The notes under the pieces were generated by a model. That model ran no database searches and was not told where the DNA came from. It saw only the letters and a program-made list of their open reading frames with translations. The position numbers and the translations under genes were made by a program. 64,000 nucleotides of DNA from positions 1,860,001 through 1,924,000 of the forward strand of contig NZ_CP071872.1 in NCBI RefSeq assembly GCF_022647665.1. Reading direction: 5' to 3'. Origin of the DNA: Streptomyces formicae. Its GTDB lineage: Bacteria > Actinomycetota > Actinomycetes > Streptomycetales > Streptomycetaceae. Positions within the stretch are counted from its first letter, which is position 1; every line of letters starts with the position of its first letter. Shown here in pieces: positions 1 through 64,000 of this stretch.

Positions 1-399
1 GGTGCGCAGGGTGAACACCCCGTCCAGGTCGGCCTGATCGGCGTTGGGCCAGGGTCGCGCGCGGGTCCCGGTGGCGATCAGCAGTCGGTCGTAGGGCAAT
101 GACTCGCCGTCCTCCAGCAGCACCTGTTTCCCGAGCAGATCCACGCCGGTGGCACGTACCCCCAGCCGCCAGTCGGCCTCCGGGTCCCGGCGCATCGGCA
201 GTCCGGTGGTGTCCGCCGTCGCCTGGCCGAGCAGCACCTGCTTGGACAGCGGCGGACGGTCGTAGGGCGGGTGGGGTTCGTCCCCGACCACGGTCAGCGA
301 GCCGGTGAAGCCCTCCGCGCGCAGCGCCTCCGCGGCCCTGAGCCCCGCCAGCGACGCGCCGACGATGACGATACGGCCGTCCTTGAGGTCACCGGGCAC
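1..399 (-). CDS. NAD(P)/FAD-dependent ferredoxin reductase (3' part missing)
   Basis: The translated N-terminus has a Rossmann FAD-binding motif (IVIVGASLAGLRAAEAL, about residues 9-25) followed by YDRPPLSKQ. This is the hallmark of rubredoxin/putidaredoxin-type reductases that pass electrons from NAD(P)H through FAD to a small ferredoxin. A later LLIATGTRARPWP segment fits the same fold. The GTG start overlaps the 3' end of the ferredoxin gene by 11 bases, so the two are co-transcribed and translationally coupled. The gene runs off the left edge, and about two thirds of a usual 400-residue protein is outside. The natural electron acceptor, possibly a cytochrome P450, is not in view. Confidence 0.9.
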   Translation of the reverse strand, partial: MPGDLKDGRIVIVGASLAGLRAAEALRAEGFTGSLTVVGDEPHPPYDRPPLSKQVLLGQATADTTGLPMRRDPEADWRLGVRATGVDLLGKQVLLEDGESLPYDRLLIATGTRARPWPNADQADLDGVFTLRT

Positions 400-598
400 C
401 GGCGCTCACCTCCTCACCGAGGAGGATCGCCTGCACCGGGCACGCGGCCGCGGCCTGGCGCACGCGCTCGACCTGGTCGTCGGGGACGGCCGTGGCGTAC
501 AGCAACCCCTCCTCCCCGTGCAGCTGGAACACCTCCGGCGCGAGGAACACGCACTGTGCGTAGCCCTGGCAGCGCGTGAGATCCACAACGGTCTGCAT
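389..598 (-). CDS. Small [3Fe-4S]-type ferredoxin
   Basis: A 69-residue acidic ferredoxin. Cluster ligands appear as C10-x5-C16 and C53-P54. The central position where a 4Fe ferredoxin has cysteine is tyrosine (CQGYAQC), which points to a [3Fe-4S] or variable cluster as in many actinobacterial P450 partner ferredoxins. The APEVF segment and the ACPVQAI ending are typical of that family. The ATG start is chosen because GGAGGG lies 10 bases upstream. Longer in-frame extensions have no ribosome binding site. It is the first gene of an operon with the overlapping reductase. Confidence 0.9.
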   Translation of the reverse strand: MQTVVDLTRCQGYAQCVFLAPEVFQLHGEEGLLYATAVPDDQVERVRQAAAACPVQAILLGEEVSAGAR

Positions 599-647
599 CC
601 CCACCACTCCCTCCGTTGTCGCACCCCTGCTTTCCAGCATGGGGCCG

Positions 648-689
648 GTCACGGGCGCCCGCATGCTTCGCAGAGTGGGCGCCCGTGAC
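648..689. promoter_or_regulatory. 13-bp inverted repeat upstream of ferredoxin gene
   Basis: GTCACGGGCGCCC (648-660) and GGGCGCCCGTGAC (677-689) are perfect inverted copies separated by 16 bases. The site lies 50-91 bases upstream of the ferredoxin ATG. It could be an operator for a dimeric regulator or a hairpin, and its position upstream favours an operator. The binding factor is unknown. Confidence 0.4.
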
Positions 690-850
690 AACCGCGACCT
701 GGCACCGGGAACGCCGCCCTGCGGCACCTGCCCGAGCGGGAGCCGACGTGCTGGGCTCCGCGGGATCGGGGCGTTCGGGGCGTGCGGCCGGTCGCTCGGA
801 GGCCCAGTCATCGATGCGCTGGCCAGCAAGAACGTCCACGGGCCTGGGCC

Positions 851-909
851 GTCCCCGGGTCGTGCCCGGGTCGTCCCCGGACCGTCCCCGGGCCGTCCCT
901 GGGCCGTCC
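851..909. repeat. 11-bp tandem repeat array
   Basis: Five consecutive 11-base units of the form GTCCCCGGGYC (851-861, 862-872, 873-883, 884-894, 895-905) plus a partial sixth. Each unit carries a near-palindromic CCCSGGG core. The period is about one helical turn, so the cores face the same side of the DNA. The array ends about 100 bases before the rlmN start. Confidence 0.75.
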
Positions 910-1007
910 GATGGCGCCCCGCAGCGACCGGCAACCATCAGCGGGGCCCCATCCCGATAGGCAACGCCCCCGGGGCACCGGATTCCGTCTGCGACACTGG
1001 ATGAACC

Positions 1008-2114
1008 ATGCCCAAGCCCGGAGAACTCACTTTCGTCGCCCCGCGCGGAGCCAAGAAGCCCCCGCGGCACCTCGCCGACCTCACGCCCGCCGAGCGCAAG
1101 GAGGCCGTCGCCGCGATCGGCGAGAAGCCGTTCCGCGCCAAGCAGCTGTCGCAGCACTACTTCGCGCGGTACGTCCACGACCCCGCCCAGTGGACCGACA
1201 TCCCCGCCGCCGCGCGCGAGCGGCTCGCCTCGGAGCTGCTGCCCGATCTGATGTCCGTTGTGCGGCACATCTCCTGCGACGACGACACCACCCGCAAGAC
1301 GCTGTGGCGGCTGCACGACGGGACGCTGGTCGAGTCGGTGCTGATGCGCTACCCGGACCGGGTCACGATGTGCATCTCCTCACAGGCCGGCTGCGGCATG
1401 AACTGCCCGTTCTGCGCCACCGGCCAGGCCGGGCTCGACCGGAACCTGTCGACCGCCGAGATCGTGCACCAGATCGTGGACGGCATGCGGGCGCTGCGCG
1501 ACGGCGAGGTCCCGGGAGGGCCCGCCCGGCTCAGCAACATCGTCTTCATGGGCATGGGCGAGCCGCTCGCCAACTACAAGCGGGTCGTCGGCGCGATCCG
1601 CCGGCTCACCGATCCCGAGCCGGACGGGCTCGGCATCTCGCAGCGCGGGATCACCGTCTCCACCGTCGGCCTCGTCCCGGCGATGCTGCGCTTCGCCGAC
1701 GAGGGTTTCAAGTGCCGTCTCGCGGTCTCGCTGCACGCCCCCGACGACGAGCTCCGCGACACCCTCGTGCCCGTGAACACGCGCTGGAAGGTCCGGGAGG
1801 TGCTCGACGCCGCCTGGGAGTACGCGGAGAAGTCCGGCCGCCGGATCTCCATCGAGTACGCCCTCATCCGCGACATCAACGACCAGGCGTGGCGCGGTGA
1901 TCTGCTCGGCCGGCTCCTCAAGGGCAAGCGGGTCCACGTCAACCTGATCCCGCTCAACCCGACGCCCGGATCGAAGTGGACGGCCTCGCGCCCCGAGGAC
2001 GAGAAGGCGTTCGTCGAGGCCATCGCCGCCCACGGCGTGCCGGTGACCGTCCGCGACACCCGCGGACAGGAGATCGACGGAGCGTGCGGACAGCTCGCCG
2101 CTTCCGAGCGTTGA
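1008..2114 (+). CDS. rlmN: 23S rRNA (adenine-C2)-methyltransferase RlmN
   Basis: A 368-residue radical-SAM enzyme that methylates C2 of A2503 in 23S rRNA and of A37 in some tRNAs. The iron-sulfur ligands form CGMNCPFC (C129, C133, C136). The SAM-binding GMGEP motif follows at about residue 184. The methyl-carrying cysteine is C360 in the IDGACGQL tail. Length and motif order match the family. The start ATG lacks a strong ribosome binding site, but upstream sequence is not protein-like. It appears monocistronic, followed by the thi riboswitch. Confidence 0.97.
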
Positions 2115-2154
2115 CCCCCCGTGTAATCTGACCTCGAACAAATTCATCATCCGA

Positions 2155-2245
2155 CAGGGGAGCGCCACAGCGCTGAGAGTGCGGTGACCGTCAGACCGCA
2201 GACCCTCTGAACCTCGCCCCGGTCATTCGGGGTAGGAAGTTCGGA
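2155..2245 (+). promoter_or_regulatory. TPP riboswitch (THI element)
   Basis: The conserved aptamer strings CTGAGA (2172 onward) and ACCCTCTGAACCT are present in the right order. A terminal helix (CCCCGGTCATTCGGGG) and GTAGGAAGT close the element. It lies directly upstream of thiBPQ. Thiamine pyrophosphate binding normally shuts down expression of the genes below. Confidence 0.92.
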
Positions 2246-2263
2246 CGTTACTCAAGCTGTTGC

Positions 2264-2330
2264 GCCCTGCCCGGACCCCGAACGCGGGACCGGGCAGGGC
2301 CGCGTCTCTTCCTGGCCACCCCCAGGAGGA
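2264..2330 (+). promoter_or_regulatory. Putative riboswitch expression platform with SD-sequestering stem
   Basis: Two hairpins lie between the aptamer and thiB. The first is an 11-bp stem (2264-2274 with 2290-2300). The second pairs TCTTCCTGG (2307-2315) with CCAGGAGGA (2322-2330), burying the whole Shine-Dalgarno AGGAGGA in a 9-bp stem with one G-U pair. The aptamer segment AGGAAG (2234-2239) can pair with CTTCCT (2308-2313). This suggests an anti-sequestering fold when TPP is absent. The structures are seen in the sequence; the switching is inferred. Confidence 0.55.
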
Positions 2331-2337
2331 CATTTCA

Positions 2338-3462
2338 GTGAGCACCACGAGCAATACGAGCACCACCAAGAGGTTCGCGGTCACGGCGCTGGCCGCAGCC
2401 CTGGGCGTCAGCGCGCTCGCGGCCTGCGGGGGCACGTCCGACGACGGCGCCTCCAGTTCCGGTTCCGCTTCCGGCAAGGGCTCCAAGACCGTGACGCTCG
2501 TCAGCCACGACTCCTTCAACGCCACTCCGGCGGTGCTCAAGGAGTTCACCGAGCAGACCGGCTACACGGTCAAGGTGCTGAAGAGCGGTGACGCCGTCGA
2601 GGCGCTCAACAAGGAGATCCTCACCAAGGGCGCCCCGCAGGGCGACGTCTTCTTCGGCGTCGACAACACCACCCTCTCGCGCGCCCTCGACAACGGTCTC
2701 TTCACGCCGTACGAGGCCAAGGGCCTGGACCGGGTCCCCGAGGGCGTCCAGCTCGACAAGGGCCGGCACCGGGTCACGCCCGTCGACACCGGCGACATCT
2801 GCGTCAACTACGACAAGAAGTACTTCGCCGACAAGAAGCTGGCCCCGCCGCAGACCCTCGAAGACCTGGCAAAGCCCGCCTACAAGGACCTCCTCGTCGT
2901 CGAGAACGCCGAGCGCTCCTCGCCCGGCCTCGGCTTCCTCCTCGGCACCGCCGCCGCCTACGGCGACCAGGGCTGGCAGGACTACTGGAAGAAGCTGAAG
3001 GCGAACGGCGTCAAGGTCGTCGACAGCTGGGAGCTCGCCTACAACCAGGAGTTCTCCGGCTCGGCCGGCGGCAAGGCCGCCAAGGGCGACCGGCCGCTCG
3101 TCGTCTCGTACGCCTCCAGCCCGCCCGTCGAGGTGCTGTTCGCGAAGCCGCAGCCCAAGGAGGCGCCGACCGGTGTCGCGACCGGCACCTGCTTCCGCCA
3201 GACCGAGGCCGCGGGCCTGTTGAAGGGCGCGAGGAACGAGGCCGGTGGCAAGGCCCTGCTGGACTTCCTGATCAGCAAGAAGTTCCAGGAGGACATGCCG
3301 CTCCAGATGTTCGTGAACCCGGTCGTGAACGATGCCGAAGTGCCCGCGCTCTTCACCGAGTTCGGTGCTGTGGTCGACAAGCCGCGGACCATGGCGCCGG
3401 AGAAGATCGCCGACAGCCGTGACCAGTGGATCCAGTCGTGGTCCTCACTCGTCCTGAAGTAG
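2338..3462 (+). CDS. thiB: Thiamine ABC transporter substrate-binding lipoprotein
   Basis: A 374-residue secreted lipoprotein that captures thiamine or its phosphates outside the cell for the ThiPQ importer. It has a lipoprotein signal peptide ending in the lipobox LAAC, giving mature Cys30, then a serine/glycine linker. The family-typical start LVSHDSFNA and a TGDICVNYD segment follow. The GTG start is fixed by AGGAGGA at 2324-2330 with seven-base spacing and by the signal peptide. It is the first gene of a three-gene operon under the TPP riboswitch. Its 3' end overlaps the likely start of thiP. Confidence 0.93.
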   Translation: MSTTSNTSTTKRFAVTALAAALGVSALAACGGTSDDGASSSGSASGKGSKTVTLVSHDSFNATPAVLKEFTEQTGYTVKVLKSGDAVEALNKEILTKGAPQGDVFFGVDNTTLSRALDNGLFTPYEAKGLDRVPEGVQLDKGRHRVTPVDTGDICVNYDKKYFADKKLAPPQTLEDLAKPAYKDLLVVENAERSSPGLGFLLGTAAAYGDQGWQDYWKKLKANGVKVVDSWELAYNQEFSGSAGGKAAKGDRPLVVSYASSPPVEVLFAKPQPKEAPTGVATGTCFRQTEAAGLLKGARNEAGGKALLDFLISKKFQEDMPLQMFVNPVVNDAEVPALFTEFGAVVDKPRTMAPEKIADSRDQWIQSWSSLVLK

Positions 3463-5147
3463 AAGCGGCCGAAGGCGAAGAGAGCAGGACACTTCGCGGG
3501 AACGCGGCGCGGCTCGCCCTGATGGCCGTGCCCGCCGCGTTCTTCGCGGTCTTCTTCGCCTACCCCGTGACCGCGATCGTCGGCCGCGGGTTCACGGCCG
3601 ACGGGTCCTGGCAGTTCGGCCGCATCGGCGAGGTGCTCACCCGGCCGGAGATCGTGGACGTCCTCTGGTTCACCCTCTGGCAGGCGCTCGCGTCCACCGG
3701 GCTCACGCTGCTGCTCGCGCTCCCCGGCGCATACGTCTTCGCGCGCTTCGACTTCCCCGGGAAGCAACTGCTGCGCGCGGTCGTCACCGTGCCGTTCGTG
3801 CTGCCGACCGTCGTCGTCGGCACCGCCTTCCTCGCGCTGCTCGGCCGCGGCGGACTCCTCGACGAGCTGTGGGGCGTACGGCTCGACACCACCGTCTGGG
3901 CGATCCTGCTCGCCCACGTCTTCTTCAACTACGCCGTCGTCGTACGGACCGTGGGCGGCCTGTGGTCGCAGCTCGACCCGCGCCAGGAGGAGGCGGCACG
4001 GGTCCTCGGCGCCGGACGGTTCGCCGCCTGGCGCCGCGTCACCCTGCCCGCGCTGACCCCGGCCGTGGCCGCGGCCGCGCTGATGGTGTTCCTCTTCACC
4101 TTCACCTCCTTCGGCGTCGTGCAGATCCTCGGCGGACCCGCGTACTCCACGGTCGAAGTGGAGATCTACCGGCAGACCGCCGACCGCCTCGACCTGCCGA
4201 CGGCCGCCGTGCTGACGCTGGTCCAGTTCGCGGCGGTCATCGCGATCCTCGCCGTGCACGCCCGGACCGTACGGCGGCGCGAGACCGCCCTGAAACTCGT
4301 CGACCCGGCCCTGACCGCCCGCCGGCCGCGCGGCGCGGGCCAGTGGACGTTGTTCGCGGTGGTTCTCGCCACGATCGTGGTGCTGATCCTGGCGCCGCTC
4401 GCGGTCCTGGTCGAGCGGTCGTTCGAGGGGGGAGGCGGCCCAGGCAGCTACGGAGCCGGCTTCTACCAGGCCCTGAGGTCGGTCGAGGCGAGCGGCGGTA
4501 CCTTCCTCGTACCGCCGCTGGAGGCGGTGTGGAACTCCCTCCAGTACGCACTCGCGGCCACCGCCGTCGCCCTGCTCGTCGGCGGACTCGCGGCCGCCGC
4601 GCTCACCCGCAGGGCCGGCATGCTCGTCAGGGGCTTCGACGCGCTGCTGATGCTGCCGCTCGGGGTCTCCGCCGTGACCGTCGGCTTCGGCTTCCTCATC
4701 ACCCTCGACGAGCCGCCGCTCGATCTGCGCACCTCATGGATCCTGGTGCCGCTCGCCCAGGCCCTGGTCGGGGTGCCGTTCGTGGTGCGCACCATGCTTC
4801 CCGTGCTGCGGGCCGTCGACGCACGGCTGCGGGAGGCCGCCGCCGTCCTCGGCGCGTCGCCGCTGCGGGCCTGGCGCGAGGTCGATCTGCCGCTGGTGCG
4901 CCGGGCGCTCCTCGTCGCCGCCGGGTTCGCCTTCGCCGTCTCGCTGGGCGAGTTCGGGGCGACCGTCTTCATCGCCCGACCGGACAACCCGACGCTCCCG
5001 GTGGCCGTGGCTCGGCTGCTGGGCCGCCCCGGGGAGCTCAACTACGGCCAGGCGATGGCCCTTTCGACCATTCTCATGCTGGTCTGCGCGGCGGCGCTGC
5101 TGCTGCTCGAACGCATCCGGCCCGACCGTTCCGCAGGGGAGTTCTGA
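3426..5147 (+). CDS. thiP: Thiamine ABC transporter permease (two-domain)
   Basis: A 573-residue integral membrane permease, a tandem fusion of two BPD-type permease halves as in ThiP/FbpB. Each half has about six membrane segments and an EAA-type cytoplasmic loop: EEAARVLGAGRFAAWRRV near residue 190 and REAAAVLGASPLRAWREV near residue 470. It forms the thiamine channel with ThiB and ThiQ. The start is uncertain. GTG 3426 overlaps thiB by 37 bases, GTG 3438 is equally possible, and neither has a clear ribosome binding site, which suggests coupling to thiB. Confidence 0.9.
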   Translation: MDPVVVLTRPEVEAAEGEESRTLRGNAARLALMAVPAAFFAVFFAYPVTAIVGRGFTADGSWQFGRIGEVLTRPEIVDVLWFTLWQALASTGLTLLLALPGAYVFARFDFPGKQLLRAVVTVPFVLPTVVVGTAFLALLGRGGLLDELWGVRLDTTVWAILLAHVFFNYAVVVRTVGGLWSQLDPRQEEAARVLGAGRFAAWRRVTLPALTPAVAAAALMVFLFTFTSFGVVQILGGPAYSTVEVEIYRQTADRLDLPTAAVLTLVQFAAVIAILAVHARTVRRRETALKLVDPALTARRPRGAGQWTLFAVVLATIVVLILAPLAVLVERSFEGGGGPGSYGAGFYQALRSVEASGGTFLVPPLEAVWNSLQYALAATAVALLVGGLAAAALTRRAGMLVRGFDALLMLPLGVSAVTVGFGFLITLDEPPLDLRTSWILVPLAQALVGVPFVVRTMLPVLRAVDARLREAAAVLGASPLRAWREVDLPLVRRALLVAAGFAFAVSLGEFGATVFIARPDNPTLPVAVARLLGRPGELNYGQAMALSTILMLVCAAALLLLERIRPDRSAGEF

Positions 5148-6175
5148 TGCTGACGCTGGACGGGGCGACCGTACGGTTCGGGCGGCGCGCGGTGCTCGAC
5201 GCAGTGGACCTGGAGGTGGCCGACCACGAGATCGTCTGCCTGCTGGGGCCCAGCGGCAGCGGCAAGTCCACGCTGCTGCGGGCCGTGGCCGGGCTCCAGC
5301 CGCTGGCCGGCGGCCGGGTGCTGCTCGGGGGAGCCGACCAGGCGGGCGTGCCCGTGCACCGGCGCGGCGTCGGGCTGATGTTCCAGGACCACCAGCTCTT
5401 CCCGCAGCGGGACGTCGGCGGCAACGTGGCCTTCGGACTGCGGATGCACGGAGTGCCCAGGGCCGAGCAGACCCGGCGCGTGGGGGAGCTGCTGGAGCTC
5501 GTCGGGCTCCCGGGCGCCGGGCGGCGCGCCGTCGCGACGCTCTCCGGGGGCGAGCAGCAGCGCGTCGCCCTCGCCCGTGCGCTCGCGCCGCGCCCCCGGC
5601 TGCTGATGCTCGACGAGCCGCTCGGCCAGCTCGACCGTACGCTCAGGGAACGGCTCGTCGTGGAACTGCGCGGGCTCTTCGAGCGGTTGGGGACGACCGT
5701 GCTCGCCGTGACGCACGACCAGGGCGAGGCGTTCGCGCTCGCCGACCGGGTCGTCGTCATGCGGGACGGGAAGGTCGCGCAGAGCGGCACGCCGCGCGAG
5801 GTGTGGCAGCGGCCGGTCTCCGAGTTCGTCGCCCGCTTCCTCGGCTTCGACAACGTCGTGCCCGCGACGGTGACCGGCGAGGCGGCGGACACGGTGTGGG
5901 GCAAGATTCCCGTCCCGGCGGGCTCGCCCCAGGGCACCTGCCGGCTGCTGGTCCGCCCGGCGGCGGTGCGGATCGGGGCGCCGACGGACGGGCTGAGGTG
6001 CGCGGTGGAGTCGCTCACCTTCCGCGGGCACCACGTGGCGGTACGGCTCCGGCCCGAGGGCGCGCCCCCGCTGGAGGCGGAGTGCGGGCTGCGGGACGCG
6101 CCGGAGGTGGGGACGCAGGTCGGGGTCGCGTTCGCGGCGCAGGATGTGGTGGTGCTGGCGTCGGCGGACGGCTGA
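5147..6175 (+). CDS. thiQ: Thiamine ABC transporter ATP-binding protein
   Basis: A 342-residue ABC ATPase that powers ThiP. Walker A is GPSGSGKS (residues 34-41). The signature is LSGGEQQRVALARA (about 136-149), followed by Walker B LLMLDEP and the H-loop THDQ. The roughly 110 C-terminal residues form a TOBE-like regulatory domain, longer than in E. coli ThiQ. The ATG overlaps the thiP stop by one base (TGATG), so translation is coupled. The gene converges with the LOG-family gene, with only 30 bases between the stops. Confidence 0.92.
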   Translation: MLTLDGATVRFGRRAVLDAVDLEVADHEIVCLLGPSGSGKSTLLRAVAGLQPLAGGRVLLGGADQAGVPVHRRGVGLMFQDHQLFPQRDVGGNVAFGLRMHGVPRAEQTRRVGELLELVGLPGAGRRAVATLSGGEQQRVALARALAPRPRLLMLDEPLGQLDRTLRERLVVELRGLFERLGTTVLAVTHDQGEAFALADRVVVMRDGKVAQSGTPREVWQRPVSEFVARFLGFDNVVPATVTGEAADTVWGKIPVPAGSPQGTCRLLVRPAAVRIGAPTDGLRCAVESLTFRGHHVAVRLRPEGAPPLEAECGLRDAPEVGTQVGVAFAAQDVVVLASADG

Positions 6176-6205
6176 GGGCGGGGGCGCCGCGGAGGGCCCC
6201 GGTCC

Positions 6206-7357
6206 TCAGGCGCCGGACGGGCCGGCCTGCGTCAGCCGTGACAGCGCCTCCGGGACCTCGTCCACCGAGTCGACGAGCGTGATACGGGACTCCATGGCGC
6301 GACCGGCGGCCAGGGACCGCAGGAGCGGCCAGGCCGGCAGCTTCTCCGTCCAGTGGGCGCGGTCGACCAGGACCATGGGGGTCGGCTCGCCGCGGGACCC
6401 GTAGTAGTTGGGGGTGGTGTTGTCGAAGATCTCCTGGACCGTGCCCGCCGCGCCCGGCAGGAAGACCACACCGGCGTTGCAGCGGGCGAGGAGGCCGTCC
6501 TCGCGCGTGGCGTTGGCGAAGTACTTGGCGATGTGGCACGCGAAGGGGTTCGGCGGCTCGTGGCCGTAGAACCAGGTGGGGATGCCGATCGAGTCGCCGC
6601 CCCGCGGCCAGCGCGTACGCACGTCGAACGCGGCGGTGGCCCATTCGGTGATCGACGGGGTGAACGAGGGAGCCTTGGCGAGGAGTTCGAGGGCCTCGTC
6701 GAGCATCTCGTCGGCGTGCGGGGCCGCGTACGCGCCCAGGTTCGCCGCCTCCATCGCGCCGGGACCGCCGCCCGTGGCCACGATCAGCCCGGTGCGGGCG
6801 AGTTCGCGGCCGAGCCTGGCGGCCCCCGCGTACGCGTCCGAACCCCGGCCCATGGCGTGGCCGCCCATGACGCCCACCACCTGGGTGCCGTCGAGGAGTT
6901 CGTCGAGTGCGTCCGAGACGGCGTCGTCGTGGATGGACCGCAGCATCGACGCGTAGATGTCGCGGTCGGCCTTGGTCTCCTGGAACCACTCGTAGGTGAG
7001 CGCGTCGCGGGTGATCTCGTAACCGCCGTCGGCGAGACCCTCGAAGAGTTCGTCGGGGGAGTAGAGAAGGCCGCGGTACGGATCGAACGGCAGGTCCGGT
7101 ATGGGCGGGAAGACCAGCGCACCGTCGGCGCGGACCTTGGCGGCGGCGTCCGGCTCCATGGCGCAGCCGAAGAACAGCGTGCCGGTGGTGTCGGCGGAGA
7201 GCAGCGCGAAGGTGCGGCCGGTCAGGTCGACGGACTGGACCCGGTGGCCCCCGAGGGTGCCACGCGCGGCGACCCGGTCGAACTCCTCGATGGTCTCGAT
7301 CTCGCGGTCGTCGTCGTGCGACGAGCCGAGCCTGCTCTTCCGCTGTCCCTGCGCCAT
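6206..7357 (-). CDS. LOG-family Rossmann-fold protein (nucleotide 5'-monophosphate nucleosidase type)
   Basis: A 383-residue protein of the lysine-decarboxylase-like/LOG family, whose members hydrolyse nucleoside monophosphates to free base and ribose phosphate. GGGPGAMEA (residues 196-204) matches the first conserved loop. The second, normally PGGxGTxxE, reads PGAAGTVQE (300-308), with Gly replaced by Ala. The protein is longer than the 190-residue LOG enzymes and has a 160-residue N-terminal part, as in the larger PpnN-like group. The start ATG is followed by a basic, polar stretch. The exact substrate cannot be read from sequence. Confidence 0.83.
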   Translation of the reverse strand: MAQGQRKSRLGSSHDDDREIETIEEFDRVAARGTLGGHRVQSVDLTGRTFALLSADTTGTLFFGCAMEPDAAAKVRADGALVFPPIPDLPFDPYRGLLYSPDELFEGLADGGYEITRDALTYEWFQETKADRDIYASMLRSIHDDAVSDALDELLDGTQVVGVMGGHAMGRGSDAYAGAARLGRELARTGLIVATGGGPGAMEAANLGAYAAPHADEMLDEALELLAKAPSFTPSITEWATAAFDVRTRWPRGGDSIGIPTWFYGHEPPNPFACHIAKYFANATREDGLLARCNAGVVFLPGAAGTVQEIFDNTTPNYYGSRGEPTPMVLVDRAHWTEKLPAWPLLRSLAAGRAMESRITLVDSVDEVPEALSRLTQAGPSGA

Positions 7358-7372
7358 GGCGCACCACCTTAG

Positions 7373-7542
7373 GTCGTGTCTTCAAAGTCCCGTCTGCCCG
7401 GCGGCGTCTGGCACGCACGCTCGCCGCGTTGTCGTCGGTCGCCGATGCTCCGCATGGACTCCCTCCTCCGCCTTGCGATCGCACGCACCAGACGCCGCCG
7501 GGCCCGCCCTTCAGGCGGACGACGCTACTTCGAAGACACTCC
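7373..7542. mobile_element. MITE-like non-coding element
   Basis: The ends are imperfect inverted repeats: GTCGTGTCTTCAAAGT (7373-7388) versus the reverse complement of the right end, GGAGTGTCTTCGAAGT (7527-7542). A perfect 12-bp subterminal inverted repeat GGCGGCGTCTGG lies at 7400-7411 and 7488-7499. Four-base flanks TTAG (7369-7372) and CTAG (7543-7546) resemble a target duplication. At 170 bases with no reading frame it fits a miniature element mobilised in trans. The GTGTCTTC ends resemble Streptomyces IS5-type elements from memory. Confidence 0.6.
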
Positions 7543-7560
7543 CTAGGCCCTGTCGGCAAA

Positions 7561-7574
7561 CCGGCGTCTGCCGG
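7561..7574 (-). terminator. Short hairpin after the ABC permease gene
   Basis: CCGGC (7561-7565) and GCCGG (7570-7574) form a 5-bp GC stem with a four-base loop, seven bases beyond the permease stop. It is short and has no T-run, so it is a weak candidate. Confidence 0.3.
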
Positions 7575-7580
7575 GCCCGG

Positions 7581-8735
7581 TCAGCGCCGCAGTGGCATCG
7601 CCGCCAGTTCCGCGACCGCCCACGTGAGCGGAGCGAAGACCGCCAGCAGGACGACGGCGCGCAGCAGTACCGATGCGCGCAGGAGGGTGGCGGGGGCGGC
7701 CAGGTCCCGCAGCCCTGCCCGCGTGAGCGCGCGGGAGTGCTTTGCCTCCAGGGCGGAGACGAGCAGCGTCGCCGTCGTACAGGCAAGGACCAATGTGGCG
7801 CCGAGCGGGGTGAGTTCGCCGAACGGCCGGGGGCCGCCCCCGGGGCCGGAGAGCGCCGAGGCCGCGATCAGGGCGGAGGCGACGGCGCAGACGACGCCGA
7901 GCGGCCGGCCGAGCCGGGCCGCGTCGTCCATCAGGGCGCGGCCGGCGAGCAGCCGTACCGCCCCGGGGCGCAGGGACTGCAGCACGCGCCCGCACACGTA
8001 CACGATGCCGGGGCCGGCCATCGCCAGTCCCAGCGCGGTCAGCGCCCAGCCCATGAGCACCCCGCTCGGCGGGTTCCCGGTGAGGGCGCCGCCCGCGGCG
8101 GCTCCCCCGTACCCCTCGACCGCGAGGCCCGCAGCGGCGAGGGCCACGCCCCAGGGCAGCCCGCCGGGCCCGGCCCCGGTGCGGGGCGCAGGGTCCTCTG
8201 CCTCGTGACCGGCGTCGGCCCGCGCACCGCGTGGGCGCAGCGCGAGCGCCGCCGAGCCCGCGGCCGCCACCGGTACGCACGCGAGCAGGGTGAGCGCCGC
8301 GCCCAGCGGCAGCGGCCGCCCCGCGAAGACGAGCCGGGCCGCCGCCCCGTCGAACGGCATCCCCGTCAGATCGCCCCGCAGATGCAGGAACACCAGCAGC
8401 GCCGCCATGCTGCCGAGCGTGCAGGACACGGCGGTCGACACCGCGGCGAGCGCGGAGAGCCGTACGGGCCCGAGCCCGATCGCGGACAGTCCCTGCCGGG
8501 GCTGGGTGCTGGGGTCCGTACGCGCCACGGCGACCGCGAGGTGGACCGTCGCGGCGAGCGGCACGAGACACCACAGCAGCCGCAGCGGCGCCTCGGGGGA
8601 CGGCTCCGACCGCGCCGCCGCGCCCGCGAGCGTGTACAGCAGCAGAAAGCCGACACCCCCCGATGCCGCGACGACCATCAGCCGCCGCAGCAGTACCAGG
8701 GGACGGGCGCCGCGGGCTAGACGGAGAGCGAGCAC
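7581..8735 (-). CDS. ABC transporter permease (FtsX-like, hydrophobic)
   Basis: A 384-residue protein with about eight to ten hydrophobic segments (for example GVGFLLLYTLAGAA and GAALTLLACVPVAAAGSAALAL) and short polar loops. It has no enzyme motif. Its 5' end overlaps the ATP-binding gene by 19 bases, so the two form one transporter operon. Such pairs in actinomycetes are usually MacB/FtsX-type exporters or lipoprotein-release systems. The large extracytoplasmic domain of MacB is absent. Substrate unknown. Confidence 0.75.
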   Translation of the reverse strand: MLALRLARGARPLVLLRRLMVVAASGGVGFLLLYTLAGAAARSEPSPEAPLRLLWCLVPLAATVHLAVAVARTDPSTQPRQGLSAIGLGPVRLSALAAVSTAVSCTLGSMAALLVFLHLRGDLTGMPFDGAAARLVFAGRPLPLGAALTLLACVPVAAAGSAALALRPRGARADAGHEAEDPAPRTGAGPGGLPWGVALAAAGLAVEGYGGAAAGGALTGNPPSGVLMGWALTALGLAMAGPGIVYVCGRVLQSLRPGAVRLLAGRALMDDAARLGRPLGVVCAVASALIAASALSGPGGGPRPFGELTPLGATLVLACTTATLLVSALEAKHSRALTRAGLRDLAAPATLLRASVLLRAVVLLAVFAPLTWAVAELAAMPLRR

Positions 8736-9445
8736 GCGGCCCGGCCTTCCGCGTCTGCCCCGTGGAGGGAGTTGACACGCCGGCCGTCGACCAGCGACAC
8801 CGTGCGGTCGGCGAGCGTCGCCACCTCCGGGTCATGGGTGGCCAGGATGAGGGTGATGCGGTGCGAGCGGGCCGCGGTGGTGAGCGTACGCAGGACCTGG
8901 GCGCGGTCCGTGGTGTGCAGGGCGGCGGTCGGCTCGTCCGCGAACAGCACCGCGGGCGTGGTGACGAGGGCCCGGGCGAGGGCGACGCGCTGCCGCTGGG
9001 ACTGGAGCAGCGCACGGGGCCGCTTGCGCGCGCACATGCCGATGTCGAGCCGCTCCAGCCACTCCACGGCGGCGGCCCTGGCGACGCGGTGCGACGAGCC
9101 GCGCAGCAGCAGCGGCAGGGCGGCGTTCTCCCAGGCGTTGAGTTCGGGGACCAGCTGCGGCTCGGGGCCGATCCAGCCGAAGCGCTCGCGGCGCAGCCGT
9201 TCGCGCGTGAGTGACCCCATTGTGTGGACGGGGCTGCTGTTGAACCAGACCTCGCCCTGCTCCGGCACGATCTGGCCGGAGAGACAGCGCAGCAGGGTGG
9301 TCTTGCCGCAGCCGCGCGGGCCGTTCACGGCGAGGATCTCCCCCTCGCGCACGCCGAGGGAGACTCCGGCGAGCGCGGGCGAACCGCTCAGGGAGTGATG
9401 CAGTGAGCGCGCCCAGAGCACATCGTTGTCCGGCGGGGCCACCAT
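8717..9445 (-). CDS. ABC transporter ATP-binding protein with degenerate signature motif
   Basis: A 242-residue MacB/LolD-like ATPase. Walker A GPRGCGKTT is at residues 42-50, a Q-loop at about 97, Walker B VLFADEP near 168 and the H-loop ATHD near 201. The usual LSGGQ signature reads LLQSQ (146-150) before an intact RQRVALARAL. The two glycines needed for ATP contact across the dimer are missing. The ATG at 9445 is preferred over GTG 9454 because GAGG lies eight bases upstream of it and inside the longer version. It is the first gene of the operon with the permease. Confidence 0.85.
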   Translation of the reverse strand: MVAPPDNDVLWARSLHHSLSGSPALAGVSLGVREGEILAVNGPRGCGKTTLLRCLSGQIVPEQGEVWFNSSPVHTMGSLTRERLRRERFGWIGPEPQLVPELNAWENAALPLLLRGSSHRVARAAAVEWLERLDIGMCARKRPRALLQSQRQRVALARALVTTPAVLFADEPTAALHTTDRAQVLRTLTTAARSHRITLILATHDPEVATLADRTVSLVDGRRVNSLHGADAEGRAACSLSV

Positions 9446-9478
9446 GGCGTACACCTCGGTTCAGATCCGTTGGTTCCC

Positions 9479-9496
9479 TTCCCCCGTACGGGGGAA
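9479..9496. promoter_or_regulatory. 18-bp perfect palindrome, candidate operator
   Basis: TTCCCCCGTACGGGGGAA is a perfect palindrome 34-51 bases upstream of the ABC ATPase start. The size and position fit an operator for a dimeric repressor of that operon. As RNA it would form a stem only with a strained loop, so DNA binding is more likely. Confidence 0.5.
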
Positions 9497-9557
9497 CGAC
9501 GTCGAGCCCGATCGGTCACAGCACCGTAGGGACTCGGAACCGGGTGTGCGGACAGCA

Positions 9558-9607
9558 CGCGGCCCGGATGCACCCCTTCTCACTCGAAGGGGTGCATCCG
9601 GGCCGCG
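9558..9607 (-). terminator. Strong 21-bp hairpin terminator
   Basis: A perfect 21-bp inverted repeat (9558-9578 with 9587-9607) around an eight-base loop, starting 21 bases past the aminotransferase stop. It is a stable factor-independent-type hairpin without a T-run, as is common in Streptomyces. It also insulates the ABC operon further left. Confidence 0.85.
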
Positions 9608-9627
9608 GGCGGTCCTTCAGAGCTTGG

Positions 9628-10998
9628 TCAGAGCTTCGTCCAGGCCTCGGTGAGGACCGAGCGGAGGATCTGCTCGATCTCGTCGAAGGTGGACTGGTCG
9701 GAGATCAGCGGCGGGGCCAGCTGGACGACCGGGTCGCCGCGGTCGTCGGCGCGACAGTAGAGACCGGCGTCGAACAGCGCCTTGGAGAGGAAGCCGTACA
9801 GGACGCGCTCGGTCTCCTCCTCGTTGAAGGACTCCTTGGTGTTCTTGTCCTTCACCAGCTCGATGCCGTAGAAGAAGCCGTTGCCGCGGACGTCGCCGAC
9901 GATCGGCAGGTCGTGCAGCTTCTGCAGCGTCGAGAGGAACGCGCCCTCGTTGTCGAGGACGTGCTGGTTGAGCTTCTCGCGCTCGAACAGGTCGAGGTTG
10001 GCGATTCCGACGGCCGCGGAGACCGGGTGGCCGCCGAAGGTGTAGCCGTGCAGGAAGGTGTTGTCGCCCTTGTAGAACGGCTCGGCGAGCCGGTCGGAGA
10101 CGATGCAGGCGCCGATCGGGGAGTACCCCGAGGTCATGCCCTTGGCGCAGGTGATCATGTCCGGCACGTAGCCGAACTTGTCACAGGCGAAGGTCTTGCC
10201 GAGCCGGCCGAAGGCGCAGATGACCTCGTCCGACACGAGCAGCACGTCGTACTGGTCGCAGATCTCGCGGACCCGCTGGAAGTACCCGGGCGGCGGCGGG
10301 AAGCAGCCGCCGGCGTTCTGCACCGGCTCCAGGAAGACCGCGGCGACGGTGTCGGCGCCCTCGAAGAGGATCTGCTGCTCGATCTGGTCGGCGGCCCAGC
10401 GGCCGAAGGCCTCGGGGTCGTCGCCGTGCAGCGGGGCGCGGTAGATGTTGGTGTTCGGCACCTTGTGCGCGCCGGGCACCAGCGGCTCGAACGGGGCCTT
10501 CAGCCCCGGCAGGCCGGTGATGGACAGGGCGCCCTGCGGGGTGCCGTGGTAGGCGACCGCGCGCGAGATGACCTTGTACTTGGTCGGCTTGCCGATGAGC
10601 TTGAAGTACTGCTTGGCGAGCTTCCAGGCGGTCTCGACCGCTTCGCCGCCGCCGGTGGTGAAGAAGACCTTGTTCAGGTCGCCGGGGGCTTCGTTCGCCA
10701 GCCGCTCGGCCAGCTCCACCGCCTGCGGGTGGGCGTACGACCACACGGGGAAGAAGGCGAGCTTCTCGGCCTGCTTGGCGGCGACCTCGGCCAGTTCCCT
10801 GCGCCCGTGGCCGGCCTGCACCACGAACAGGCCGGCGAGGCCGTCGAGGTAGCGCTTGCCCTTGTCGTCGTAGATGTAAGTGCCCTCACCACGGACGATG
10901 GTGGGAACGGGCGAGTTCTCGTACGACGACATGCGGGTGAAGTGCATCCACAGGTGGTCGTAGGCGGACTTGGAAAGGTCGCTGCGGTCCTTGCTCAC
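9628..10998 (-). CDS. Class III omega-aminotransferase (polyamine-type)
   Basis: A 456-residue PLP enzyme that moves an omega-amino group from a diamine or omega-amino acid to a keto acid, probably pyruvate or 2-oxoglutarate. The PLP-binding features are TTGGGEAVETAWKLA (phosphate loop), VSDEVICAFGRLG with the ring-stacking Asp, and ITCAKGMTSGY with the Schiff-base lysine. The GTG start follows the Lrp gene stop by two bases, so it is the second gene of that operon. Beside a polyamine-type aldehyde dehydrogenase, it probably acts on putrescine, cadaverine or gamma-glutamyl-putrescine. Orthologous Streptomyces genes have been placed in polyamine utilisation. Confidence 0.88.
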   Translation of the reverse strand: MSKDRSDLSKSAYDHLWMHFTRMSSYENSPVPTIVRGEGTYIYDDKGKRYLDGLAGLFVVQAGHGRRELAEVAAKQAEKLAFFPVWSYAHPQAVELAERLANEAPGDLNKVFFTTGGGEAVETAWKLAKQYFKLIGKPTKYKVISRAVAYHGTPQGALSITGLPGLKAPFEPLVPGAHKVPNTNIYRAPLHGDDPEAFGRWAADQIEQQILFEGADTVAAVFLEPVQNAGGCFPPPPGYFQRVREICDQYDVLLVSDEVICAFGRLGKTFACDKFGYVPDMITCAKGMTSGYSPIGACIVSDRLAEPFYKGDNTFLHGYTFGGHPVSAAVGIANLDLFEREKLNQHVLDNEGAFLSTLQKLHDLPIVGDVRGNGFFYGIELVKDKNTKESFNEEETERVLYGFLSKALFDAGLYCRADDRGDPVVQLAPPLISDQSTFDEIEQILRSVLTEAWTKL

Positions 10999-11000
10999 GG

Positions 11001-11507
11001 CTATCGGGTTCCCCACATATAGGTCTGCTTCTTGAGCTTGAGGTAGACGAAGCTCTCGGTGGAGCGCACACCGGGGAGGGTGCGGATGCGCCGGTTGATC
11101 ACTTCCAGCAGGTGGTCGTCGTCCTCGCAGACGATCTCCACCATAAGGTCGAAGGAGCCCGCCGTCATGACGACGTACTCGCACTCGGGCATGGCAGTCA
11201 GCGCGTCGGCCACCGGGTCCAGATCGCCCGTGACGTTGATGCCGACCATCGCCTGGCGCCGCAGACCCACGGTGAGCGGGTCGGTGACGGCGACGATCTG
11301 CATCACGCCCTGGTCGAGCAGCTTCTGGACGCGCTGCCGGACCGCCGCCTCGGACAGGCCCACGGCCTTGCCGATGGCGGCGTACGGACGGCGTCCGTCC
11401 TCCTGGAGCTGCTCGATGATCGCCAGGGAGACGGCGTCGATCGTCGGGGACGACCCGCTCCCGGTCCTGGAGTCTGTGCTTCGACTGGCCACGCCCACAC
11501 TGTGCAC
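11001..11507 (-). CDS. Lrp/AsnC-family transcriptional regulator
   Basis: A 168-residue regulator. Its N-terminal winged helix-turn-helix is LAIIEQLQEDGRRPYAAIGK...LSEAAVRQRVQKL (about 28-65). A C-terminal RAM/AsnC ligand-binding domain follows, with the conserved VMTAGSFDLMVEI segment. It is co-transcribed with the aminotransferase (stop-to-start gap two bases) and divergent from the aldehyde dehydrogenase, so it probably controls both and senses a polyamine or amino acid. From memory the S. coelicolor counterpart is EpuRI, a polyamine-utilisation regulator. The start is uncertain: GTG 11507, 11498 and 11492 are all possible. Confidence 0.9.
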   Translation of the reverse strand: MHSVGVASRSTDSRTGSGSSPTIDAVSLAIIEQLQEDGRRPYAAIGKAVGLSEAAVRQRVQKLLDQGVMQIVAVTDPLTVGLRRQAMVGINVTGDLDPVADALTAMPECEYVVMTAGSFDLMVEIVCEDDDHLLEVINRRIRTLPGVRSTESFVYLKLKKQTYMWGTR

Positions 11508-11557
11508 CGGAGTCGTCGATACCGCAACCCGTCAGCGATGAAATTCGTTGTTCTTGG

Positions 11558-11581
11558 CTTCAAATCTCACCGATTTCGAAG
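11558..11581. promoter_or_regulatory. AT-rich near-palindrome, candidate Lrp operator
   Basis: CTTCAAATC (11558-11566) faces GATTTCGAAG (11572-11581), an inverted repeat with a one-base offset. It lies in the 190-base divergent region between the Lrp gene and the aldehyde dehydrogenase. AT-rich imperfect dyads like this are typical Lrp/AsnC sites, so autoregulation plus control of the divergent gene is a reasonable inference. Confidence 0.4.
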
Positions 11582-11696
11582 TCAAGGGGGGTCGGGCCTG
11601 TCGAAAGCATCAGCTGGCGGGCTAGCCTGGGCGGCATAGGCTCGTGGGTGGGGTGAGGGTGTCTCACCCATCGGACATCTGAGGAGGAGAGTGGCT

Positions 11697-13136
11697 GTGA
11701 CCACCGAACTGCGTCGTCTGCGCAATTACATCGACGGGGAGTTCCGGGACGCCGCGGACGGGCGGACCATCGAGGTGGTCAACCCGGCCACTGGCGAGAC
11801 GTACGCGACCTCGCCGCTCTCCGGTCAGGCGGACGTCGACGCCGCCATGGCCGCCGCCGCTGCCGCCTTCCCGGCCTGGCGCGACACCACGCCCGCCGAG
11901 CGCCAGAAGGTCCTGCTGAAGATCGCGGACGCCTTCGAGGAGCGGGCCGAGGAGCTGATCGCCGCCGAGTCCGAGAACACCGGAAAGCCGATCGAGCTCA
12001 CCCGCAGCGAAGAGATCCCCCCGATGGTCGACCAGATCCGCTTCTTCGCGGGCGCGGCGCGGATGCTCGAGGGCCGTTCGGCCGGTGAGTACATGGAGGG
12101 GATGACCTCGATCATCCGCCGTGAGCCGGTCGGCGTCTGCGCCCAGGTCGCGCCGTGGAACTACCCGATGATGATGGCCGTGTGGAAGTTCGCCCCGGCG
12201 CTGGCCGCGGGCAACACCGTGGTGCTGAAGCCGTCGGACACCACCCCGGCGTCCACCGTCCTCATCGCCGAGATCATCGGCGCGGTCGTGCCCAAGGGCG
12301 TCTTCAACGTCCTGTGCGGCGACCGCGACACGGGCCGCATGATGGTCGAGCACCCGGTCCCGGCGATGGCCTCCATCACCGGCTCGGTACGGGCCGGCAT
12401 GCAGGTCGCCGAGTCCGCGGCCAAGGACGTCAAGCGCGTCCACCTGGAGCTGGGCGGCAAGGCGCCGGTCGTCGTCTTCGAGGACACCGACATCGCGAAG
12501 GCCGTCGAGGACATCTCGGTCGCGGGCTTCTTCAACGCGGGCCAGGACTGTACGGCGGCGACGCGCGTGCTCGTGCACGAGTCGATCCACGACGAGTTCG
12601 TGTCGGCGCTCGCGAAGGCGGCCAAGGACACCAAGACCGGGCAGCCGGACGACGCGGACGTGCTCTACGGCCCGCTGAACAACGCCAACCAGCTCAAGCA
12701 GGTCTCCGGCTTCATCGACCGGCTTCCGGCGCACGCGAAGGTGGAGGCGGGCGGCCACCAGGTCGGCGACAAGGGCTACTTCTACGCCCCGACGGTCGTG
12801 TCCGGGCTGAAGCAGGACGACGAGATCGTCCAGAACGAGGTCTTCGGTCCGGTCATCACGGTCCAGTCCTTCCGCGACGAGGAGCAGGCGCTCGAGTACG
12901 CGAACGGCGTGGAGTACGCGCTGGCTTCGTCGGTATGGACCAAGGACCACGCGCGGGCGATGCGGATGTCCAAGTCGCTGGACTTCGGCTGCGTGTGGAT
13001 CAACACGCACATCCCCCTGGTCGCGGAGATGCCGCACGGCGGCTTCAAGAAGTCGGGCTACGGCAAGGACCTGTCGGCGTACGGGTTCGACGACTACACG
13101 CGCATCAAGCACGTGATGACGTCCCTGGACGCATGA
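11697..13136 (+). CDS. Gamma-aminobutyraldehyde-type aldehyde dehydrogenase
   Basis: A 479-residue NAD(P)-dependent aldehyde dehydrogenase. It has the APWNYP cofactor-site motif near 145, the general-base motif LELGGKAP near 253 and the catalytic cysteine in FNAGQDCTAATR near 288. It is closest by motif to PatD/PuuC enzymes that oxidise 4-aminobutyraldehyde or its gamma-glutamyl form. GTG 11697 is preferred because AGGAGG (11682-11687) is nine bases upstream; GTG 11691 would leave only three. A short hairpin (11651-11669) sits in the leader. It is divergent from the Lrp/aminotransferase operon and likely works downstream of that aminotransferase. Confidence 0.9.
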   Translation: MTTELRRLRNYIDGEFRDAADGRTIEVVNPATGETYATSPLSGQADVDAAMAAAAAAFPAWRDTTPAERQKVLLKIADAFEERAEELIAAESENTGKPIELTRSEEIPPMVDQIRFFAGAARMLEGRSAGEYMEGMTSIIRREPVGVCAQVAPWNYPMMMAVWKFAPALAAGNTVVLKPSDTTPASTVLIAEIIGAVVPKGVFNVLCGDRDTGRMMVEHPVPAMASITGSVRAGMQVAESAAKDVKRVHLELGGKAPVVVFEDTDIAKAVEDISVAGFFNAGQDCTAATRVLVHESIHDEFVSALAKAAKDTKTGQPDDADVLYGPLNNANQLKQVSGFIDRLPAHAKVEAGGHQVGDKGYFYAPTVVSGLKQDDEIVQNEVFGPVITVQSFRDEEQALEYANGVEYALASSVWTKDHARAMRMSKSLDFGCVWINTHIPLVAEMPHGGFKKSGYGKDLSAYGFDDYTRIKHVMTSLDA

Positions 13137-13173
13137 CGGGTGGCGTGTAGCGCCCCCCGGCGGGGCGGGACTT

Positions 13174-13203
13174 GGAAGGGCGGGCCGACGGGCCCGCCCT
13201 TCC
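13174..13203 (+). terminator. 13-bp hairpin terminator
   Basis: GGAAGGGCGGGCC (13174-13186) pairs perfectly with 13191-13203 around a four-base loop, 37 bases after the aldehyde dehydrogenase stop. Short GGGGCTC/GGGTTC repeats follow. It separates the dehydrogenase from the PotD-like gene. Confidence 0.75.
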
Positions 13204-13334
13204 GGGGCTCGGGGCTCCGGGGTTCGGGGCTCCGGTGGAGCCGGCCCGCGATCGACAGGGTGTCCGGCTCTGCCCCGCCCGCTCGACGCAGCGTCCATTG
13301 CCCGGGGGGCCGGGCGCTCGGCATCCTGCCGGAC

Positions 13335-14522
13335 ATGCCGGCGATGACGAAGTACCCAGGTGCACCGCGCTTCTCCCGCCGTTCCGTGCTCGCCGGAGCC
13401 GCGGGGCTCCTGCTCGCGGGCTGCGGGGTGCCCGCGGCCTACGTAGAGCCGGGGGACCGTGCGGGACGCGATCTGTCCCGCCGTGACAGGCGGCTCGACT
13501 TCGCCAACTGGCCGCTGTACATCGACACGGACGACGAGGACGAGTCCCGGCGCCCCACCCTCGACGCCTTCACCGACCGCACGGGGATCTCCGTCCGCTA
13601 CACCGAGGAGATCAACGACAACGACGAGTTCTTCGGCAAGATCAGCCCCGCGCTGATGAACCGCCAGGAGACCGGCCGGGACCTCGTCGTCGTCAGCGAC
13701 TGGATGGCCGCCCGCTTCGTGCGCCTCGGCTGGGTCCAGGAGATGGACCGCGACCGGCAGCCGAACGTCGCCAGGTACCTGGACCCGCAGCTGCGCCGCC
13801 CCGCCTTCGACGAGGGACGGCGCCACAGCGTGCCCTGGCAGTCCGGGATCACCGGCATCGCGTACAACCGCCGCAAGCTGGGCCGGGAGCTCCGGAGCGT
13901 CCGAGACCTCTGGGCCGCCGACCTGCGCGGAAAGGTGACGCTGCTCTCCGGGCTCGACGAGTCCTTCGCCCTCCTCATGCAGGGCGACGGCGTCGACATC
14001 ACCCGCTGGGCCGCCGACGACTTCCACACCGTGTGCGACCACGTCGAGAGGCTGGTCGCGCAGCGGCACATCCGCCGCTTCACCGGGAACGACTACATCA
14101 AGGACCTCTCCACCGGGGACGTCCTCGCCTGCCAGGCGTACTCGGGCGACGTCATCCAACTCCAGGCGGACAACCCCGCCATCGAGTTCGTCGTGCCCGA
14201 GGAGGGTGCCGAGCTCTGGGCCGAGTCCCTGATGATCCCGAACCTCGCCCGGCACAAAGGCAACGCCGAAGCGCTCGTCGACTACTACTACGAGCCCGAA
14301 GTCGCGGCCGAACTCGCCGCCTGGGTCAACTACGTCTGCCCCGTGCCCGCCGCGCGCGACGTCCTCGCCGACTCGGACGACGAGGAACTCGCGGCCCTCG
14401 CCGAGGACCCGCTCATCTTCCCCGACGGCGCGATGCGTCGGCGCCTCGCCATCGCACGGGACATCACCTCCGAGGAGCGGACCGACTTCGCGAAGCGGTG
14501 GAACGGGATCGTCGGCCTGTAG
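13335..14522 (+). CDS. Orphan PotD-like polyamine-binding lipoprotein
   Basis: A 395-residue extracytoplasmic solute-binding protein. A twin-arginine lipoprotein signal (RRSVLAGAAGLLLAGC, lipid-modified Cys30) is followed by FANWPLYID and the PotD-like segment RFTGNDYIKDLSTGD. It is clearly paralogous to the PotD at 21023-22270, sharing RFTGNDY, GDVIQLQADNP and a YYYE tail. No permease or ATPase adjoins it, so it may share PotABC encoded 8 kb away or act as a sensor. The start ATG lacks a good ribosome binding site; ATG 13344 is an alternative. Confidence 0.85.
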   Translation: MPAMTKYPGAPRFSRRSVLAGAAGLLLAGCGVPAAYVEPGDRAGRDLSRRDRRLDFANWPLYIDTDDEDESRRPTLDAFTDRTGISVRYTEEINDNDEFFGKISPALMNRQETGRDLVVVSDWMAARFVRLGWVQEMDRDRQPNVARYLDPQLRRPAFDEGRRHSVPWQSGITGIAYNRRKLGRELRSVRDLWAADLRGKVTLLSGLDESFALLMQGDGVDITRWAADDFHTVCDHVERLVAQRHIRRFTGNDYIKDLSTGDVLACQAYSGDVIQLQADNPAIEFVVPEEGAELWAESLMIPNLARHKGNAEALVDYYYEPEVAAELAAWVNYVCPVPAARDVLADSDDEELAALAEDPLIFPDGAMRRRLAIARDITSEERTDFAKRWNGIVGL

Positions 14523-14621
14523 CGAACTCGTGTCGTGCCGACTGCCAGCCCACTTGTTGCTCATAGGGATTTCGCCGCCCGGGCGGTGCACGACGTCGAG
14601 GTCACCGGGTGACCCGGTTTT

Positions 14622-14633
14622 TGAACGCGTTCA
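14622..14633. promoter_or_regulatory. 12-bp palindrome, candidate operator
   Basis: TGAACGCGTTCA is a perfect palindrome 22 bases upstream of the following membrane-protein ATG. Its core GAACGCGTTC resembles TetR-family operators. No TetR gene is nearby, so the regulator would act in trans. Confidence 0.35.
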
Positions 14634-14654
14634 TGCCGGGCGTACGCTGCGGGC

Positions 14655-15233
14655 ATGAGCGAGCGGAGAGCGCTGCTGAGGCGCATACGCGTGTGGCTGG
14701 TCGTGTTCATCGTCTGTCTGGTGGCGAGCGGGCTGACCGCCTTCCCGCTCGTCACCGAACTGCACCTCGCTGAGGCGGCGTTGACATCGTGGGCCGCCCC
14801 GGTCGGCGACGCCCTTCCGTCGCTGGCGGCGTGGATCGAGCGGGTGCGGCAGGGCGCGGACGTCGCCGACGAGCAGTACCCCTTTCTGCTGTACGGCACC
14901 GACTGGCTGGCCTTCGCCCATCTCGTCATCGCCGTCGCCTTCTACGGCCCGTACCGCGATCCCGTGCGCAACATCTGGGTCATCGAGTTCGGCGTGATCG
15001 CCTGCGCCGGAATCATCCCGCTCGCGCTGGTCTGCGGACCGATCCGGGACATCCCCTTCTGGTGGACGGTGATCGACATGTCCTTCGGGGTGTTCGGCGT
15101 GATCCCGCTGCTCGTCGTCCGGCGCATGATCAAGCGGCTGGCAGCCATGGAAGCCATGGAGACCACGGCAGCAGCCGTGCAAGCCGTGCAAGCCGTGCGC
15201 CGCGGGGAAGCCCCGGGGCGGCCGGTGGTCTGA
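14655..15233 (+). CDS. Conserved membrane protein of unknown function
   Basis: A 192-residue protein with four likely membrane segments: LVVFIVCLVASGLTAFPL, LAFAHLVIAVAFYG, FGVIACAGIIPLALV and VIDMSFGVFGVIPLLVV. A 50-residue polar loop separates the first two. The C-terminus is an alanine-rich repeat (AAVQAVQAV). No catalytic motif or family is recognised. It stands alone and converges with the methyltransferase operon, only 25 bases away. Confidence 0.7.
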   Translation: MSERRALLRRIRVWLVVFIVCLVASGLTAFPLVTELHLAEAALTSWAAPVGDALPSLAAWIERVRQGADVADEQYPFLLYGTDWLAFAHLVIAVAFYGPYRDPVRNIWVIEFGVIACAGIIPLALVCGPIRDIPFWWTVIDMSFGVFGVIPLLVVRRMIKRLAAMEAMETTAAAVQAVQAVRRGEAPGRPVV

Positions 15234-15258
15234 GGCGGGCCGGCCGGGGCCGCGTCCG

Positions 15259-16044
15259 TTACGGCTTGCGGGCCACCGCACCGAACTGCGCGACCTCCGG
15301 TTCCGGATCGCCCTCGGCGCGCCAGCGCGAGCAGGAGACGATGCCGGGGTCGAGCAGGTCGAGGCCGTCGAGGAAGCCGGCGAACTCGGCGCGGCTGCGG
15401 GCGGTGATGGGCGGTGTCGCGTTCTCGTTCCAGAACGCCATCGCCTCGGCGTTGCCCTCGCCGCCCAGCTCCAGCGTGGGGTGGGTGACGGCGAGGTGGC
15501 TGCCCGGCGGTATCACGTCCATGATACGGCGGACGATCGCCGTGGCCTTGTCCGTGTCGAGGATGAAGTTGAGGATGCCGAGCATGATCACCGCGACCGG
15601 CTGCGAAAGGTCGAGCGTGGGCTCGACGGAGCGCAGGATGTCGTCGGGGCGGTGGGCGTCCGCGTCGATGTACGCCGTGCGGCCCTCGGGGGCGCTGGTC
15701 AGCAGCGCGCGGGCGTGGGTGAGCACGATCGGGTCGTTGTCGACGTACACGATCCGCGACTCGGGCGCGATGCGCTGGGCGACCTCGTGGGTGTTGTCGA
15801 CGGTCGGCAGACCGGTGCCGATGTCCAGGAACTGCCGCACCCCCGCCTCTGCGGCGAGGTACGTGACCGCGCGGCCGAGGAACGCCCTGTCCGCGCGGGC
15901 GACCTGGCGGATGCTCGGGAACAGCCCGGTCACCTGGTCACCGACCTGACGGTCGATCTGGTAGTTGTCCTTGCCACCCAGCCAGTAGTTCCACACGCGG
16001 GCGTTGTGCGCGATGTCGGTGCGGATCCTGTCGATCTCGGTCAC
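15259..16044 (-). CDS. SAM-dependent methyltransferase (actinobacterial DUF574 type)
   Basis: A 261-residue protein of the S-adenosylmethionine methyltransferase family abundant in Streptomyces. It opens with RVWNYWLGGKDNY, the family signature. The SAM-binding loop FLDIGTGLPT and the acidic VYVDNDPIV follow. The substrate is unknown for nearly all members. The GTG start overlaps the phosphodiesterase stop by four bases (GTGA), placing it third in an operon with the deaminase and the phosphodiesterase. Confidence 0.87.
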   Translation of the reverse strand: MTEIDRIRTDIAHNARVWNYWLGGKDNYQIDRQVGDQVTGLFPSIRQVARADRAFLGRAVTYLAAEAGVRQFLDIGTGLPTVDNTHEVAQRIAPESRIVYVDNDPIVLTHARALLTSAPEGRTAYIDADAHRPDDILRSVEPTLDLSQPVAVIMLGILNFILDTDKATAIVRRIMDVIPPGSHLAVTHPTLELGGEGNAEAMAFWNENATPPITARSRAEFAGFLDGLDLLDPGIVSCSRWRAEGDPEPEVAQFGAVARKP

Positions 16045-16748
16045 GCGGAGCGTCCTTTCGCTGCGAGGGGCGTGCGGAGTACGGAGGCGAGCGTGTCGAC
16101 GCGGTTGGTGGTGATCGCGTCGACGCCGCTGCCGATGAGGCGGCGCATCGTACGGCGGGTGTCGGCGGTCCAGGCGGAGAGCAGATAGCCGTCCGCGTGG
16201 ACGCGGTCGGCGAGCTCCCGGCTCACCAGACCGAAGCGGTAGTTGAGCCAGCGCGGCCGCAGGGGGGCCAGCAGGCTGGGGCGGGGCGGGGCGAGCGTCG
16301 TCCAGGTCAGGGCGATCTCCGCGCCCGGGTCGGCGGCGCGCACCGCGAACAGGGCGCCGACCCCACCGGTGTAGTAGACCCGCTCGCCCGCGCCGCATTC
16401 GCGCACTGTACCGACGATGGCGCGGACCGCCGACTCGTCGGCGCCCGGCAGATCCAGCATCAGCCGGTGGGCGCCCACCGCGATCAGCGCCTCGCGCAGG
16501 GTCGGCACCCCGCCGTACGTCAGCTCGGTCAGCTGCTCGTGGCTGAGCCGGGCGAGCGGGCGGTCGTGGCCCCAGAGCCGCTTGAGCGTCTCGTCGTGCA
16601 GCAGCACGGGCACCCGGTCGCGGGTCAGCCTGACGTCGACCTCCACGGCGTCCGCGCCCCGCTCGATCGCGGACCGCAGCGACGCGATCGTGTTCTCGCG
16701 CGCGACGTACGGGTCGCCGCGATGCGCTACGACAGTGACGGCATCCAT
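16041..16748 (-). CDS. Glycerophosphodiester phosphodiesterase family protein
   Basis: A 235-residue GDPD-fold enzyme. The active-site strings VVAHRGDP...ENTIAS and EVDVRLTRDRVPVLLHD carry the metal and catalytic His/Glu/Asp residues, and a TTNRVD ending matches the family. It would hydrolyse glycerophosphodiesters to glycerol-3-phosphate and an alcohol. It lacks a signal peptide and so is cytoplasmic. The ATG has GAGGT nine bases upstream. It lies between the deaminase (10-base gap) and the methyltransferase (four-base overlap). Confidence 0.88.
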   Translation of the reverse strand: MDAVTVVAHRGDPYVARENTIASLRSAIERGADAVEVDVRLTRDRVPVLLHDETLKRLWGHDRPLARLSHEQLTELTYGGVPTLREALIAVGAHRLMLDLPGADESAVRAIVGTVRECGAGERVYYTGGVGALFAVRAADPGAEIALTWTTLAPPRPSLLAPLRPRWLNYRFGLVSRELADRVHADGYLLSAWTADTRRTMRRLIGSGVDAITTNRVDTLASVLRTPLAAKGRSA

Positions 16749-16758
16749 GGGCCCGACC

Positions 16759-17784
16759 TCACCTCGCCAGCCATTGCTCGGTGTACGTGTCGATCTCCGC
16801 GGCGATCCGGGCCTTGCCGGCCGGGTCGAGGAACGACGCATCCACCGCGTTCTTCGCGAGCGCGGCGATGCCCCGCTCGTCCAGCTCCAGGAGCCGGGCG
16901 GCGACCGCGTACTCGTTGTTGAGGTCGGTGCCGAACATCGGCGGGTCGTCGCTGTTGATCGTCACCAGCACTCCGGCGGCGACCATCTCCTTTATCGGGT
17001 GCTCGTCGAGGGTGGCGACGGCCCGCGTGGCGATATTGGAGGTGGGGCAGAGCTCCAGCGGAATCCGGTGCTCGGCGAGATGGGCCAGCAGCTTCGGGTC
17101 CTGCGGGGCGCTGGTGCCGTGACCGATGCGCTCGGCGCGCAGCTCGTTGAGGGCGTCCCAGATGGTGCCGGGCCCTGTCGTCTCGCCGGCGTGCGGCACG
17201 GACCGCAGCCCGGCGGCGATGGCCCGGTCGAAGTACGGCTTGAACTGGGGCCGGGGCACGCCGATTTCGGGACCGCCGAGCCCGAACGAGACCAGGCCGT
17301 CCGGGCGCAGGTCGACCGCGAGCCGCGTGGTCTCCTCGGCCGCGTCGAGCCCCGCCTCGCCGGGGATGTCGAAGCACCAGCGCAGGATCACGCCCAGCTC
17401 GGACTCGGCTGCCTTGCGGGCGTCCTCGATCGCCTCCATGAAGCCCTGCGCGGGGATGCCACGGCGGGTCGAGCTGAACGGCGTGAGGGTCAGCTCCGCG
17501 TAGCGGATGTGCTGGCGGGCCATGTCGCGGGCGACCTCGAAGGTCAGCAGCCGGACGTCCTCGGGGGTGCGGACGAGGTCGACGACCGACAGGTACACCT
17601 CGATGAAGTGCGCGAAGTCGGTGAACGTGAAGTAGTCGGCGAGGGCGGCCGGATCGGCGGGGACCTTGGAGTCCGGGTGCCGGGCGGCCAGTTCGGAGAC
17701 GATACGCGGCGAGGCGGAGCCCACGTGGTGGACGTGCAGCTCGGCCTTGGGCAGGCCCGCGATGAAGGGCTGGAGATCGGTCAT
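16759..17784 (-). CDS. Adenosine deaminase family protein, probable aminodeoxyfutalosine deaminase
   Basis: A 341-residue amidohydrolase with the zinc ligands HVH (residues 17-19), PHAGE with the catalytic Glu, and SDDPPMF near 285. It lacks the classic adenosine deaminase string HLDG and has HVHHVGSASP instead. A deaminase at this chromosomal position in S. coelicolor was, as I recall, assigned to aminodeoxyfutalosine deamination in the futalosine route to menaquinone. That fits, but substrate choice is inference and adenosine remains possible. It is the first gene of the operon with the phosphodiesterase and methyltransferase. Confidence 0.85.
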   Translation of the reverse strand: MTDLQPFIAGLPKAELHVHHVGSASPRIVSELAARHPDSKVPADPAALADYFTFTDFAHFIEVYLSVVDLVRTPEDVRLLTFEVARDMARQHIRYAELTLTPFSSTRRGIPAQGFMEAIEDARKAAESELGVILRWCFDIPGEAGLDAAEETTRLAVDLRPDGLVSFGLGGPEIGVPRPQFKPYFDRAIAAGLRSVPHAGETTGPGTIWDALNELRAERIGHGTSAPQDPKLLAHLAEHRIPLELCPTSNIATRAVATLDEHPIKEMVAAGVLVTINSDDPPMFGTDLNNEYAVAARLLELDERGIAALAKNAVDASFLDPAGKARIAAEIDTYTEQWLAR

Positions 17785-17892
17785 CGGGGTCCTCCGTGTG
17801 TGCCGGTGCGTACGTCAGGGATCATCGTAGGCGGGGTGGGTGCCGCGCGTGTGCGCCCGTAGCATGACGGAATCACGATGGGGGAGGGCCCA

Positions 17893-18639
17893 ATGGCAGA
17901 CCAGAGCGACCAGAGGCCGGACGGACACGAGCCCGGCGACCCGTGGGCACCGCCCGAGCGCAGGGCGTCCCGGCCCGAGGCCCCCGAGGACAGGGTGGAG
18001 CTCGGCAAGGCGACGCCGGACGCGCAGCAGGGCCGCCCCACCGTGCACGACCAGCCGACGATGACATCGATGCCGTCCGCGGGCACCGGCGGCGCCGCTC
18101 CGCAGGGCGTGGACCCCGGTGCCGTACCGCCGCCGCCGACCGCCCCGGGCGGACCCGCGCAGCCCGCCCCCGGCCCGTACGGCTACCCGGCCGCGACCGG
18201 CGCCCCCGGGTACGGCTACCCGGCCGCGGCCGGCACCGTGGGCGCCGGCGCGCCCGGCTACGGCTACCCCGGATACCCGGGCTACCCCGGCTCCTCCTGG
18301 ACCATGGGCCCGGCGCCGCAGAACGGCATGGGCACCGCCGCGATGGTGCTCGGCATCCTCGCGCTCTGCCTCAGCTGGTGCTACGGGATCTTCGGGCTGA
18401 TCCTCGGCACGCTCGCGCTGATCTTCGGCATCCTGGGCCGCAAGCGGTACCAGCGCGGCGAGGCGGACAACAAGGGCCAGGCCCTCGCCGGCATCATCCT
18501 CGGCTCCATCGGCATAGTCGTGGCCGGGCTCTTCATCGCGCTCTACGTCTGGATCTTCGCGAACGCCGATGAGTGGGAGGATGAGGGCGTCGACGACCCC
18601 TGGGCGACCACCCTGGTCGTCGGCGCAGCCCCTCGCTGA
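17893..18639 (+). CDS. DUF4190-type membrane protein with proline-rich N-terminus
   Basis: A 248-residue protein. The first 140 residues are polar and low in complexity, with PGYGYP repeats. A two-helix membrane hairpin follows (AAMVLGILALCLSWCYGIFGLILGTLALIFGILG and GQALAGIILGSIGIVVAGLFIALYVWIF) around a GRKRYQRGEADN loop, the DUF4190 pattern. The function is unknown; Tyr/Pro-rich tails often mediate protein contacts. ATG 17893 is chosen because GGGGGAGGG lies just upstream; ATG 17878 would include that site. Confidence 0.82.
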   Translation: MADQSDQRPDGHEPGDPWAPPERRASRPEAPEDRVELGKATPDAQQGRPTVHDQPTMTSMPSAGTGGAAPQGVDPGAVPPPPTAPGGPAQPAPGPYGYPAATGAPGYGYPAAAGTVGAGAPGYGYPGYPGYPGSSWTMGPAPQNGMGTAAMVLGILALCLSWCYGIFGLILGTLALIFGILGRKRYQRGEADNKGQALAGIILGSIGIVVAGLFIALYVWIFANADEWEDEGVDDPWATTLVVGAAPR

Positions 18640-18653
18640 CGGACGGACGGACC

Positions 18654-18679
18654 GTCCGGGCGGCCCCCGCCGCCCGGAC
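18654..18679. terminator. Bidirectional hairpin terminator
   Basis: GTCCGGGCGGC (18654-18664) pairs perfectly with 18669-18679 around a CCCC loop. It sits exactly between two convergent genes whose stops are 51 bases apart. Confidence 0.8.
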
Positions 18680-18690
18680 CGCCCGCGCCC

Positions 18691-19287
18691 TCACCCCTCC
18701 CGGGACCTCAGCAGCTCCCGCGCCTGCATCAGCGCGAACCCCAGCAGATTCAGCCCGCGCCACCGCGCCGGGTCCTGGGCCCGCTCGTCGTCCGCCGCCA
18801 GCCCGATCCCCCACACCCGGTCCATCGGGCTCGCCTCCACCAGCACCCGGTCCCCGGTCGAGAGCAGAAACTCCCGCAGACCGGCGTGCTGGGCGAACTT
18901 GTGCACATTGCCCTCGACCACGATGCCGAAGCGCTCGCGCTCCCATATCTCGTCGCGGAAGCCGCGCACCAGCCGGCCCGCCTTCTTCGCCAGCGCCGGA
19001 TTCGCCGCCCCGACGGCCTTGCGCTCCGCTTCCCCGTCCCCGAAGAGACGGGCCTTGCCCGCCATCATCCAGTGCTCGGCGGTCGCGTACTCGATGCCGT
19101 CCACCGTGAACGGCGCCGGCCACCACTGGCTGAGACAGCTGGCATCGATGGTCCCGTCGCGGCGCGGCGTGTGCCCCCAGAAATGCAGATACTTGATCGT
19201 CCTGCCCCCGCCGATCCGCTCGATCAGCGCCTCGGTGTGCGTCCCGGTGATCCCCATACACGCGAGTCTGGCATCCGCCACTGACAC
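18691..19287 (-). CDS. NADAR/YbiA-family protein
   Basis: A 198-residue protein of the NADAR (YbiA, DUF1768) family, whose members hydrolyse N-glycosidic bonds of riboflavin intermediates or of ADP-ribosylated substrates. Seen motifs are LHFWGHTP, LSQWWPAPF, YATAEHWMMAGKARLFGD and NPALAKKAGRLVRGF. The ending MDRVWGIGL...NLLGFALMQARELL is family-typical. GTG 19287 or ATG 19257 could be the start. It stands alone, converging with the DUF4190 gene. Confidence 0.87.
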   Translation of the reverse strand: MSVADARLACMGITGTHTEALIERIGGGRTIKYLHFWGHTPRRDGTIDASCLSQWWPAPFTVDGIEYATAEHWMMAGKARLFGDGEAERKAVGAANPALAKKAGRLVRGFRDEIWERERFGIVVEGNVHKFAQHAGLREFLLSTGDRVLVEASPMDRVWGIGLAADDERAQDPARWRGLNLLGFALMQARELLRSREG

Positions 19288-19432
19288 TCCGTACGGGGAT
19301 GACCACCCCCACGCGACACATGGTCGACCGATTCCGTCGCGTAACCAAAAGGCAACTACGGAATCACTTGTTGGCGAAGTATCGCTCTGTCAGGATCGGC
19401 ACTCACTTCGAGCTGGAACAACGGAGAGCGTG

Positions 19433-20950
19433 ATGGGCAACCGCTTCCAGGTACAGGACCGCTTCAAGGACGGCGCGCAGTTCATCGGCGGACAGCTGCG
19501 CCCGGGCACATCGGGACACAACCACAGTGTCGTCGACCCCGCCACCGGGGAGCAGGTCCTCGACTACGAGCTCGCCGGCACCGCCGATGTGGATGCCGCC
19601 GTGGCCGCCGCACGCGCGGCGTTCCCCGGCTGGGCGGGCGCGACGCCCGGCGAGCGCTCCGACGCCCTGCACCGCTTCGCCTCCGTACTCGCCGAGCAGG
19701 CCGAGGACTTCGCCCGGGCCGAGTCGCTCCAGTGCGGCAAGCCGATCAAGCTGTCCCGTGAGTTCGACGTTCCCGGCACCGTGGACAACACCGCGTTCTT
19801 CGCCGGTGCCGCGCGTCATCTCCAGGGCCAGTCCGCGGGCGAGTACAGCGGTGACCACACCTCGTACGTACGCCGTGAGCCGATCGGTGTCGTCGGCTCC
19901 ATCGCACCCTGGAACTACCCGCTCCAGATGGCCGCCTGGAAGGTCCTCCCCGCCGTCGCCGCGGGCAACACGATCGTCCTCAAGCCCGCCGAGATCACCC
20001 CGCTGACCTCGCTGATGTTCGCCCAGGCGGCGGCCGCGGCCGGACTGCCCGACGGCGTCGTCAACATCGTCACCGGCGCCGGCAGGGAGGCCGGCGAGCA
20101 CCTCGTCGGGCACCCCGACGTGGCCATGACCTCCTTCACCGGCTCCACCCCGGTCGGCAGGCGCGTCGCCGAGCTCGCCACCGCCACGGTCAAGCGGCTC
20201 CACCTGGAGCTCGGCGGCAAGGCCCCCTTCGTCGTCTTCGACGACGCCGACCTGGAGGCCGCCGTGCACGGCGCCGTCGCGGGGTCGCTGATCAACAGCG
20301 GCCAGGACTGCACGGCCGCCACCCGCGCCTATGTGCAGCGCCCGCTCTACGACGCCTTCGTCGCCGGCGTGGCCGACCTGATGGCGACCGTGCGGCTCGG
20401 CGACCCCTTCGACCCGTCCACCGACCTCGGCCCGCTCGTCTCGCACACCCAGCGCGACCGGGTCGCGGGCTTCGTGGAGCGGGCCCGCTCGTACGCCACC
20501 GTCGTCACCGGCGGCCGGGCGCCCGGCGGGGAGCTGGAGAGGGGCGCGTACTACCTGCCGACCCTGATCGCCGGCGCCGCGCAGGACAGCGAGGCGGTCC
20601 AGTCCGAGATCTTCGGCCCGGTCCTGGTGGTGCTGCCGTTCGACTCCGACGACGAGGGCATCGCGCTGGCCAACGACACCCCGTACGGCCTCGCCGCCTC
20701 CGCCTGGAGCCGTGACGTCTACCGGGCGGGCCGTGCGACGCGCGAGATCAAGGCGGGCTGCGTCTGGGTCAACGACCACATCCCGATCATCAGCGAGATG
20801 CCGCACGGCGGATACAAGGCGAGTGGGTTCGGAAAGGACATGTCGGCGTATTCCTTCGAGGAGTACACGCAGGTCAAGCATGTGATGTACGACAACACCG
20901 CGGTGATCAGGAAGGACTGGCACCGCACGATCTTCGGGGACCGGCCGTAA
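19433..20950 (+). CDS. Aldehyde dehydrogenase of the polyamine locus
   Basis: A 505-residue NAD(P)-dependent aldehyde dehydrogenase, paralogous to the one at 11697. Motifs are APWNYPLQM, LELGGKAPF, the catalytic Cys in INSGQDCTAATR, and the matching tail VWVNDHIPIISEMPHGGYKASGFGKD. It probably oxidises 4-aminobutyraldehyde or a related aminoaldehyde. GGAG lies six bases upstream of the ATG. It heads the polyamine-transport cluster, with the PotD gene 72 bases downstream. Confidence 0.9.
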   Translation: MGNRFQVQDRFKDGAQFIGGQLRPGTSGHNHSVVDPATGEQVLDYELAGTADVDAAVAAARAAFPGWAGATPGERSDALHRFASVLAEQAEDFARAESLQCGKPIKLSREFDVPGTVDNTAFFAGAARHLQGQSAGEYSGDHTSYVRREPIGVVGSIAPWNYPLQMAAWKVLPAVAAGNTIVLKPAEITPLTSLMFAQAAAAAGLPDGVVNIVTGAGREAGEHLVGHPDVAMTSFTGSTPVGRRVAELATATVKRLHLELGGKAPFVVFDDADLEAAVHGAVAGSLINSGQDCTAATRAYVQRPLYDAFVAGVADLMATVRLGDPFDPSTDLGPLVSHTQRDRVAGFVERARSYATVVTGGRAPGGELERGAYYLPTLIAGAAQDSEAVQSEIFGPVLVVLPFDSDDEGIALANDTPYGLAASAWSRDVYRAGRATREIKAGCVWVNDHIPIISEMPHGGYKASGFGKDMSAYSFEEYTQVKHVMYDNTAVIRKDWHRTIFGDRP

Positions 20951-21022
20951 CGCCATGCGGCCACCGCCGCGTGGAGCCGGCTGCCCGACCGACGGCCACA
21001 CACACCCGAGAGGGAACAGCGC

Positions 21023-22270
21023 ATGGAGCAGTACCAGTCCGACCGCCTCTCCGCGGCCCAACTGGCCGCCGTGCAGCGCAGCATGACGAACGGCCGGGGT
21101 GCCCTCTCCCGCCGTTCGCTGCTGCGTGCCTCAGGCATCGGCGCACTCGCCGTCGGCGGTGCCGGGATGCTGAGCGCCTGCGGTATCCCGCCCGCCAAGC
21201 GGGAAGGCGACGCGGCGGTCTCCGACGACCACTCGGCCAAGGAGAAGCGCATAGCCTTCTCCAACTGGACCGAGTACATGGACATCAGCGAGGACGAGAA
21301 GAGCCGTCCGACCCTGGAGGCGTTCACCAAGCGCACCGGGATCACAGTCAAGTACACCGAGGACATCAACGACAACGTCGAGTTCTTCGGCAAGATCAAG
21401 CCGCAGCTCGCCGCCGGCCAGGACACCGGCCGTGACCTGATCTGCGTCACCGACTGGCTGGCCGCCCGGATCATCCGGCTCGGCTGGGCGCAGAAGCTCG
21501 ACCCGTCGAACCTGCCGCACGCGTTCGCCAACCTGTCCCCGCAGTTCCGCAGCCCCGACTGGGACCCGGGCCGGGCCTACTCGTACCCGTGGACCGGTAT
21601 CTCAACGGTCATCGCCTACAACTCCAAGGCGACCGGCGGCCGCAAGGTGGACTCGGTCACCCAGCTGCTCGACGACCCGACGCTCAAGGGCCGGGTCGGC
21701 TTCCTCACCGAGATGCGCGACTCGGTCGGCATGACCCTGCTCGACATGGGCAAGGACCCCGGGAAGTTCACCGACGCCGACTACGACACCGCGATCGGCC
21801 GGCTCCAGAAGGGCGTCGACAAGAAGCAGATCCGCCGCTTCACCGGCAACGACTACACCTCGGACCTGGACAAGGGCGACCTCGCCGCGTGTCTCGCCTG
21901 GGCCGGTGACGTCATCCAGCTCCAGGCCGACAACCCGGACATCAAGTTCACGATCCCGTCGGCCGGTTACATCACCTCCAGCGACAACCTGCTGGTCCCG
22001 GCCAAGTCCCGGCACAAGACCAATGCCGAGAAGCTCATCGACTACTACTACGAGCTTCCGGTCGCCGCACAGCTGGCCGCGTACATCAACTACGTCTGCC
22101 CGGTCGACGGCGTGAAGGACGAGCTCGCGAAGATCGACCCCGCCCTGGCCTCGAACACGCTGATCCTCCCGGACAAGGCCATGGCCGCCAAGTCCCACGC
22201 CTTCCGCTCGCTCAGCAGCAAGGAAGAGACGGCGTACGAGGAGAAGTTCGCCAAGCTCATCGGCGCCTGA
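21023..22270 (+). CDS. potD: Polyamine ABC transporter substrate-binding lipoprotein PotD
   Basis: A 415-residue extracytoplasmic binding protein for spermidine/putrescine-type ligands. A long N-terminal region precedes a twin-arginine lipoprotein signal (SRRSLLRASGIGALAVGG, lipobox ending at Cys53). The fold markers FSNWTEYMDI, FFGKIKPQL, RFTGNDYTSDLDKGD and DYYYELPVAAQLA match PotD. GAGAGGGA precedes the ATG by seven bases. It is followed in order by potA, potB and potC, so this is the cognate receptor. Confidence 0.92.
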   Translation: MEQYQSDRLSAAQLAAVQRSMTNGRGALSRRSLLRASGIGALAVGGAGMLSACGIPPAKREGDAAVSDDHSAKEKRIAFSNWTEYMDISEDEKSRPTLEAFTKRTGITVKYTEDINDNVEFFGKIKPQLAAGQDTGRDLICVTDWLAARIIRLGWAQKLDPSNLPHAFANLSPQFRSPDWDPGRAYSYPWTGISTVIAYNSKATGGRKVDSVTQLLDDPTLKGRVGFLTEMRDSVGMTLLDMGKDPGKFTDADYDTAIGRLQKGVDKKQIRRFTGNDYTSDLDKGDLAACLAWAGDVIQLQADNPDIKFTIPSAGYITSSDNLLVPAKSRHKTNAEKLIDYYYELPVAAQLAAYINYVCPVDGVKDELAKIDPALASNTLILPDKAMAAKSHAFRSLSSKEETAYEEKFAKLIGA

Positions 22271-22308
22271 CCGATCCCTGCCCACCGACACCACTGGGAA
22301 CGCGACCC

Positions 22309-23472
22309 ATGACTGACTCGAAGACTTCGAAGGCCGAGGGCGGCGATGTCCGGCTCTCCGGGATCAGCAAGACCTACGGCTCCTTCACCGCCGTGCACCC
22401 GCTCGACCTGACCGTCCCCCAGGGCTCGTTCTTCGCCCTCCTCGGCGCTTCCGGCTGCGGGAAGACCACCACCCTGCGGATGATCGCCGGCCTCGAGGAC
22501 CCCACCACCGGCACCGTCTTCCTCGGCGACCAGGACGTCACCGCCCTGCCGCCGCACAAGCGTCCGGTCAACACCGTCTTCCAGAGCTATGCGCTCTTCC
22601 CGCATCTGAACATCTACGAGAACGTCGCCTTCGGCCTGCGCCGCCGCGGCGTCAAGTCGGTCAAGAAGCAGGTCGACGACATGCTCGGCCTCGTCCAGCT
22701 CGGGGACTTCGCGCACCGCAAGCCGCACCAGCTCTCCGGCGGCCAGCAGCAGCGCGTCGCCGTCGCCCGCGCGCTCATCAACCACCCCAAGGTGCTCCTC
22801 CTCGACGAGCCGCTCGGCGCTCTCGACCTCAAGCTGCGCCGCCAGATGCAGCTGGAGCTCAAGCGCATCCAGACCGAGGTCGGCATCACCTTCGTCCACG
22901 TCACCCACGACCAGGAGGAGGCCATGACGATGGCCGACACCGTCGCGGTGATGAACGGCGGCCGTGTCGAGCAGCTGGGCGCCCCCGCCGAGCTCTACGA
23001 GCACCCGCAGACGACCTTCGTCGCCAACTTCCTCGGCACCTCGAACCTGATCGAGGCCGAGGTCGTCGAGGCCGGCGACGGCAAGGTCCTCGTGACGGCC
23101 GCCGACGCCAAGCTGCGGGTGCCGACGGCCCGCTGTGCCACCCAGCCCCGCAGCGGCGGGAAGCTGCTGGTCGGCGTCCGCCCCGAGAAGATATCGCTCG
23201 CGCACGCCGACGACGCGGGGGAGATCGCCGACGGCCGCAACCGGATCACCGGAAAGATCGCCGACTCCAGCTTCATCGGCGTCTCCACGCAGTTCGTCAT
23301 CGACAGCCCGGTCTGCCCCGAGCTGGAGGTCTACGTCCAGAACATCGAGCGGGACTCCCGTCTCGTGCCCGGTGCCGAGGTCGTGCTGCACTGGAACCCG
23401 GAGCACACCTTCGGCCTGGACGCCGCCCAGGCCATCGACGCGGGTGTCGAGACGGTCGAGGAGAGCGCATGA
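22309..23472 (+). CDS. potA: Polyamine ABC transporter ATP-binding protein PotA
   Basis: A 387-residue ABC ATPase. Walker [10 protein letters not shown] is near residues 45-53. The signature [16 protein letters not shown] is near 143, followed by Walker B VLLLDEP and the H-loop VTHDQEEAM. The C-terminal 130 residues form a TOBE domain with [11 protein letters not shown]. It drives PotBC. The last four bases overlap the potB start (ATGA). Confidence 0.94.
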
Positions 23473-24398
23473 CCGTCACCGAAGCGCCGCCCCCGGTGGC
23501 GGCCGCCGCCGAACCACCCGTCCACAAGCCGTCGGTCCGCCGCAAGCTGGTCCCGTACTGGCTGCTGCTGCCGGGCGTCCTGTGGCTGCTGGTCTTCTTA
23601 GTGCTGCCGATGGTCTACCAGGCGTCGACCTCGGTGCAGACCGGCTCGCTCGAAAAGGGCTTCGAGGTCACCTGGCACTTCCAGACCTACTGGGATGCCC
23701 TCCGGGACTACTACCCGCAGTTCCTGCGCTCGCTGCTGTACGCCGGCACCGCCACCGCGCTGTGCCTGCTGCTCGGCTACCCGCTCGCCTACCTCATCGC
23801 GTTCAAGGCGGGCCGCTGGCGCAATGTCCTGCTGATCCTCGTCATCGCGCCGTTCTTCACCAGCTTCCTGATCCGCACGCTCGCCTGGAAGACGATCCTC
23901 GCGGACGGCGGACCGGTCGTGGAGACGCTTAACACCCTGCACGTCCTGGACGTCACCAGCTGGCTGGGCATGACCGAGGGCGACCGGCTGCTGGCCACGC
24001 CGCTCGCCGTCGTGTGCGGTCTGACGTACAACTTCCTGCCGTTCATGATCCTTCCGCTGTACACCTCGCTGGAGCGGATCGACACCCGGCTGCACGAGGC
24101 GGCGGGCGACCTGTACGCCACGCCCGCCACGACCTTCCGCAAGGTCACCTTCCCGCTGTCGATGCCGGGCGTGGTCTCCGGGACGCTGCTCACCTTCATC
24201 CCGGCGAGCGGCGACTACGTCAACGCCGAGCTGCTGGGCTCCACGGACACCCGCATGATCGGCAACGTCATCCAGTCGCAGTACCTGCGGATCCTGGACT
24301 ACCCGACAGCGGCCGCGCTGTCGTTCATCCTCATGGCCGTCGTGCTGATCATGGTCACGGTCTACATCCGCCGCGCCGGAACGGAGGACCTGGTCTGA
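23469..24398 (+). CDS. potB: Polyamine ABC transporter permease PotB
   Basis: A 309-residue inner-membrane permease with six predicted membrane segments, starting with YWLLLPGVLWLLVFLVLPMVY. It has the ATPase-coupling EAA loop HEAAGDLYATPATTFRKVTFPL near residue 215. It pairs with PotC. It overlaps potA by four bases and potC by one base, so translation of the whole set is coupled. Confidence 0.93.
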   Translation: MTVTEAPPPVAAAAEPPVHKPSVRRKLVPYWLLLPGVLWLLVFLVLPMVYQASTSVQTGSLEKGFEVTWHFQTYWDALRDYYPQFLRSLLYAGTATALCLLLGYPLAYLIAFKAGRWRNVLLILVIAPFFTSFLIRTLAWKTILADGGPVVETLNTLHVLDVTSWLGMTEGDRLLATPLAVVCGLTYNFLPFMILPLYTSLERIDTRLHEAAGDLYATPATTFRKVTFPLSMPGVVSGTLLTFIPASGDYVNAELLGSTDTRMIGNVIQSQYLRILDYPTAAALSFILMAVVLIMVTVYIRRAGTEDLV

Positions 24399-25210
24399 TG
24401 CTGCGACATGCAACCGATTGGCTCCGACGCAACCTCGTCGTCATCGCGGGCCTCGGCACGCTCGCCTACCTGATCCTGCCGAACGTCGTCGTGACGGTGT
24501 TCTCCTTCAACAACCCCAACGGGCGGTTCAACTACGCCTGGCAGGAGTTCTCGCTGGACGCCTGGAAGGACCCGTGCGGGGTCGCCGACCTGTGCGGCTC
24601 GCTCTCGCTCTCTCTCCAGGTCGCCGCCTGGTCCACGCTCGGCGCGACCGTCCTCGGCACGATGATCGCCTTCGCTCTCGTCCGCTACCGCTTCCGGGCA
24701 CGCGGCACCATCAACTCGCTGATCTTCCTGCCGATGGCCATGCCCGAGATCGTGATGGCGGCCTCGCTGCTGGCGCTGTTCCTCAACATGGGCATCGAGC
24801 TGGGCTTCTGGACGATCCTGATCGCCCACGTCATGTTCTGCCTCAGCTTCGTCGTCGCCGCCGTCAAGGCGCGCGTCCTGTCGATGGACCCGCGGCTGGA
24901 GGAGGCGGCGCGGGACCTCTACGCCGGGCCCGTGCAGACCTTCGTACGCGTCACTCTGCCGATCGCGGCCCCCGGGATCGCGGCGGGCGCGCTGCTGTCG
25001 TTCGCGCTCTCGTTCGACGACTTCATCATCACCAACTTCAACTCGGGCAACACCGTCACCTTCCCCATGTTCGTGTGGGGATCGGCCCAGCGCGGTACGC
25101 CCGTCCAGATCAACGTCATCGGTACGGCCATGTTCGCCATCGCCGTCATCGTCGTCGTCGCCGGCCAGGTCATCAGCAACCGGCGGAAGAAGACCTCACT
25201 GCCCGACTAG
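24398..25210 (+). CDS. potC: Polyamine ABC transporter permease PotC
   Basis: A 270-residue permease with six membrane segments and the EAA loop EEAARDLYAGPVQTFVRVTLP near residue 167. SFDDFIITNFNSG in the last third is characteristic of PotC. The ATG shares a base with the potB stop (TGATG). The FAD oxidase gene starts 20 bases later, so uptake and oxidation are probably co-expressed. Confidence 0.93.
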   Translation: MLRHATDWLRRNLVVIAGLGTLAYLILPNVVVTVFSFNNPNGRFNYAWQEFSLDAWKDPCGVADLCGSLSLSLQVAAWSTLGATVLGTMIAFALVRYRFRARGTINSLIFLPMAMPEIVMAASLLALFLNMGIELGFWTILIAHVMFCLSFVVAAVKARVLSMDPRLEEAARDLYAGPVQTFVRVTLPIAAPGIAAGALLSFALSFDDFIITNFNSGNTVTFPMFVWGSAQRGTPVQINVIGTAMFAIAVIVVVAGQVISNRRKKTSLPD

Positions 25211-25230
25211 GGCCCGAAGGAGTGGAAACC

Positions 25231-26646
25231 ATGGCCCCAGCAGCCATGACCTTTGCCTCATCGCTCTCCGACGCCCAGCCCGTCCCCTTCTGGCTGGAAG
25301 ACCCCGGCAAGCCTGCCGCCCTGCCCGCCCTCACCGGCGACGAGAGGACCGACCTCCTCGTCGTCGGCGGCGGCTACAGCGGACTGTGGACCGCGCTCCT
25401 CGCCAAGGAGCGCGACCCCCAGCGGGATGTCGTCCTGATCGAGGGCCGCGAGGTGGGCTGGGCCGCCTCGGGCCGCAACGGTGGCTTCTGCGCCGCTTCC
25501 CTCACCCATGGTCTCGGCAACGGGCTCGCCCGCTGGCCGGACGAGATGCCGAAGCTGGAGGAGCTCGGCGCGCGCAACCTCGACGCCATCGAGGCCGCCG
25601 TCGCCGCGTACGGCATCGACTGCGACTTCGAGCGCTCCGGCGAGATCGACGTCGCCACCGAGCCGTACCAGCTCGACGAGCTCCGCGAGGTCCACGAGGA
25701 GGCGGAGCGCCTCGGCTTCGCCGACGGTCTGGAGCTGCTCGACCGGGACGCCGTGCGGGCCGAGGTGGACTCGCCCGCCTTCGTCGGCGGGCTGTGGGAC
25801 CGCAGGGGCGTCGCCATGCTCCACCCCGCGAAGCTCGCCTGGGGGCTGAAGAGGGCGTGCCTCGGCCTCGGCGTACGGATCTATGAGAACACCCGCGCCC
25901 TCGACCTCGCCCCCTCCGGCGCCGGGATGGCCGTCCGCACCTCGTACGGCCGGGTCTTCGCCCGGCGCGTCGCCCTCGGGACGAACGTCTTCCCGTCGCT
26001 GGTCAAGCGGGTCCGCTCGTACACGGTCCCGGTGTACGACTACGCGCTGATGACCGAGCCGCTGACGGCGGAGCAGCGGGCGGCCATCGGCTGGCGGCGC
26101 CGCCAGGGACTCGGCGACAGCGCCAACCAGTTCCACTACTTCCGCATCACCGCCGACCACCGCATCCTGTGGGGCGGCTACGACGCGATCTACCCCTTCG
26201 GGGGCCGGGTCAGCGCCGAGCTGGACCACCGGCCGGAGACGTATCTCAAACTGGCGGGCCAGTTCTTCGACTTCTTCCCGCAGTTGGAGGGGCTGCGCTT
26301 CAGCCACGCCTGGGGCGGGGCGATCGACACCTGCTCGCGCTTCTCCGCCTTCTTCGGCACGGCGCACGGCGGGAAGGTCGCCTACGCCGCCGGATACACC
26401 GGACTCGGCGTCGGGGCCACCCGCTTCGGTGCGGACGTGATGCTCGATCTGCTCGCGGGCGAGCGCACCGAGCGCACGGAGCTGGAGATGGTGCGCAGGA
26501 AGCCGATGCCGTTCCCGCCCGAGCCGGTCGCCTGGGCCGGGATCGGCATCACCAAGTGGTCGCTGGCCCGCGCGGACGCCAACGGCGGTCGCCGCAATCT
26601 GTGGCTGAGGGTGATGGACCGCCTCGGGCTCGGCTTCGACAGCTGA
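25231..26646 (+). CDS. FAD-dependent amine oxidoreductase (PuuB/DAO-like)
   Basis: A 471-residue flavoprotein with the ADP-binding motif LLVVGGGYSGLW (about 35-46), followed by GWAASGRNGGFC and a C-terminal AYAAGYTGLGVGATRFG. It belongs to the DAO/glycine-oxidase group that includes gamma-glutamylputrescine oxidase PuuB. It would oxidise a (gamma-glutamyl-)polyamine to an aldehyde, ammonia and peroxide. AAGGAG lies eight bases upstream of the ATG. It follows potC directly, so its substrate is probably imported by that transporter. Confidence 0.87.
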   Translation: MAPAAMTFASSLSDAQPVPFWLEDPGKPAALPALTGDERTDLLVVGGGYSGLWTALLAKERDPQRDVVLIEGREVGWAASGRNGGFCAASLTHGLGNGLARWPDEMPKLEELGARNLDAIEAAVAAYGIDCDFERSGEIDVATEPYQLDELREVHEEAERLGFADGLELLDRDAVRAEVDSPAFVGGLWDRRGVAMLHPAKLAWGLKRACLGLGVRIYENTRALDLAPSGAGMAVRTSYGRVFARRVALGTNVFPSLVKRVRSYTVPVYDYALMTEPLTAEQRAAIGWRRRQGLGDSANQFHYFRITADHRILWGGYDAIYPFGGRVSAELDHRPETYLKLAGQFFDFFPQLEGLRFSHAWGGAIDTCSRFSAFFGTAHGGKVAYAAGYTGLGVGATRFGADVMLDLLAGERTERTELEMVRRKPMPFPPEPVAWAGIGITKWSLARADANGGRRNLWLRVMDRLGLGFDS

Positions 26647-26765
26647 CGGGCTCACATCGTTTCAACTCGTCGCCGGAACCCGCGTCATAGCCGGCGCCCG
26701 CCCCGCTCTCCCCGTGTGAACGCGTAGTCCGGATACACGTCGCACGGAGACGGAGGCTGTGGGCC

Positions 26766-27260
26766 ATGACCGGTTCGGGGGCCAGGACCGCGGTGGAGTG
26801 GCTGGTGTCGGCGGCGCCCGACCCCGACGCCTGCCGCCGGGAGTGGGAGGGCAACCGCCTGGGGACCGCCCTGCTCCCGGCGGGCAGGCGCTGGGACGTG
26901 CTGATCCTGCCGGGGGAACTCGGCTGTCCCACGTTCGACGTACTGACCCGGCTCGTCGGCCGGCCGGGTCCGGTCCTCGCGGACCTCGGCGATGAGCGCT
27001 TGGGCTTCTTCGTGCCGCCGGGCACGTCGCAGCGCTGGGTCGGTACGGGCGTGCGCACCGCGGGCCGGGGCACCTGGATCGTCGTCCCTTATCCCGGACG
27101 GACCGCGGGCGGCGTGCGCTGGCTGATACCGCCGGACGGCTCGGGGACGCTCACCGATCCGTCGCTGCTGGAGCTGTCGATGCACGAGGCGGCGGCCGCG
27201 ATCGCCGGGGGCGGTGAGGGGCGAGACCGGGGTGCGCCGCCACAGGTCTTGACAACCTGA
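26766..27260 (+). CDS. Hypothetical protein
   Basis: A 164-residue protein with no recognised catalytic motif. It contains WDVLILPGELG and VGTGVRTAGRGTWIVVPYPG segments resembling the small Streptomyces proteins related to the N-terminal part of bifunctional primase/polymerases (prim-pol), but without their acidic catalytic residues. GGAGG lies nine bases upstream of the ATG. Its 3' end abuts the chitinase operator; the DasR-type site begins at its stop codon. Confidence 0.6.
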   Translation: MTGSGARTAVEWLVSAAPDPDACRREWEGNRLGTALLPAGRRWDVLILPGELGCPTFDVLTRLVGRPGPVLADLGDERLGFFVPPGTSQRWVGTGVRTAGRGTWIVVPYPGRTAGGVRWLIPPDGSGTLTDPSLLELSMHEAAAAIAGGGEGRDRGAPPQVLTT

Positions 27261-27277
27261 TTGGTCTGGACCATGTT
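27249..27277 (+). promoter_or_regulatory. Chitinase promoter (TTGACA -35)
   Basis: TTGACA at 27249-27254 is a perfect -35 hexamer. With a 17-base spacer the -10 would be CATGTT (27272-27277), a weak match. The spacer and -10 are covered by the DasR-type operator, a layout suited to repression. Confidence 0.55.
27260..27275. promoter_or_regulatory. DasR-type operator (dre)
   Basis: ATTGGTCTGGACCATG is close to the known dre consensus of about ACTGGTCTAGACCACT. The dyad TGGTC-TG-GACCA is perfect in its arms. DasR is the GntR-family repressor released by glucosamine-6-phosphate and controls chitinase and N-acetylglucosamine genes in Streptomyces. The site lies 45 bases upstream of the chitinase start, over the promoter. 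Confidence 0.8.
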
Positions 27278-27319
27278 GTGGCGCGCTCCACCTCGAATCC
27301 CTCACCCCCGGAGGCAGTT

Positions 27320-29119
27320 GTGGACCGCACCAGACCTCTCGCCGTCGTCGTGGCGGCCCTCCTCGCCGCGAGCGGACTCGTCGCAACCGCGCACACAGCC
27401 CAGGCCGCCGACGCCGAACTCGCGCGCAACGGCGGCTTCGAGTCCGGGCTGGACGGCTGGAGCTGTACGGCCGGCAGCGGCGCCGCCGTCTCCTCGCCCG
27501 TGCGCAGCGGCACCAAGGCGCTCCAGGCCACCCCGGCCGGCAGCGACAACGCCAAGTGCTCCCAGACGATCTCCGTCCAGCCCGACTCCGCGTACACGCT
27601 CAGCGGCTGGGTGCGCGGCAGCTACGTCTACCTCGGCGCCACCGGCACCGGCACGACCGACGTCTCGACCTGGACCCAGTCCGCGCCCGACTGGCAGAAG
27701 CTCACGACGACGTTCCGGACCGGCGCCTCGACGACCTCGGTCACCATCCACACCCACGGCTGGTACGGCACCGGCGCCTACCAGGCCGACGACCTCTCCC
27801 TCTTCGGCCCGGGAGGCGCCCAGGTCGAGATACCGGCCGCGCCCGGCGGGCTGGCCGCGGGCACCCCGACCTCCTCCACCGTGCCGCTCTCCTGGTCGTC
27901 CGTCTCCGGAGCGACCGGCTACAACGTCTACCGGAACGGCACCAAGGTGCTCTCGGCCACCGGCACTTCGGCCACCGCGACCGGACTGGCCGCGGCCACC
28001 TCGTACAGCTTCCAGGTCACGGCCACCAACAGCGCGGGGGAGTCGCCCAAGTCCGCGGCCGTGACGGCGACGACGACCTCGGGCGGCGGCCCCGGGCCCG
28101 GCCTGCCCTCCCACGCCCTCGTCGGCTATCTGCACGCCAGCTTCGCCAACGGCTCCGGCTACACCCGCATGGCGGACGTCCCCGACTCCTGGGACGTCAT
28201 CAACCTCGCCTTCGGCGAACCGACGTCGGTGACCTCCGGCGACATCCGCTTCAGCCTCTGCCCGGCGAGCCAGTGCCCGGGCGTCGAGTCCGCCGCCGAG
28301 TTCAAGGCCGCCATCGCCGCCAAGCAGGCCGCGGGCAAGAAGGTGCTGATCTCCATCGGCGGCCAGAACGGCCAGGTGCAGCTGGCCACCACCGCCGCCC
28401 GCGACACCTTCGTCTCCTCCGTCTCGAGGATCATCGACGAGTACGGCCTCGACGGCCTCGACATCGACTTCGAAGGCCACTCCCTGTCACTGAACACCGG
28501 CGACACGGACTTCCGCAGCCCGACCAGCCCGGTGATCGTCAACCTGATCTCCGCACTGAAGACGCTCAAGGCCAAGTACGGCTCCGACTTCGTGCTCACC
28601 ATGGCCCCGGAGACCTTCTTCGTCCAGCTCGGGTACCAGTTCTACGGCTCCGGTCCGTTCGGCGGCCAGGACCCGCGCGCCGGTGCGTACCTCCCGGTCA
28701 TCCACGCCCTGCGCGACGACCTCACCCTGCTGCACGTCCAGCACTACAACTCGGGCCCGATCATGGGGCTCGACAACCAGTACCACTCCATGGGGAGCGC
28801 CGGCTTCCACATCGCCATGACCGACATGCTGCTCACCGGCTTCCCGGTCGCGGGCAACACCGACCGGTTCTTCCCGGCCCTGCGCCCCGACCAGGTCGCG
28901 ATCGGTCTGCCCGCCACGACCACCGCGGGCAACGGCCACACCCCGCCGGCCGAGGTCGTCAAGGCGCTGGACTGCCTGACGAAGCACACCAACTGCGGCT
29001 CGTACCAGACCCACGGCACCTGGCCCGCGCTGCGCGGGCTGATGACCTGGTCGATCAACTGGGACCGGTTCGGCGGCTGGGAGTTCCAGCGGAACTTCGA
29101 CGCCTACGGCTGGAGCTGA
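27320..29119 (+). CDS. Secreted GH18 chitinase with CBM and FnIII domains
   Basis: A 599-residue secreted endo-acting chitinase that cleaves beta-1,4-GlcNAc links. A signal peptide (residues 1-30, ending AQAA) is followed by a beta-rich carbohydrate-binding module (about 31-165), a fibronectin type III domain (about 175-258), a GGGPGPG linker and the GH18 barrel (about 268-599). The catalytic motif DGLDIDFE is at 378-385, with Glu385 as acid. The GTG start is set by GGAGG at 27310-27314, five bases upstream. Regulation is probably by DasR. Its last 65 bases overlap the convergent PAP2 gene. Confidence 0.94.
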   Translation: MDRTRPLAVVVAALLAASGLVATAHTAQAADAELARNGGFESGLDGWSCTAGSGAAVSSPVRSGTKALQATPAGSDNAKCSQTISVQPDSAYTLSGWVRGSYVYLGATGTGTTDVSTWTQSAPDWQKLTTTFRTGASTTSVTIHTHGWYGTGAYQADDLSLFGPGGAQVEIPAAPGGLAAGTPTSSTVPLSWSSVSGATGYNVYRNGTKVLSATGTSATATGLAAATSYSFQVTATNSAGESPKSAAVTATTTSGGGPGPGLPSHALVGYLHASFANGSGYTRMADVPDSWDVINLAFGEPTSVTSGDIRFSLCPASQCPGVESAAEFKAAIAAKQAAGKKVLISIGGQNGQVQLATTAARDTFVSSVSRIIDEYGLDGLDIDFEGHSLSLNTGDTDFRSPTSPVIVNLISALKTLKAKYGSDFVLTMAPETFFVQLGYQFYGSGPFGGQDPRAGAYLPVIHALRDDLTLLHVQHYNSGPIMGLDNQYHSMGSAGFHIAMTDMLLTGFPVAGNTDRFFPALRPDQVAIGLPATTTAGNGHTPPAEVVKALDCLTKHTNCGSYQTHGTWPALRGLMTWSINWDRFGGWEFQRNFDAYGWS

Positions 29120-29879
29120 CGAGCAGCGAGCCCGCCAGCAGCAGCGCCCCGCACAGGAACCAGCTCCCGAGCACGTCCAGCGGCCAGTGGTAGCCGCGCA
29201 GCACGAGGCCGATGCCCGTCGCCGCCGTCAGCAGGGCGGCGACGGGCATCAGCCGTCTGCTCACCAGCAGCGCCGCGCAGAAGTACGCCACCATCGCGGT
29301 GGCCGCGTGCCCGGACGGGTAGTAGCCGGTCTCCGCGGTGAGCGGCCCCGCCCGGCCGGTCAGCGCCTTCAGCGGGGCGACCAGGGCCGGGACGAGCGCC
29401 ATGGCGAGGACGGCGGCCAGCGCCTGGGTGCGCCGGCGGCGGTGGAGGGCGTACGCGGCCGCGGCGGCGAGCACCGGCAGGGCCACCTGCATGTTGCCGA
29501 GGTCGGCGAGGAGTTCGGTGAGGGCGGCGGGGCCGTCGCCGACGACGGCGCGGTCGAGGCGTTCGTCGAGCGCGCGCAGCGGACCGCGGGCGGCCACCTG
29601 CCAGGTGATCAGCGTGAGGAAGAGGGTGCAGAGCACCAGGGGGAGAAGCCTCGGGGAGAGAGCCGGCCGCCCCGGAACAGGGGGGGTGGTTCCGAGGCGG
29701 CCGCCAGGATCGGTGTGCCGCGCGCCCCGGGGGGTGTGGGGCGGGCGGCCATCCGATCGGTGAGGAGTTCCGGAGCCGGAAGCCCCGGTGGTGTGCGCGA
29801 GGGCACAGCCAGGTCGGGGCTGGGGAGGCTCCGCCCTGGATTCGCCCGCAGTCCCCTGCGGACGGGGTGTTTCTCTCAT
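29055..29879 (-). CDS. PAP2-superfamily membrane phosphatase
   Basis: A membrane protein of about 274 residues with the three acid-phosphatase motifs: KALTGRAGP, PSGHA and RGYHWPLDVLGS (with the catalytic His). It would dephosphorylate a lipid phosphate such as phosphatidate or undecaprenyl diphosphate. The roughly 80 residues before the first membrane segment (LLPLVLCTLFLTLITW) are proline-rich, so the true start is unsure. ATG 29879 is used, ATG 29930 is possible, and a shorter form cannot be excluded. The 3' end runs antisense into the chitinase gene for 65 bases. Confidence 0.8.
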   Translation of the reverse strand: MRETPRPQGTAGESRAEPPQPRPGCALAHTTGASGSGTPHRSDGRPPHTPRGARHTDPGGRLGTTPPVPGRPALSPRLLPLVLCTLFLTLITWQVAARGPLRALDERLDRAVVGDGPAALTELLADLGNMQVALPVLAAAAAYALHRRRRTQALAAVLAMALVPALVAPLKALTGRAGPLTAETGYYPSGHAATAMVAYFCAALLVSRRLMPVAALLTAATGIGLVLRGYHWPLDVLGSWFLCGALLLAGSLLVSSSRRRRSSAGTPSRRTGPS

Positions 29880-30003
29880 CTGCGGAAACCGTACGGCAGC
29901 AGGAGGGGGGACCGACAGCCGGAATGCCATCCCGCCATTGGCCCCCCACACGTTCTTCACAGAGAGCGCGCGATTACTCGGGGTCACCCCCGGGAACCGG
30001 GGC

Positions 30004-31338
30004 TCAGACGCCCGCGAACGCCGACTCGATGATGTCCAGGCCCTCGTTCAGCAGGTCCTCGCCGATGACGAGAGGCGGTAGGAAGCGGAGCACGTTGCCG
30101 TACGTTCCGCAGGTCAGGACGAGCAGACCCTCGGCGTGGCAGGCCTTCGCCAGCGCGCCCGCGGCCTCCGGGTTCGGCTCCTTGGTGGCGCGGTCCTTGA
30201 CCAGCTCGATGGCGATCATGGCGCCGCGGCCGCGGATGTCGCCGATGATGTCGTACTTCTCCGCCATCGCCGCCAGCCGGCCCTTCATGACCTGCTCGAT
30301 GTGCTTGGCCTTGCCGTTGAGGTCCTGCTCGCGCATGGTCTCGATGGCGCCGAGCGCACCGGCGCAGGCGACCGGGTTGCCGCCGTAGGTGCCGCCCAGG
30401 CCGCCCCCGTGCGGGGCGTCCATGATCTCGGCGCGGCCGGTGACGGCGGCGAGCGGCAGACCGCCCGCGATGCCCTTGGCGGTGGTGATCAGGTCCGGGA
30501 CGATGCCCTCGTCCTCGCAGGCGAACCACTGGCCGGTGCGGCAGAAGCCGGACTGGATCTCGTCCGCGACGAAGACGATGCCGTTGTCGTTGGCGAACTT
30601 CACGAGCGCCGGGAGGAAGCCCTTGGCCGGCTCGATGAAGCCGCCCTCGCCGAGGACCGGCTCGATGATGATCGCGGCGACGTTCTCCGCGCCGATCTGC
30701 TTGGTGATCTGGTCGATGGCCTGGGCGGCGGCCTCGGGACCGCAGTTCTCCGGACCGGTCGGCCAGCGGTAGCCGTAGGCGACCGGCACGCGGTAGACCT
30801 CGGGGGCGAACGGGCCGAAGCCGTGCTTGTACGGCATGTTCTTGGCGGTCAGCGCCATCGTCAGGTTCGTACGGCCGTGATAGCCGTGGTCGAAGACGAC
30901 GACGGCCTGGCGCTTGGTGTACGAGCGGGCGATCTTGACGGCGTTCTCGACGGCCTCGGCGCCCGAGTTGAACAGGGCCGACTTCTTGGCGTGGTCGCCC
31001 GGGGTCAGTTCGGCGAGCTGCTCGCAGACCTCCACGTAGCCCTCGTACGGCGTGACCATGAAACAGGTGTGGGTGAAGTCCTGCAGCTGGGCGGAGGCGC
31101 GGCGCACGACGGCCTCGGCGGATGCGCCGACCGAGGTCACGGCGATGCCGGAGCCGAAGTCGATGAGGCGGTTGCCGTCGACGTCCTCGACGATGCCGCC
31201 GCCGGCGCGGGCGGTGAACACCGGAAGGACGGAGCCCACGCCGCCCGCGACCGCGGAAAGACGGCGGGCCTGCAGCTCCTGCGACTTGGGGCCGGGGATG
31301 GCGGTGACGACGCGGCGCTCCTGCGGGATTGCGGTCAT
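30004..31338 (-). CDS. gabT: 4-aminobutyrate aminotransferase
   Basis: A 444-residue PLP enzyme converting GABA plus 2-oxoglutarate to succinate semialdehyde plus glutamate. Typical motifs are NSGAEAVENAVKIAR (phosphate loop), VFDHGYHGRTN, FVADEIQSGFCRTG and LITTAKGIAGGLPLAA with the PLP lysine. AGGAG precedes the ATG by five bases. The partner succinate-semialdehyde dehydrogenase is probably the aldehyde dehydrogenase at 37107, near a PucR regulator. It ends the polyamine route inferred for this island. Confidence 0.93.
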   Translation of the reverse strand: MTAIPQERRVVTAIPGPKSQELQARRLSAVAGGVGSVLPVFTARAGGGIVEDVDGNRLIDFGSGIAVTSVGASAEAVVRRASAQLQDFTHTCFMVTPYEGYVEVCEQLAELTPGDHAKKSALFNSGAEAVENAVKIARSYTKRQAVVVFDHGYHGRTNLTMALTAKNMPYKHGFGPFAPEVYRVPVAYGYRWPTGPENCGPEAAAQAIDQITKQIGAENVAAIIIEPVLGEGGFIEPAKGFLPALVKFANDNGIVFVADEIQSGFCRTGQWFACEDEGIVPDLITTAKGIAGGLPLAAVTGRAEIMDAPHGGGLGGTYGGNPVACAGALGAIETMREQDLNGKAKHIEQVMKGRLAAMAEKYDIIGDIRGRGAMIAIELVKDRATKEPNPEAAGALAKACHAEGLLVLTCGTYGNVLRFLPPLVIGEDLLNEGLDIIESAFAGV

Positions 31339-31664
31339 GAGGGCTCCTGGGGTGTCTTTCGGACTTTCGGACGCACTTGTGCTTTCTTCGCAGGCTAGGT
31401 CCGCCCCAGGGGGTCCGGCATGCTCCGTTCGGGAGTGGTGGGGGCGTGTCGTTGTCCGCGGCGGACATAGAGCGGGCGGTGGTGTGCGGGCTCCCCGTCC
31501 CGCACGTCCCCGACCCCTGTGCCGCCGCCCGGCGTTCCCCACCGGTCCCCGGCGGCTCGCCGGTGGCGTACTCGCGTGGCGGGATCGGTGAACTCCCCGT
31601 CCGGGCCCACTAGATTGACGGTTGCACAGAGGCGCGGTCCTGGCTGGTCAGGGGGCAGGGGTTG
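31339..31664. other. Divergent promoter region, no gene
   Basis: This 326-base region lies between gabT (minus) and the FtsK/TraG-like gene (plus). It must contain the promoters of both. A short dyad TGTCCG-CGG-CGGACA is at 31453-31467. Direct repeats GGACTTTCGGAC lie just upstream of gabT (about 31358-31371). One 78-codon frame spans part of it but has no ribosome binding site. Confidence 0.5.
31453..31467. promoter_or_regulatory. Short dyad, candidate operator
   Basis: TGTCCG and CGGACA are inverted six-base arms around CGG, about 115 bases upstream of gabT. It could be a site for the nearby PucR-family regulator, but nothing in the sequence proves this. Confidence 0.25.
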
Positions 31665-34076
31665 ATGGACACCGAAGGCACGTACGACGCACGCGGCAGC
31701 CGCGCGGGCGGCGCCGGCGGCACGGGCAGTGCGAGCGGCACGGGCAGTGCCCGTCCCGTCCCGCGCCCGGCCGGGCCCCCGCCGCGCGGGCTGCCGCCGA
31801 TGCCGATGGACCCTCCCGCCGTCCGGCCGCCGCTCTCCGAATGGCTGAGGACGCCGCGGCCGGAGGCCGAGCCCGGTCTGTGGCGATACGGTCACGTGCC
31901 GCGGCCGTCCGAGGAGCCGGTGACCACGGAGGCCCGCGCGTTGCTGAGCGGCGCGGTCATCTCGTTCCTTGCATGCGTCCTCGTCTGGTCGCTCTGGACG
32001 AACGGGTACATCCCGTACTGGCGAATCCCGCTGGAGCTGTTCACGCCGCGTGACTGGTGGGACGGCTTCGGCGACGAGCCGGGGCCGCTGGCTGCGGCGA
32101 ACGCTCTGGACATCTACCAGCTGATGATCACCGGAGCGCTCGTGTACGGGTTCGGGCGGCTGGGCAACTGGCGACCGGCGTTCGCGCGCTTCACCGCAGT
32201 CCGCGGGCCCAAGGCCGCCGTGGCTGGCACCGCACTCGGCGGGGCCTTGGTCCTGCTGCTCGTCTGGACGAGGACCGTTCCGGGCGTGGACCTCGTCTTC
32301 CGGTCGGTGCCCCAGTCCTGGCTGAGGGGTGGCGGCGACCGACTCACCGCGGCAGCGGTGAACTACGCCCTCTATTCGCTGGTCGCTCTGGCCGTGCTGT
32401 GGCCGTTCGCGAAGGCCGGGGGGTGGCGTCGCGCGCTGCGCAACAGCGAGGCGGGAGCGACGCCACCCCCGCCTCCCGACGCGCCCCCAGCCGAGGGGGA
32501 GCCCGGGCCGCAGCACGACCCCGCCGACTGGCCCGAGCTGCGGACGGCAGGGCTCGACGAGACGGCCCGTACCCTCGCCGACGCGACGCGGAAGGGCACG
32601 CTCGGTGACGTCGACTACGCCCGGATCCGCCGCGCCTGGCAGGGCGTACGCACCCGGCCCGAACGGCTGCCCGCCTTCACCGACTCCGTCCGGGCCGAGG
32701 GGCCCGCCGCCTGCGCGCACCCCTCCGGCGTGCGGGACCTGCCGGTCCGCACCGCCACCCACGATCTCGCCACCGGACAGGTGAGGATCGGCACCGCCGC
32801 TGACCACCCCCGCAACCCCTACGCACGCCGCACCACCGGCGTCGCCCTCGAACCCGCGCTGCTCGGGACGTCGCTGCTCGCCGTAGGACCGTCCGGCTCC
32901 GGGAAGACCGTGCGGCTCGTGCGGCCGGTCGTCGAGGCGCTGTGCCTCCAGGCGCTCGCGAACCGCGCCGCCGTCGTCGCCGTCACCGCCCGGGGCACGG
33001 CCCTCGCCCCCGACGACGCCTTCGACCTCGTCATCGCCCTCGGCCGGCCCGAGTCGACGCACGACCTCGACCTGTACGGCGGCGCCGACGACCCCGACGA
33101 GGCCGCCCGCGTCCTCGCCGAGGCGCTCGTCGGCGATCTGACCGCCGACAGCCGCCGCGCCGCCACCGCGCTCGCCCAGCTCATCGGGCCGTACCGGAGC
33201 GTCCACGGCCACTTCCCCGCCGTACCGGAGCTCCGCGACCTCGTCGGCGGTGCGCCCGGGGCGCTCGACGGGCTCCGCAGCGCCCTGGAGGCCGCCGGGG
33301 AGGTGTCCCAGCTGCGCGAACTCGACGCGCGGGCACGGCAGTCGGAGCGCGCCGACGACATCGGCGTGCTGCTCGCCGAGCGCATCGCGTTCCTCGACCG
33401 GCCGGCGTTCGCGCCGTTCTTCCGTACGGAGGAGACCGGCCGGCAGTTCTCGCTGCGGGCCGTCGAGCTCCCGCTGCGGGTCCGGGTCGACCTGCCCGAG
33501 CGCGGGCACGCCGAGGCCTCCCGGATCATCGCCCGGCTCGTCCTCGCCCAGTTCACCGAGGCCGTGCTCGCACGCTCCGACCGCTCGCTCTTCGCCTGCC
33601 TGGTCCTCGACGACGCCACGTACACCGTGACGGCCGACTCGGTCAGGGCCGTCCAGCGGCTGCGGTCGGCCAACGCCGGGGTCGTGCTGGCGCTGCGGAC
33701 CCTGGAGGACGTGCCCGAGACGCTGCGGGGGCCGCTGCTGGGCGCGGTCGGGTGCCGGATGGCGTTCGCGGGGCTCGCGCCCTGGGACGGCGGACGGTTC
33801 GCGGAGACCTGGGGCACCGAGTGGGTGCAGACGCGGGACGTCACCAACCGGCAGATCATCTCCGACGAGCCGCTGACCAAGGCGCTGCACTTCATGCGGC
33901 GGCTGGTGACCGGGAAGGCCGCCACCGCGGAGGCCGTGACGGTCCGGGAGGTGGAACGCGAGCGCTGGTCGGCCTCCGAGCTGGCGCACTCCGTGCCCGC
34001 GGGGCACGCGGTGCTGTCGCTCACCTCGGTGCGCGGGGAGCACGCCCCGCCGCTGCTGGTGGATCTGCGTACCTGA
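31665..34076 (+). CDS. Membrane-anchored P-loop ATPase (FtsK/TraG/VirD4-like)
   Basis: An 803-residue protein. A low-complexity Gly/Ser/Pro N-terminus (about 1-75) is followed by four membrane segments (for example AVISFLACVLVWSLW, YQLMITGALVYGFG and LGGALVLLLVWT). An ATPase domain follows, with Walker A GPSGSGKT at residues 408-415 and Walker B CLVLDDAT near 650. The layout resembles coupling proteins that move DNA or protein across membranes. No relaxase, transfer or secretion gene is nearby. ATG 31665 is preferred over the preceding TTG. Substrate unknown. Confidence 0.78.
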   Translation: MDTEGTYDARGSRAGGAGGTGSASGTGSARPVPRPAGPPPRGLPPMPMDPPAVRPPLSEWLRTPRPEAEPGLWRYGHVPRPSEEPVTTEARALLSGAVISFLACVLVWSLWTNGYIPYWRIPLELFTPRDWWDGFGDEPGPLAAANALDIYQLMITGALVYGFGRLGNWRPAFARFTAVRGPKAAVAGTALGGALVLLLVWTRTVPGVDLVFRSVPQSWLRGGGDRLTAAAVNYALYSLVALAVLWPFAKAGGWRRALRNSEAGATPPPPPDAPPAEGEPGPQHDPADWPELRTAGLDETARTLADATRKGTLGDVDYARIRRAWQGVRTRPERLPAFTDSVRAEGPAACAHPSGVRDLPVRTATHDLATGQVRIGTAADHPRNPYARRTTGVALEPALLGTSLLAVGPSGSGKTVRLVRPVVEALCLQALANRAAVVAVTARGTALAPDDAFDLVIALGRPESTHDLDLYGGADDPDEAARVLAEALVGDLTADSRRAATALAQLIGPYRSVHGHFPAVPELRDLVGGAPGALDGLRSALEAAGEVSQLRELDARARQSERADDIGVLLAERIAFLDRPAFAPFFRTEETGRQFSLRAVELPLRVRVDLPERGHAEASRIIARLVLAQFTEAVLARSDRSLFACLVLDDATYTVTADSVRAVQRLRSANAGVVLALRTLEDVPETLRGPLLGAVGCRMAFAGLAPWDGGRFAETWGTEWVQTRDVTNRQIISDEPLTKALHFMRRLVTGKAATAEAVTVREVERERWSASELAHSVPAGHAVLSLTSVRGEHAPPLLVDLRT

Positions 34077-34142
34077 CGCGGGTACTCGTACGGGCTGGCA
34101 GAATCGAGGTACGCCGTTCGTACGGGACGGCGAAAAACTCCT

Positions 34143-34235
34143 CCCGACACATCGACTCCCGACACCGTCGAACCTCCCGACACCGTCGAACCTGCCGAAT
34201 CCGTCGAATTTGCCGAATCCGTCGAATCTGCCGAA
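34143..34235. repeat. 18-bp tandem repeats upstream of pucR-like gene
   Basis: Units run CCCGACACATCGACT (34143-34157), then CCCGACACCGTCGAACCT twice exactly (34158-34175, 34176-34193), then GCCGAATCCGTCGAATYT twice (34194-34211, 34212-34229) and a partial unit. Each holds a TCGA core. The array ends 14 bases before the regulator's ATG and so is transcribed as its leader or overlaps its promoter. Confidence 0.85.
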
Positions 34236-34248
34236 AGCGCGCGGTCCC

Positions 34249-35850
34249 ATGCCGGTCACCCTCGCCCAGCTCGTCCAGCACTCCGCGCTCAAGCTGACGG
34301 TTCGCGCCGGACAGGACAGGCTCGGGACGCCCGTGCGCTGGGCGCACGTCAGCGAGCTCGCCGACCCCGTGCCGTACATGGAGGGCGGCGAGCTGCTCCT
34401 CGTCACCGCGATGACGCTGGACGCCGCCGACCGCGAGGCGATGCGCCGCTACGTACGCCGGCTCGCGGGCGCCGGTGTCGTCGGGCTCGGCTTCGCCGTC
34501 GGCGTCAACTACGACGCCGTCCCCGATGCCCTGCTGGAGGCGGCCGAGGCCGAGGACTTCCCGCTGCTCGAAGTGCCGCGCCGCACGCCGTTCCTGGCCA
34601 TCAGCAAGGCCGTCTCCGCGGCCATCGCCGCCGACCAGTACCGGGCCGTGACCGCGGGCTTCGAGGCCCAGCGGGAGCTGACCCGTGCGGCGCTCGCCGA
34701 GGGGCCCGCTGCGCTGCTCGCCAAGCTGGCCGCGTACGTCGACGGCTGGGCCGCGCTCTACGACGCCTCCGGAGCCGTCGTCGCCGCGGCGCCCGACTGG
34801 GCCACCCGGCGGGCGGCCCGACTCACCGCCGACGTCGAGCGCCTGCGCGAACGCCCCGCCCCCGCCAGCGCCGTCGTCGGCGGGACGGACGACCGCGTCG
34901 AACTCCAGTCCCTGGGCACCGGGCGGCGGGTGCGCGGCGCGCTCGCCGTCGGCACGGGCGCCCCCCTGGGCACGGCCGAGCGGTACGCCGTCCACTCCGC
35001 GATCGCCCTGCTGACCCTGACCACCGAACGCTCCCGGTCGCTCCAGGCCGCCGAGCAGCGCCTCGGCGCGGCGGTGCTCCGGATGATGCTCTCCGGGCAG
35101 CCCGACCATGCGAGAGCGGTCGCCGGTGATCTGTACGGCGGGCTCCTCGACGCCCCCTTCCGGCTCCTGGTCGCCGAGCCCGCCGGCGAGCCCGACCCGG
35201 GTGCCGAGCACCCCCTGCACGTCTTCGCCGACACGATGGACTCGGCGGCGGCGCGGTCCGGCGAGACCGTGCTGACCGTGCCCGAGGGCTCCGACGGCAG
35301 CGAGCGGCTCGTCGTGCTCGCCGCGGACGGGGGAGCAGTCGTCGGCGCCTGCGAGGCGTACACGGAGCGCGAGGCCGAGGAGGCGGGCATCGCCGTCGGC
35401 ATGTCCGCCCCGGCCGGACCGATCGCCGCCGCGGCCGCCTACAAGCAGGCCGAACAGTCCCTCTCCGTCGCCCGCCGCCGCGGCCGCGCGCTCGTCGAGC
35501 ACGAGGAACTCGCCGCCGGCTCCGTCCTCCCGCTGCTGGCGGACGACGCGGTGCGGGCCTTCGCCGACGGCATGCTCCGCGCGCTCTACGAACACGACGC
35601 GACCGGCCGCGGCGATCTGGTCGACTCGCTGCGGGCCTGGCTCTCCCGCCATGGCCAATGGGACGCGGCGGCGGCCGACCTCGGCGTCCACCGCCACACC
35701 CTGCGCTACCGCATGCGCCGCGTGGAGGAGATCCTCGGCCGCTCCCTGGACGACCCCGACGTCCGCATGGAGCTCTGGCTCGCCCTGAAGGCGACTGCAG
35801 GCCCCACGGAGTCTCAGGGCCTGTCCGGCCTGAGGCCGCGCACCAAGTAA
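34249..35850 (+). CDS. PucR-family transcriptional regulator
   Basis: A 533-residue regulator. An N-terminal PucR domain (LAQLVQHSALKLTVRAG...LLLVTAM, about 1-125) is followed by a GGDEF-like CdaR middle region. A C-terminal PucR helix-turn-helix reads AAADLGVHRHTLRYRMRRVEEILG (about 481-504). Such proteins control purine, GABA or amine catabolism and respond to a pathway metabolite. It lies between gabT and an aldehyde dehydrogenase, making GABA catabolism the likely target. No good Shine-Dalgarno is seen before the ATG. The leader carries the 18-bp repeats. Confidence 0.9.
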   Translation: MPVTLAQLVQHSALKLTVRAGQDRLGTPVRWAHVSELADPVPYMEGGELLLVTAMTLDAADREAMRRYVRRLAGAGVVGLGFAVGVNYDAVPDALLEAAEAEDFPLLEVPRRTPFLAISKAVSAAIAADQYRAVTAGFEAQRELTRAALAEGPAALLAKLAAYVDGWAALYDASGAVVAAAPDWATRRAARLTADVERLRERPAPASAVVGGTDDRVELQSLGTGRRVRGALAVGTGAPLGTAERYAVHSAIALLTLTTERSRSLQAAEQRLGAAVLRMMLSGQPDHARAVAGDLYGGLLDAPFRLLVAEPAGEPDPGAEHPLHVFADTMDSAAARSGETVLTVPEGSDGSERLVVLAADGGAVVGACEAYTEREAEEAGIAVGMSAPAGPIAAAAAYKQAEQSLSVARRRGRALVEHEELAAGSVLPLLADDAVRAFADGMLRALYEHDATGRGDLVDSLRAWLSRHGQWDAAAADLGVHRHTLRYRMRRVEEILGRSLDDPDVRMELWLALKATAGPTESQGLSGLRPRTK

Positions 35851-35861
35851 ATCCCCTTCTG

Positions 35862-35879
35862 CTGCCCGAAGTCGGGCAG
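35862..35879. terminator. 8-bp hairpin after pucR-like gene
   Basis: CTGCCCGA (35862-35869) pairs with TCGGGCAG (35872-35879) around two bases, 12 bases after the regulator stop. A two-base loop is tight, so the outer pairs would open. An operator role is equally possible. Confidence 0.35.
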
Positions 35880-35886
35880 AAAACAT

Positions 35887-35908
35887 GGCATTCGGTTGAG
35901 GGAATGCC
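35887..35908. promoter_or_regulatory. 7-bp dyad upstream of DMT exporter
   Basis: GGCATTC (35887-35893) and GAATGCC (35902-35908) are inverted arms eight bases apart, about 80 bases upstream of the EamA-type gene. It is AT-richer than its surroundings and could be an operator or part of a promoter. Confidence 0.3.
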
Positions 35909-35988
35909 TACAGTCCTGCCTCGTGATCGCCAACGACGGGCACGGCAACCGGCCCCCGTCCACCACACGAGGACGACGAAGCGCACCG

Positions 35989-36945
35989 ATGACCTCACCC
36001 GAAGCACCCGCCGCCCGCACCCCCGCCGCGACGATCGAGTCGGCCGGCACGCCCGGTCGCCGGATATCCGGCGCCGTGTGGGGCGCCCTCGCCATCGTGT
36101 ACGTCGTCTGGGGCTCCACCTACCTCGGTATCCGCGTCGTCGTCGAGACGATGCCCCCCTTCCTCTCCGCCGGCGCCCGCTTCATCACCGCCGGGCTGAT
36201 CCTCGCCGCGCTCATCGCCTGGCGGCAGGGGCCGTCCGCGCTGAAGGCCACCCGAGCCCAGCTCGCCTCCGCCGCGCTCGTCGGGCTGCTCCTGCTCCTC
36301 GGCGGCAACGGCCTCGTCGTGCTCGCCGAGACCGCCATCCCCTCCGGGCTCGCCGCCCTCCTCGTCGCCGTCGTGCCCGCGTGGGTCGTCGTGCTGCGCA
36401 GGGCCTCGGGAGAGCGGCCCGGCATCGGGGCGTACAGCGGCGTCCTGCTGGGCCTCGCCGGGCTCGCCGTGCTCACGCTGCCCGGCCTCAGCGGCGACGT
36501 ACGCCTGTGGGGCGTCCTCACCGTCGTCGCGGGGACCGTCATGTGGTCGGTCGGCTCCTTCTCGTCCGCCCGGATCCCGATGCCCGCCAACCCGTTCACG
36601 GCGAGCGCGTACGAAATGGTCGCGGGCGGCATCGGCTGTCTGCTGGTCGGCCTCGTCCGCGGCGAGCAGCACGGCTTCACGCTCACCGAGGTGTCGGGCC
36701 GTTCCTGGCTCGCCCTCGGTTACCTCGTCGTCTTCGGCTCGCTCGTCGCGTTCACGGCGTACGCCTGGCTCCTCCAATCCGCGCCGCTCTCGCTCGTCGC
36801 CACGTATGCGTACGTCAACCCGGTCGTCGCCGTCCTGCTCGGCGCGCTGATCCTGAACGAGCAGCTGACCTGGCCGATCGCCGTCGGCGGAGCCGTCGTC
36901 GTCGCGGGAGTCGGCCTCATCGTCAGTACCGAGCGCCGCCGCTGA
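35989..36945 (+). CDS. EamA/DMT-family transporter
   Basis: A 318-residue transporter with ten predicted membrane segments in two EamA repeats. The first begins GALAIVYVVWGSTYLGIRVVV, the family hallmark. The second contains AYAWLLQSAPLSLVATYAYVNPVVAVLLG. Family members export amino acids, metabolites or drugs. In this place, between a PucR regulator and an aldehyde dehydrogenase, an amine or amino-acid export role is possible but unproven. The start ATG is weakly supported: GAGGA lies 16 bases upstream. Confidence 0.88.
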   Translation: MTSPEAPAARTPAATIESAGTPGRRISGAVWGALAIVYVVWGSTYLGIRVVVETMPPFLSAGARFITAGLILAALIAWRQGPSALKATRAQLASAALVGLLLLLGGNGLVVLAETAIPSGLAALLVAVVPAWVVVLRRASGERPGIGAYSGVLLGLAGLAVLTLPGLSGDVRLWGVLTVVAGTVMWSVGSFSSARIPMPANPFTASAYEMVAGGIGCLLVGLVRGEQHGFTLTEVSGRSWLALGYLVVFGSLVAFTAYAWLLQSAPLSLVATYAYVNPVVAVLLGALILNEQLTWPIAVGGAVVVAGVGLIVSTERRR

Positions 36946-37106
36946 CCCCGGCTCTCGCCGGAGCACTCGCCAAAGCGGCCAGGGCGTCACCCCGACCACT
37001 CCACCCCGGACAAACGCCATCACACCCCCATCGCCCTACCGTGTGAGGAGAAGACACCGCACAACTTCCGACTTCTGACCGCACTTCTGAAGGGCCGGGC
37101 TCGCAT

Positions 37107-38552
37107 ATGACCTCCACCCACGCCTTCTGGCTCGCCGGCCGCCAGGCCGCCGGCGAGACGACTTTCGACGTCACGTCCCCCTGGGACGGCCGGGTCGTCG
37201 GCACGGTCTCGGTGCCCACCGACGCCCAGGTCGAGGAGGCCGTGGCAGCCGCGCACGCCGTTGTGGACGAGTTCGCGGCCACCCCGGCCCACGTCCGCGC
37301 CGCCGCCCTCGACCATGTGTCGAAGCGGCTCGTCGAGCGCACCGAGGAGATCGCCCAGCTGATCTCCGCCGAGAACGGCAAGCCCGTCAAGTGGGCCCGC
37401 GGTGAGGTCGGCCGCGCGGTCTCCGTCTTCCGCTTCGCCGCCGAGGAGGCCCGCCGGTTCAACGGCGGCGAGGCTCAGCGCCTCGACACCGACGCCGGCG
37501 GCCAGGGCCGCCTCGCGCTCACCCGCCGCTTCCCCAAGGGCGTCGTCCTCGGCATCGCGCCGTTCAACTTCCCGCTGAACCTGTGCGCCCACAAGATCGC
37601 CCCAGCCATCGCCGTCGGCGCGCCGATCGTCCTCAAGCCGGCGCCCGCCACCCCGCTCTCCGGCCTGATCCTCGGTGAGCTGCTGGCTGAGACCGAGCTG
37701 CCCGCCGGCTCCTGGTCCGTCCTGACGGTCCCGAACGACAAGATGCCCGCCCTCGTCCAGGACGAGCGCCTCCCGGTCATCTCCTTCACGGGCTCCGACA
37801 AGGTCGGCTACGCGATCATGGACTCGGTGCCGCGCAAGCACTGCACCCTGGAGCTCGGCGGCAACGGCGCGGCCGTCGTCCTCGCCGACTTCGCCTCCGA
37901 GGAGGACCTGGACTGGGCGGCGACCCGCATCGCCACCTTCTCCAACTACCAGGGCGGCCAGTCCTGCATCTCCGTGCAGCGCGTGATCGCCGACGCAACC
38001 GTGTACGACCGGCTGCTGCCGAAGATCGTCGCGGCGGTCGAGGCCCAGGTCACCGGCGACCCGTCCGACTCCGCCACCGACGTCGGCCCGCTGGTCAACG
38101 AGGACGCCGCCAAGCGCGTCGAGTCCTGGGTCGACGAGGCCGTCGAAGGTGGCGCCCAGCTGCTCACCGGCGGCAAGCGCGACGGCGCCTCCTACGCCCC
38201 GACCGTTCTCACCGGTGTCCCGGCGGACGCCACTCTCGCCTGCGAGGAGGTCTTCGGACCGGTCCTCACCGTGCAGAGCGTCAACGGCGAGGCCGAGGCG
38301 TTCGCCGCGGTCAACTCCTCGCAGTACGGACTCCAGGCCGGCGTGTTCACCCGCGACCTGCAGACCGCGTTCCGCGCCCACCGGGCGCTGGAGGTCGGCG
38401 GTGTGATCGTCGGTGACGTCCCGTCCTACCGCGCCGACCAGATGCCGTACGGCGGCGCCAAGCAGTCCGGCGTGGGCCGCGAGGGCGTCAAGTACGCGAT
38501 GGACGACTACACCTACGAGCGGGTGCTGGTCCTCACCGGACTCGCCCTGTAG
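37107..38552 (+). CDS. Aldehyde dehydrogenase, probable succinate-semialdehyde dehydrogenase
   Basis: A 481-residue NAD(P)-dependent aldehyde dehydrogenase. The cofactor motif is APFNFPLNL, the glutamate motif LELGGNGA, and the catalytic Cys lies in YQGGQSCIS near 290. It differs from the two polyamine-type paralogues in this window (FNFP rather than WNYP, GGQSC rather than GQDC). Its location near gabT and a PucR regulator suggests the succinate semialdehyde to succinate step. Methylmalonate-semialdehyde-like activity cannot be excluded. AAGGG lies about a dozen bases upstream of the ATG. Confidence 0.87.
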   Translation: MTSTHAFWLAGRQAAGETTFDVTSPWDGRVVGTVSVPTDAQVEEAVAAAHAVVDEFAATPAHVRAAALDHVSKRLVERTEEIAQLISAENGKPVKWARGEVGRAVSVFRFAAEEARRFNGGEAQRLDTDAGGQGRLALTRRFPKGVVLGIAPFNFPLNLCAHKIAPAIAVGAPIVLKPAPATPLSGLILGELLAETELPAGSWSVLTVPNDKMPALVQDERLPVISFTGSDKVGYAIMDSVPRKHCTLELGGNGAAVVLADFASEEDLDWAATRIATFSNYQGGQSCISVQRVIADATVYDRLLPKIVAAVEAQVTGDPSDSATDVGPLVNEDAAKRVESWVDEAVEGGAQLLTGGKRDGASYAPTVLTGVPADATLACEEVFGPVLTVQSVNGEAEAFAAVNSSQYGLQAGVFTRDLQTAFRAHRALEVGGVIVGDVPSYRADQMPYGGAKQSGVGREGVKYAMDDYTYERVLVLTGLAL

Positions 38553-38584
38553 GAGCGCCTGCGGCGGCAGGACCGCCCGAGGCC

Positions 38585-38621
38585 GACGGCCGGAGCCCAC
38601 TGTGCGGGGGCTCCGGCCGTC
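38585..38621 (+). terminator. 14-bp hairpin terminator
   Basis: GACGGCCGGAGCCC (38585-38598) pairs perfectly with 38608-38621 around a nine-base loop, 32 bases after the aldehyde dehydrogenase stop, followed by CTTCG. Confidence 0.8.
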
Positions 38622-38797
38622 TTCGTGCGAGCACGGCAGCGGCCGGCGCGCCACCCGGGCGGGCCAGTCGGGAACGGTTTCACCCGGCTGCTCCGCAGGA
38701 CTGGTGAGGCACCCCGGAATCGGGTAGATACGGACGAGTAGCACCGGACGGTAGTTCCGCCCGGACGCCCCCCGACAAGCGGCGAGGTGAGTCCCTC

Positions 38798-40744
38798 ATG
38801 TCCGCCCCATCCACTCCGCAATCCGCGCCCAAGGTCACCGAACGGGAAGCCCGTCAGGTCGCCGAGGCCGCCCGCGAGCAGAGCTGGCGCAAGCCCAGCT
38901 TCGCCAAGGAGCTGTTTCTTGGCCGCTTCCGGCTCGACCTGATCCATCCCCATCCCATGCCCGCCGCCGAGGACGTCCAGCGCGGCGAGCAGTTCCTCGC
39001 CAAACTGCGCGACTTCTGCGAGACGAGGATCGACAGCGCACGCATCGAGCGCGAGGCCCGGATCCCGGACGACGTGATCAGCGGGCTGAAGGAGCTCGGG
39101 GCGCTCGGCATGAAGATCGACCCCAAGTACGGCGGGCTGGGGCTCACCCAGGTCTACTACAACAAGGCACTCGCGCTCGTGGGCTCCGCCAGCCCGGCCG
39201 TGGGCGCACTCCTCTCCGCCCACCAGTCGATCGGTGTGCCGCAGCCGCTGAAGATCTTCGGCACGCAGGAGCAGAAGGACGCGTTCCTGCCGCGCTGCGC
39301 CCGTACGGACATCACCGCCTTCCTGCTCACCGAGCCGGACGTGGGCTCCGACCCGGCGCGCCTGGCGACCACGGCCGTGCCCGACGGCGACGACTACGTG
39401 CTCGACGGCGTGAAGCTCTGGACCACCAACGGCGTCGTCGCCGACCTCCTCGTCGTCATGGCGCGGGTGCCCAGGTCCGACGGCCACAAGGGCGGCATCA
39501 CCGCCTTCGTCGTCGAGGCCGCGTCCCCCGGCATCACGGTCGAGAACCGCAACGCCTTCATGGGCCTGCGCGGCATCGAGAACGGCGTGACCCGCTTCCA
39601 CCAGGTGCGGGTCCCGGCCGCGAACCGCATCGGCCCCGAGGGCGCCGGCCTCAAGATCGCCCTGACCACGCTCAACACCGGGCGGCTCTCGCTGCCCGCC
39701 ATGTGCGTCGGCGCGGGCAAGTGGTGCCTGAAGATCGCCCGCGAATGGTCCGCCGTGCGCGAGCAGTGGGGCAAGCCGGTCGCCAAGCACGAGGCCGTCG
39801 GCTCCAAGATCTCCTTCATCGCGGCGACCACCTTCGCCCTGGAGGCGGTCGTCGACCTGTCGTCCCAGATGGCCGACGAGGACCGCAACGACATCCGCAT
39901 CGAGGCGGCCCTCGCCAAGCTGTACGGCTCCGAGATGGCCTGGCTGATGGCCGACGAGCTGATCCAGATCCGCGGCGGCCGCGGCTTCGAGACGGCGGAG
40001 TCGCTCGCCGCGCGCGGCGAACGGGCGGTCCCCGCCGAGCAGATGCTGCGCGATCTGCGGATCAACAGGATCTTCGAGGGCTCGACCGAGATCATGCATC
40101 TGCTGATCGCCCGGGAGGCGGTCGACGCCCACCTCTCGGTGGCCGGCGACATCATCGACCCGGACAAGTCCCTCGGAGACAAGGCGAAGGCGGGCGCGCA
40201 GGCGACCGCGTTCTACGCCCGCTGGCTGCCCAAGCTCGTCACCGGGCCCGGCCAGCTGCCGCGCTCGTACGCCGAGTTCCACCCGCAAGGCCACACCGAC
40301 CTCGCCACGCATCTGAGGTACGTGGAACGCGCGGCACGCAAGCTCGCCCGTTCCACGTTCTACGGAATGTCCCGCTGGCAGGGCCGGATGGAGACCAAGC
40401 AGGGCTTCCTCGGCCGGGTCGTCGACATCGGCGCGGAGCTCTTCGCGATGAGCGCGGCCTGCGTTCGGGCCGAGCACCTGCGGCTCACCGGGGAGCACGG
40501 CCGTGAGGCGTACGAACTCGCCGACGTGTTCTGCAAGCAGTCCCGCATCCGCGTCGAGGAGCTCTTCGGACGCCTCTGGTCCAACACCGACGACCTCGAC
40601 CGCAAGGTCGTCAACCGCGTCCTCGCCGGCACCTACACCTGGCTGGAGGAGGGCGTCATCGACCCCAGTGGCGAAGGCCCCTGGATCGCCGACGCCACCC
40701 CGGGCCCGGCGACCCGGGAGAACGTCCACCGTCCCATCCGCTGA
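38798..40744 (+). CDS. Acyl-CoA dehydrogenase (large, VLCAD-like)
   Basis: A 648-residue flavoenzyme that introduces the alpha-beta double bond in fatty acyl-CoA. The N-terminal and middle domains carry FLLTEPDVGSDPARLATTA and LWTTNGVVADLLVVMA. The C-terminal helical domain has RGGRGFETAESL and FEGSTEIMHLLIARE with the likely catalytic Glu. About 180 further residues form a C-terminal extension, as in VLCAD/ACAD9-type enzymes. The start ATG follows GAGGTGAG. It is flanked by terminators on both sides and so probably stands alone. Confidence 0.93.
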   Translation: MSAPSTPQSAPKVTEREARQVAEAAREQSWRKPSFAKELFLGRFRLDLIHPHPMPAAEDVQRGEQFLAKLRDFCETRIDSARIEREARIPDDVISGLKELGALGMKIDPKYGGLGLTQVYYNKALALVGSASPAVGALLSAHQSIGVPQPLKIFGTQEQKDAFLPRCARTDITAFLLTEPDVGSDPARLATTAVPDGDDYVLDGVKLWTTNGVVADLLVVMARVPRSDGHKGGITAFVVEAASPGITVENRNAFMGLRGIENGVTRFHQVRVPAANRIGPEGAGLKIALTTLNTGRLSLPAMCVGAGKWCLKIAREWSAVREQWGKPVAKHEAVGSKISFIAATTFALEAVVDLSSQMADEDRNDIRIEAALAKLYGSEMAWLMADELIQIRGGRGFETAESLAARGERAVPAEQMLRDLRINRIFEGSTEIMHLLIAREAVDAHLSVAGDIIDPDKSLGDKAKAGAQATAFYARWLPKLVTGPGQLPRSYAEFHPQGHTDLATHLRYVERAARKLARSTFYGMSRWQGRMETKQGFLGRVVDIGAELFAMSAACVRAEHLRLTGEHGREAYELADVFCKQSRIRVEELFGRLWSNTDDLDRKVVNRVLAGTYTWLEEGVIDPSGEGPWIADATPGPATRENVHRPIR

Positions 40745-40772
40745 CGTCTGCTCACGTCTGCTCACCTCTGCC

Positions 40773-40805
40773 GAGGGCGCCCGGCGCGTGACGCCGGGCG
40801 CCCTC
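40773..40805 (+). terminator. 14-bp hairpin terminator
   Basis: GAGGGCGCCCGGCG (40773-40786) pairs perfectly with 40792-40805 around a five-base loop, shortly after the acyl-CoA dehydrogenase stop. A direct repeat ACGTCTGCTC precedes it. Confidence 0.85.
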
Positions 40806-40854
40806 GTGCACCACAATCGGGCCTCGATCTGATCAACCGAAGGACGGGGCAGGG

Positions 40855-41694
40855 ATGTTCGAGGCGGGGTACCGACGGATACGGCGGCGCGCGGCGGCCG
40901 TCGCACTGGCCGCAGCCGTACTGACCGGAACGGCGGGCTGCGGCGACGGCGACCCGCCCGCCGACGACGGCAGGCCCCGGGCGAGCACCACCAGCACCAC
41001 CGCCCCGGCCCCCGGGGCGCTGACCGAGCAGCAGCTCACCGCCCGCTCCTTCACCGAGGGCGAGAAGGTCGGCAGGTACACCGCTTCCGAGTACACCCTC
41101 GGCGCCCCGCTCGGCGAGGAGTACACCGCCGACCCCGCCGTCTGCCAGCCACTGGTCAGCCTCGCCCAGGGCGCCACCGCGCACGCCCCCTCGGCCGAGG
41201 TGCACCGCAAGGTCGACGTCCCCGACGAGATGACCGGCACCACCGTCGCCGTGACGCTGCGCAGCTACAGCCCCGAGGACGCCGCCGCCGTCATGAAGGC
41301 TCTCGACACCGCCGGCAAGGAGTGCGCCGCCGGATTCACCGAGGTGCGTGCCATCGCCAAGGCGACGTACCTCAAGGTGGAGCCGGCCGAGGCGCCGGCC
41401 GTCGGCGACGAGGCGGACGAGGCGGACGAGGCGAAGGCGTTCCGCTTCACTGTCCTCGACGTGAAGGGGAAGCTGAAGCTGTACGAGTACCTCACCGTCC
41501 TCCGCTCCGGCTCGACCACGCTCTCCTTCCGCGGTGAGATCACCGGCACCAAGGACATCGGGGGAGTGCCGCAGGAAGTGATCACGGCCCAGTGGGAGAA
41601 GTTCTCCGCGGGGGACGCGGGGGACGCGGGGGACGCGGGGGACGCGGGAGACGCGGGAGACGCGGGAGACGTGGCGGACGACGGGGGCGCGTAG
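40855..41694 (+). CDS. Secreted lipoprotein of unknown function
   Basis: A 279-residue protein with a basic N-terminus (RRIRRR), a hydrophobic core and a lipobox ending TAGC at Cys29, then a Thr/Pro linker. The remainder is a single globular domain with no recognised motif. The C-terminus is a GDA-repeat tail encoded by a 9-bp tandem repeat. A GGGGCAGGG stretch precedes the ATG. It lies between the acyl-CoA dehydrogenase terminator and dxr. Confidence 0.78.
   Translation: MFEAGYRRIRRRAAAVALAAAVLTGTAGCGDGDPPADDGRPRASTTSTTAPAPGALTEQQLTARSFTEGEKVGRYTASEYTLGAPLGEEYTADPAVCQPLVSLAQGATAHAPSAEVHRKVDVPDEMTGTTVAVTLRSYSPEDAAAVMKALDTAGKECAAGFTEVRAIAKATYLKVEPAEAPAVGDEADEADEAKAFRFTVLDVKGKLKLYEYLTVLRSGSTTLSFRGEITGTKDIGGVPQEVITAQWEKFSAGDAGDAGDAGDAGDAGDAGDVADDGGA
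41608..41679. repeat. 9-bp tandem repeat encoding a Gly-Asp-Ala tail
   Basis: Eight 9-base units: GCGGGGGAC four times, GCGGGAGAC three times, then GTGGCGGAC. They encode (AGD)n at the C-terminus of the lipoprotein. Copy number is likely to vary by slippage without breaking the frame. Confidence 0.9.
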
Positions 41695-41760
41695 CGGCTC
41701 GCGCGAGCGCATGGGGACGCCCTGTCGGGACGCACAGCGGTTACGGCCACAATGGGGGGC

Positions 41761-43023
41761 ATGAGCGACAGCCCATCCCCCCTCGCCGACCCGCACATCG
41801 TCTTCGATCCGGCCGAAGGCCGCCGGGACGTCGTCGTCCTCGGCTCCACCGGGTCCATCGGCACGCAGGCCATCGACCTGGTCCTCCGCAACCCCGACCG
41901 CTTCCGTGTCACCGGCCTCTCCGCCGCCGGCGGCCGGGTCGAGCTGCTCGCCGAGCAGGCGCACCGGCTGCGGGTCCGCACGGTCGCCGTCGCCCGCGAG
42001 GAGACCGTCCCCGCGCTCCGCGAGGCGCTCCGGTCGCTGTACGGGACGGGCGAGACGCTCCCCGAGATCCTCGCGGGCACCGGTGCGGCGACCGAGCTCG
42101 CCGCGTCGGACTGCCACACCGTGCTCAACGGCATCACGGGCTCCATCGGCCTCGCGCCCACGCTCGCTGCCCTCGAAGCGGGCCGCACGCTCGCCCTCGC
42201 CAACAAGGAGTCGCTGATCGTCGGCGGTCCCCTGGTCAAGGCGCTGGCGGAGCCCGGCCAGATCATCCCCGTCGACTCCGAGCACGCCGCGCTCTTCCAG
42301 GCGCTCGCCGCCGGCACCCGCGCCGACGTCCGCAAGCTCGTCGTCACCGCGTCCGGCGGCCCCTTCCGCGGCCGTACGAAGGCCGAACTGGCGGACGTCA
42401 CCCCGAAGGACGCCCTCGCGCACCCCACCTGGGCCATGGGCCCGGTGATCACCGTCAACAGCGCGACCCTCGTCAACAAGGGCCTGGAGGTCATCGAGGC
42501 ACACCTCCTCTACGACATCCCGTTCGACCGCATCGAGGTCGTCGTCCACCCGCAGTCGTATGTCCACTCGATGGTGGAGTTCGAGGACGGCTCGACCCTC
42601 GCGCAGGCCACCCCGCCGGACATGCGCGGACCGATCGCCATCGGCATCGGCTGGCCGGAGCGGGTGCCCGACGCCGCCCCCGCCTTCGACTGGTCCACGG
42701 CCTCCACCTGGGAGTTCTTCCCGCTCGACACCGAGGCGTTCCCCTCCGTGGGACTCGCCCGGCACGTCGGTGAACTCGGCGGCACGGCACCGGCGGTGTT
42801 CAATGCCGCGAACGAGGAATGCGTGGACGCGTTTCTCGCGGGACGGCTGCCGTTCAACGGAATCATGGATACGGTCACGGCAGTCGTCGGCGAGCACCCG
42901 GACGTACGGGGAACCTCGCTGACGGTCCCGGACGTCCTGGAAGCGGAGACCTGGGCGCGCGCCCGCGCCCGGGAACTGGCACGACAGGCAGCGACGAAGG
43001 CGACAGCGGAGGCTCGCGCATGA
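41761..43023 (+). CDS. dxr: 1-deoxy-D-xylulose-5-phosphate reductoisomerase
   Basis: A 420-residue enzyme of the MEP pathway, converting DXP to MEP with NADPH. It has the NADPH-binding loop [11 protein letters not shown] near residue 25, [12 protein letters not shown] and [16 protein letters not shown] and the flexible-loop motif HPTWAMG also match, with [10 protein letters not shown] binding metal and substrate. ATG 41752 is an alternative start giving three more residues. It overlaps rseP by four bases (ATGA). Together with ispG 1.5 kb downstream, two MEP genes flank a site-2 protease. Confidence 0.95.
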
Positions 43024-44321
43024 CGATTCTGTTGACGGTCCTCGGCATAGTGCTGTTCGCCGTCGGCCTGCTCTTCTCCATCGCCTGGCACGAGCTCGGC
43101 CACCTCTCCACGGCCAAGCTCTTCGGCATCCGCGTGCCCCAGTACATGGTGGGCTTCGGCCCCACGATCTGGTCGCGGCACAAGGGCGAGACGGAGTACG
43201 GAATCAAGGCGATCCCCGCCGGCGGCTACATCCGCATGATCGGGATGTTCCCGCCGGGCGACGACGGGCGCATCGAGGCCCGCTCCACCTCTCCCTGGCG
43301 CGGCATGATCGAGGACGCTCGCTCGGCGGCCTTCGAGGAGCTGAAGCCCGGCGACGAGACCCGGCTCTTCTACACGCGCAAGCCGTGGAAGCGCGTCATC
43401 GTGATGTTCGCCGGCCCGTTCATGAACCTGGTGCTCGCCGTCGGGATCTTCCTCGGCGTGGCGATGTCGTTCGGCTTCCAGACCCAGACCACCGAGGTCG
43501 CCGGGGTCCAGCAGTGCGTCATCCCGCAGAGCGAGGACCGCAGCACCTGCCAGAAGAGCGACCCGGTCTCTCCGGGGGCGGCCGCCGGCCTGCAGAAGGG
43601 CGACCGGATCGTCGCCTTCGACGGAGCGCCCGTCAAGGACTGGACCGACCTGTCCAACCGCATCCGGGAGACCATCGGCCCCGCCACCATCACCGTGCAG
43701 CGCGGCGGCGAGGAGAAGGTCCTCGACGCCACCCTGCGGGAGAACATGGTGGCCAAGAAGGACGCCGACGGAGAGGTCGTCCCCGACGAGTTCGTCCGCG
43801 CCGGCTACCTCGGCTTCGCCGCCAGGACCGAGATCGTGCCGCAGACCTTCGGCCAGTCCCTGGACCGCATGGGCGACATGATCGAGAACGGCGTCGAGTC
43901 GATCATCTCGCTCCCCGCCAAGGTCCCCGACCTGTGGAACGCGGCCTTCGGTGACGGCGAGCGCAAGGACGACTCCCCGGTCGGCGTGGTCGGCGCCGCC
44001 CGCATCAGCGGCGAGGTGCTCAACCTGGACGCACCCACGCAGAACATCGTCGCCACGTTCCTGATGCTGCTCGCCGGCTTCAACCTCTCCCTCTTCCTGT
44101 TCAACATGCTCCCGCTGCTGCCGCTCGACGGCGGCCACATCGCGGGGGCGCTCTGGGAGTCCGTACGCCGCAACGTCGCCAGGCTCTTCCGCCGGCCCGA
44201 CCCAGGACCGTTCGACGTGGCGAAGCTGATGCCGGTCGCCTATGTGGTGGCGGGGATCTTCATCTGCTTCACCTTGCTCGTCCTGGTCGCCGACATCGTC
44301 AACCCGGTGAAAATCTCCTAG
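43020..44321 (+). CDS. rseP: Site-2 zinc metalloprotease (M50, RseP-like)
   Basis: A 433-residue membrane protease for regulated intramembrane proteolysis, probably of anti-sigma factors. The zinc-site HELGH is at about residues 25-29 in the first membrane helix. [13 protein letters not shown] near 360 supplies the aspartate ligand. A single PDZ domain (about 170-240) lies between. The sequence has four or more membrane segments. The ATG overlaps the dxr stop. Three hydrophobic stretches in the last 100 residues match the family. Confidence 0.92.
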
Positions 44322-44337
44322 CAACGAGCCGTTCAGA

Positions 44338-44366
44338 GTGGCCGGGCACCATGGGTGCCCGGCCAC
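44338..44366 (+). terminator. 13-bp hairpin terminator
   Basis: GTGGCCGGGCACC (44338-44350) pairs perfectly with 44354-44366 around a three-base loop, 16 bases after the rseP stop. It implies that ispG has its own promoter in 44367-44495. Confidence 0.8.
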
Positions 44367-44495
44367 ACACATCCCCGCACACATACGGAGCCACGACCGG
44401 CGCGGTGTGCTCGGGGCGAGGCCCGTGGCGTAACCTCAAAGGCCGGAGCCCGCCGATCTCGGGACCTCGATCCATACCTTGGGGTTGCACAGCAG

Positions 44496-45650
44496 ATGAC
44501 CGCGATTTCTCTCGGAATGCCGTCCGTTCCGACCAAGCTCGCCGACCGGAGGGTCAGCCGCAAGATCCAGGTCGGCTCGGTCGCCGTCGGTGGGGACGCT
44601 CCCGTCTCCGTGCAGTCGATGACGACGACGCGGACGTCCGACATCGGCGCGACCCTTCAGCAGATCGCCGAGCTGACCGCGTCCGGTTGCCAGATCGTCC
44701 GCGTCGCCTGCCCCACGCAGGACGACGCCGACGCGCTCGCCACGATCGCCAGGAAGTCGCAGATCCCGGTGATCGCGGACATCCACTTCCAGCCGAAGTA
44801 CGTCTTCGCCGCGATCGACGCGGGCTGCGCGGCGGTCCGGGTGAACCCGGGCAACATCAAGCAGTTCGACGACAAGGTCAAGGAGATCGCGCGGGCCGCG
44901 GGCGACGCGGGCACCCCGATCCGTATCGGCGTCAACGCCGGCTCGCTCGACGCCCGGCTGCTGAAGAAGTACGGCAAGGCCACCCCCGAGGCGCTCGTCG
45001 AGTCCGCCCTGTGGGAGGCGTCGCTCTTCGAGGAGCACGGCTTCCGCGACATCAAGATCTCGGTCAAGCACAACGACCCGGTCGTGATGGTCAACGCCTA
45101 CCGCCAGCTGGCCGCCCAGTGCGACTACCCGCTGCACCTCGGAGTCACCGAGGCCGGCCCCGCCTTCCAGGGCACCATCAAGTCCGCCGTCGCCTTCGGC
45201 GCCCTGCTCAGCGAGGGCATCGGCGACACCATCCGGGTCTCGCTCTCCGCGCCGCCGGCCGAGGAGGTCAAGGTCGGCATCCAGATCCTGGAGTCGCTCA
45301 ACCTGCGCCAGCGCCGGCTGGAGATCGTCTCCTGCCCGTCCTGCGGCCGCGCCCAGGTCGATGTCTACAAGCTCGCCGACCAGGTCACGGCCGGTCTTGA
45401 GGGCATGGAGGTGCCGCTGCGCGTCGCCGTCATGGGCTGTGTCGTCAACGGCCCGGGCGAGGCCCGCGAGGCGGACCTCGGTGTCGCCTCCGGCAACGGC
45501 AAGGGCCAGATCTTCGTCAAGGGCGAGGTCATCAAGACCGTGCCCGAGTCGAAGATCGTCGAGACCCTCATCGAAGAGGCGATGAAGATCGCCGAGCAGA
45601 TGGAGAAGGACGGCGTCCTCTCCGGCGAGCCCGAGGTCTCCGTCAGCTGA
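44496..45650 (+). CDS. ispG: 4-hydroxy-3-methylbut-2-enyl diphosphate synthase (flavodoxin)
   Basis: A 384-residue [4Fe-4S] enzyme of the MEP pathway. It converts MEcPP to HMBPP using electrons from flavodoxin or ferredoxin. The N-terminal barrel carries [15 protein letters not shown] and [13 protein letters not shown]. The cluster ligands lie in [11 protein letters not shown] and [13 protein letters not shown]. The length equals typical actinobacterial IspG. The start ATG has no strong ribosome binding site, but the conserved region begins soon after it. Confidence 0.96.
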
Positions 45651-45664
45651 CCCACCGCGTCCCC

Positions 45665-45702
45665 GGAAGGGACCGGCCCCCACCGGGGGTCCGGTCCCTT
45701 CC
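45665..45702 (+). terminator. 12-bp hairpin terminator with inner stem
   Basis: GGAAGGGACCGG (45665-45676) pairs with 45691-45702. The intervening CCCCCACCGGGGG can extend the stem. It starts 15 bases after the ispG stop and is followed by TCGC. Confidence 0.85.
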
Positions 45703-45797
45703 TCGCATGCGGTGCCGCACGGCATCTGCGGGTACAGTGCGGAAATCAGCAGCCCACAGGCCCTGACCGGTGCCGAAGGAGTGTTGGAGCCGCCCTC

Positions 45798-46643
45798 TTG
45801 TTGATGCAGACGACCACCCGGGTCCTCGACCCCGGAGACCTCGGCGCCGCGCTCGCCGTCCTGGAGAGCGAGCCCGTCGCCAACGCCTTCGTCACGTCCC
45901 GCGTCCAGGTCGCCGGGCTCGACCCCTGGCGGCTCGGCGGCGAGATGTGGGGCTGGTACGAGGACGGCCGGCTCCGGTCGCTCTGCTACTCCGGCGCCAA
46001 CCTCGTGCCCATCTGCGCCACCCCCGAAGCCGTACGCGCCTTCGCCGACCGCGCCCGCCGGACCGGCCGCCGCTGCTCGTCCATCGTCGGCCCCGCCGAA
46101 TCCACCGGACTGCTGTGGCGGATCCTCGAACCCAGCTGGGGACCGGCCCGCGAGGTCCGCTCCAATCAGCCGCTGATGGTCACCGAGGCCATGCCGCAGG
46201 ACATCGCCCCCGATCCGTACGTCCGCCGCATCCGGAAGGACGAGATGGAGGTGATCATGCCCGCCTGCGTGGCCATGTTCACCGAGGAGGTCGGGGTCTC
46301 ACCGCTCGCGGGCGACGGCGGACTGCTCTACCAGGCGCGCGTCGCCGAGCTCGTCGGCACCGGGCGCTCCTTCGCCCGGATAGACGACGGCAAAGTCGTC
46401 TTCAAGGCCGAGATCGGCGCGGCGACCCCCCAGGCATGCCAGATCCAGGGCGTCTGGGTCGCCCCCGAGTTCCGCGGCCGTGGCCTCTCCGAGACCGGCA
46501 TGGCCGCCGTCCTCCGGTACGCCCTCGCCGATGTCGCACCCGTCGTCAGTCTGTACGTCAACGACTTCAACACCGCCGCCCGCGCGGCGTACCGCCGCGT
46601 CGGGTTCCGCGAGGTGGGCGCGTTCATGAGCGTGCTGTTCTGA
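45798..46643 (+). CDS. GNAT acetyltransferase with DUF4081 N-terminal domain
   Basis: A 281-residue protein. Residues 1-110 match the DUF4081 domain (VANAFVTSRVQVAGLDPWRLGGEMWG). The C-terminal half is a GNAT domain with the acetyl-CoA loop IQGVWVAPEFRGRGLS near 215 and LYVNDFNTAARAAYRRVGF near 255. The target is unknown. The TTG start is chosen for GGAG eight bases upstream; TTG 45801 or ATG 45804 would shorten it by one or two residues. It is followed closely by a second GNAT gene. Confidence 0.87.
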   Translation: MLMQTTTRVLDPGDLGAALAVLESEPVANAFVTSRVQVAGLDPWRLGGEMWGWYEDGRLRSLCYSGANLVPICATPEAVRAFADRARRTGRRCSSIVGPAESTGLLWRILEPSWGPAREVRSNQPLMVTEAMPQDIAPDPYVRRIRKDEMEVIMPACVAMFTEEVGVSPLAGDGGLLYQARVAELVGTGRSFARIDDGKVVFKAEIGAATPQACQIQGVWVAPEFRGRGLSETGMAAVLRYALADVAPVVSLYVNDFNTAARAAYRRVGFREVGAFMSVLF

Positions 46644-46685
46644 CGTGCTGTTCCGACCCGATCGGGGCCAAGTAGGGTGCCCGGC

Positions 46686-47225
46686 ATGGAACACGAAGTC
46701 GCGGTCGGCCCCGTCAACCTCGCGGCCCGCGTCGACGACGCGCTCGCCGTGCAGGCCCTCGCCTTCGGGCTGAGCGAGGACGAGATCGCGATCCGCCGCC
46801 ATATCGTGCTCCGCCACCTGCTCTGCCCCGGCGCCTGCGCCCTGGGCGCGACGACCCCCGACGGCCGGCTCGTCGGCTTCGTGTACGGCATGCCCAACGA
46901 CCGCACCCACTGGTGGTCCACGGTCGTCGAGCCGTACCTGCGCAGGAGCGGCTCCGACGACTGGCTCGACGACTCCTTCGTCATCACCGAGCTCCATGTC
47001 CACCCCGCCCACCAGGGCAGGGGCATCGGCCGCTCCCTGATCACCACCATCACGGACGCCGCCGCCCAACCCCGCTCGATCCTCTCCGCGATCGACACCG
47101 AGAGCCCGGCCCGCGGGCTCTACCGGGCACTCGGCTACCAGGACCTGGCCCGCCACGTCCTGTTCCCGAGTGCGCCGAAGCCGTACGCGGTGATGGGAGC
47201 ACCGTTGCCGCTGCGGCGGGGCTGA
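46686..47225 (+). CDS. GNAT-family N-acetyltransferase
   Basis: A 179-residue GNAT enzyme with the acetyl-CoA loop ELHVHPAHQGRGIGRSL (about 102-118) and an ARGLYRALGY closing motif. The acceptor is unknown. ATG 46686 is preferred; GTG 46677 would add three residues. The last 54 bases are duplicated 105 bases downstream. It lies 42 bases after the first GNAT gene and may share its transcript. Confidence 0.86.
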   Translation: MEHEVAVGPVNLAARVDDALAVQALAFGLSEDEIAIRRHIVLRHLLCPGACALGATTPDGRLVGFVYGMPNDRTHWWSTVVEPYLRRSGSDDWLDDSFVITELHVHPAHQGRGIGRSLITTITDAAAQPRSILSAIDTESPARGLYRALGYQDLARHVLFPSAPKPYAVMGAPLPLRRG

Positions 47226-47324
47226 GAGGGGCGGCCGGGGGTCTGGGGGTTGTCCTCCGGGAGGTGCAGTCCGAGTGCGCCGAAGCCGTACGCGGTGATG
47301 GGAGTGCCGTTGCCGCTGCGGCGG
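47166..47324. repeat. 54-bp direct duplication at the end of a GNAT gene
   Basis: Copy 1 (47166-47219) encodes the last residues of the GNAT protein. Copy 2 (47271-47324) is non-coding and identical except for two adjacent changes (CA to TG). The offset is exactly 105 bases. Copy 2 ends about 90 bases before proS. Confidence 0.9.
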
Positions 47325-47414
47325 TCCCGTTCGCGGGAGAACTGATTTCCACCCGCCGGGACTGCCCGGCTAACCTCCTGCACATCACCCTTTCTTGTAC
47401 GCAGGAGATAACCC

Positions 47415-49112
47415 ATGGCAGCCCAGGTCCAGCGCATGTCCCGTCTGATGGTCAAGACACTGCGCGACGACCCGGCGGACGCGGAGACGCTCAGCCACAA
47501 GCTCCTGGTCCGCGCGGGCTACGTCCGCCGCAACGCCGCCGGCATCTGGAGCTGGCTGCCGCTGGGCATGCGCGTGCTGGAGAACGTCGCGCGCGTCGTC
47601 CGCGAGGAGATGGACGCGATCGGCGCGCAGGAGGTCCTGCTGCCCGCGCTGCTGCCCAAGGAGCCGTACGAGGCGACCGGGCGCTGGGACGAGTACGGCG
47701 CGGAGCTCTTCCGCCTCCAGGACCGCAAGGGCGCGGACTACCTGCTGGGCCCGACGCACGAGGAGATCTTCACCCAGCTGGTGAAGGACCAGTGCACCTC
47801 GTACAAGGACCTGCCGGTCATCCTGTACCAGATCCAGACGAAGTACCGGGACGAGGCTCGTCCGCGCTCCGGCATCCTGCGCGGCCGTGAGTTCCAGATG
47901 AAGGACTCGTACTCCTTCGACACCTCCGACGAGGGCCTGGCGGAGTCGTACAGGCTGCACCGCGAGGCGTACATCAAGATCTTCAGCCGGCTCGGCCTGG
48001 AGCACCGCATCGTCTCCGCCGTCTCCGGGGCGATGGGCGGCTCGGCCTCCGAGGAGTTCCTCGCGCCCGCGCCGGCGGGCGAGGACACGTTCGTGTACTG
48101 CCCGTCCTGCGACTACGCAGCGAACACCGAGGCCGTCACCTTCACGGCCCCTGTCGTGGAGGGCGTGGAGCACGGGCCGGTCGAGGAGCTGGACACCCCC
48201 GACACTCCGACGATCGAGGCGCTGGCCGAGCACCTCGGCGTCCCGGCGTCCGCCACGCTCAAGAACCTCCTCGTGAAGGTCGACGGCGAGATCGTCGCGG
48301 TCGGCGTGCCGGGCGACCGCGAGGTCGATCTGGGCAAGCTCACCGACCACCTCGCGCCGGCCACCGTCGAGCTGGTCACCGCCGAGGACTTCGAGGGCCG
48401 GCCCGACCTGGTCCGCGGCTACGTCGGCCCGCAGGGCCTGGAGAAGGTCCGCTACATCGCCGACCCGCGCGTCGCGCCCGGCACGGCGTGGATCACCGGC
48501 GCGAACAAGCCGGACACGCACGCGAAGAACGTCGTCTGCGGCCGTGACTTCCAGGTCGACGACCAGCTCGACGTCGTCGTGGTCGAGGACGGCGACCCGT
48601 GCCCGTCGTGCGGGACCGGCCTGAAGCTGGACCGCGCGATCGAGATCGGCCACATCTTCCAGCTGGGCCGCAAGTACGCGGACGCCTTCCAGCTCGACGT
48701 GCTGGGCCAGCACGGCAAGCCGGTCCGCGTGACCATGGGCTCCTACGGCATCGGCGTCTCGCGTGCGGTCGCTGCGCTGGCCGAGCAGCACGCGGACGAG
48801 CAGGGCCTGTGCTGGCCGCGCGAGATCGCCCCGGCCGACGTGCACGTCGTGGCGGCGGGCAAGGCCCTCCAGACCGAGCTGGCGCTCGACGTCGCCGAGC
48901 AGCTCGGCGCGGCGGGGGCGCGGGTCCTGGTGGACGACCGTGTGGGCGTCTCCCCGGGCGTGAAGTTCACGGACGCGGAGCTCATCGGTGTTCCGAAGAT
49001 CCTCGTCGCCGGCCGCCGCTCGGCGGAGGGCGTCGTCGAACTCAAGGACCGCCGCACGGGCGAGCGCGAGGAGCTCCCGGTGGCCGAGGCGATCGCCCGC
49101 GTCCTGTCCTGA
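47415..49112 (+). CDS. proS: Prolyl-tRNA synthetase
   Basis: A 565-residue class II aminoacyl-tRNA synthetase of the bacterial type. It has motif 2 [21 protein letters not shown] split by residue 150, an inserted editing domain (about 220-400), and motif 3 [14 protein letters not shown] near 440. A C-terminal anticodon-binding domain follows. It charges tRNA-Pro and clears mischarged alanine. CAGGAGATAACCC before the ATG gives a good ribosome binding site. The following 349 bases hold no gene. Confidence 0.97.
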
Positions 49113-49461
49113 CGGGGCTGGGCACCGGCAGCCCCTTCGCGGGGCTGCCGGGCTTGCCGGTGTCGGGTGGGCACCCGGGGTGTCCGTCCTCAAACGCCGG
49201 ACGGGCTCGGGGTGTGGCCCGGTGGGTGGTCCGGTTCGGGGCCCCTCCGGGCTCGACTCCTCGGTGGTGGCGGCGTACAGGTTGTGCCGGGTTGCGAATC
49301 CGGCGTTTGCTGCCGTCTCCTGCGGGGCCGACCCTGCACGGCCCCGCCCCGGCGCCCCCCGGGTGCGAGTGGGCGGGGTTGTCGGGTCCGCGGGTCGTAA
49401 GTCGCCTGCGGGCCTGTGGGCCGGTGGGCGGGCACAAGCCCGAACGGATCCGCCCCCGTTG
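49113..49461. other. Gene-free region with dispersed intergenic repeat
   Basis: This 349-base region lies between convergent proS and the APH-like gene. It carries one copy (about 49221-49380) of a GC-rich repeat also found at about 60021-60135. The shared 18-mer GGCCCCTCCGGGCTCGAC is at 49240-49257. A conserved 8-bp hairpin CGGGGCCG/CGGCCCCG is at 49323-49346. No reading frame looks protein-like. The hairpin may end transcription in either direction. Confidence 0.65.
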
Positions 49462-50340
49462 CTACAGCCAGGCCGCCAGCTCCAGGGACAGTTCCGCCTC
49501 GCGGCCGCGGCCGGAGGCCATCGCGCGGGTGGCGGACTCCACCGCGCGGAAGAGGGTCCAGCCGCGCAGCCGGTCCGGGTCCAGGTCCAGGGAGTCCGCC
49601 AGGCGGTTCACGCGGCGGCGGGCCGCCGAGGGGCCCGAGGCCGTCGCGATGAGGTCCTCGACCCGGTCGCGGACGAGGCGGGCCAGGTCGTACGCCCGCT
49701 CACCGACCAGTGGCTCCGGCCCGACCGCCAGCCACGGCACCCGGTCGCCGCCGAGGACCTTGCTCTGCCGGAAGTTGCCGTGGAGAAGCAGTTCCTCGGC
49801 GGCCCCGGCCAGCAGCTCCTCCCGCGCCCCCAGCGCCCCGGCCACGAGCGCGGGCGGCGCCTCGTCCGAGTGCTCCGACAGCGCGGCGGCCTGCCGCCCC
49901 GTACGCTCGGCGACCGTCTCGAAGCCATGGCCGGCGGGCGGCTCCACCCACAGCCGCCGCACCGTCCCCGCCGCCTCCAGCAGCGCCTTCGACTCCGGCA
50001 GCGACCGCACCGACACCTCGGGATGCAGCCGCTCCAGCAGCAGCGCCCCCTCGGACGCGTCCAGCACCCGGACCGCGCCGAACCCGTTCCAGCACTCCAG
50101 CGCGGCGCGCTCCAGACCGGCCGCCGCGGACGGCGGGACGAGCTTCAGCGCCGCGGGCGAGCCGTCCGGTCGCCGTACGAGGGCGACCAGGCTGCTGCGC
50201 CCACCGGGGGCGACCACCCGTTCCACGTCCAGGCCGAGCCGGACGACCGCGTCCTCCAGGAGCTTGGGCAGCTGCCCGAGCCATTCGCTCTCGCCGAGCG
50301 GGAGCGCCCGCACCAGACGCTGGGGCGGTTCGAAAGCCAT
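49462..50340 (-). CDS. APH-like kinase homologue lacking catalytic residues
   Basis: A 292-residue protein of the aminoglycoside/hydroxyurea kinase (APH(6)-like) fold. The expected catalytic string HGDLHHGN reads HGNFRQSK (187-194), losing both the catalytic Asp and the metal-binding Asn. The DPK metal site reads GPE (207-209), losing the Mg-binding Asp. The surrounding fold ([28 protein letters not shown]) is intact and there is no stop, so it looks like a maintained pseudokinase, not a decayed gene or a resistance enzyme. ATG 50340 begins the conserved N-terminus [10 protein letters not shown]. Confidence 0.82.
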
Positions 50341-50357
50341 ACGTGCGTTGTTCCCTT

Positions 50358-50831
50358 TCACTGCCCGGGCGATCGCCCGGCGGTCCGGCCGGCCGCGACG
50401 GCCGGCTCGGTGAGCTCCGTGAGCCCCGGAAAGGCTACGCCGCTGCCCCTCCACCGGACCGCCCGCACCGCCGCTTCGCGCAGCGCACCGGCGGCCTCCC
50501 GCCGCAGCGGACCCTCGGCGGCGCGCACCAGGTCGGAGTAGACGCCCGCGACCCGGTCCTCGAGCACGGCGGCGAGCCGTACGGCCGCGGCCGCGTCCGG
50601 AACCGGGAACGGCAGAACGTAGGCGGCGTCCGCGACCACCGGCTTCCCGCCCAGGTCACGCACCGTCCGCTCCAGGGCGTCACGGCGCGCGCGGTGCGCC
50701 TCGTAGGCAGCCGTTGCCTCCGCCCGCCTTGCGGGGGCGACGCGGCCGCCGACGACGCCGTACCCGTACACCGCCGCATGCTCGGCGGCGAGCGCGGCCT
50801 GTGCGGCCCGCGCGGCGTCGAGGGTGCTCAT
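50358..50831 (-). CDS. Ferritin-like DUF4439 protein
   Basis: A 157-residue, mostly helical protein. [21 protein letters not shown] at the start and [18 protein letters not shown] in the middle match the actinobacterial DUF4439 ferritin-like family. Glu/His residues are placed as in four-helix metal proteins. No enzymatic role is established. The ATG overlaps the stop of the upstream lipoprotein gene by four bases, so the two are coupled. Confidence 0.83.
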
Positions 50832-51370
50832 GCCACCGCCCCTTCCGTCAGCAGGTACACGTGCACGGCGCCGGCCGCGGCGACCGAGGCCAGCAGCCGG
50901 GCGTACTCCGGCCGGGCACCGGACAGCGCGACGGTGTGCGCGTCGGCCGCGCGCTGCTCGGCAGCGGCCAGTTCCTCCACGGCCGTACGGGCATCGCCGG
51001 GTACGGGCGCGGGCGACGATACGGCCGACGCGGACGGGCTCGCGGCGGCGGACGCCGCGGGAGACGGGCCCGCGGGGCCGCTCGCTCCTGCCGGCGCCAG
51101 CGCCTTCACATGCCGCGCCACCTCCGCCCGCAGCGGTGCGAGTCGCGCGGCGAGCCCCGGATGGGCGATCAGGACGGCGTCGTATCGGGCCAGCAGCGCG
51201 GCGCTGGCCGCCGTGCTCCGGCGCCGCAGCGCGGTATCCGCCGACACGGGCCCCGGCGCCGTCGGCCGGGCGGGCGTATCGCCCGACGCACACCCGGTCA
51301 GCGCGGCCGCGGCCGCTACCGCACCCGTCACCATGAGCGCACGTCTGCGCGTCGTTCCCGTGCGCTCCAC
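50828..51370 (-). CDS. Tat-type lipoprotein of unknown function
   Basis: A 180-residue protein with a twin-arginine lipoprotein signal ([22 protein letters not shown], lipid Cys27, shown here as overlapping segments [11 protein letters not shown] and AAALTGC). A helical region, an Ala/Ser/Pro linker and another helical pair follow, with [15 protein letters not shown]. The second half resembles the ferritin-like partner encoded directly downstream. GAGGAGA lies five bases before the GTG start. It is divergent from rimP. Confidence 0.78.
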
Positions 51371-51534
51371 GCGGGTCTCCTCGTGCCCAGGACCTGTCCT
51401 CGGTGTGATCACCGCAGGCGAGCGTACCTTCGGGTCAGCCCTGGGTGGACGGCAACACCCCCCGCGACCGGATACCCTTTGTGCTGACACACGACGAAAC
51501 CCACAACAGCACACGCGGCCGAGGAGTCACCCGG

Positions 51535-52047
51535 ATGAGCACCACCCAGAGCGAGAGGCTGCGCGGACTGCTCGAACCGCTCGTCAGCGCCGTGGATCTG
51601 GATCTGGAAGAGATCGAACTGTCCCGGGCCGGCCGTCGCCGTGTGCTGCGGGTCGTCGTGGATTCCGAGGACGGCGTCGATCTGGACGCCTGCGCCGAGC
51701 TGAGCCGTGTCATCTCCGACAAGCTCGACGAGACCGACGCCATGGGCGACGGCGAGTACCAGCTCGAAGTGACCTCCCCGGGCGCCGAGCGCCCGCTCAA
51801 GGAACACCGCCACTACCTGCGCGCCAAGGGCCGGCTGGCCAGGTTCCAGCTGACCACCCCGGAGGGACAGCCCGCCGGCGAGCTGGTCGCGCGGATCCTG
51901 GACCTGGACGACGATGGCCTCGACCTGGAGGTGCCGGGCGTGAAGGGCCGCAAGCCCACCACCCGGCGCATCGCTTTCGACGAGATCGCCAAGGCGCGCG
52001 TGGAGATCGAGTTCAGCCGCAAGGACAAGAAGGAAGAGGAGGCGTAG
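51535..52047 (+). CDS. rimP: Ribosome maturation factor RimP
   Basis: A 170-residue 30S-subunit assembly factor. The N-terminal domain has [35 protein letters not shown]. The [23 protein letters not shown] junction and a C-terminal SH3-like domain are typical. GAGGAG precedes the ATG by eight bases. It is the first gene of the rimP-nusA-ylxR-infB cluster; nusA starts two bases after its stop. Confidence 0.95.
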
Positions 52048-52049
52048 CC

Positions 52050-53045
52050 GTGGACATCGACGTGAAGCTCCTGAGGGGCTTGGCACAGGAGAAGGAGATT
52101 GCCTTCGACCTGCTGGTCGAAGCGATCGAGTCGGCCCTCCTCATCGCGTACCACCGGACCCCGGACAGCCGCCGCCACGCGCGCGTCGTGCTCGACCGCC
52201 AGACCGGTCATGTGACCGTGTGGGCCAAGGAGGACCCGTCCGAGCTCGAGGAGGGGCAGGAGCCCCGCGAGTTCGACGACACCCCGCACGACTTCGGCCG
52301 TATCGCCGCCTCGACCGCCCGCCAGGTGATCCAGCAGCGGCTGCGGGACGCCGAGAACGACGTCACCTTCGGCGAGTACGCCCGCCGCGAGGGCGATGTC
52401 GTCGCCGGCCAGGTCCAGCAGGGCAAGGACCCCAAGAACGTCCTGGTCAAGCTGGACGACAAACTGGAGGCCATCCTGCCGGTGCAGGAGCAGGTGCCCG
52501 GCGAGGACTACACGCACGGTCTGCGGCTGCGCACGTACGTCGTCCGGGTGGCCAAGGGGGTGCGCGGCCCGTCCGTCACCCTGTCGAGGACGCACCCCAA
52601 TCTGGTGAAGAAGCTCTTCGCCCTGGAGGTCCCGGAGATCGCGGACGGCTCGGTCGAGATCGCCGCGATCGCCCGTGAGGCCGGCCACCGGACCAAGATC
52701 GCCGTGCGGTCGACCCGCAGCGGCCTGAACGCCAAGGGCGCGTGCATCGGCCCGATGGGCGGCCGGGTGCGCAATGTGATGGCCGAGCTGCACGGCGAGA
52801 AGATCGACATCGTCGACTGGTCGGAGGACCCGGGCGAGATGGTCGCCAACGCGCTCTCCCCGGCGCGGGTCTCCAAGGTCGAGATCGTCGACCTCGCCGC
52901 CCGCTCCGCCCGGGTGACGGTGCCGGACTACCAGCTGTCGCTGGCGATCGGCAAGGAAGGGCAGAACGCCCGGCTCGCCGCCCGCCTCACCGGATGGCGT
53001 ATCGACATCCGCCCGGACACCGAGCAGCCGGCCGAGCAGGGCTGA
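52050..53045 (+). CDS. nusA: Transcription termination/antitermination factor NusA
   Basis: A 331-residue RNA-polymerase-binding factor. The N-terminal RNAP-binding domain (about 1-105) is followed by an S1 domain ([21 protein letters not shown]...) and two KH domains, ending [28 protein letters not shown]. It lacks the C-terminal acidic repeats of E. coli NusA, as is normal in actinobacteria. The GTG start has AGGAAGAGGAGG just upstream, inside the end of rimP. Confidence 0.96.
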
Positions 53046-53257
53046 CCCGGGCGGGGTCCGACCCGGGCCACCCCGGCGGCCCTCGGCCCACCCCCCCCGG
53101 ACGGCCTGCTCGGGCGGGCCCGCACTATGGGCCCTGGGGGAATGGAAGACGGCGCCTGCCCGTTGCGTGACCACGGGATCGCCATGAGTTTTGAGCCATC
53201 AACTGTTCGATTCTTGCCCCAAAGGGGTGAGGTCGGTACGGGGAGGTAGACTTAACG

Positions 53258-53548
53258 GTGTCTGGCCGGACGCAAGCCCGCGCCTGCCCTGAGCGAACCT
53301 GCGTGGGATGCCGGGAGCGAGCGGCCAAGAGCGATCTGCTGCGCATCGTGGCGATCGAGGGTGCGTGCGTCCCCGATCATCGCGGTACGCTGCCCGGCCG
53401 GGGTGCGTATCTGCACCCCGCCTCGGTCTGTCTCGACTTGGCGGTCCGCCGCCGGGCGTTCCCGAGGGCCCTCAGGGTCCAGGGACCGCTCGATACCGCG
53501 GATGTACGCCTGGCCGTCGAGAAGACGGCGGCGCAGGCAGCACCGTAA
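53258..53548 (+). CDS. ylxR: YlxR family protein (DUF448), RNA-binding
   Basis: A 96-residue basic protein with the YlxR signature PERTCVGCRER near residue 11 and GRGAYLHPASVCLDLAVRRRAF. It binds RNA, and related proteins have been linked to RNase P and nucleoid regulation. It sits between nusA and infB as in most bacteria. The GTG has GGGAGG 12 bases upstream. TAGACT at 53247-53252 could be a -10 box, which would make the transcript nearly leaderless. Confidence 0.92.
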   Translation: MSGRTQARACPERTCVGCRERAAKSDLLRIVAIEGACVPDHRGTLPGRGAYLHPASVCLDLAVRRRAFPRALRVQGPLDTADVRLAVEKTAAQAAP

Positions 53549-53623
53549 GAAGAGAGAAAGCAGTACCGCACGGAACCCCATGCGGTCAGGTACCTCGCGA
53601 GTCGGAAGTAGGTCGAGATTGCG

Positions 53624-53666
53624 ATGAGCACTCGATGAGTACGCGATGAGTACGCCCATGAAGTAG
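53624..53666 (+). promoter_or_regulatory. Three overlapping micro-ORFs in the infB leader
   Basis: ATG at 53624, 53635 and 53646 each open a tiny frame: MSTR-stop (53624-53638), MSTR-stop (53635-53649) and MSTPMK-stop (53646-53666). Each stop overlaps the next start as ATGA. The 11-base spacing moves the chain through all three frames. The last stop lies five bases before the leader hairpin. The frames and overlaps are visible directly; whether they are translated is not known. Confidence 0.6.
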
Positions 53667-53670
53667 CAAC

Positions 53671-53721
53671 GGTCCGGCGGTAACCCGGACCTAAAAGGAG
53701 CGAAGTGGCTAAGGTCCGGGT
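53671..53721 (+). promoter_or_regulatory. Mutually exclusive hairpins around the infB ribosome binding site
   Basis: Structure A pairs GGTCCGG (53671-53677) with CCGGACC (53685-53691). Structure B pairs ACCCGGACCT (53683-53692) with AGGTCCGGGT (53712-53721), ten perfect pairs. B places the whole ribosome binding site and the GTG start in its 19-base loop. The middle strand cannot be in both. This is the layout of a translational switch; function is inferred. Confidence 0.6.
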
Positions 53722-56700
53722 ATACGAACTCGCCAAGGAGTTCGGCGTAGAGAGCAAGGTCGTCATGGCCAAGCTCCAAGAACTCGGTGAATTCGTCCGT
53801 TCGGCGTCCTCGACGATCGAGGCGCCGGTTGTACGCAAATTGACTGATGCTTTCCAGCAGGGCAGCGGCCCCTCCGGCCGTGCCGCAGGAAAGCCCGCGG
53901 CGCCGCGCAAGGCGACGCCCGCGAAGCCCGCCGCGCCCTCCCCGGCGCAGGCGGCGCGTCCCACTACCCCCAAGCCCGGCGCACCGGCCCCCAAGCCGGC
54001 TGCCGCCGAGGTTCCCAAGACTGCGCCTGCGGCCCCGGCCCCCGGCCCGCGGCCGACCCCGGGCCCCAAGCCCCCGGCCGCGCCGAAGCCGGCTCCGGTC
54101 ACCCCGGCAGCTCCGGCCGCTCCGGCCGCACCCGAGTTCACCGCGCCTCCGGCAGCTCCGGCCGCCGGTCCCCGGCCCGGTGCCACTCCCGGCCCGCGTC
54201 CGTCCGCCCGCCCCGGCCAGGGTGGCGGCCAGGGCGGTGCCCGTTCCGGCGGTGCCCCGCGCCCCGGCGGCGAGCGTCAGGGCCCTCGTCCGGGCGGCCG
54301 TCCCGCGGGTCCGCGTCCGGGCAACAACCCGTTCACCTCTGGTGGCTCCACCGGCATGGCGCGCCCGCAGGCGCCCCGTCCGGGCGGCGCCCCGCGTCCC
54401 GGCGGCCCCGGTGCCCCGGGCGGCCCGCGTCCGCAGGGCGCCGGTCAGGGCGGTCCCCGTCCGCAGGGCGGCGGCCCCCGTCCGACCCCGGGCGGCATGC
54501 CGCGTCCGCAGGCTCCGCGCGGAGCCGGCGGCCCCGGTGGCGGCCCGGTGGTAACCGTCCGAACCCGGGCATGATGCCGCAGCGTCCCGCTGCCGGCCCG
54601 CGTCCCGGCCCCGGCGGTGGCGGCGGTCGTGGTCCCGGCGGCCCCGGTGGCCGTCCGGGTGGCGGCGGCGGTGGCGGCGGTCGTCCCGGCTTCGCCGGCC
54701 GTCCGGCAGGTCCCGGCGGCGGCGGTCGTCCCGGCGGCGGCGGTGGCGGCTTCGGCGGCCCGCGTCCCGGTGGCGGCGGCTTCGGCGGCGGTCCCGGTGG
54801 CGGTGGCGGCGGCGGTCGTCCCGGCTTCGGCGGGCGTCCGGGCGGTCCCGGCGGCCGTGGTGGCACGCAGGGTGCGTTCGGCCGTCCCGGCGGTCCGGCG
54901 CGCCGTGGCCGCAAGTCGAAGCGGCAGCGTCGCCAGGAGTACGAGGCCATGCAGGCCCCGTCGGTCGGCGGTGTGATGCTGCCTCGCGGCAACGGCGAGA
55001 CCGTCCGTCTGTCGCGTGGTGCGTCCCTCACCGACTTCGCGGAGAAGATCAACGCCAACCCGGCGTCGCTCGTCGCCGTGATGATGAACCTCGGCGAGAT
55101 GGTCACGGCCACGCAGTCCGTGTCCGACGAGACGCTGCAGCTTCTCGCCGGCGAGATGAACTACACGGTTCAGATCGTCAGCCCGGAGGAGGAGGACCGC
55201 GAGCTGCTCGAGTCCTTCGACATCGAGTTCGGCGAGGACGAGGGCGGCGAGGAGTTCCTGGTCGCGCGTCCGCCGGTGGTGACCGTCATGGGTCACGTCG
55301 ACCACGGTAAGACGCGACTGCTCGACGCCATCCGCAAGACGAACGTCGTCGCGGGCGAGGCCGGCGGTATCACCCAGCACATCGGTGCGTACCAGGTCTC
55401 GACCAAGGTCAACGAGGAAGAGCGCCGCATCACCTTCATCGACACCCCGGGTCACGAGGCGTTCACCGCCATGCGTGCCCGTGGTGCCAAGTCGACCGAC
55501 ATCGCGATCCTCGTGGTGGCGGCCAACGACGGTGTGATGCCCCAGACGATCGAGGCGCTGAACCACGCCAAGGCGGCCGACGTGCCGATCGTGGTCGCGG
55601 TCAACAAGATCGACGTCGAGGGCGCGGACCCGACCAAGGTGCGCGGTCAGCTGACCGAGTTCGGCCTGGTGGCCGAGGAGTACGGCGGCGAGACCATGTT
55701 CGTCGACATCTCCGCCAAGCAGGGTCTGCACATCGACCAGCTGCTGGAGGCCGTGGTCCTGACGGCGGACGCCGCCCTGGACCTGCGGGCCAACCCGGAG
55801 CAGGACGCGCAGGGCATCGCGATCGAGTCCCACCTCGACCGCGGCCGCGGCGCCGTCTCGACCGTCCTGGTCCAGCGCGGAACGCTGCGCATCGGCGACA
55901 CGATGGTGGTCGGCGACGCGTACGGCCGTGTCCGCGCGATGCTCGACGACAAGGGCAACAACGTCGAGGAAGCGGCTCCGTCGACCCCCGTCCTGGTCCT
56001 GGGTCTCACCAACGTCCCGGGCGCCGGCGACAACTTCCTGGTCGTCGACGAGGACCGCACGGCCCGCCAGATCGCCGAGAAGCGCGCCGCCCGTGAGCGC
56101 AACGCCGCGTTCGCCAAGCGCACCCGCCGGGTGTCGCTGGAGGACCTGGACAAGGTGCTCAAGGCCGGCGAGGTCCAGCAGCTCAACCTCATCATCAAGG
56201 GCGACGCGTCCGGTGCGGTGGAGGCTCTCGAGTCCTCGCTGCTCCAGCTCGACGTCGGCGAAGAGGTCGACATCCGGGTGCTGCACCGCGGTGTCGGTGC
56301 GGTCACCGAGTCGGACATCGACCTGGCGACTGGCTCCGACGCCATCGTGATCGGCTACAACGTGCGCGCCGCCGGGCGTGCCACGCAGATGGCCGAGCGC
56401 GAGGGCGTGGACGTCCGCTACTACTCGGTCATCTACCAGGCGATCGAGGAGATCGAGGCGGCCCTCAAGGGCATGCTCAAGCCGGAGTACGAAGAGGTCG
56501 AGCTCGGCACGGCGGAGATCCGCGAGGTCTTCCGCTCGTCCAAGCTGGGCAACATCGCGGGTGTTCTCATCCGCTCCGGCGAGGTCAAGCGCAACACCAA
56601 GGCGCGCCTCGTCCGCGACGGCAAGGTCATCGCGGAGAACCTCAACATCGAGGGTCTGCGTCGCTTCAAGGACGACGTCACCGAGATCCGCGAAGGCTTC

Positions 56701-56790
56701 GAGGGCGGTATCAACCTCGGAAACTTCAACGACATCAAGGTCGACGACGTCATCGCGACGTACGAGATGCGCGAGAAGCCGCGCGGCTGA
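53705..56790 (+). CDS. infB: Translation initiation factor IF-2 (frameshifted in this sequence)
   Basis: IF-2 delivers initiator tRNA to the 30S subunit using GTP. The N-terminal part (53705-54574) begins [14 protein letters not shown] and continues as a Pro/Gly/Ala/Arg-rich linker. The second part (54571-56790) holds the G domain with [14 protein letters not shown] and NKID, then domains II-IV. A single missing base near 54547-54561 splits the frame. Restoring one C gives a continuous 1,028-residue protein, the usual Streptomyces length. A sequencing error is the likeliest cause because the gene is essential. The GTG start has AAGGAG four bases upstream. Confidence 0.9.
54541..54574 (+). other. 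Single-base deletion site and ATGA restart inside infB
   Basis: The upstream frame reads [15 protein letters not shown] then TGA at 54572-54574. Inserting one C in CGGCCCGG (about 54540-54548) gives the expected [15 protein letters not shown]. The stop overlaps an in-frame ATG of the downstream part (54571), so ribosomes could in principle restart there. Confidence 0.8.
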
Positions 56791-56803
56791 CGCACACAGT
56801 GGT

Positions 56804-56844
56804 CGGGGCCGGTCGGCGGGACGTAATCCCGTCGATCGGCCCCG
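56804..56844 (+). terminator. Hairpin terminator after infB
   Basis: CGGGGCCGGTCGGCGGGA (56804-56821) pairs, with a few mismatches, with TCCCGTCGATCGGCCCCG (56827-56844) around CGTAA. It starts 14 bases past the stop. It suggests the DUF503-rbfA-truB genes have a promoter of their own or depend on read-through. Confidence 0.75.
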
Positions 56845-56930
56845 GCCGTGCGTGTACGGTTTCATGATGTCCCTGCCAAGAGCGGGCAGGGCGTCTGCCG
56901 AACCCGTACCGGCGGGACATCCGGACATAC

Positions 56931-57224
56931 ATGTTTGTGGGGACGCTGTCCTTCGACCTGCTTCTCGGCGATGTTCGGTCGCTGAAGGAGAAACGCTCCG
57001 TGGTCCGCCCGATCGTGGCCGAGCTCCAGCGCAAATACGCGGTGGCCGTGGCCGAAGTGGGCGGCCAGAACCTCCACCGCAGGGCCGAGATCGGCCTCGC
57101 GGCGGTGTCCGGGGATCCGGCACACCTCACAGACGTACTGGACCGGTGCGAGCGCCTTGTCGCCGCCCGGCCAGAAGTGGAGCTGCTGTCGGTTCGACGG
57201 CGGCTGCACGGTGACGAAGACTGA
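56931..57224 (+). CDS. DUF503 family protein
   Basis: A 97-residue protein of the small DUF503 family (YlxP type), usually encoded between infB and rbfA. The core strings LSFDLLLGDVRSLKEKRSVVRPIVAEL and VAVAEVGGQNLHRRAEIGLAAVSGD are present. The function is unknown, with a link to ribosome biogenesis by context only. The ATG is not preceded by a clear ribosome binding site. rbfA follows after 25 bases. Confidence 0.88.
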   Translation: MFVGTLSFDLLLGDVRSLKEKRSVVRPIVAELQRKYAVAVAEVGGQNLHRRAEIGLAAVSGDPAHLTDVLDRCERLVAARPEVELLSVRRRLHGDED

Positions 57225-57249
57225 GTAGAGCGAAAGAGGAGAAGGACCG

Positions 57250-57717
57250 GTGGCCGACAACGCGCGAGCCCGCAAGCTGGCCGATCGCATCCAGGTCGTG
57301 GTCGCGGAGACCCTGGACCGGCGTATCAAGGATCCGCGGCTGGGCTTCGTCACGATCACGGACGCCCGCGTCACCGGCGACCTGCGGGAGGCCACGGTCT
57401 TCTACACGGTCTACGGGGACGACGAGGAGCGTGCCGCGTCCGCCGCGGCGCTGGAGTCCGCCAAGGGCGTCCTCCGCTCCGAGGTGGGCAGGCAGACCGG
57501 GGTCCGCTTCACGCCGACCCTGACCTTCGTCCCGGATGCCCTGCCGGACACGGCGCGGACCATCGACGACCTGCTCGACAAGGCCCGGGCCAAGGACGCG
57601 GAGGTCCGCCAGACCGCCGTGGGCAAGTCGCACGCGGGCGAGGCCGACCCGTACCGCAAGCCGGAGGACGAGGATGAGGACGGCGACGCCGAGGGCGAGG
57701 GCGAAGCCTCCGCATGA
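57250..57717 (+). CDS. rbfA: Ribosome-binding factor A
   Basis: A 155-residue factor that matures the 16S rRNA 5' end in the 30S subunit. The KH-like domain shows [33 protein letters not shown] and [24 protein letters not shown] 35-residue acidic tail ([14 protein letters not shown]) follows, common in actinobacteria. The GTG start has GAGGAGAAGG upstream. Its stop overlaps the truB start (ATGA). Confidence 0.94.
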
Positions 57718-58739
57718 GTCAGCAGAGCAGCGAGCGAGCCGAAGGGCGCGCCGCTGTCGAAAGCGATGAGACCAAGCGAGGAACGAGCGCAGCGTCGAAG
57801 AGCGTCGACAGCGGGTACGAGCGCCCGGAGGCGAGCCGAGCGCATAAGAGGGGCACGCCCGACGGACTTGTCATCGTGGACAAGCCGTCAGGCTTCACTT
57901 CGCACGACGTCGTCGCGAAGATGCGTGGAATCGCGCGCACCCGCAGGGTCGGGCACGCGGGCACCCTCGACCCGATGGCGACCGGTGTGCTCGTCCTCGG
58001 CGTCGAGAAGGCCACCAAGCTCCTCGGCCATCTCGCGCTGACCGAGAAGGAGTACCTCGGCACGATCCGGCTCGGCCAGAGCACGATCACGGACGACGCC
58101 GAGGGCGAGATCACCTCGTCCACGGACGCCTCCGAGGTCGCGCGCGACGCCGTGTACACGGGCGTCGCCGAGCTGACCGGCGACATCATGCAGGTGCCGT
58201 CCAAGGTCAGCGCCATCAAGATCGACGGCAAGCGGTCGTACGCGCGCGTACGGGGCGGCGAGGACTTCGACATCCCGGCCCGGCCGGTGACCGTCTCCTC
58301 GTTCCAGGTGTACGACATCCGCGAGGCCGTCGCCGACGACGGGACCCCGGTCGTCGACCTGGTCGTCTCGGTTGTCTGCTCCTCCGGTACGTACATCCGC
58401 GCCCTCGCCCGTGACCTGGGCGCCGGGCTCGGCGTCGGCGGGCATCTGACCGCGCTGCGCCGCACCCGCGTGGGCCCGTACAAGCTGGATGCGGCGAAGA
58501 CGCTGGACCAGCTCCAGGAGGAGCTGACCGTGATGCCGATCGGGGAGGCCGCGGCCGCGGCGTTCCCGCGCTGGGTCGTCGACGAGAGGCGTGCCCGGCT
58601 GCTCGCCAACGGCGTACGGCTGGACATGCCGGCGTACGAGACCCAGGGGCCGATCGCGGTCTTCGGGCCGGAGGACCGGCTGCTGGCGCTCGTGGAGCAG
58701 CAGAACGGCAAGGCGAAGAGCCTGGCGGTCTTCGCCTGA
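57714..58739 (+). CDS. truB: tRNA pseudouridine(55) synthase
   Basis: A 341-residue enzyme that makes pseudouridine 55 in the T-loop of tRNAs. The core begins [18 protein letters not shown] near residue 50. The catalytic Asp is in [17 protein letters not shown], with [10 protein letters not shown] and [13 protein letters not shown] further on. The first 48 residues are an unusual hydrophilic, low-complexity extension ([29 protein letters not shown]). No alternative start lies close to the core. It overlaps rbfA by four bases. Confidence 0.94.
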
Positions 58740-58768
58740 GCCTCACCGCCGTGTGATGTGCGGTACAC

Positions 58769-58801
58769 CGTGGAGCGGGCACGGCCGCTGCCCGCTCCAC
58801 G
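58769..58801 (+). terminator. 13-bp hairpin terminator
   Basis: CGTGGAGCGGGCA (58769-58781) pairs perfectly with 58789-58801 around a seven-base loop, 30 bases after the truB stop. It closes the translation-factor cluster. ribF then needs its own promoter in 58802-58984. Confidence 0.85.
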
Positions 58802-58984
58802 ATCCCCCTCGGAAGGGGTCTGTCCGCCGCGGTGAACGGATTCACCCCGACGAACGGGCGCTCGGAGTGAACGGAGGGAGCGTTGGGGGGCGCGTTCGGC
58901 GGGCTCCGCGGGCATGGCAGTCTTAGAACTGCTTGATTTGGTCAATGACGGACACAGGTTCGGTTCGGGCGAGGAGCGGTCACA

Positions 58985-59935
58985 GTGCAGCGCTGGCGTG
59001 GCTTGGAGGACATCCCCCAGGACTGGGGACGCAGCGTCGTCACCATCGGCTCCTACGACGGCGTCCACCGGGGCCACCAGCTGATCATCGGGCGTGCCGT
59101 GGAGCGGGCGCGTGAGCTCGGGGTGCAGTCGGTCGTCGTCACCTTCGACCCGCACCCCAGCGAGGTCGTCCGCCCCGGCAGCCACCCGCCGCTGCTCGCC
59201 CCGCACCACCGGCGCGCGGAGCTGATGGCGGAGCTCGGCGTCGACGCGGTGCTGATCCTCCCCTTCACGTCGGAGTTCTCGAAGCTGTCGCCCGCGGACT
59301 TCATCGTGAAGGTCCTCGTCGACAAGCTGCACGCGCGCGCCGTGATCGAGGGCCCGAACTTCCGCTTCGGCCACAGGGCGGCGGGGAACGTGGACTTCCT
59401 CGCCGAGATCGGGCGCACGTACGACTACGAGGTCGAGGTCGTCGACCTGTACGTGCGGGGTGAAGCGGGTGGCGGCGAGCCCTTCTCGTCGACGCTGACG
59501 CGGCGGCTGATCGCCGAGGGCGACGTCGAGGGCGCCGCCGAGATCCTCGGCCGCCCGCACCGTGTCGAGGGCGTGGTCGTGCGCGGTGCCCAGCGCGGTC
59601 GCGAGCTGGGCTATCCGACGGCGAACGTCGAGACGCTCCCGCACACGGCGATCCCCGCGGACGGGGTGTACGCGGGCTGGCTCACCGCCGACGGCGAGCG
59701 CATGCCGGCCGCGATCTCCGTCGGCACGAACCCGCAGTTCGACGGCACCGAGCGCACGGTCGAGGCGTACGCGATCGACCGCGTCGGGCTCGATCTGTAC
59801 GGGCTGCACGTGGCCGTGGACTTCCTCGCGTATGTGCGGGGCATGGAGAAGTTCGAGTCGATCGAGGCGCTGCTGGACGCGATCGCGGCGGACGTGAAGC
59901 GGGCGCGGGAACTGACCGCCGCGTACGACGCGTAG
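58985..59935 (+). CDS. ribF: Bifunctional riboflavin kinase / FAD synthetase
   Basis: A 316-residue enzyme that phosphorylates riboflavin to FMN and adenylylates FMN to FAD. The N-terminal nucleotidyltransferase domain has GSYDGVHRGHQ (about 21-31) and VVTFDPHPSEVVRP. The C-terminal riboflavin-kinase domain has RGRELGYPTANV near 205 and YAGWL...SVGTNPQFDG. The GTG start has GGAGCGG a few bases upstream. It converges with the peptide-transporter operon across 224 non-coding bases. Confidence 0.95.
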   Translation: MQRWRGLEDIPQDWGRSVVTIGSYDGVHRGHQLIIGRAVERARELGVQSVVVTFDPHPSEVVRPGSHPPLLAPHHRRAELMAELGVDAVLILPFTSEFSKLSPADFIVKVLVDKLHARAVIEGPNFRFGHRAAGNVDFLAEIGRTYDYEVEVVDLYVRGEAGGGEPFSSTLTRRLIAEGDVEGAAEILGRPHRVEGVVVRGAQRGRELGYPTANVETLPHTAIPADGVYAGWLTADGERMPAAISVGTNPQFDGTERTVEAYAIDRVGLDLYGLHVAVDFLAYVRGMEKFESIEALLDAIAADVKRARELTAAYDA

Positions 59936-59958
59936 CGCCTCCGGCGGGGGATGAGGCT

Positions 59959-60135
59959 GCGGGGCTCGGCCCCGCGGCCCTGGTTGCCCCGTGCCGGGGC
60001 GGGCGTGTTCGGCTGCCGCCGGTGGGTGGTGGGGCGTGGCCCCTCCGGGCTCGACCACTCGCGGGGCCGGCGCTCCACGGCCCCGCCCCGGGCATCGTTT
60101 CCGATTTTCCGGGTGCGGGCGGGTGGTCGGCCGTT
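59959..60135. repeat. Second copy of the dispersed intergenic repeat, with hairpins
   Basis: This lies in the 224-base gap between convergent ribF and dppF. GGTGGGTGGT (60021-60030), the 18-mer GGCCCCTCCGGGCTCGAC (60038-60055) and the hairpin CGGGGCCG/CGGCCCCG (60062-60085) match the proS-flanking copy. A separate 7-bp hairpin (59959-59975) lies just after ribF and may be its terminator. Confidence 0.7.
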
Positions 60136-60159
60136 GCCCGTGGTGGGTCCCGGGGGACG

Positions 60160-61149
60160 TCAGGGCGTCGAGGCCCAGTGGCAGGCCACCGCCGCCGGGC
60201 CCGCGCCCGGGAGGACCGGGAGGTCCTCGCCGCGGCAGCGGGCCGCGATGCCCGCCGTCTCCGCCTCCCCCGACGCGAGGACCTGGCAGCGGGCGTGGAA
60301 GCGGCACCCCGAAGGGATCCGGGCAGGGTCCGGGGGCTCCCCGGCGAGGACCACCGGGAGATCGGCCGACTCCGGCAGTACGGACAGCAGCGCCCGCGTG
60401 TACGGGTGCCGCGGCGCCGTCAGGACCTCCTCCACCGAGCCGGTCTCCACGATCCGGCCCAGGTACATCACCGCGACCCGGTCCGCGATGTTCCAGGCCA
60501 GGCCCAAGTCGTGGGTGACCACCAGCGCGGAGAGGCCCAGTTCGTCCCTCAGCCGCAGCAGCAGCGCCAGGATCTCGCCCCGCACCGATGCGTCCAGCGA
60601 AGCCACCGGCTCGTCGGCGACGATCAGTTCGGGCTGGAGGACCAGCGCGCCCGCGATGACGACACGCTGGCGCTGGCCGCCCGACAGCTCGTGCGGGTAG
60701 CGCAGGAAGAAGCGCTCCGGCGGACGCAGCCCTGCCCGGGACAGCGCCTCCGCGACCGCGGCGCGCTCGTCGCCGTCGTACCCGTGGATCCGCAGTCCCT
60801 CGGCGACCGCGTCGTACACGGTGTGCCGTGGGTTGAGCGATCCGCTCGGGTCCTGGAGGACCAGCTGGACCCGCTTGCGGTACGCCCGCATCGCCCTGGA
60901 GCCGTACGACAGCGGCGCCCCGCCGAACGACACGCGCCCCGCCGTCGGTTCGACCAGCCCGAGCAGCGCCCGCGCGAGCGACGTCTTGCCGCAGCCGGAC
61001 TCGCCGACGAGTGCGACGATCTCGCCGGCGCCGATGTCGAGATCGACCCCGTCGACGGCGCGCGCCGCCGGGGCGCCCCGGCGGCCGGGGAACGTGACCC
61101 GCAGGTCGGCCGCCGACAGCAGGGGAGCTGTGGCCGGAGCTGTGGTCAT
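60160..61149 (-). CDS. Peptide/nickel-type ABC transporter ATP-binding protein (DppF-like)
   Basis: A 329-residue ABC ATPase of the Opp/Dpp family. Walker A is GESGCGKTS near 50, the signature [18 protein letters not shown] near 155, and Walker B ELIVADEP and the H-loop VVTHDLG follow. The C-terminal oligopeptide extension contains RHPYTRALL and a Cys-containing SGCRFHARCQ. GAGGAG lies six bases before the ATG. It is the last gene of a four-gene operon running right to left. It is part of the importer motor with the DppD-like protein. Confidence 0.92.
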   Translation of the reverse strand: MTTAPATAPLLSAADLRVTFPGRRGAPAARAVDGVDLDIGAGEIVALVGESGCGKTSLARALLGLVEPTAGRVSFGGAPLSYGSRAMRAYRKRVQLVLQDPSGSLNPRHTVYDAVAEGLRIHGYDGDERAAVAEALSRAGLRPPERFFLRYPHELSGGQRQRVVIAGALVLQPELIVADEPVASLDASVRGEILALLLRLRDELGLSALVVTHDLGLAWNIADRVAVMYLGRIVETGSVEEVLTAPRHPYTRALLSVLPESADLPVVLAGEPPDPARIPSGCRFHARCQVLASGEAETAGIAARCRGEDLPVLPGAGPAAVACHWASTP

Positions 61150-61169
61150 GGGGGACTCCTCGATGCTCG

Positions 61170-62141
61170 TCACGCTTCCACCGCAGCCCCGACGTGCACG
61201 CACGCGGCCCGCCTGTCCGTACCGGCCCCGCGCAGCTCCTGGTCGTCCTCGGCGCACGAGTCGAGCGCCACCGGGCACCGCGGGTGGAACGCGCAGCCGC
61301 CCGGGAGCGCCGACGGGTCCGGCGGGTCGCCCGGCAGCCCCCGGGGGGCCCGTCGGGACGTCGCGTCCCCGATGCGGGGGAACGCGGCGGAGAGGGCGCG
61401 GCCGTAGGGGTGCGCTGCCGCGTCGTAGACCTCGCGCGCCGGGCCCTCCTCCACGACGCGGCCCGCGTACATCACCGCGAGCCGGTCGCAGGTGTCCGCG
61501 AGCACGGCGAGGTCGTGGCTGATCATCAGCAGACTGATGTCGTCGGACGCGACGAGTTGCTCGATCAGCCGCAGGATCTGGGCCTGGATCATGACGTCCA
61601 GCGCTGTCGTCGGCTCGTCGGCGACGATCAGCCGGGGTTCGCAGGCGAGCGCCATGGCGATCATCACGCGTTGCCGCTGCCCGCCCGACAGCTCGTGCGG
61701 GTAGGCCTCCGCGCGTGCGGCGGGCAGGCCGACCTGCTCCAGCAGTTCGCCGGCCCGCCTGCGCGCCGCGCCCGGGGTGCCGCGCCCGTGCACCAGCAGC
61801 GGCTCGGCGATCTGCTCCCCGATCCGGTGCACGGCGTTGAGGGAGTGCATCGCCCCCTGGAAGACGATCGACGCACCCGCCCAGCGCACGGCCCGCAGCC
61901 GTCCCCACTTCATGGTGAGGACGTCCTCGCCGTCGAGCAGGATCTCGCCGGACAGCCGGGCCGACGCCGGGAGCAGCCGCAGCAGGGCGAGCGCCAGGGT
62001 GGACTTGCCGCACCCGGACTCGCCCGCGATGCCGAGCTTGCTGCCCGCATCGACCGTCAGGCCGACGCCCCGCACGGCGGGGACGGCCGAGGCCCCCGAA
62101 CCGTAGGTGACATGCAGGTCCTTGATCTCCAGCAGGCTCAC
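61170..62141 (-). CDS. Peptide/nickel-type ABC transporter ATP-binding protein (DppD-like)
   Basis: A 323-residue Opp/Dpp ATPase: Walker [10 protein letters not shown] near 45, the signature [18 protein letters not shown] near 155, Walker [14 protein letters not shown] and the H-loop ISHDLAVLA. The C-terminal [10 protein letters not shown] extension is a hallmark of the family. The GTG start overlaps the permease stop by four bases (GTGA). It pairs with the DppF-like ATPase as a heterodimer. Confidence 0.92.
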
Positions 62142-63061
62142 CGGGCCACCCCCAGCTTCGGGTTGAGCACGGACTCGACCGCCCGGCCGCACAGCGTGAA
62201 CGCGAGCGCGACCAGCGCGATCGCGATGCCGGGCGGCGCGAGGTACCACCAGTGCCCGGAGGACACGGCCCCGGCCTCCCTGGCGTCCTGGAGCATGCCG
62301 CCCCAGGACACCACCGTCGGATCGCCGAGCCCGAGGAAGGCGAGCGTCGCCTCCGTCAGGATGGCGGTGGAGATGCCGAGCGTCGTCTGGGCGAGGACGA
62401 GCGGCATGACGTTCGGCAGGACGTGGCGGGTCATGATGTGCCCGTGTCCGCCGCCGAGCGCCTTCGCCCGCTCGATGTAGGGGCGGGACTCGACCGCGAT
62501 CGTCTGCGCGCGGACCAGCCGGGCCGTCGTCGGCCAGGACGTGATGCCGATCGCCAGGATCACGGTCCACACGCTCCGCGACAGGACCGTCGCCAGCACG
62601 ATGGCGAGCACGAGGGCCGGCATCACCAGGAACCAGTCGGTGATCCGCATGACGACCGTCGAGATCCAGCCGCCGTAGTGCCCGGCGAGAATGCCGACGA
62701 CGGTGCCGATGGCCACCGACAGCGCGGCGGCGAGCAGCCCCACGGTGAGGGAGATCCGTGCCCCCCAGATCAGCAGCCCGAGCAGCGAGCGTCCGAACTG
62801 GTCGGTCCCGAGCGGGAACGCGGCGCTCGGTGGCTCGAGGGCGGTGCCGGGCGCGTTGGTGACGCTCTGGACGTCGGCACCGACGAGCAGCGGGGCGACG
62901 AGCGCGACCAGGGCGATGACCGCGAGTCCGGCGAGGCCCGCGAGCCCGGCCCGGTGTGTGCGGTACTGGCGCCAGAAGCGGGCCACCGAGGCCCGGCGCC
63001 GGGCCCACGCGAGTGAGCCGGCGCTGCGCGTGCGCGTGGGTGCGGTCGGCGTGGTCGTCAT
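62138..63061 (-). CDS. Peptide/nickel-type ABC transporter permease (DppC-like)
   Basis: A 307-residue permease with six membrane segments. The family entry motif HPLGTDQFGRS appears here as FPLGTDQFGRSLL near residue 83. The ATPase-coupling loop is ERAKALGGGHGHIMTRHVLPN near 195. ATFAFLGLGDP-like LAFLGLGDPTVVSWGGML follows. It overlaps both the upstream permease and the downstream ATPase gene by four bases. Confidence 0.93.
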   Translation of the reverse strand: MTTTPTAPTRTRSAGSLAWARRRASVARFWRQYRTHRAGLAGLAGLAVIALVALVAPLLVGADVQSVTNAPGTALEPPSAAFPLGTDQFGRSLLGLLIWGARISLTVGLLAAALSVAIGTVVGILAGHYGGWISTVVMRITDWFLVMPALVLAIVLATVLSRSVWTVILAIGITSWPTTARLVRAQTIAVESRPYIERAKALGGGHGHIMTRHVLPNVMPLVLAQTTLGISTAILTEATLAFLGLGDPTVVSWGGMLQDAREAGAVSSGHWWYLAPPGIAIALVALAFTLCGRAVESVLNPKLGVAR

Positions 63062-64000
63062 CGGCCCACCCTCGGGTCGAGCAGCGGATACAGCACATCG
63101 GCGAGCAGGTTCATGAGGATCATCGCCCCTGCGAAGACGACGAACAGCCCTTGGACGAGCGGCAGATCGGGCACGCTCAGGGCCTGGTAGAACAGCCCGC
63201 CGAGCCCCGGCCAGGAGAAGACCGTCTCCACGAGGATCGAACCGGCCGCCACATGCCCCAGGTTGATGAAGACCATGGTCACGGTCGGCAGGAGCGCGTT
63301 GGGCACGGCATGGCGGCGGCGTACGTCGTCGTCCCGCAGCCCCTTCGCCCGCGCGGTCGTCAGATAGTCACTGCCCATTTCGTCGAGGAGTGAGGAGCGC
63401 ATGACCAGGAGCGTCTGTGCGTACCCCACCGCGACCAGGGTCAGGACGGGCAGCACCATGTGGTGCGCCACGTCGAGGACGTACGCGAAGCCGGTCTCGC
63501 TGCCGGACTCCATGCCGCCGGTCGGGAAGAGCCCGGGGAGCGGGCCGATGCCGACCGAGAGGACGATGATCAGAAGCAGGCCGAGCCAGAACGACGGCAC
63601 CGACCACAGGGTCAGCGCCACGCCCGTGTTGAGCTTGTCGCCGAGACCGCCGTGCCGCCAGGCGGAACGGGTGCCCAGCCACAGCCCGAGCGCCGAGTAG
63701 ATCACCACGGCGACGCCCGTGAGCAGCAGCGTCGCCGGGAGCTTCTGTGCGATGAGCTCCCCGACGGGGGCGTGGAACTGGTACGACGTCCCGAGGTCGC
63801 CGGTCAGCGCGGCGGCGCAGTACTCCGTGAACTGCTGCCACATCGGCAGGTCGAGGCCGAACTGGCGCCGCAGTGTGGCCAGTTGCTCGGCCGATGTCGG
63901 CATCCCGTGGGTCATGGCCTTGACCGGGTCGCCCGGGATGATCCGGAAGAGGAAGAAGCTGGTGACGAGGACGGCGAACAGCGACACGGCCGCGCTGCCC
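63058..64000 (-). CDS. Peptide/nickel-type ABC transporter permease (DppB-like, 5' end cut)
   Basis: The permease continues past the right edge. The visible part starts inside the first membrane helix (SLFAVLVTSFFLFRIIPGDPV). The GDPV motif, the EAA loop LTTARAKGLRDDDVRRRHAVPNALLP and the ending VLYPLLDPRVGR are typical of DppB/OppB. A GTG at 63987 lies inside that first helix and is unlikely to be the true start. The substrate-binding protein gene is expected just outside the window. Confidence 0.92.
   Translation of the reverse strand, partial: GSAAVSLFAVLVTSFFLFRIIPGDPVKAMTHGMPTSAEQLATLRRQFGLDLPMWQQFTEYCAAALTGDLGTSYQFHAPVGELIAQKLPATLLLTGVAVVIYSALGLWLGTRSAWRHGGLGDKLNTGVALTLWSVPSFWLGLLLIIVLSVGIGPLPGLFPTGGMESGSETGFAYVLDVAHHMVLPVLTLVAVGYAQTLLVMRSSLLDEMGSDYLTTARAKGLRDDDVRRRHAVPNALLPTVTMVFINLGHVAAGSILVETVFSWPGLGGLFYQALSVPDLPLVQGLFVVFAGAMILMNLLADVLYPLLDPRVGR

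Follow-up and report, generated by a model that had tools for sequence, protein, structure and literature searches.

Three serial mini-ORFs and predicted alternative hairpins precede infB in Streptomyces formicae and much of its class

Organization of the infB leader

The leader described here lies in a window of 64,000 nucleotides from Streptomyces formicae, i.e. the whole stretch of DNA that was analysed, between two genes which, from their translations and the operon order, we take to be ylxR (53258-53548) and infB. The infB gene encodes the essential initiation factor IF2, which drives translation initiation. A preliminary description of the region had given coordinates and pairings for three strands (A, B and C), the infB Shine-Dalgarno (SD) sequence, the GTG start codon and a 19-base loop, all of which are exact (Table 1). 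The larger feature of the leader, three mini-ORFs immediately 5' of strand A, is absent from that description.

Table 1. Positions in the window of the infB leader features
Feature	Sequence	Position	DNA strand	Remarks
mini-ORF1 Shine-Dalgarno region (probable)	GGAAGTAGGTCGAGATTGCG	53604-53623	+	conserved; best anti-SD duplex -6.6 kcal/mol in Streptomyces
mini-ORF1	ATG AGC ACT CGA TGA (MSTR*)	53624-53638	+	chain test
mini-ORF2	ATG AGT ACG CGA TGA (MSTR*)	53635-53649	+	start overlaps mini-ORF1 stop as ATGA; without own SD
mini-ORF3	ATG AGT ACG CCC ATG AAG TAG (MSTPMK*)	53646-53666	+	start overlaps mini-ORF2 stop as ATGA; stop (stop 3) 4 nt 5' of strand A
strand A	GGTCCGG	53671-53677	+	5' arm of upstream hairpin
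strand B	ACCCGGACCT	53683-53692	+	switch strand common to both hairpins
infB Shine-Dalgarno	AAGGAG	53695-53700	+	anti-SD duplex ≤-4 kcal/mol in 85/85 genera
infB start codon	GTG	53705-53707	+	
strand C	AGGTCCGGGT	53712-53721	+	infB codons 3-6; pairing partner of B

In the window sequence the A:B pairing comprises 7 bp and the B:C pairing 10 bp, and the loop of the B:C hairpin (53693-53711) contains both AAGGAG and the infB GTG. There is no U-run after A:B or B:C in the window, and transcription attenuation or an intrinsic terminator was rejected on this ground. Rfam covariance models gave no match at E≤5 for positions 53200-54000, and among seven loci the single match was sub-threshold (it scored 18.3 bits, the gathering score being 138), so that a known Rfam element was likewise rejected.

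A small inverted repeat (53566-53585; CCGCA...TGCGG in the window, with variants in Streptomyces relatives) lies 5' of the conserved leader. The infB frame itself is split in the assembly, on the + strand, into 53705-54574 and 54571-56790, with an ATGA overlap at 54571; infB is a single frame of ~1040 codons in most relatives, so an assembly error in the Pro/Gly-rich linker probably accounts for the split. Short infB frames also occur in a few long-contig genomes (G118, G082, G154 and G145), and some same-genus genomes encode a second, more distant IF2-like N-terminus with 69-86% identity (G099:C679:24755, G027:C1:944902 and G222:C5:75103).

Sequences compared

The infB N-terminus was matched in 116/121 genomes drawn at the level of the genus, 61/61 of the family, 59/60 of the order, 107/118 of the class and 81/119 of the phylum, the draws overlapping. 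Leaders were taken from the best loci, at most 30, of each infB N-terminus comparison and from 115 further stretches; 60 same-genus (Streptomyces) loci, rather than every match, entered the counts. After start assignment these cover 223 in-class loci from 86 genera and 37 families, including the window (L015) and two loci (L185 and L246) that duplicate a genome already present. Outside the class, the best 21 of the 72 phylum genomes with a match were taken, and 16 were left after five with no start assigned (L199, L200, L202, L204 and L209) had been dropped. A named set comprises 80 loci, 79 from Streptomyces and one from Microtetraspora. Families and genera serve as kinship labels, families being given as f-numbers.

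A chain of mini-ORFs

A chain was defined as three or more ORFs, each 3-14 sense codons long, linked through stop/start overlaps of 4 nt or 1 nt and located within 200 nt of infB. Such a chain is present in 221 of the 223 class infB leaders (86 genera, 37 families), and at all loci in 84/86 genera, compared with 165 of 17,200 dinucleotide shuffles (1%; one representative per genus, 200 shuffles each) and 0/16 infB leaders from other classes. By eye, the two leaders that fail the test resemble relaxed versions of the chain: in L181 ORF3 begins 2 nt after ORF2, and in L218 ORF3 exceeds the length limit. The junctions in 85 genus representatives are ATGA (162), GTGA (4) and TGATG (4). ORF1 has four sense codons in 74/85 representatives, ORF2 five (61/85) or four (19/85), and ORF3 six in 62/85.

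With respect to a conserved arrest peptide, or stalling at particular codons, as in ribosome-mediated attenuators, the peptide of mini-ORF3 is variable (e.g. MSTPMK, MSTSS, MRSYN and MTRLQVQE in class leaders), but that of mini-ORF1 is often MSTR or MSAR. Very divergent chains are found in f27 (MKLK*, MSSLEL*, MRSYN*), f38 (METK*, VNGSK*, MRPVRD*) and f6 (MSTP*, VKSR*, MTMLHS*), and the chain is likewise kept in f36 despite very divergent sequence. As implied by the chain test, differences in leader length amount to whole codons. A strict Streptomyces leader pattern fits 79 of the 80 named records; the exception, L316, carries three extra nucleotides in mini-ORF1, inserted in frame, the chain being intact by eye. 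Retention of the chain in divergent leaders, together with length changes in whole codons, is as expected if translation, and not peptide sequence or DNA spacing, were under selection. A class-wide mini-ORF architecture is strongly supported by the sequence comparison, and the mini-ORFs are presumably translated.

In Streptomyces, the leaders carry CGATGAGYAC repeats, nearly invariant in sequence, at an exact 11-nt period. Judged from ORF2 lengths, the second repeat spacing is 14 nt in 61/85 genera, 11 nt in 19, 17 nt in 4 and 8 nt in 1; an 11-bp DNA repeat array was therefore rejected, since outside the Streptomycetaceae this spacing is mostly 14 nt and shifts by whole codons. A loose ATGA triple pattern occurs at 32 places in the S. 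formicae genome, two of which are the infB leader, compared with 15 in the control, so the pattern alone is not specific; its strict 11-nt version occurs at 3 places, against 0 in the control.

Ribosome entry

Potential ribosome entry sites were assessed from the strongest anti-SD duplex found within the 17 nt (-20 to -4) upstream of each start, with a genus mean of ≤-4 kcal/mol as the threshold. The means over genera are -6.2 kcal/mol for ORF1, -2.5 for ORF2, -2.0 for ORF3 and -8.2 for infB, and the threshold is reached by 75/85 genera at ORF1, by 1/85 at each of ORF2 and ORF3, and by 85/85 at infB. Since, among the mini-ORFs, only ORF1 has an SD, ORF2 and ORF3 are probably reached by termination-reinitiation, for which their overlapping stop and start codons are characteristic; ribosomes should then load at ORF1 and at infB, and probably enter ORF2 and ORF3 only by termination-reinitiation. 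Termination-reinitiation has been reported for overlapping gene pairs in archaea and bacteria (PMC6728339), and reinitiation at an AUGA overlap has been demonstrated in a mycobacterial reporter (PMC11260477).

Alternative hairpins around the infB start

In dinucleotide shuffles of the region from stop 3 to the SD of the window, an equally strong A:B pairing arises in 46/5000, an equally strong B:C pairing in 4/5000 and both in 2/5000. Taken alone, the placing of three repeats of one motif around a start codon is unusual without being decisive, and it is the comparison across genera that settles the matter. With respect to a start-enclosing helix, infB ranks second among the 163 longest-ORF starts in the window, many of which are not real genes, and 32 of the 1536 synonymous codings of infB codons 2-7 match the native strength of pairing with B. 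The B:C pairing is present in the unconstrained minimum free energy (MFE) fold of 53655-53760, the MFE of which, for the whole fold rather than B:C alone, modestly beats shuffles (z -1.9; 7/200 equally good); for 53549-53760 the values are z -3.3 and 0/200.

The helix that follows stop 3 begins within 12 nt of it in 80/85 genera, the gap measuring 0-4 nt in 64 of these and 5-12 nt in the other 16. A ribosome with a stop codon in its A site covers ~10-11 nt past the stop, so in most genera one positioned at stop 3 would cover strand A. With a footprint of this size, the leader has one characteristic of an attenuator, i.e. a leader ORF positioned to block one arm (stop 3 lying 0-4 nt before A in 64/80 genera). 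The other, two exclusive hairpins sharing a strand (here B), is found in the window and across much of the class; it is lacking in f13 and doubtful in f6, f38, f39 and part of f16. The A:B pairing beats shuffles at p≤0.05 in 48/85 genera and the B:C pairing in 57/85, with ~4 expected in each case, 37 and 28 genera, respectively, falling below that level.

Covariation is seen in both stems, at the levels of genus and family, including at a synonymous site in infB codons 3-6 relative to the leader, as the preliminary description had anticipated for a functional switch. For A:B, the third pair is T-A in 45 genera, C-G in 18, T-G in 16 and C-A in 1 (80 genera, 5 without anchors being excluded), and pairs 4-8 are Watson-Crick in 160/245 cells of 49 family-level rows compared with 143.4 in shuffles, none of 5000 shuffles being as high. 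The B:C test compared the wobble base of infB codon 5 (an Arg codon, in most cases CGN) with its partner in B, the register being set by the other positions. In a lax register (79/85 genera) the pair is Watson-Crick in 62/82 cases at genus level (45.0 expected, p<5e-5) and 28/42 at family level (18.9 expected, p=0.0005); in a strict register (48/85 genera) the values are 37/48 (29.0 expected, p=5e-5) and 18/25 (11.2 expected, p=0.00035). As shared ancestry survives the shuffling, these p-values are approximate.

The lax genus-level pairs comprise G-C 50, C-G 10, A-T 1, T-A 1, G-T 6 and 14 mismatches (G-G 7, A-C 2, C-C 2, C-T 2 and A-G 1), the mismatches including f3, f12, f14 and part of f16. 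The A-T and T-A pairs come from one locus each, L214 (of ambiguous register) and L190; the two genera of f35 have G-C and T-A, respectively. Noise is added by a loose choice of register, in that for f6, f20, L163, L214, L220 and some others the B taken lies 21-49 nt from the start, and some of the C-G rows (f6 and f20) rest on a doubtful register. Throughout the 161 distinct sequences of the Streptomycetaceae and the named set, Arg-5 of infB is encoded by CGG, which accounts for 2/322 of the Arg codons between positions 8 and 47. The third base of codon 6 is variable. Invariance is also seen at several other infB codons in the Streptomycetaceae, so codon conservation by itself is a weak argument.

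The B:C pairing is absent in 6 genera by the lax register test (in f13, f16, f38 and f39) and in 37/85 by the strict one. Family f6 has no convincing B:C pairing and still has the hairpin after stop 3; f13 is without A:B as well as B:C. Since these two families lack parts of the switch, the mini-ORFs must act there without this exact switch, and in f6, where the hairpin after stop 3 is kept, the output step has probably changed. Two f13 loci, L223 and L224, represent a natural loss of the switch, with three mini-ORFs retained and the hairpin gone. Overall, the mutually exclusive A:B/B:C switch first proposed for the window is supported by the pairing and covariation over much of the class, with the proviso that some lineages are without it.

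Calculated effect of masking strand A

In the window, opening of the infB start region (-16 to +14) is calculated to cost 5.1 kcal/mol with A:B formed and 19.0 kcal/mol with A masked, i.e. masking adds 13.9 kcal/mol, compared with 2.4 kcal/mol when the coding sequence is shuffled. Over 80 genera the median difference is 11.4 kcal/mol against a null of 3.9. The native value is above its own null mean in 79/80 genera, and in 53 it is reached by ≤1/30 shuffles (rank ≤0.05); masking of A gives no increase in opening cost in 3/80 genera. A chance origin of the leader architecture was rejected on the shuffle controls for the mini-ORF chain, A:B, B:C and these masking energetics. As B:C is often the more stable pairing at equilibrium, an open infB start would need A:B to form first and to persist, for which co-transcriptional folding would be a plausible route.

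Discussion

The mini-ORFs are more widely kept than either stem and are probably the sensor. The preliminary description had suggested that infB may be autoregulated by IF2 or may sense stress; we infer that any such autoregulation would operate through reinitiation, rather than through binding of RNA by IF2. Reinitiation with a mutant initiator tRNA in E. coli increased ~2.5-fold on overproduction of IF2, and the authors of that study suggest that, in their system, the requirement for IF2 may be greater in reinitiation than in de novo initiation (PMC2268962). The opposing 70S-scanning view, set out in a review, is that the factors for reinitiation are IF1 and IF3 rather than IF2 (PMC12548453).

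We propose, with the balance of probability about even, that a ribosome-occupancy switch in the infB leader exerts negative feedback on IF2 or on initiation capacity. Ribosomes would load at the mini-ORF1 SD, make a very short peptide, and enter mini-ORFs 2 and 3 by termination-reinitiation at the ATGA overlaps, each step needing fresh fMet-tRNA and IF2. With IF2 plentiful, many ribosomes would reach stop 3, 0-4 nt before strand A; a ribosome there would cover A, leaving B to pair with C and enclose the infB SD and start, so that translation would be low. When initiation is limiting, stop 3 would be empty and A, which is transcribed before its competitor C, would capture B first, leaving C free and infB translated. 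The sequences themselves show the conserved chain, an SD before mini-ORF1 and not before mini-ORFs 2 and 3, the position of stop 3, covariation in both stems and the calculated effect of masking A; that the mini-ORFs are translated, that A is masked by a ribosome at stop 3, that infB is closed when IF2 is high and that IF2 is what the leader senses are inferred. The serial initiation steps would give a steep response. It may be, though here we are more tentative and would place it somewhat short of an even chance, that the leader acts as a class-wide, translation-based counter, in which passage through three successive mini-ORFs would multiply the (re)initiation probabilities, and occupancy of the last stop would report IF2 activity in a steep, roughly cubic manner and flip the RNA switch that closes the infB start. 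Such a counter would be a sensor of initiation capacity made of initiation events, without a ligand, an arrest peptide or a regulatory protein.

The main rival to negative feedback is delivery of ribosomes to infB, with the opposite sign: a post-termination ribosome would melt the hairpin after stop 3, scan 20-66 nt and reinitiate at the strong infB SD, such that infB would rise with initiation capacity. The distance from stop 3 to the infB start (20-66 nt, median 43) is compatible with the scanning over >40 nt reported for E. coli (review PMC5972666), and in f13, which lacks the hairpin, stop 3 is only 20 nt from infB (as at L223). A ribosome at stop 3 in f13 would be near or on the infB SD, an arrangement compatible with control of the same sign as in the proposed feedback as well as with direct coupling. 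Against delivery, infB has a strong SD of its own in 85/85 genera, so that delivery is not needed, a helix lies ≤12 nt from stop 3 in 80/85, and calculations with A masked favour folds in which the start is closed; on balance we consider it unlikely. Slightly less probable in our view is that the chain senses another variable, e.g. ribosome recycling (via RRF, EF-G or IF3), initiator tRNA, ppGpp or initiation-inhibiting antibiotics, with the same A/B/C output. IF3 reduces reinitiation in E. coli, where the process also depends on a formylated initiator tRNA (PMC2268962), and very short ORFs may be sensitive to recycling; the location of the switch before infB, together with the dependence of reinitiation on IF2, would make IF2 the simplest variable.

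Two further alternatives concern which parts of the leader function. The B:C pairing may be a by-product of a chance likeness of A and C, with A:B alone functional, a reading compatible with both ribosome delivery and the sensing of another variable. Its loss from several lineages, and the codon-5 mismatches in f3, f12, f14 and part of f16, would fit with this, but the excess of genera in which B:C beats shuffles (57 against ~4) and the covariation of the codon-5 wobble base with B make it improbable. That the leader acts only as RNA structure or DNA, with the CGATGAGYAC repeats serving as a structured RNA or as an 11-bp array for protein binding and with the ORFs merely incidental, would account for the exact period and near invariance of the repeats in Streptomyces. 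It appears very improbable, given that over 85 genera the second spacing is mostly 14 nt and varies by whole codons, that f27, f38, f6 and f36 hold the chain with very different sequences, and that the L316 insertion in mini-ORF1 is of 3 nt and in frame.

With respect to known systems, in erm leaders the alternative RNA hairpin that forms is determined by a ribosome occupying a short upstream ORF. The wblC/whiB7 uORF of actinobacteria similarly involves a ribosome on a short upstream ORF choosing between alternative hairpins; as described, the whiB7 leader has a stalling uORF that acts on a terminator, whereas the infB leader has three overlapping ORFs, a variable last peptide and no terminator, and its readout would be the frequency with which ribosomes arrive at the last stop. 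The prfB gene, encoding RF2, is autoregulated by frameshifting, i.e. there is feedback on a translation factor through its own reaction; the frameshift is inside the gene, whereas in infB the mini-ORFs are upstream. As for infC, autoregulated by IF3, an initiation-factor gene would be translated via a step controlled by its product. The start codon of infC, ATT or, in Streptomyces, ATC, is unusual and subject to discrimination, and through it IF3 represses its own gene (PMC5472188), whereas infB starts at a normal GTG and has a leader relay; feedback of such a general kind thus exists for another initiation factor.

The stop/start overlaps in the infB leader are the same as those reported for termination-reinitiation at ATGA/TGATG overlaps (Huber 2019, PMC6728339) and for uPPE2-ppe2, where PPE2, like mini-ORFs 2 and 3, is without its own SD (PMC11260477). 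In the described cases the overlap joins an ORF to a gene and raises translation of the gene; by contrast, in the infB leader the overlaps join mini-ORFs to one another, and the gene, which has an SD of its own, starts 20-66 nt downstream. The operon to which infB belongs, rimP-nusA-infB, has been reported to be regulated by a transcription attenuator before its first gene, rimP (PMC2965389), whereas the infB element is located just before infB and has no U-run. Among the open-licence PMC papers listed in literature searches, we recognised no description of mini-ORFs before infB, which is not proof that none exists. Attenuation and termination-reinitiation are both known; as far as that literature shows, three serial mini-ORFs feeding a start-codon switch are a new combination.

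The SigR regulon of Streptomyces includes infB by name (PMC5472188), and in Mycobacterium abscessus the region upstream of infB is listed as a WhiB7 ChIP peak with a value of 1.26 (PMC10727445), so infB may also have its own promoter. A 2019 study of E. coli begins with the statement that nothing was known of how cold induces infB (PMC6511841). If the proposed feedback is correct, the leader, present in 37 families, would be a general initiation homeostat for the class, including antibiotic producers, and an unusual case of serial reinitiation as a sensor. The infB leader makes the gauging of initiation capacity by cells directly testable with reporters.
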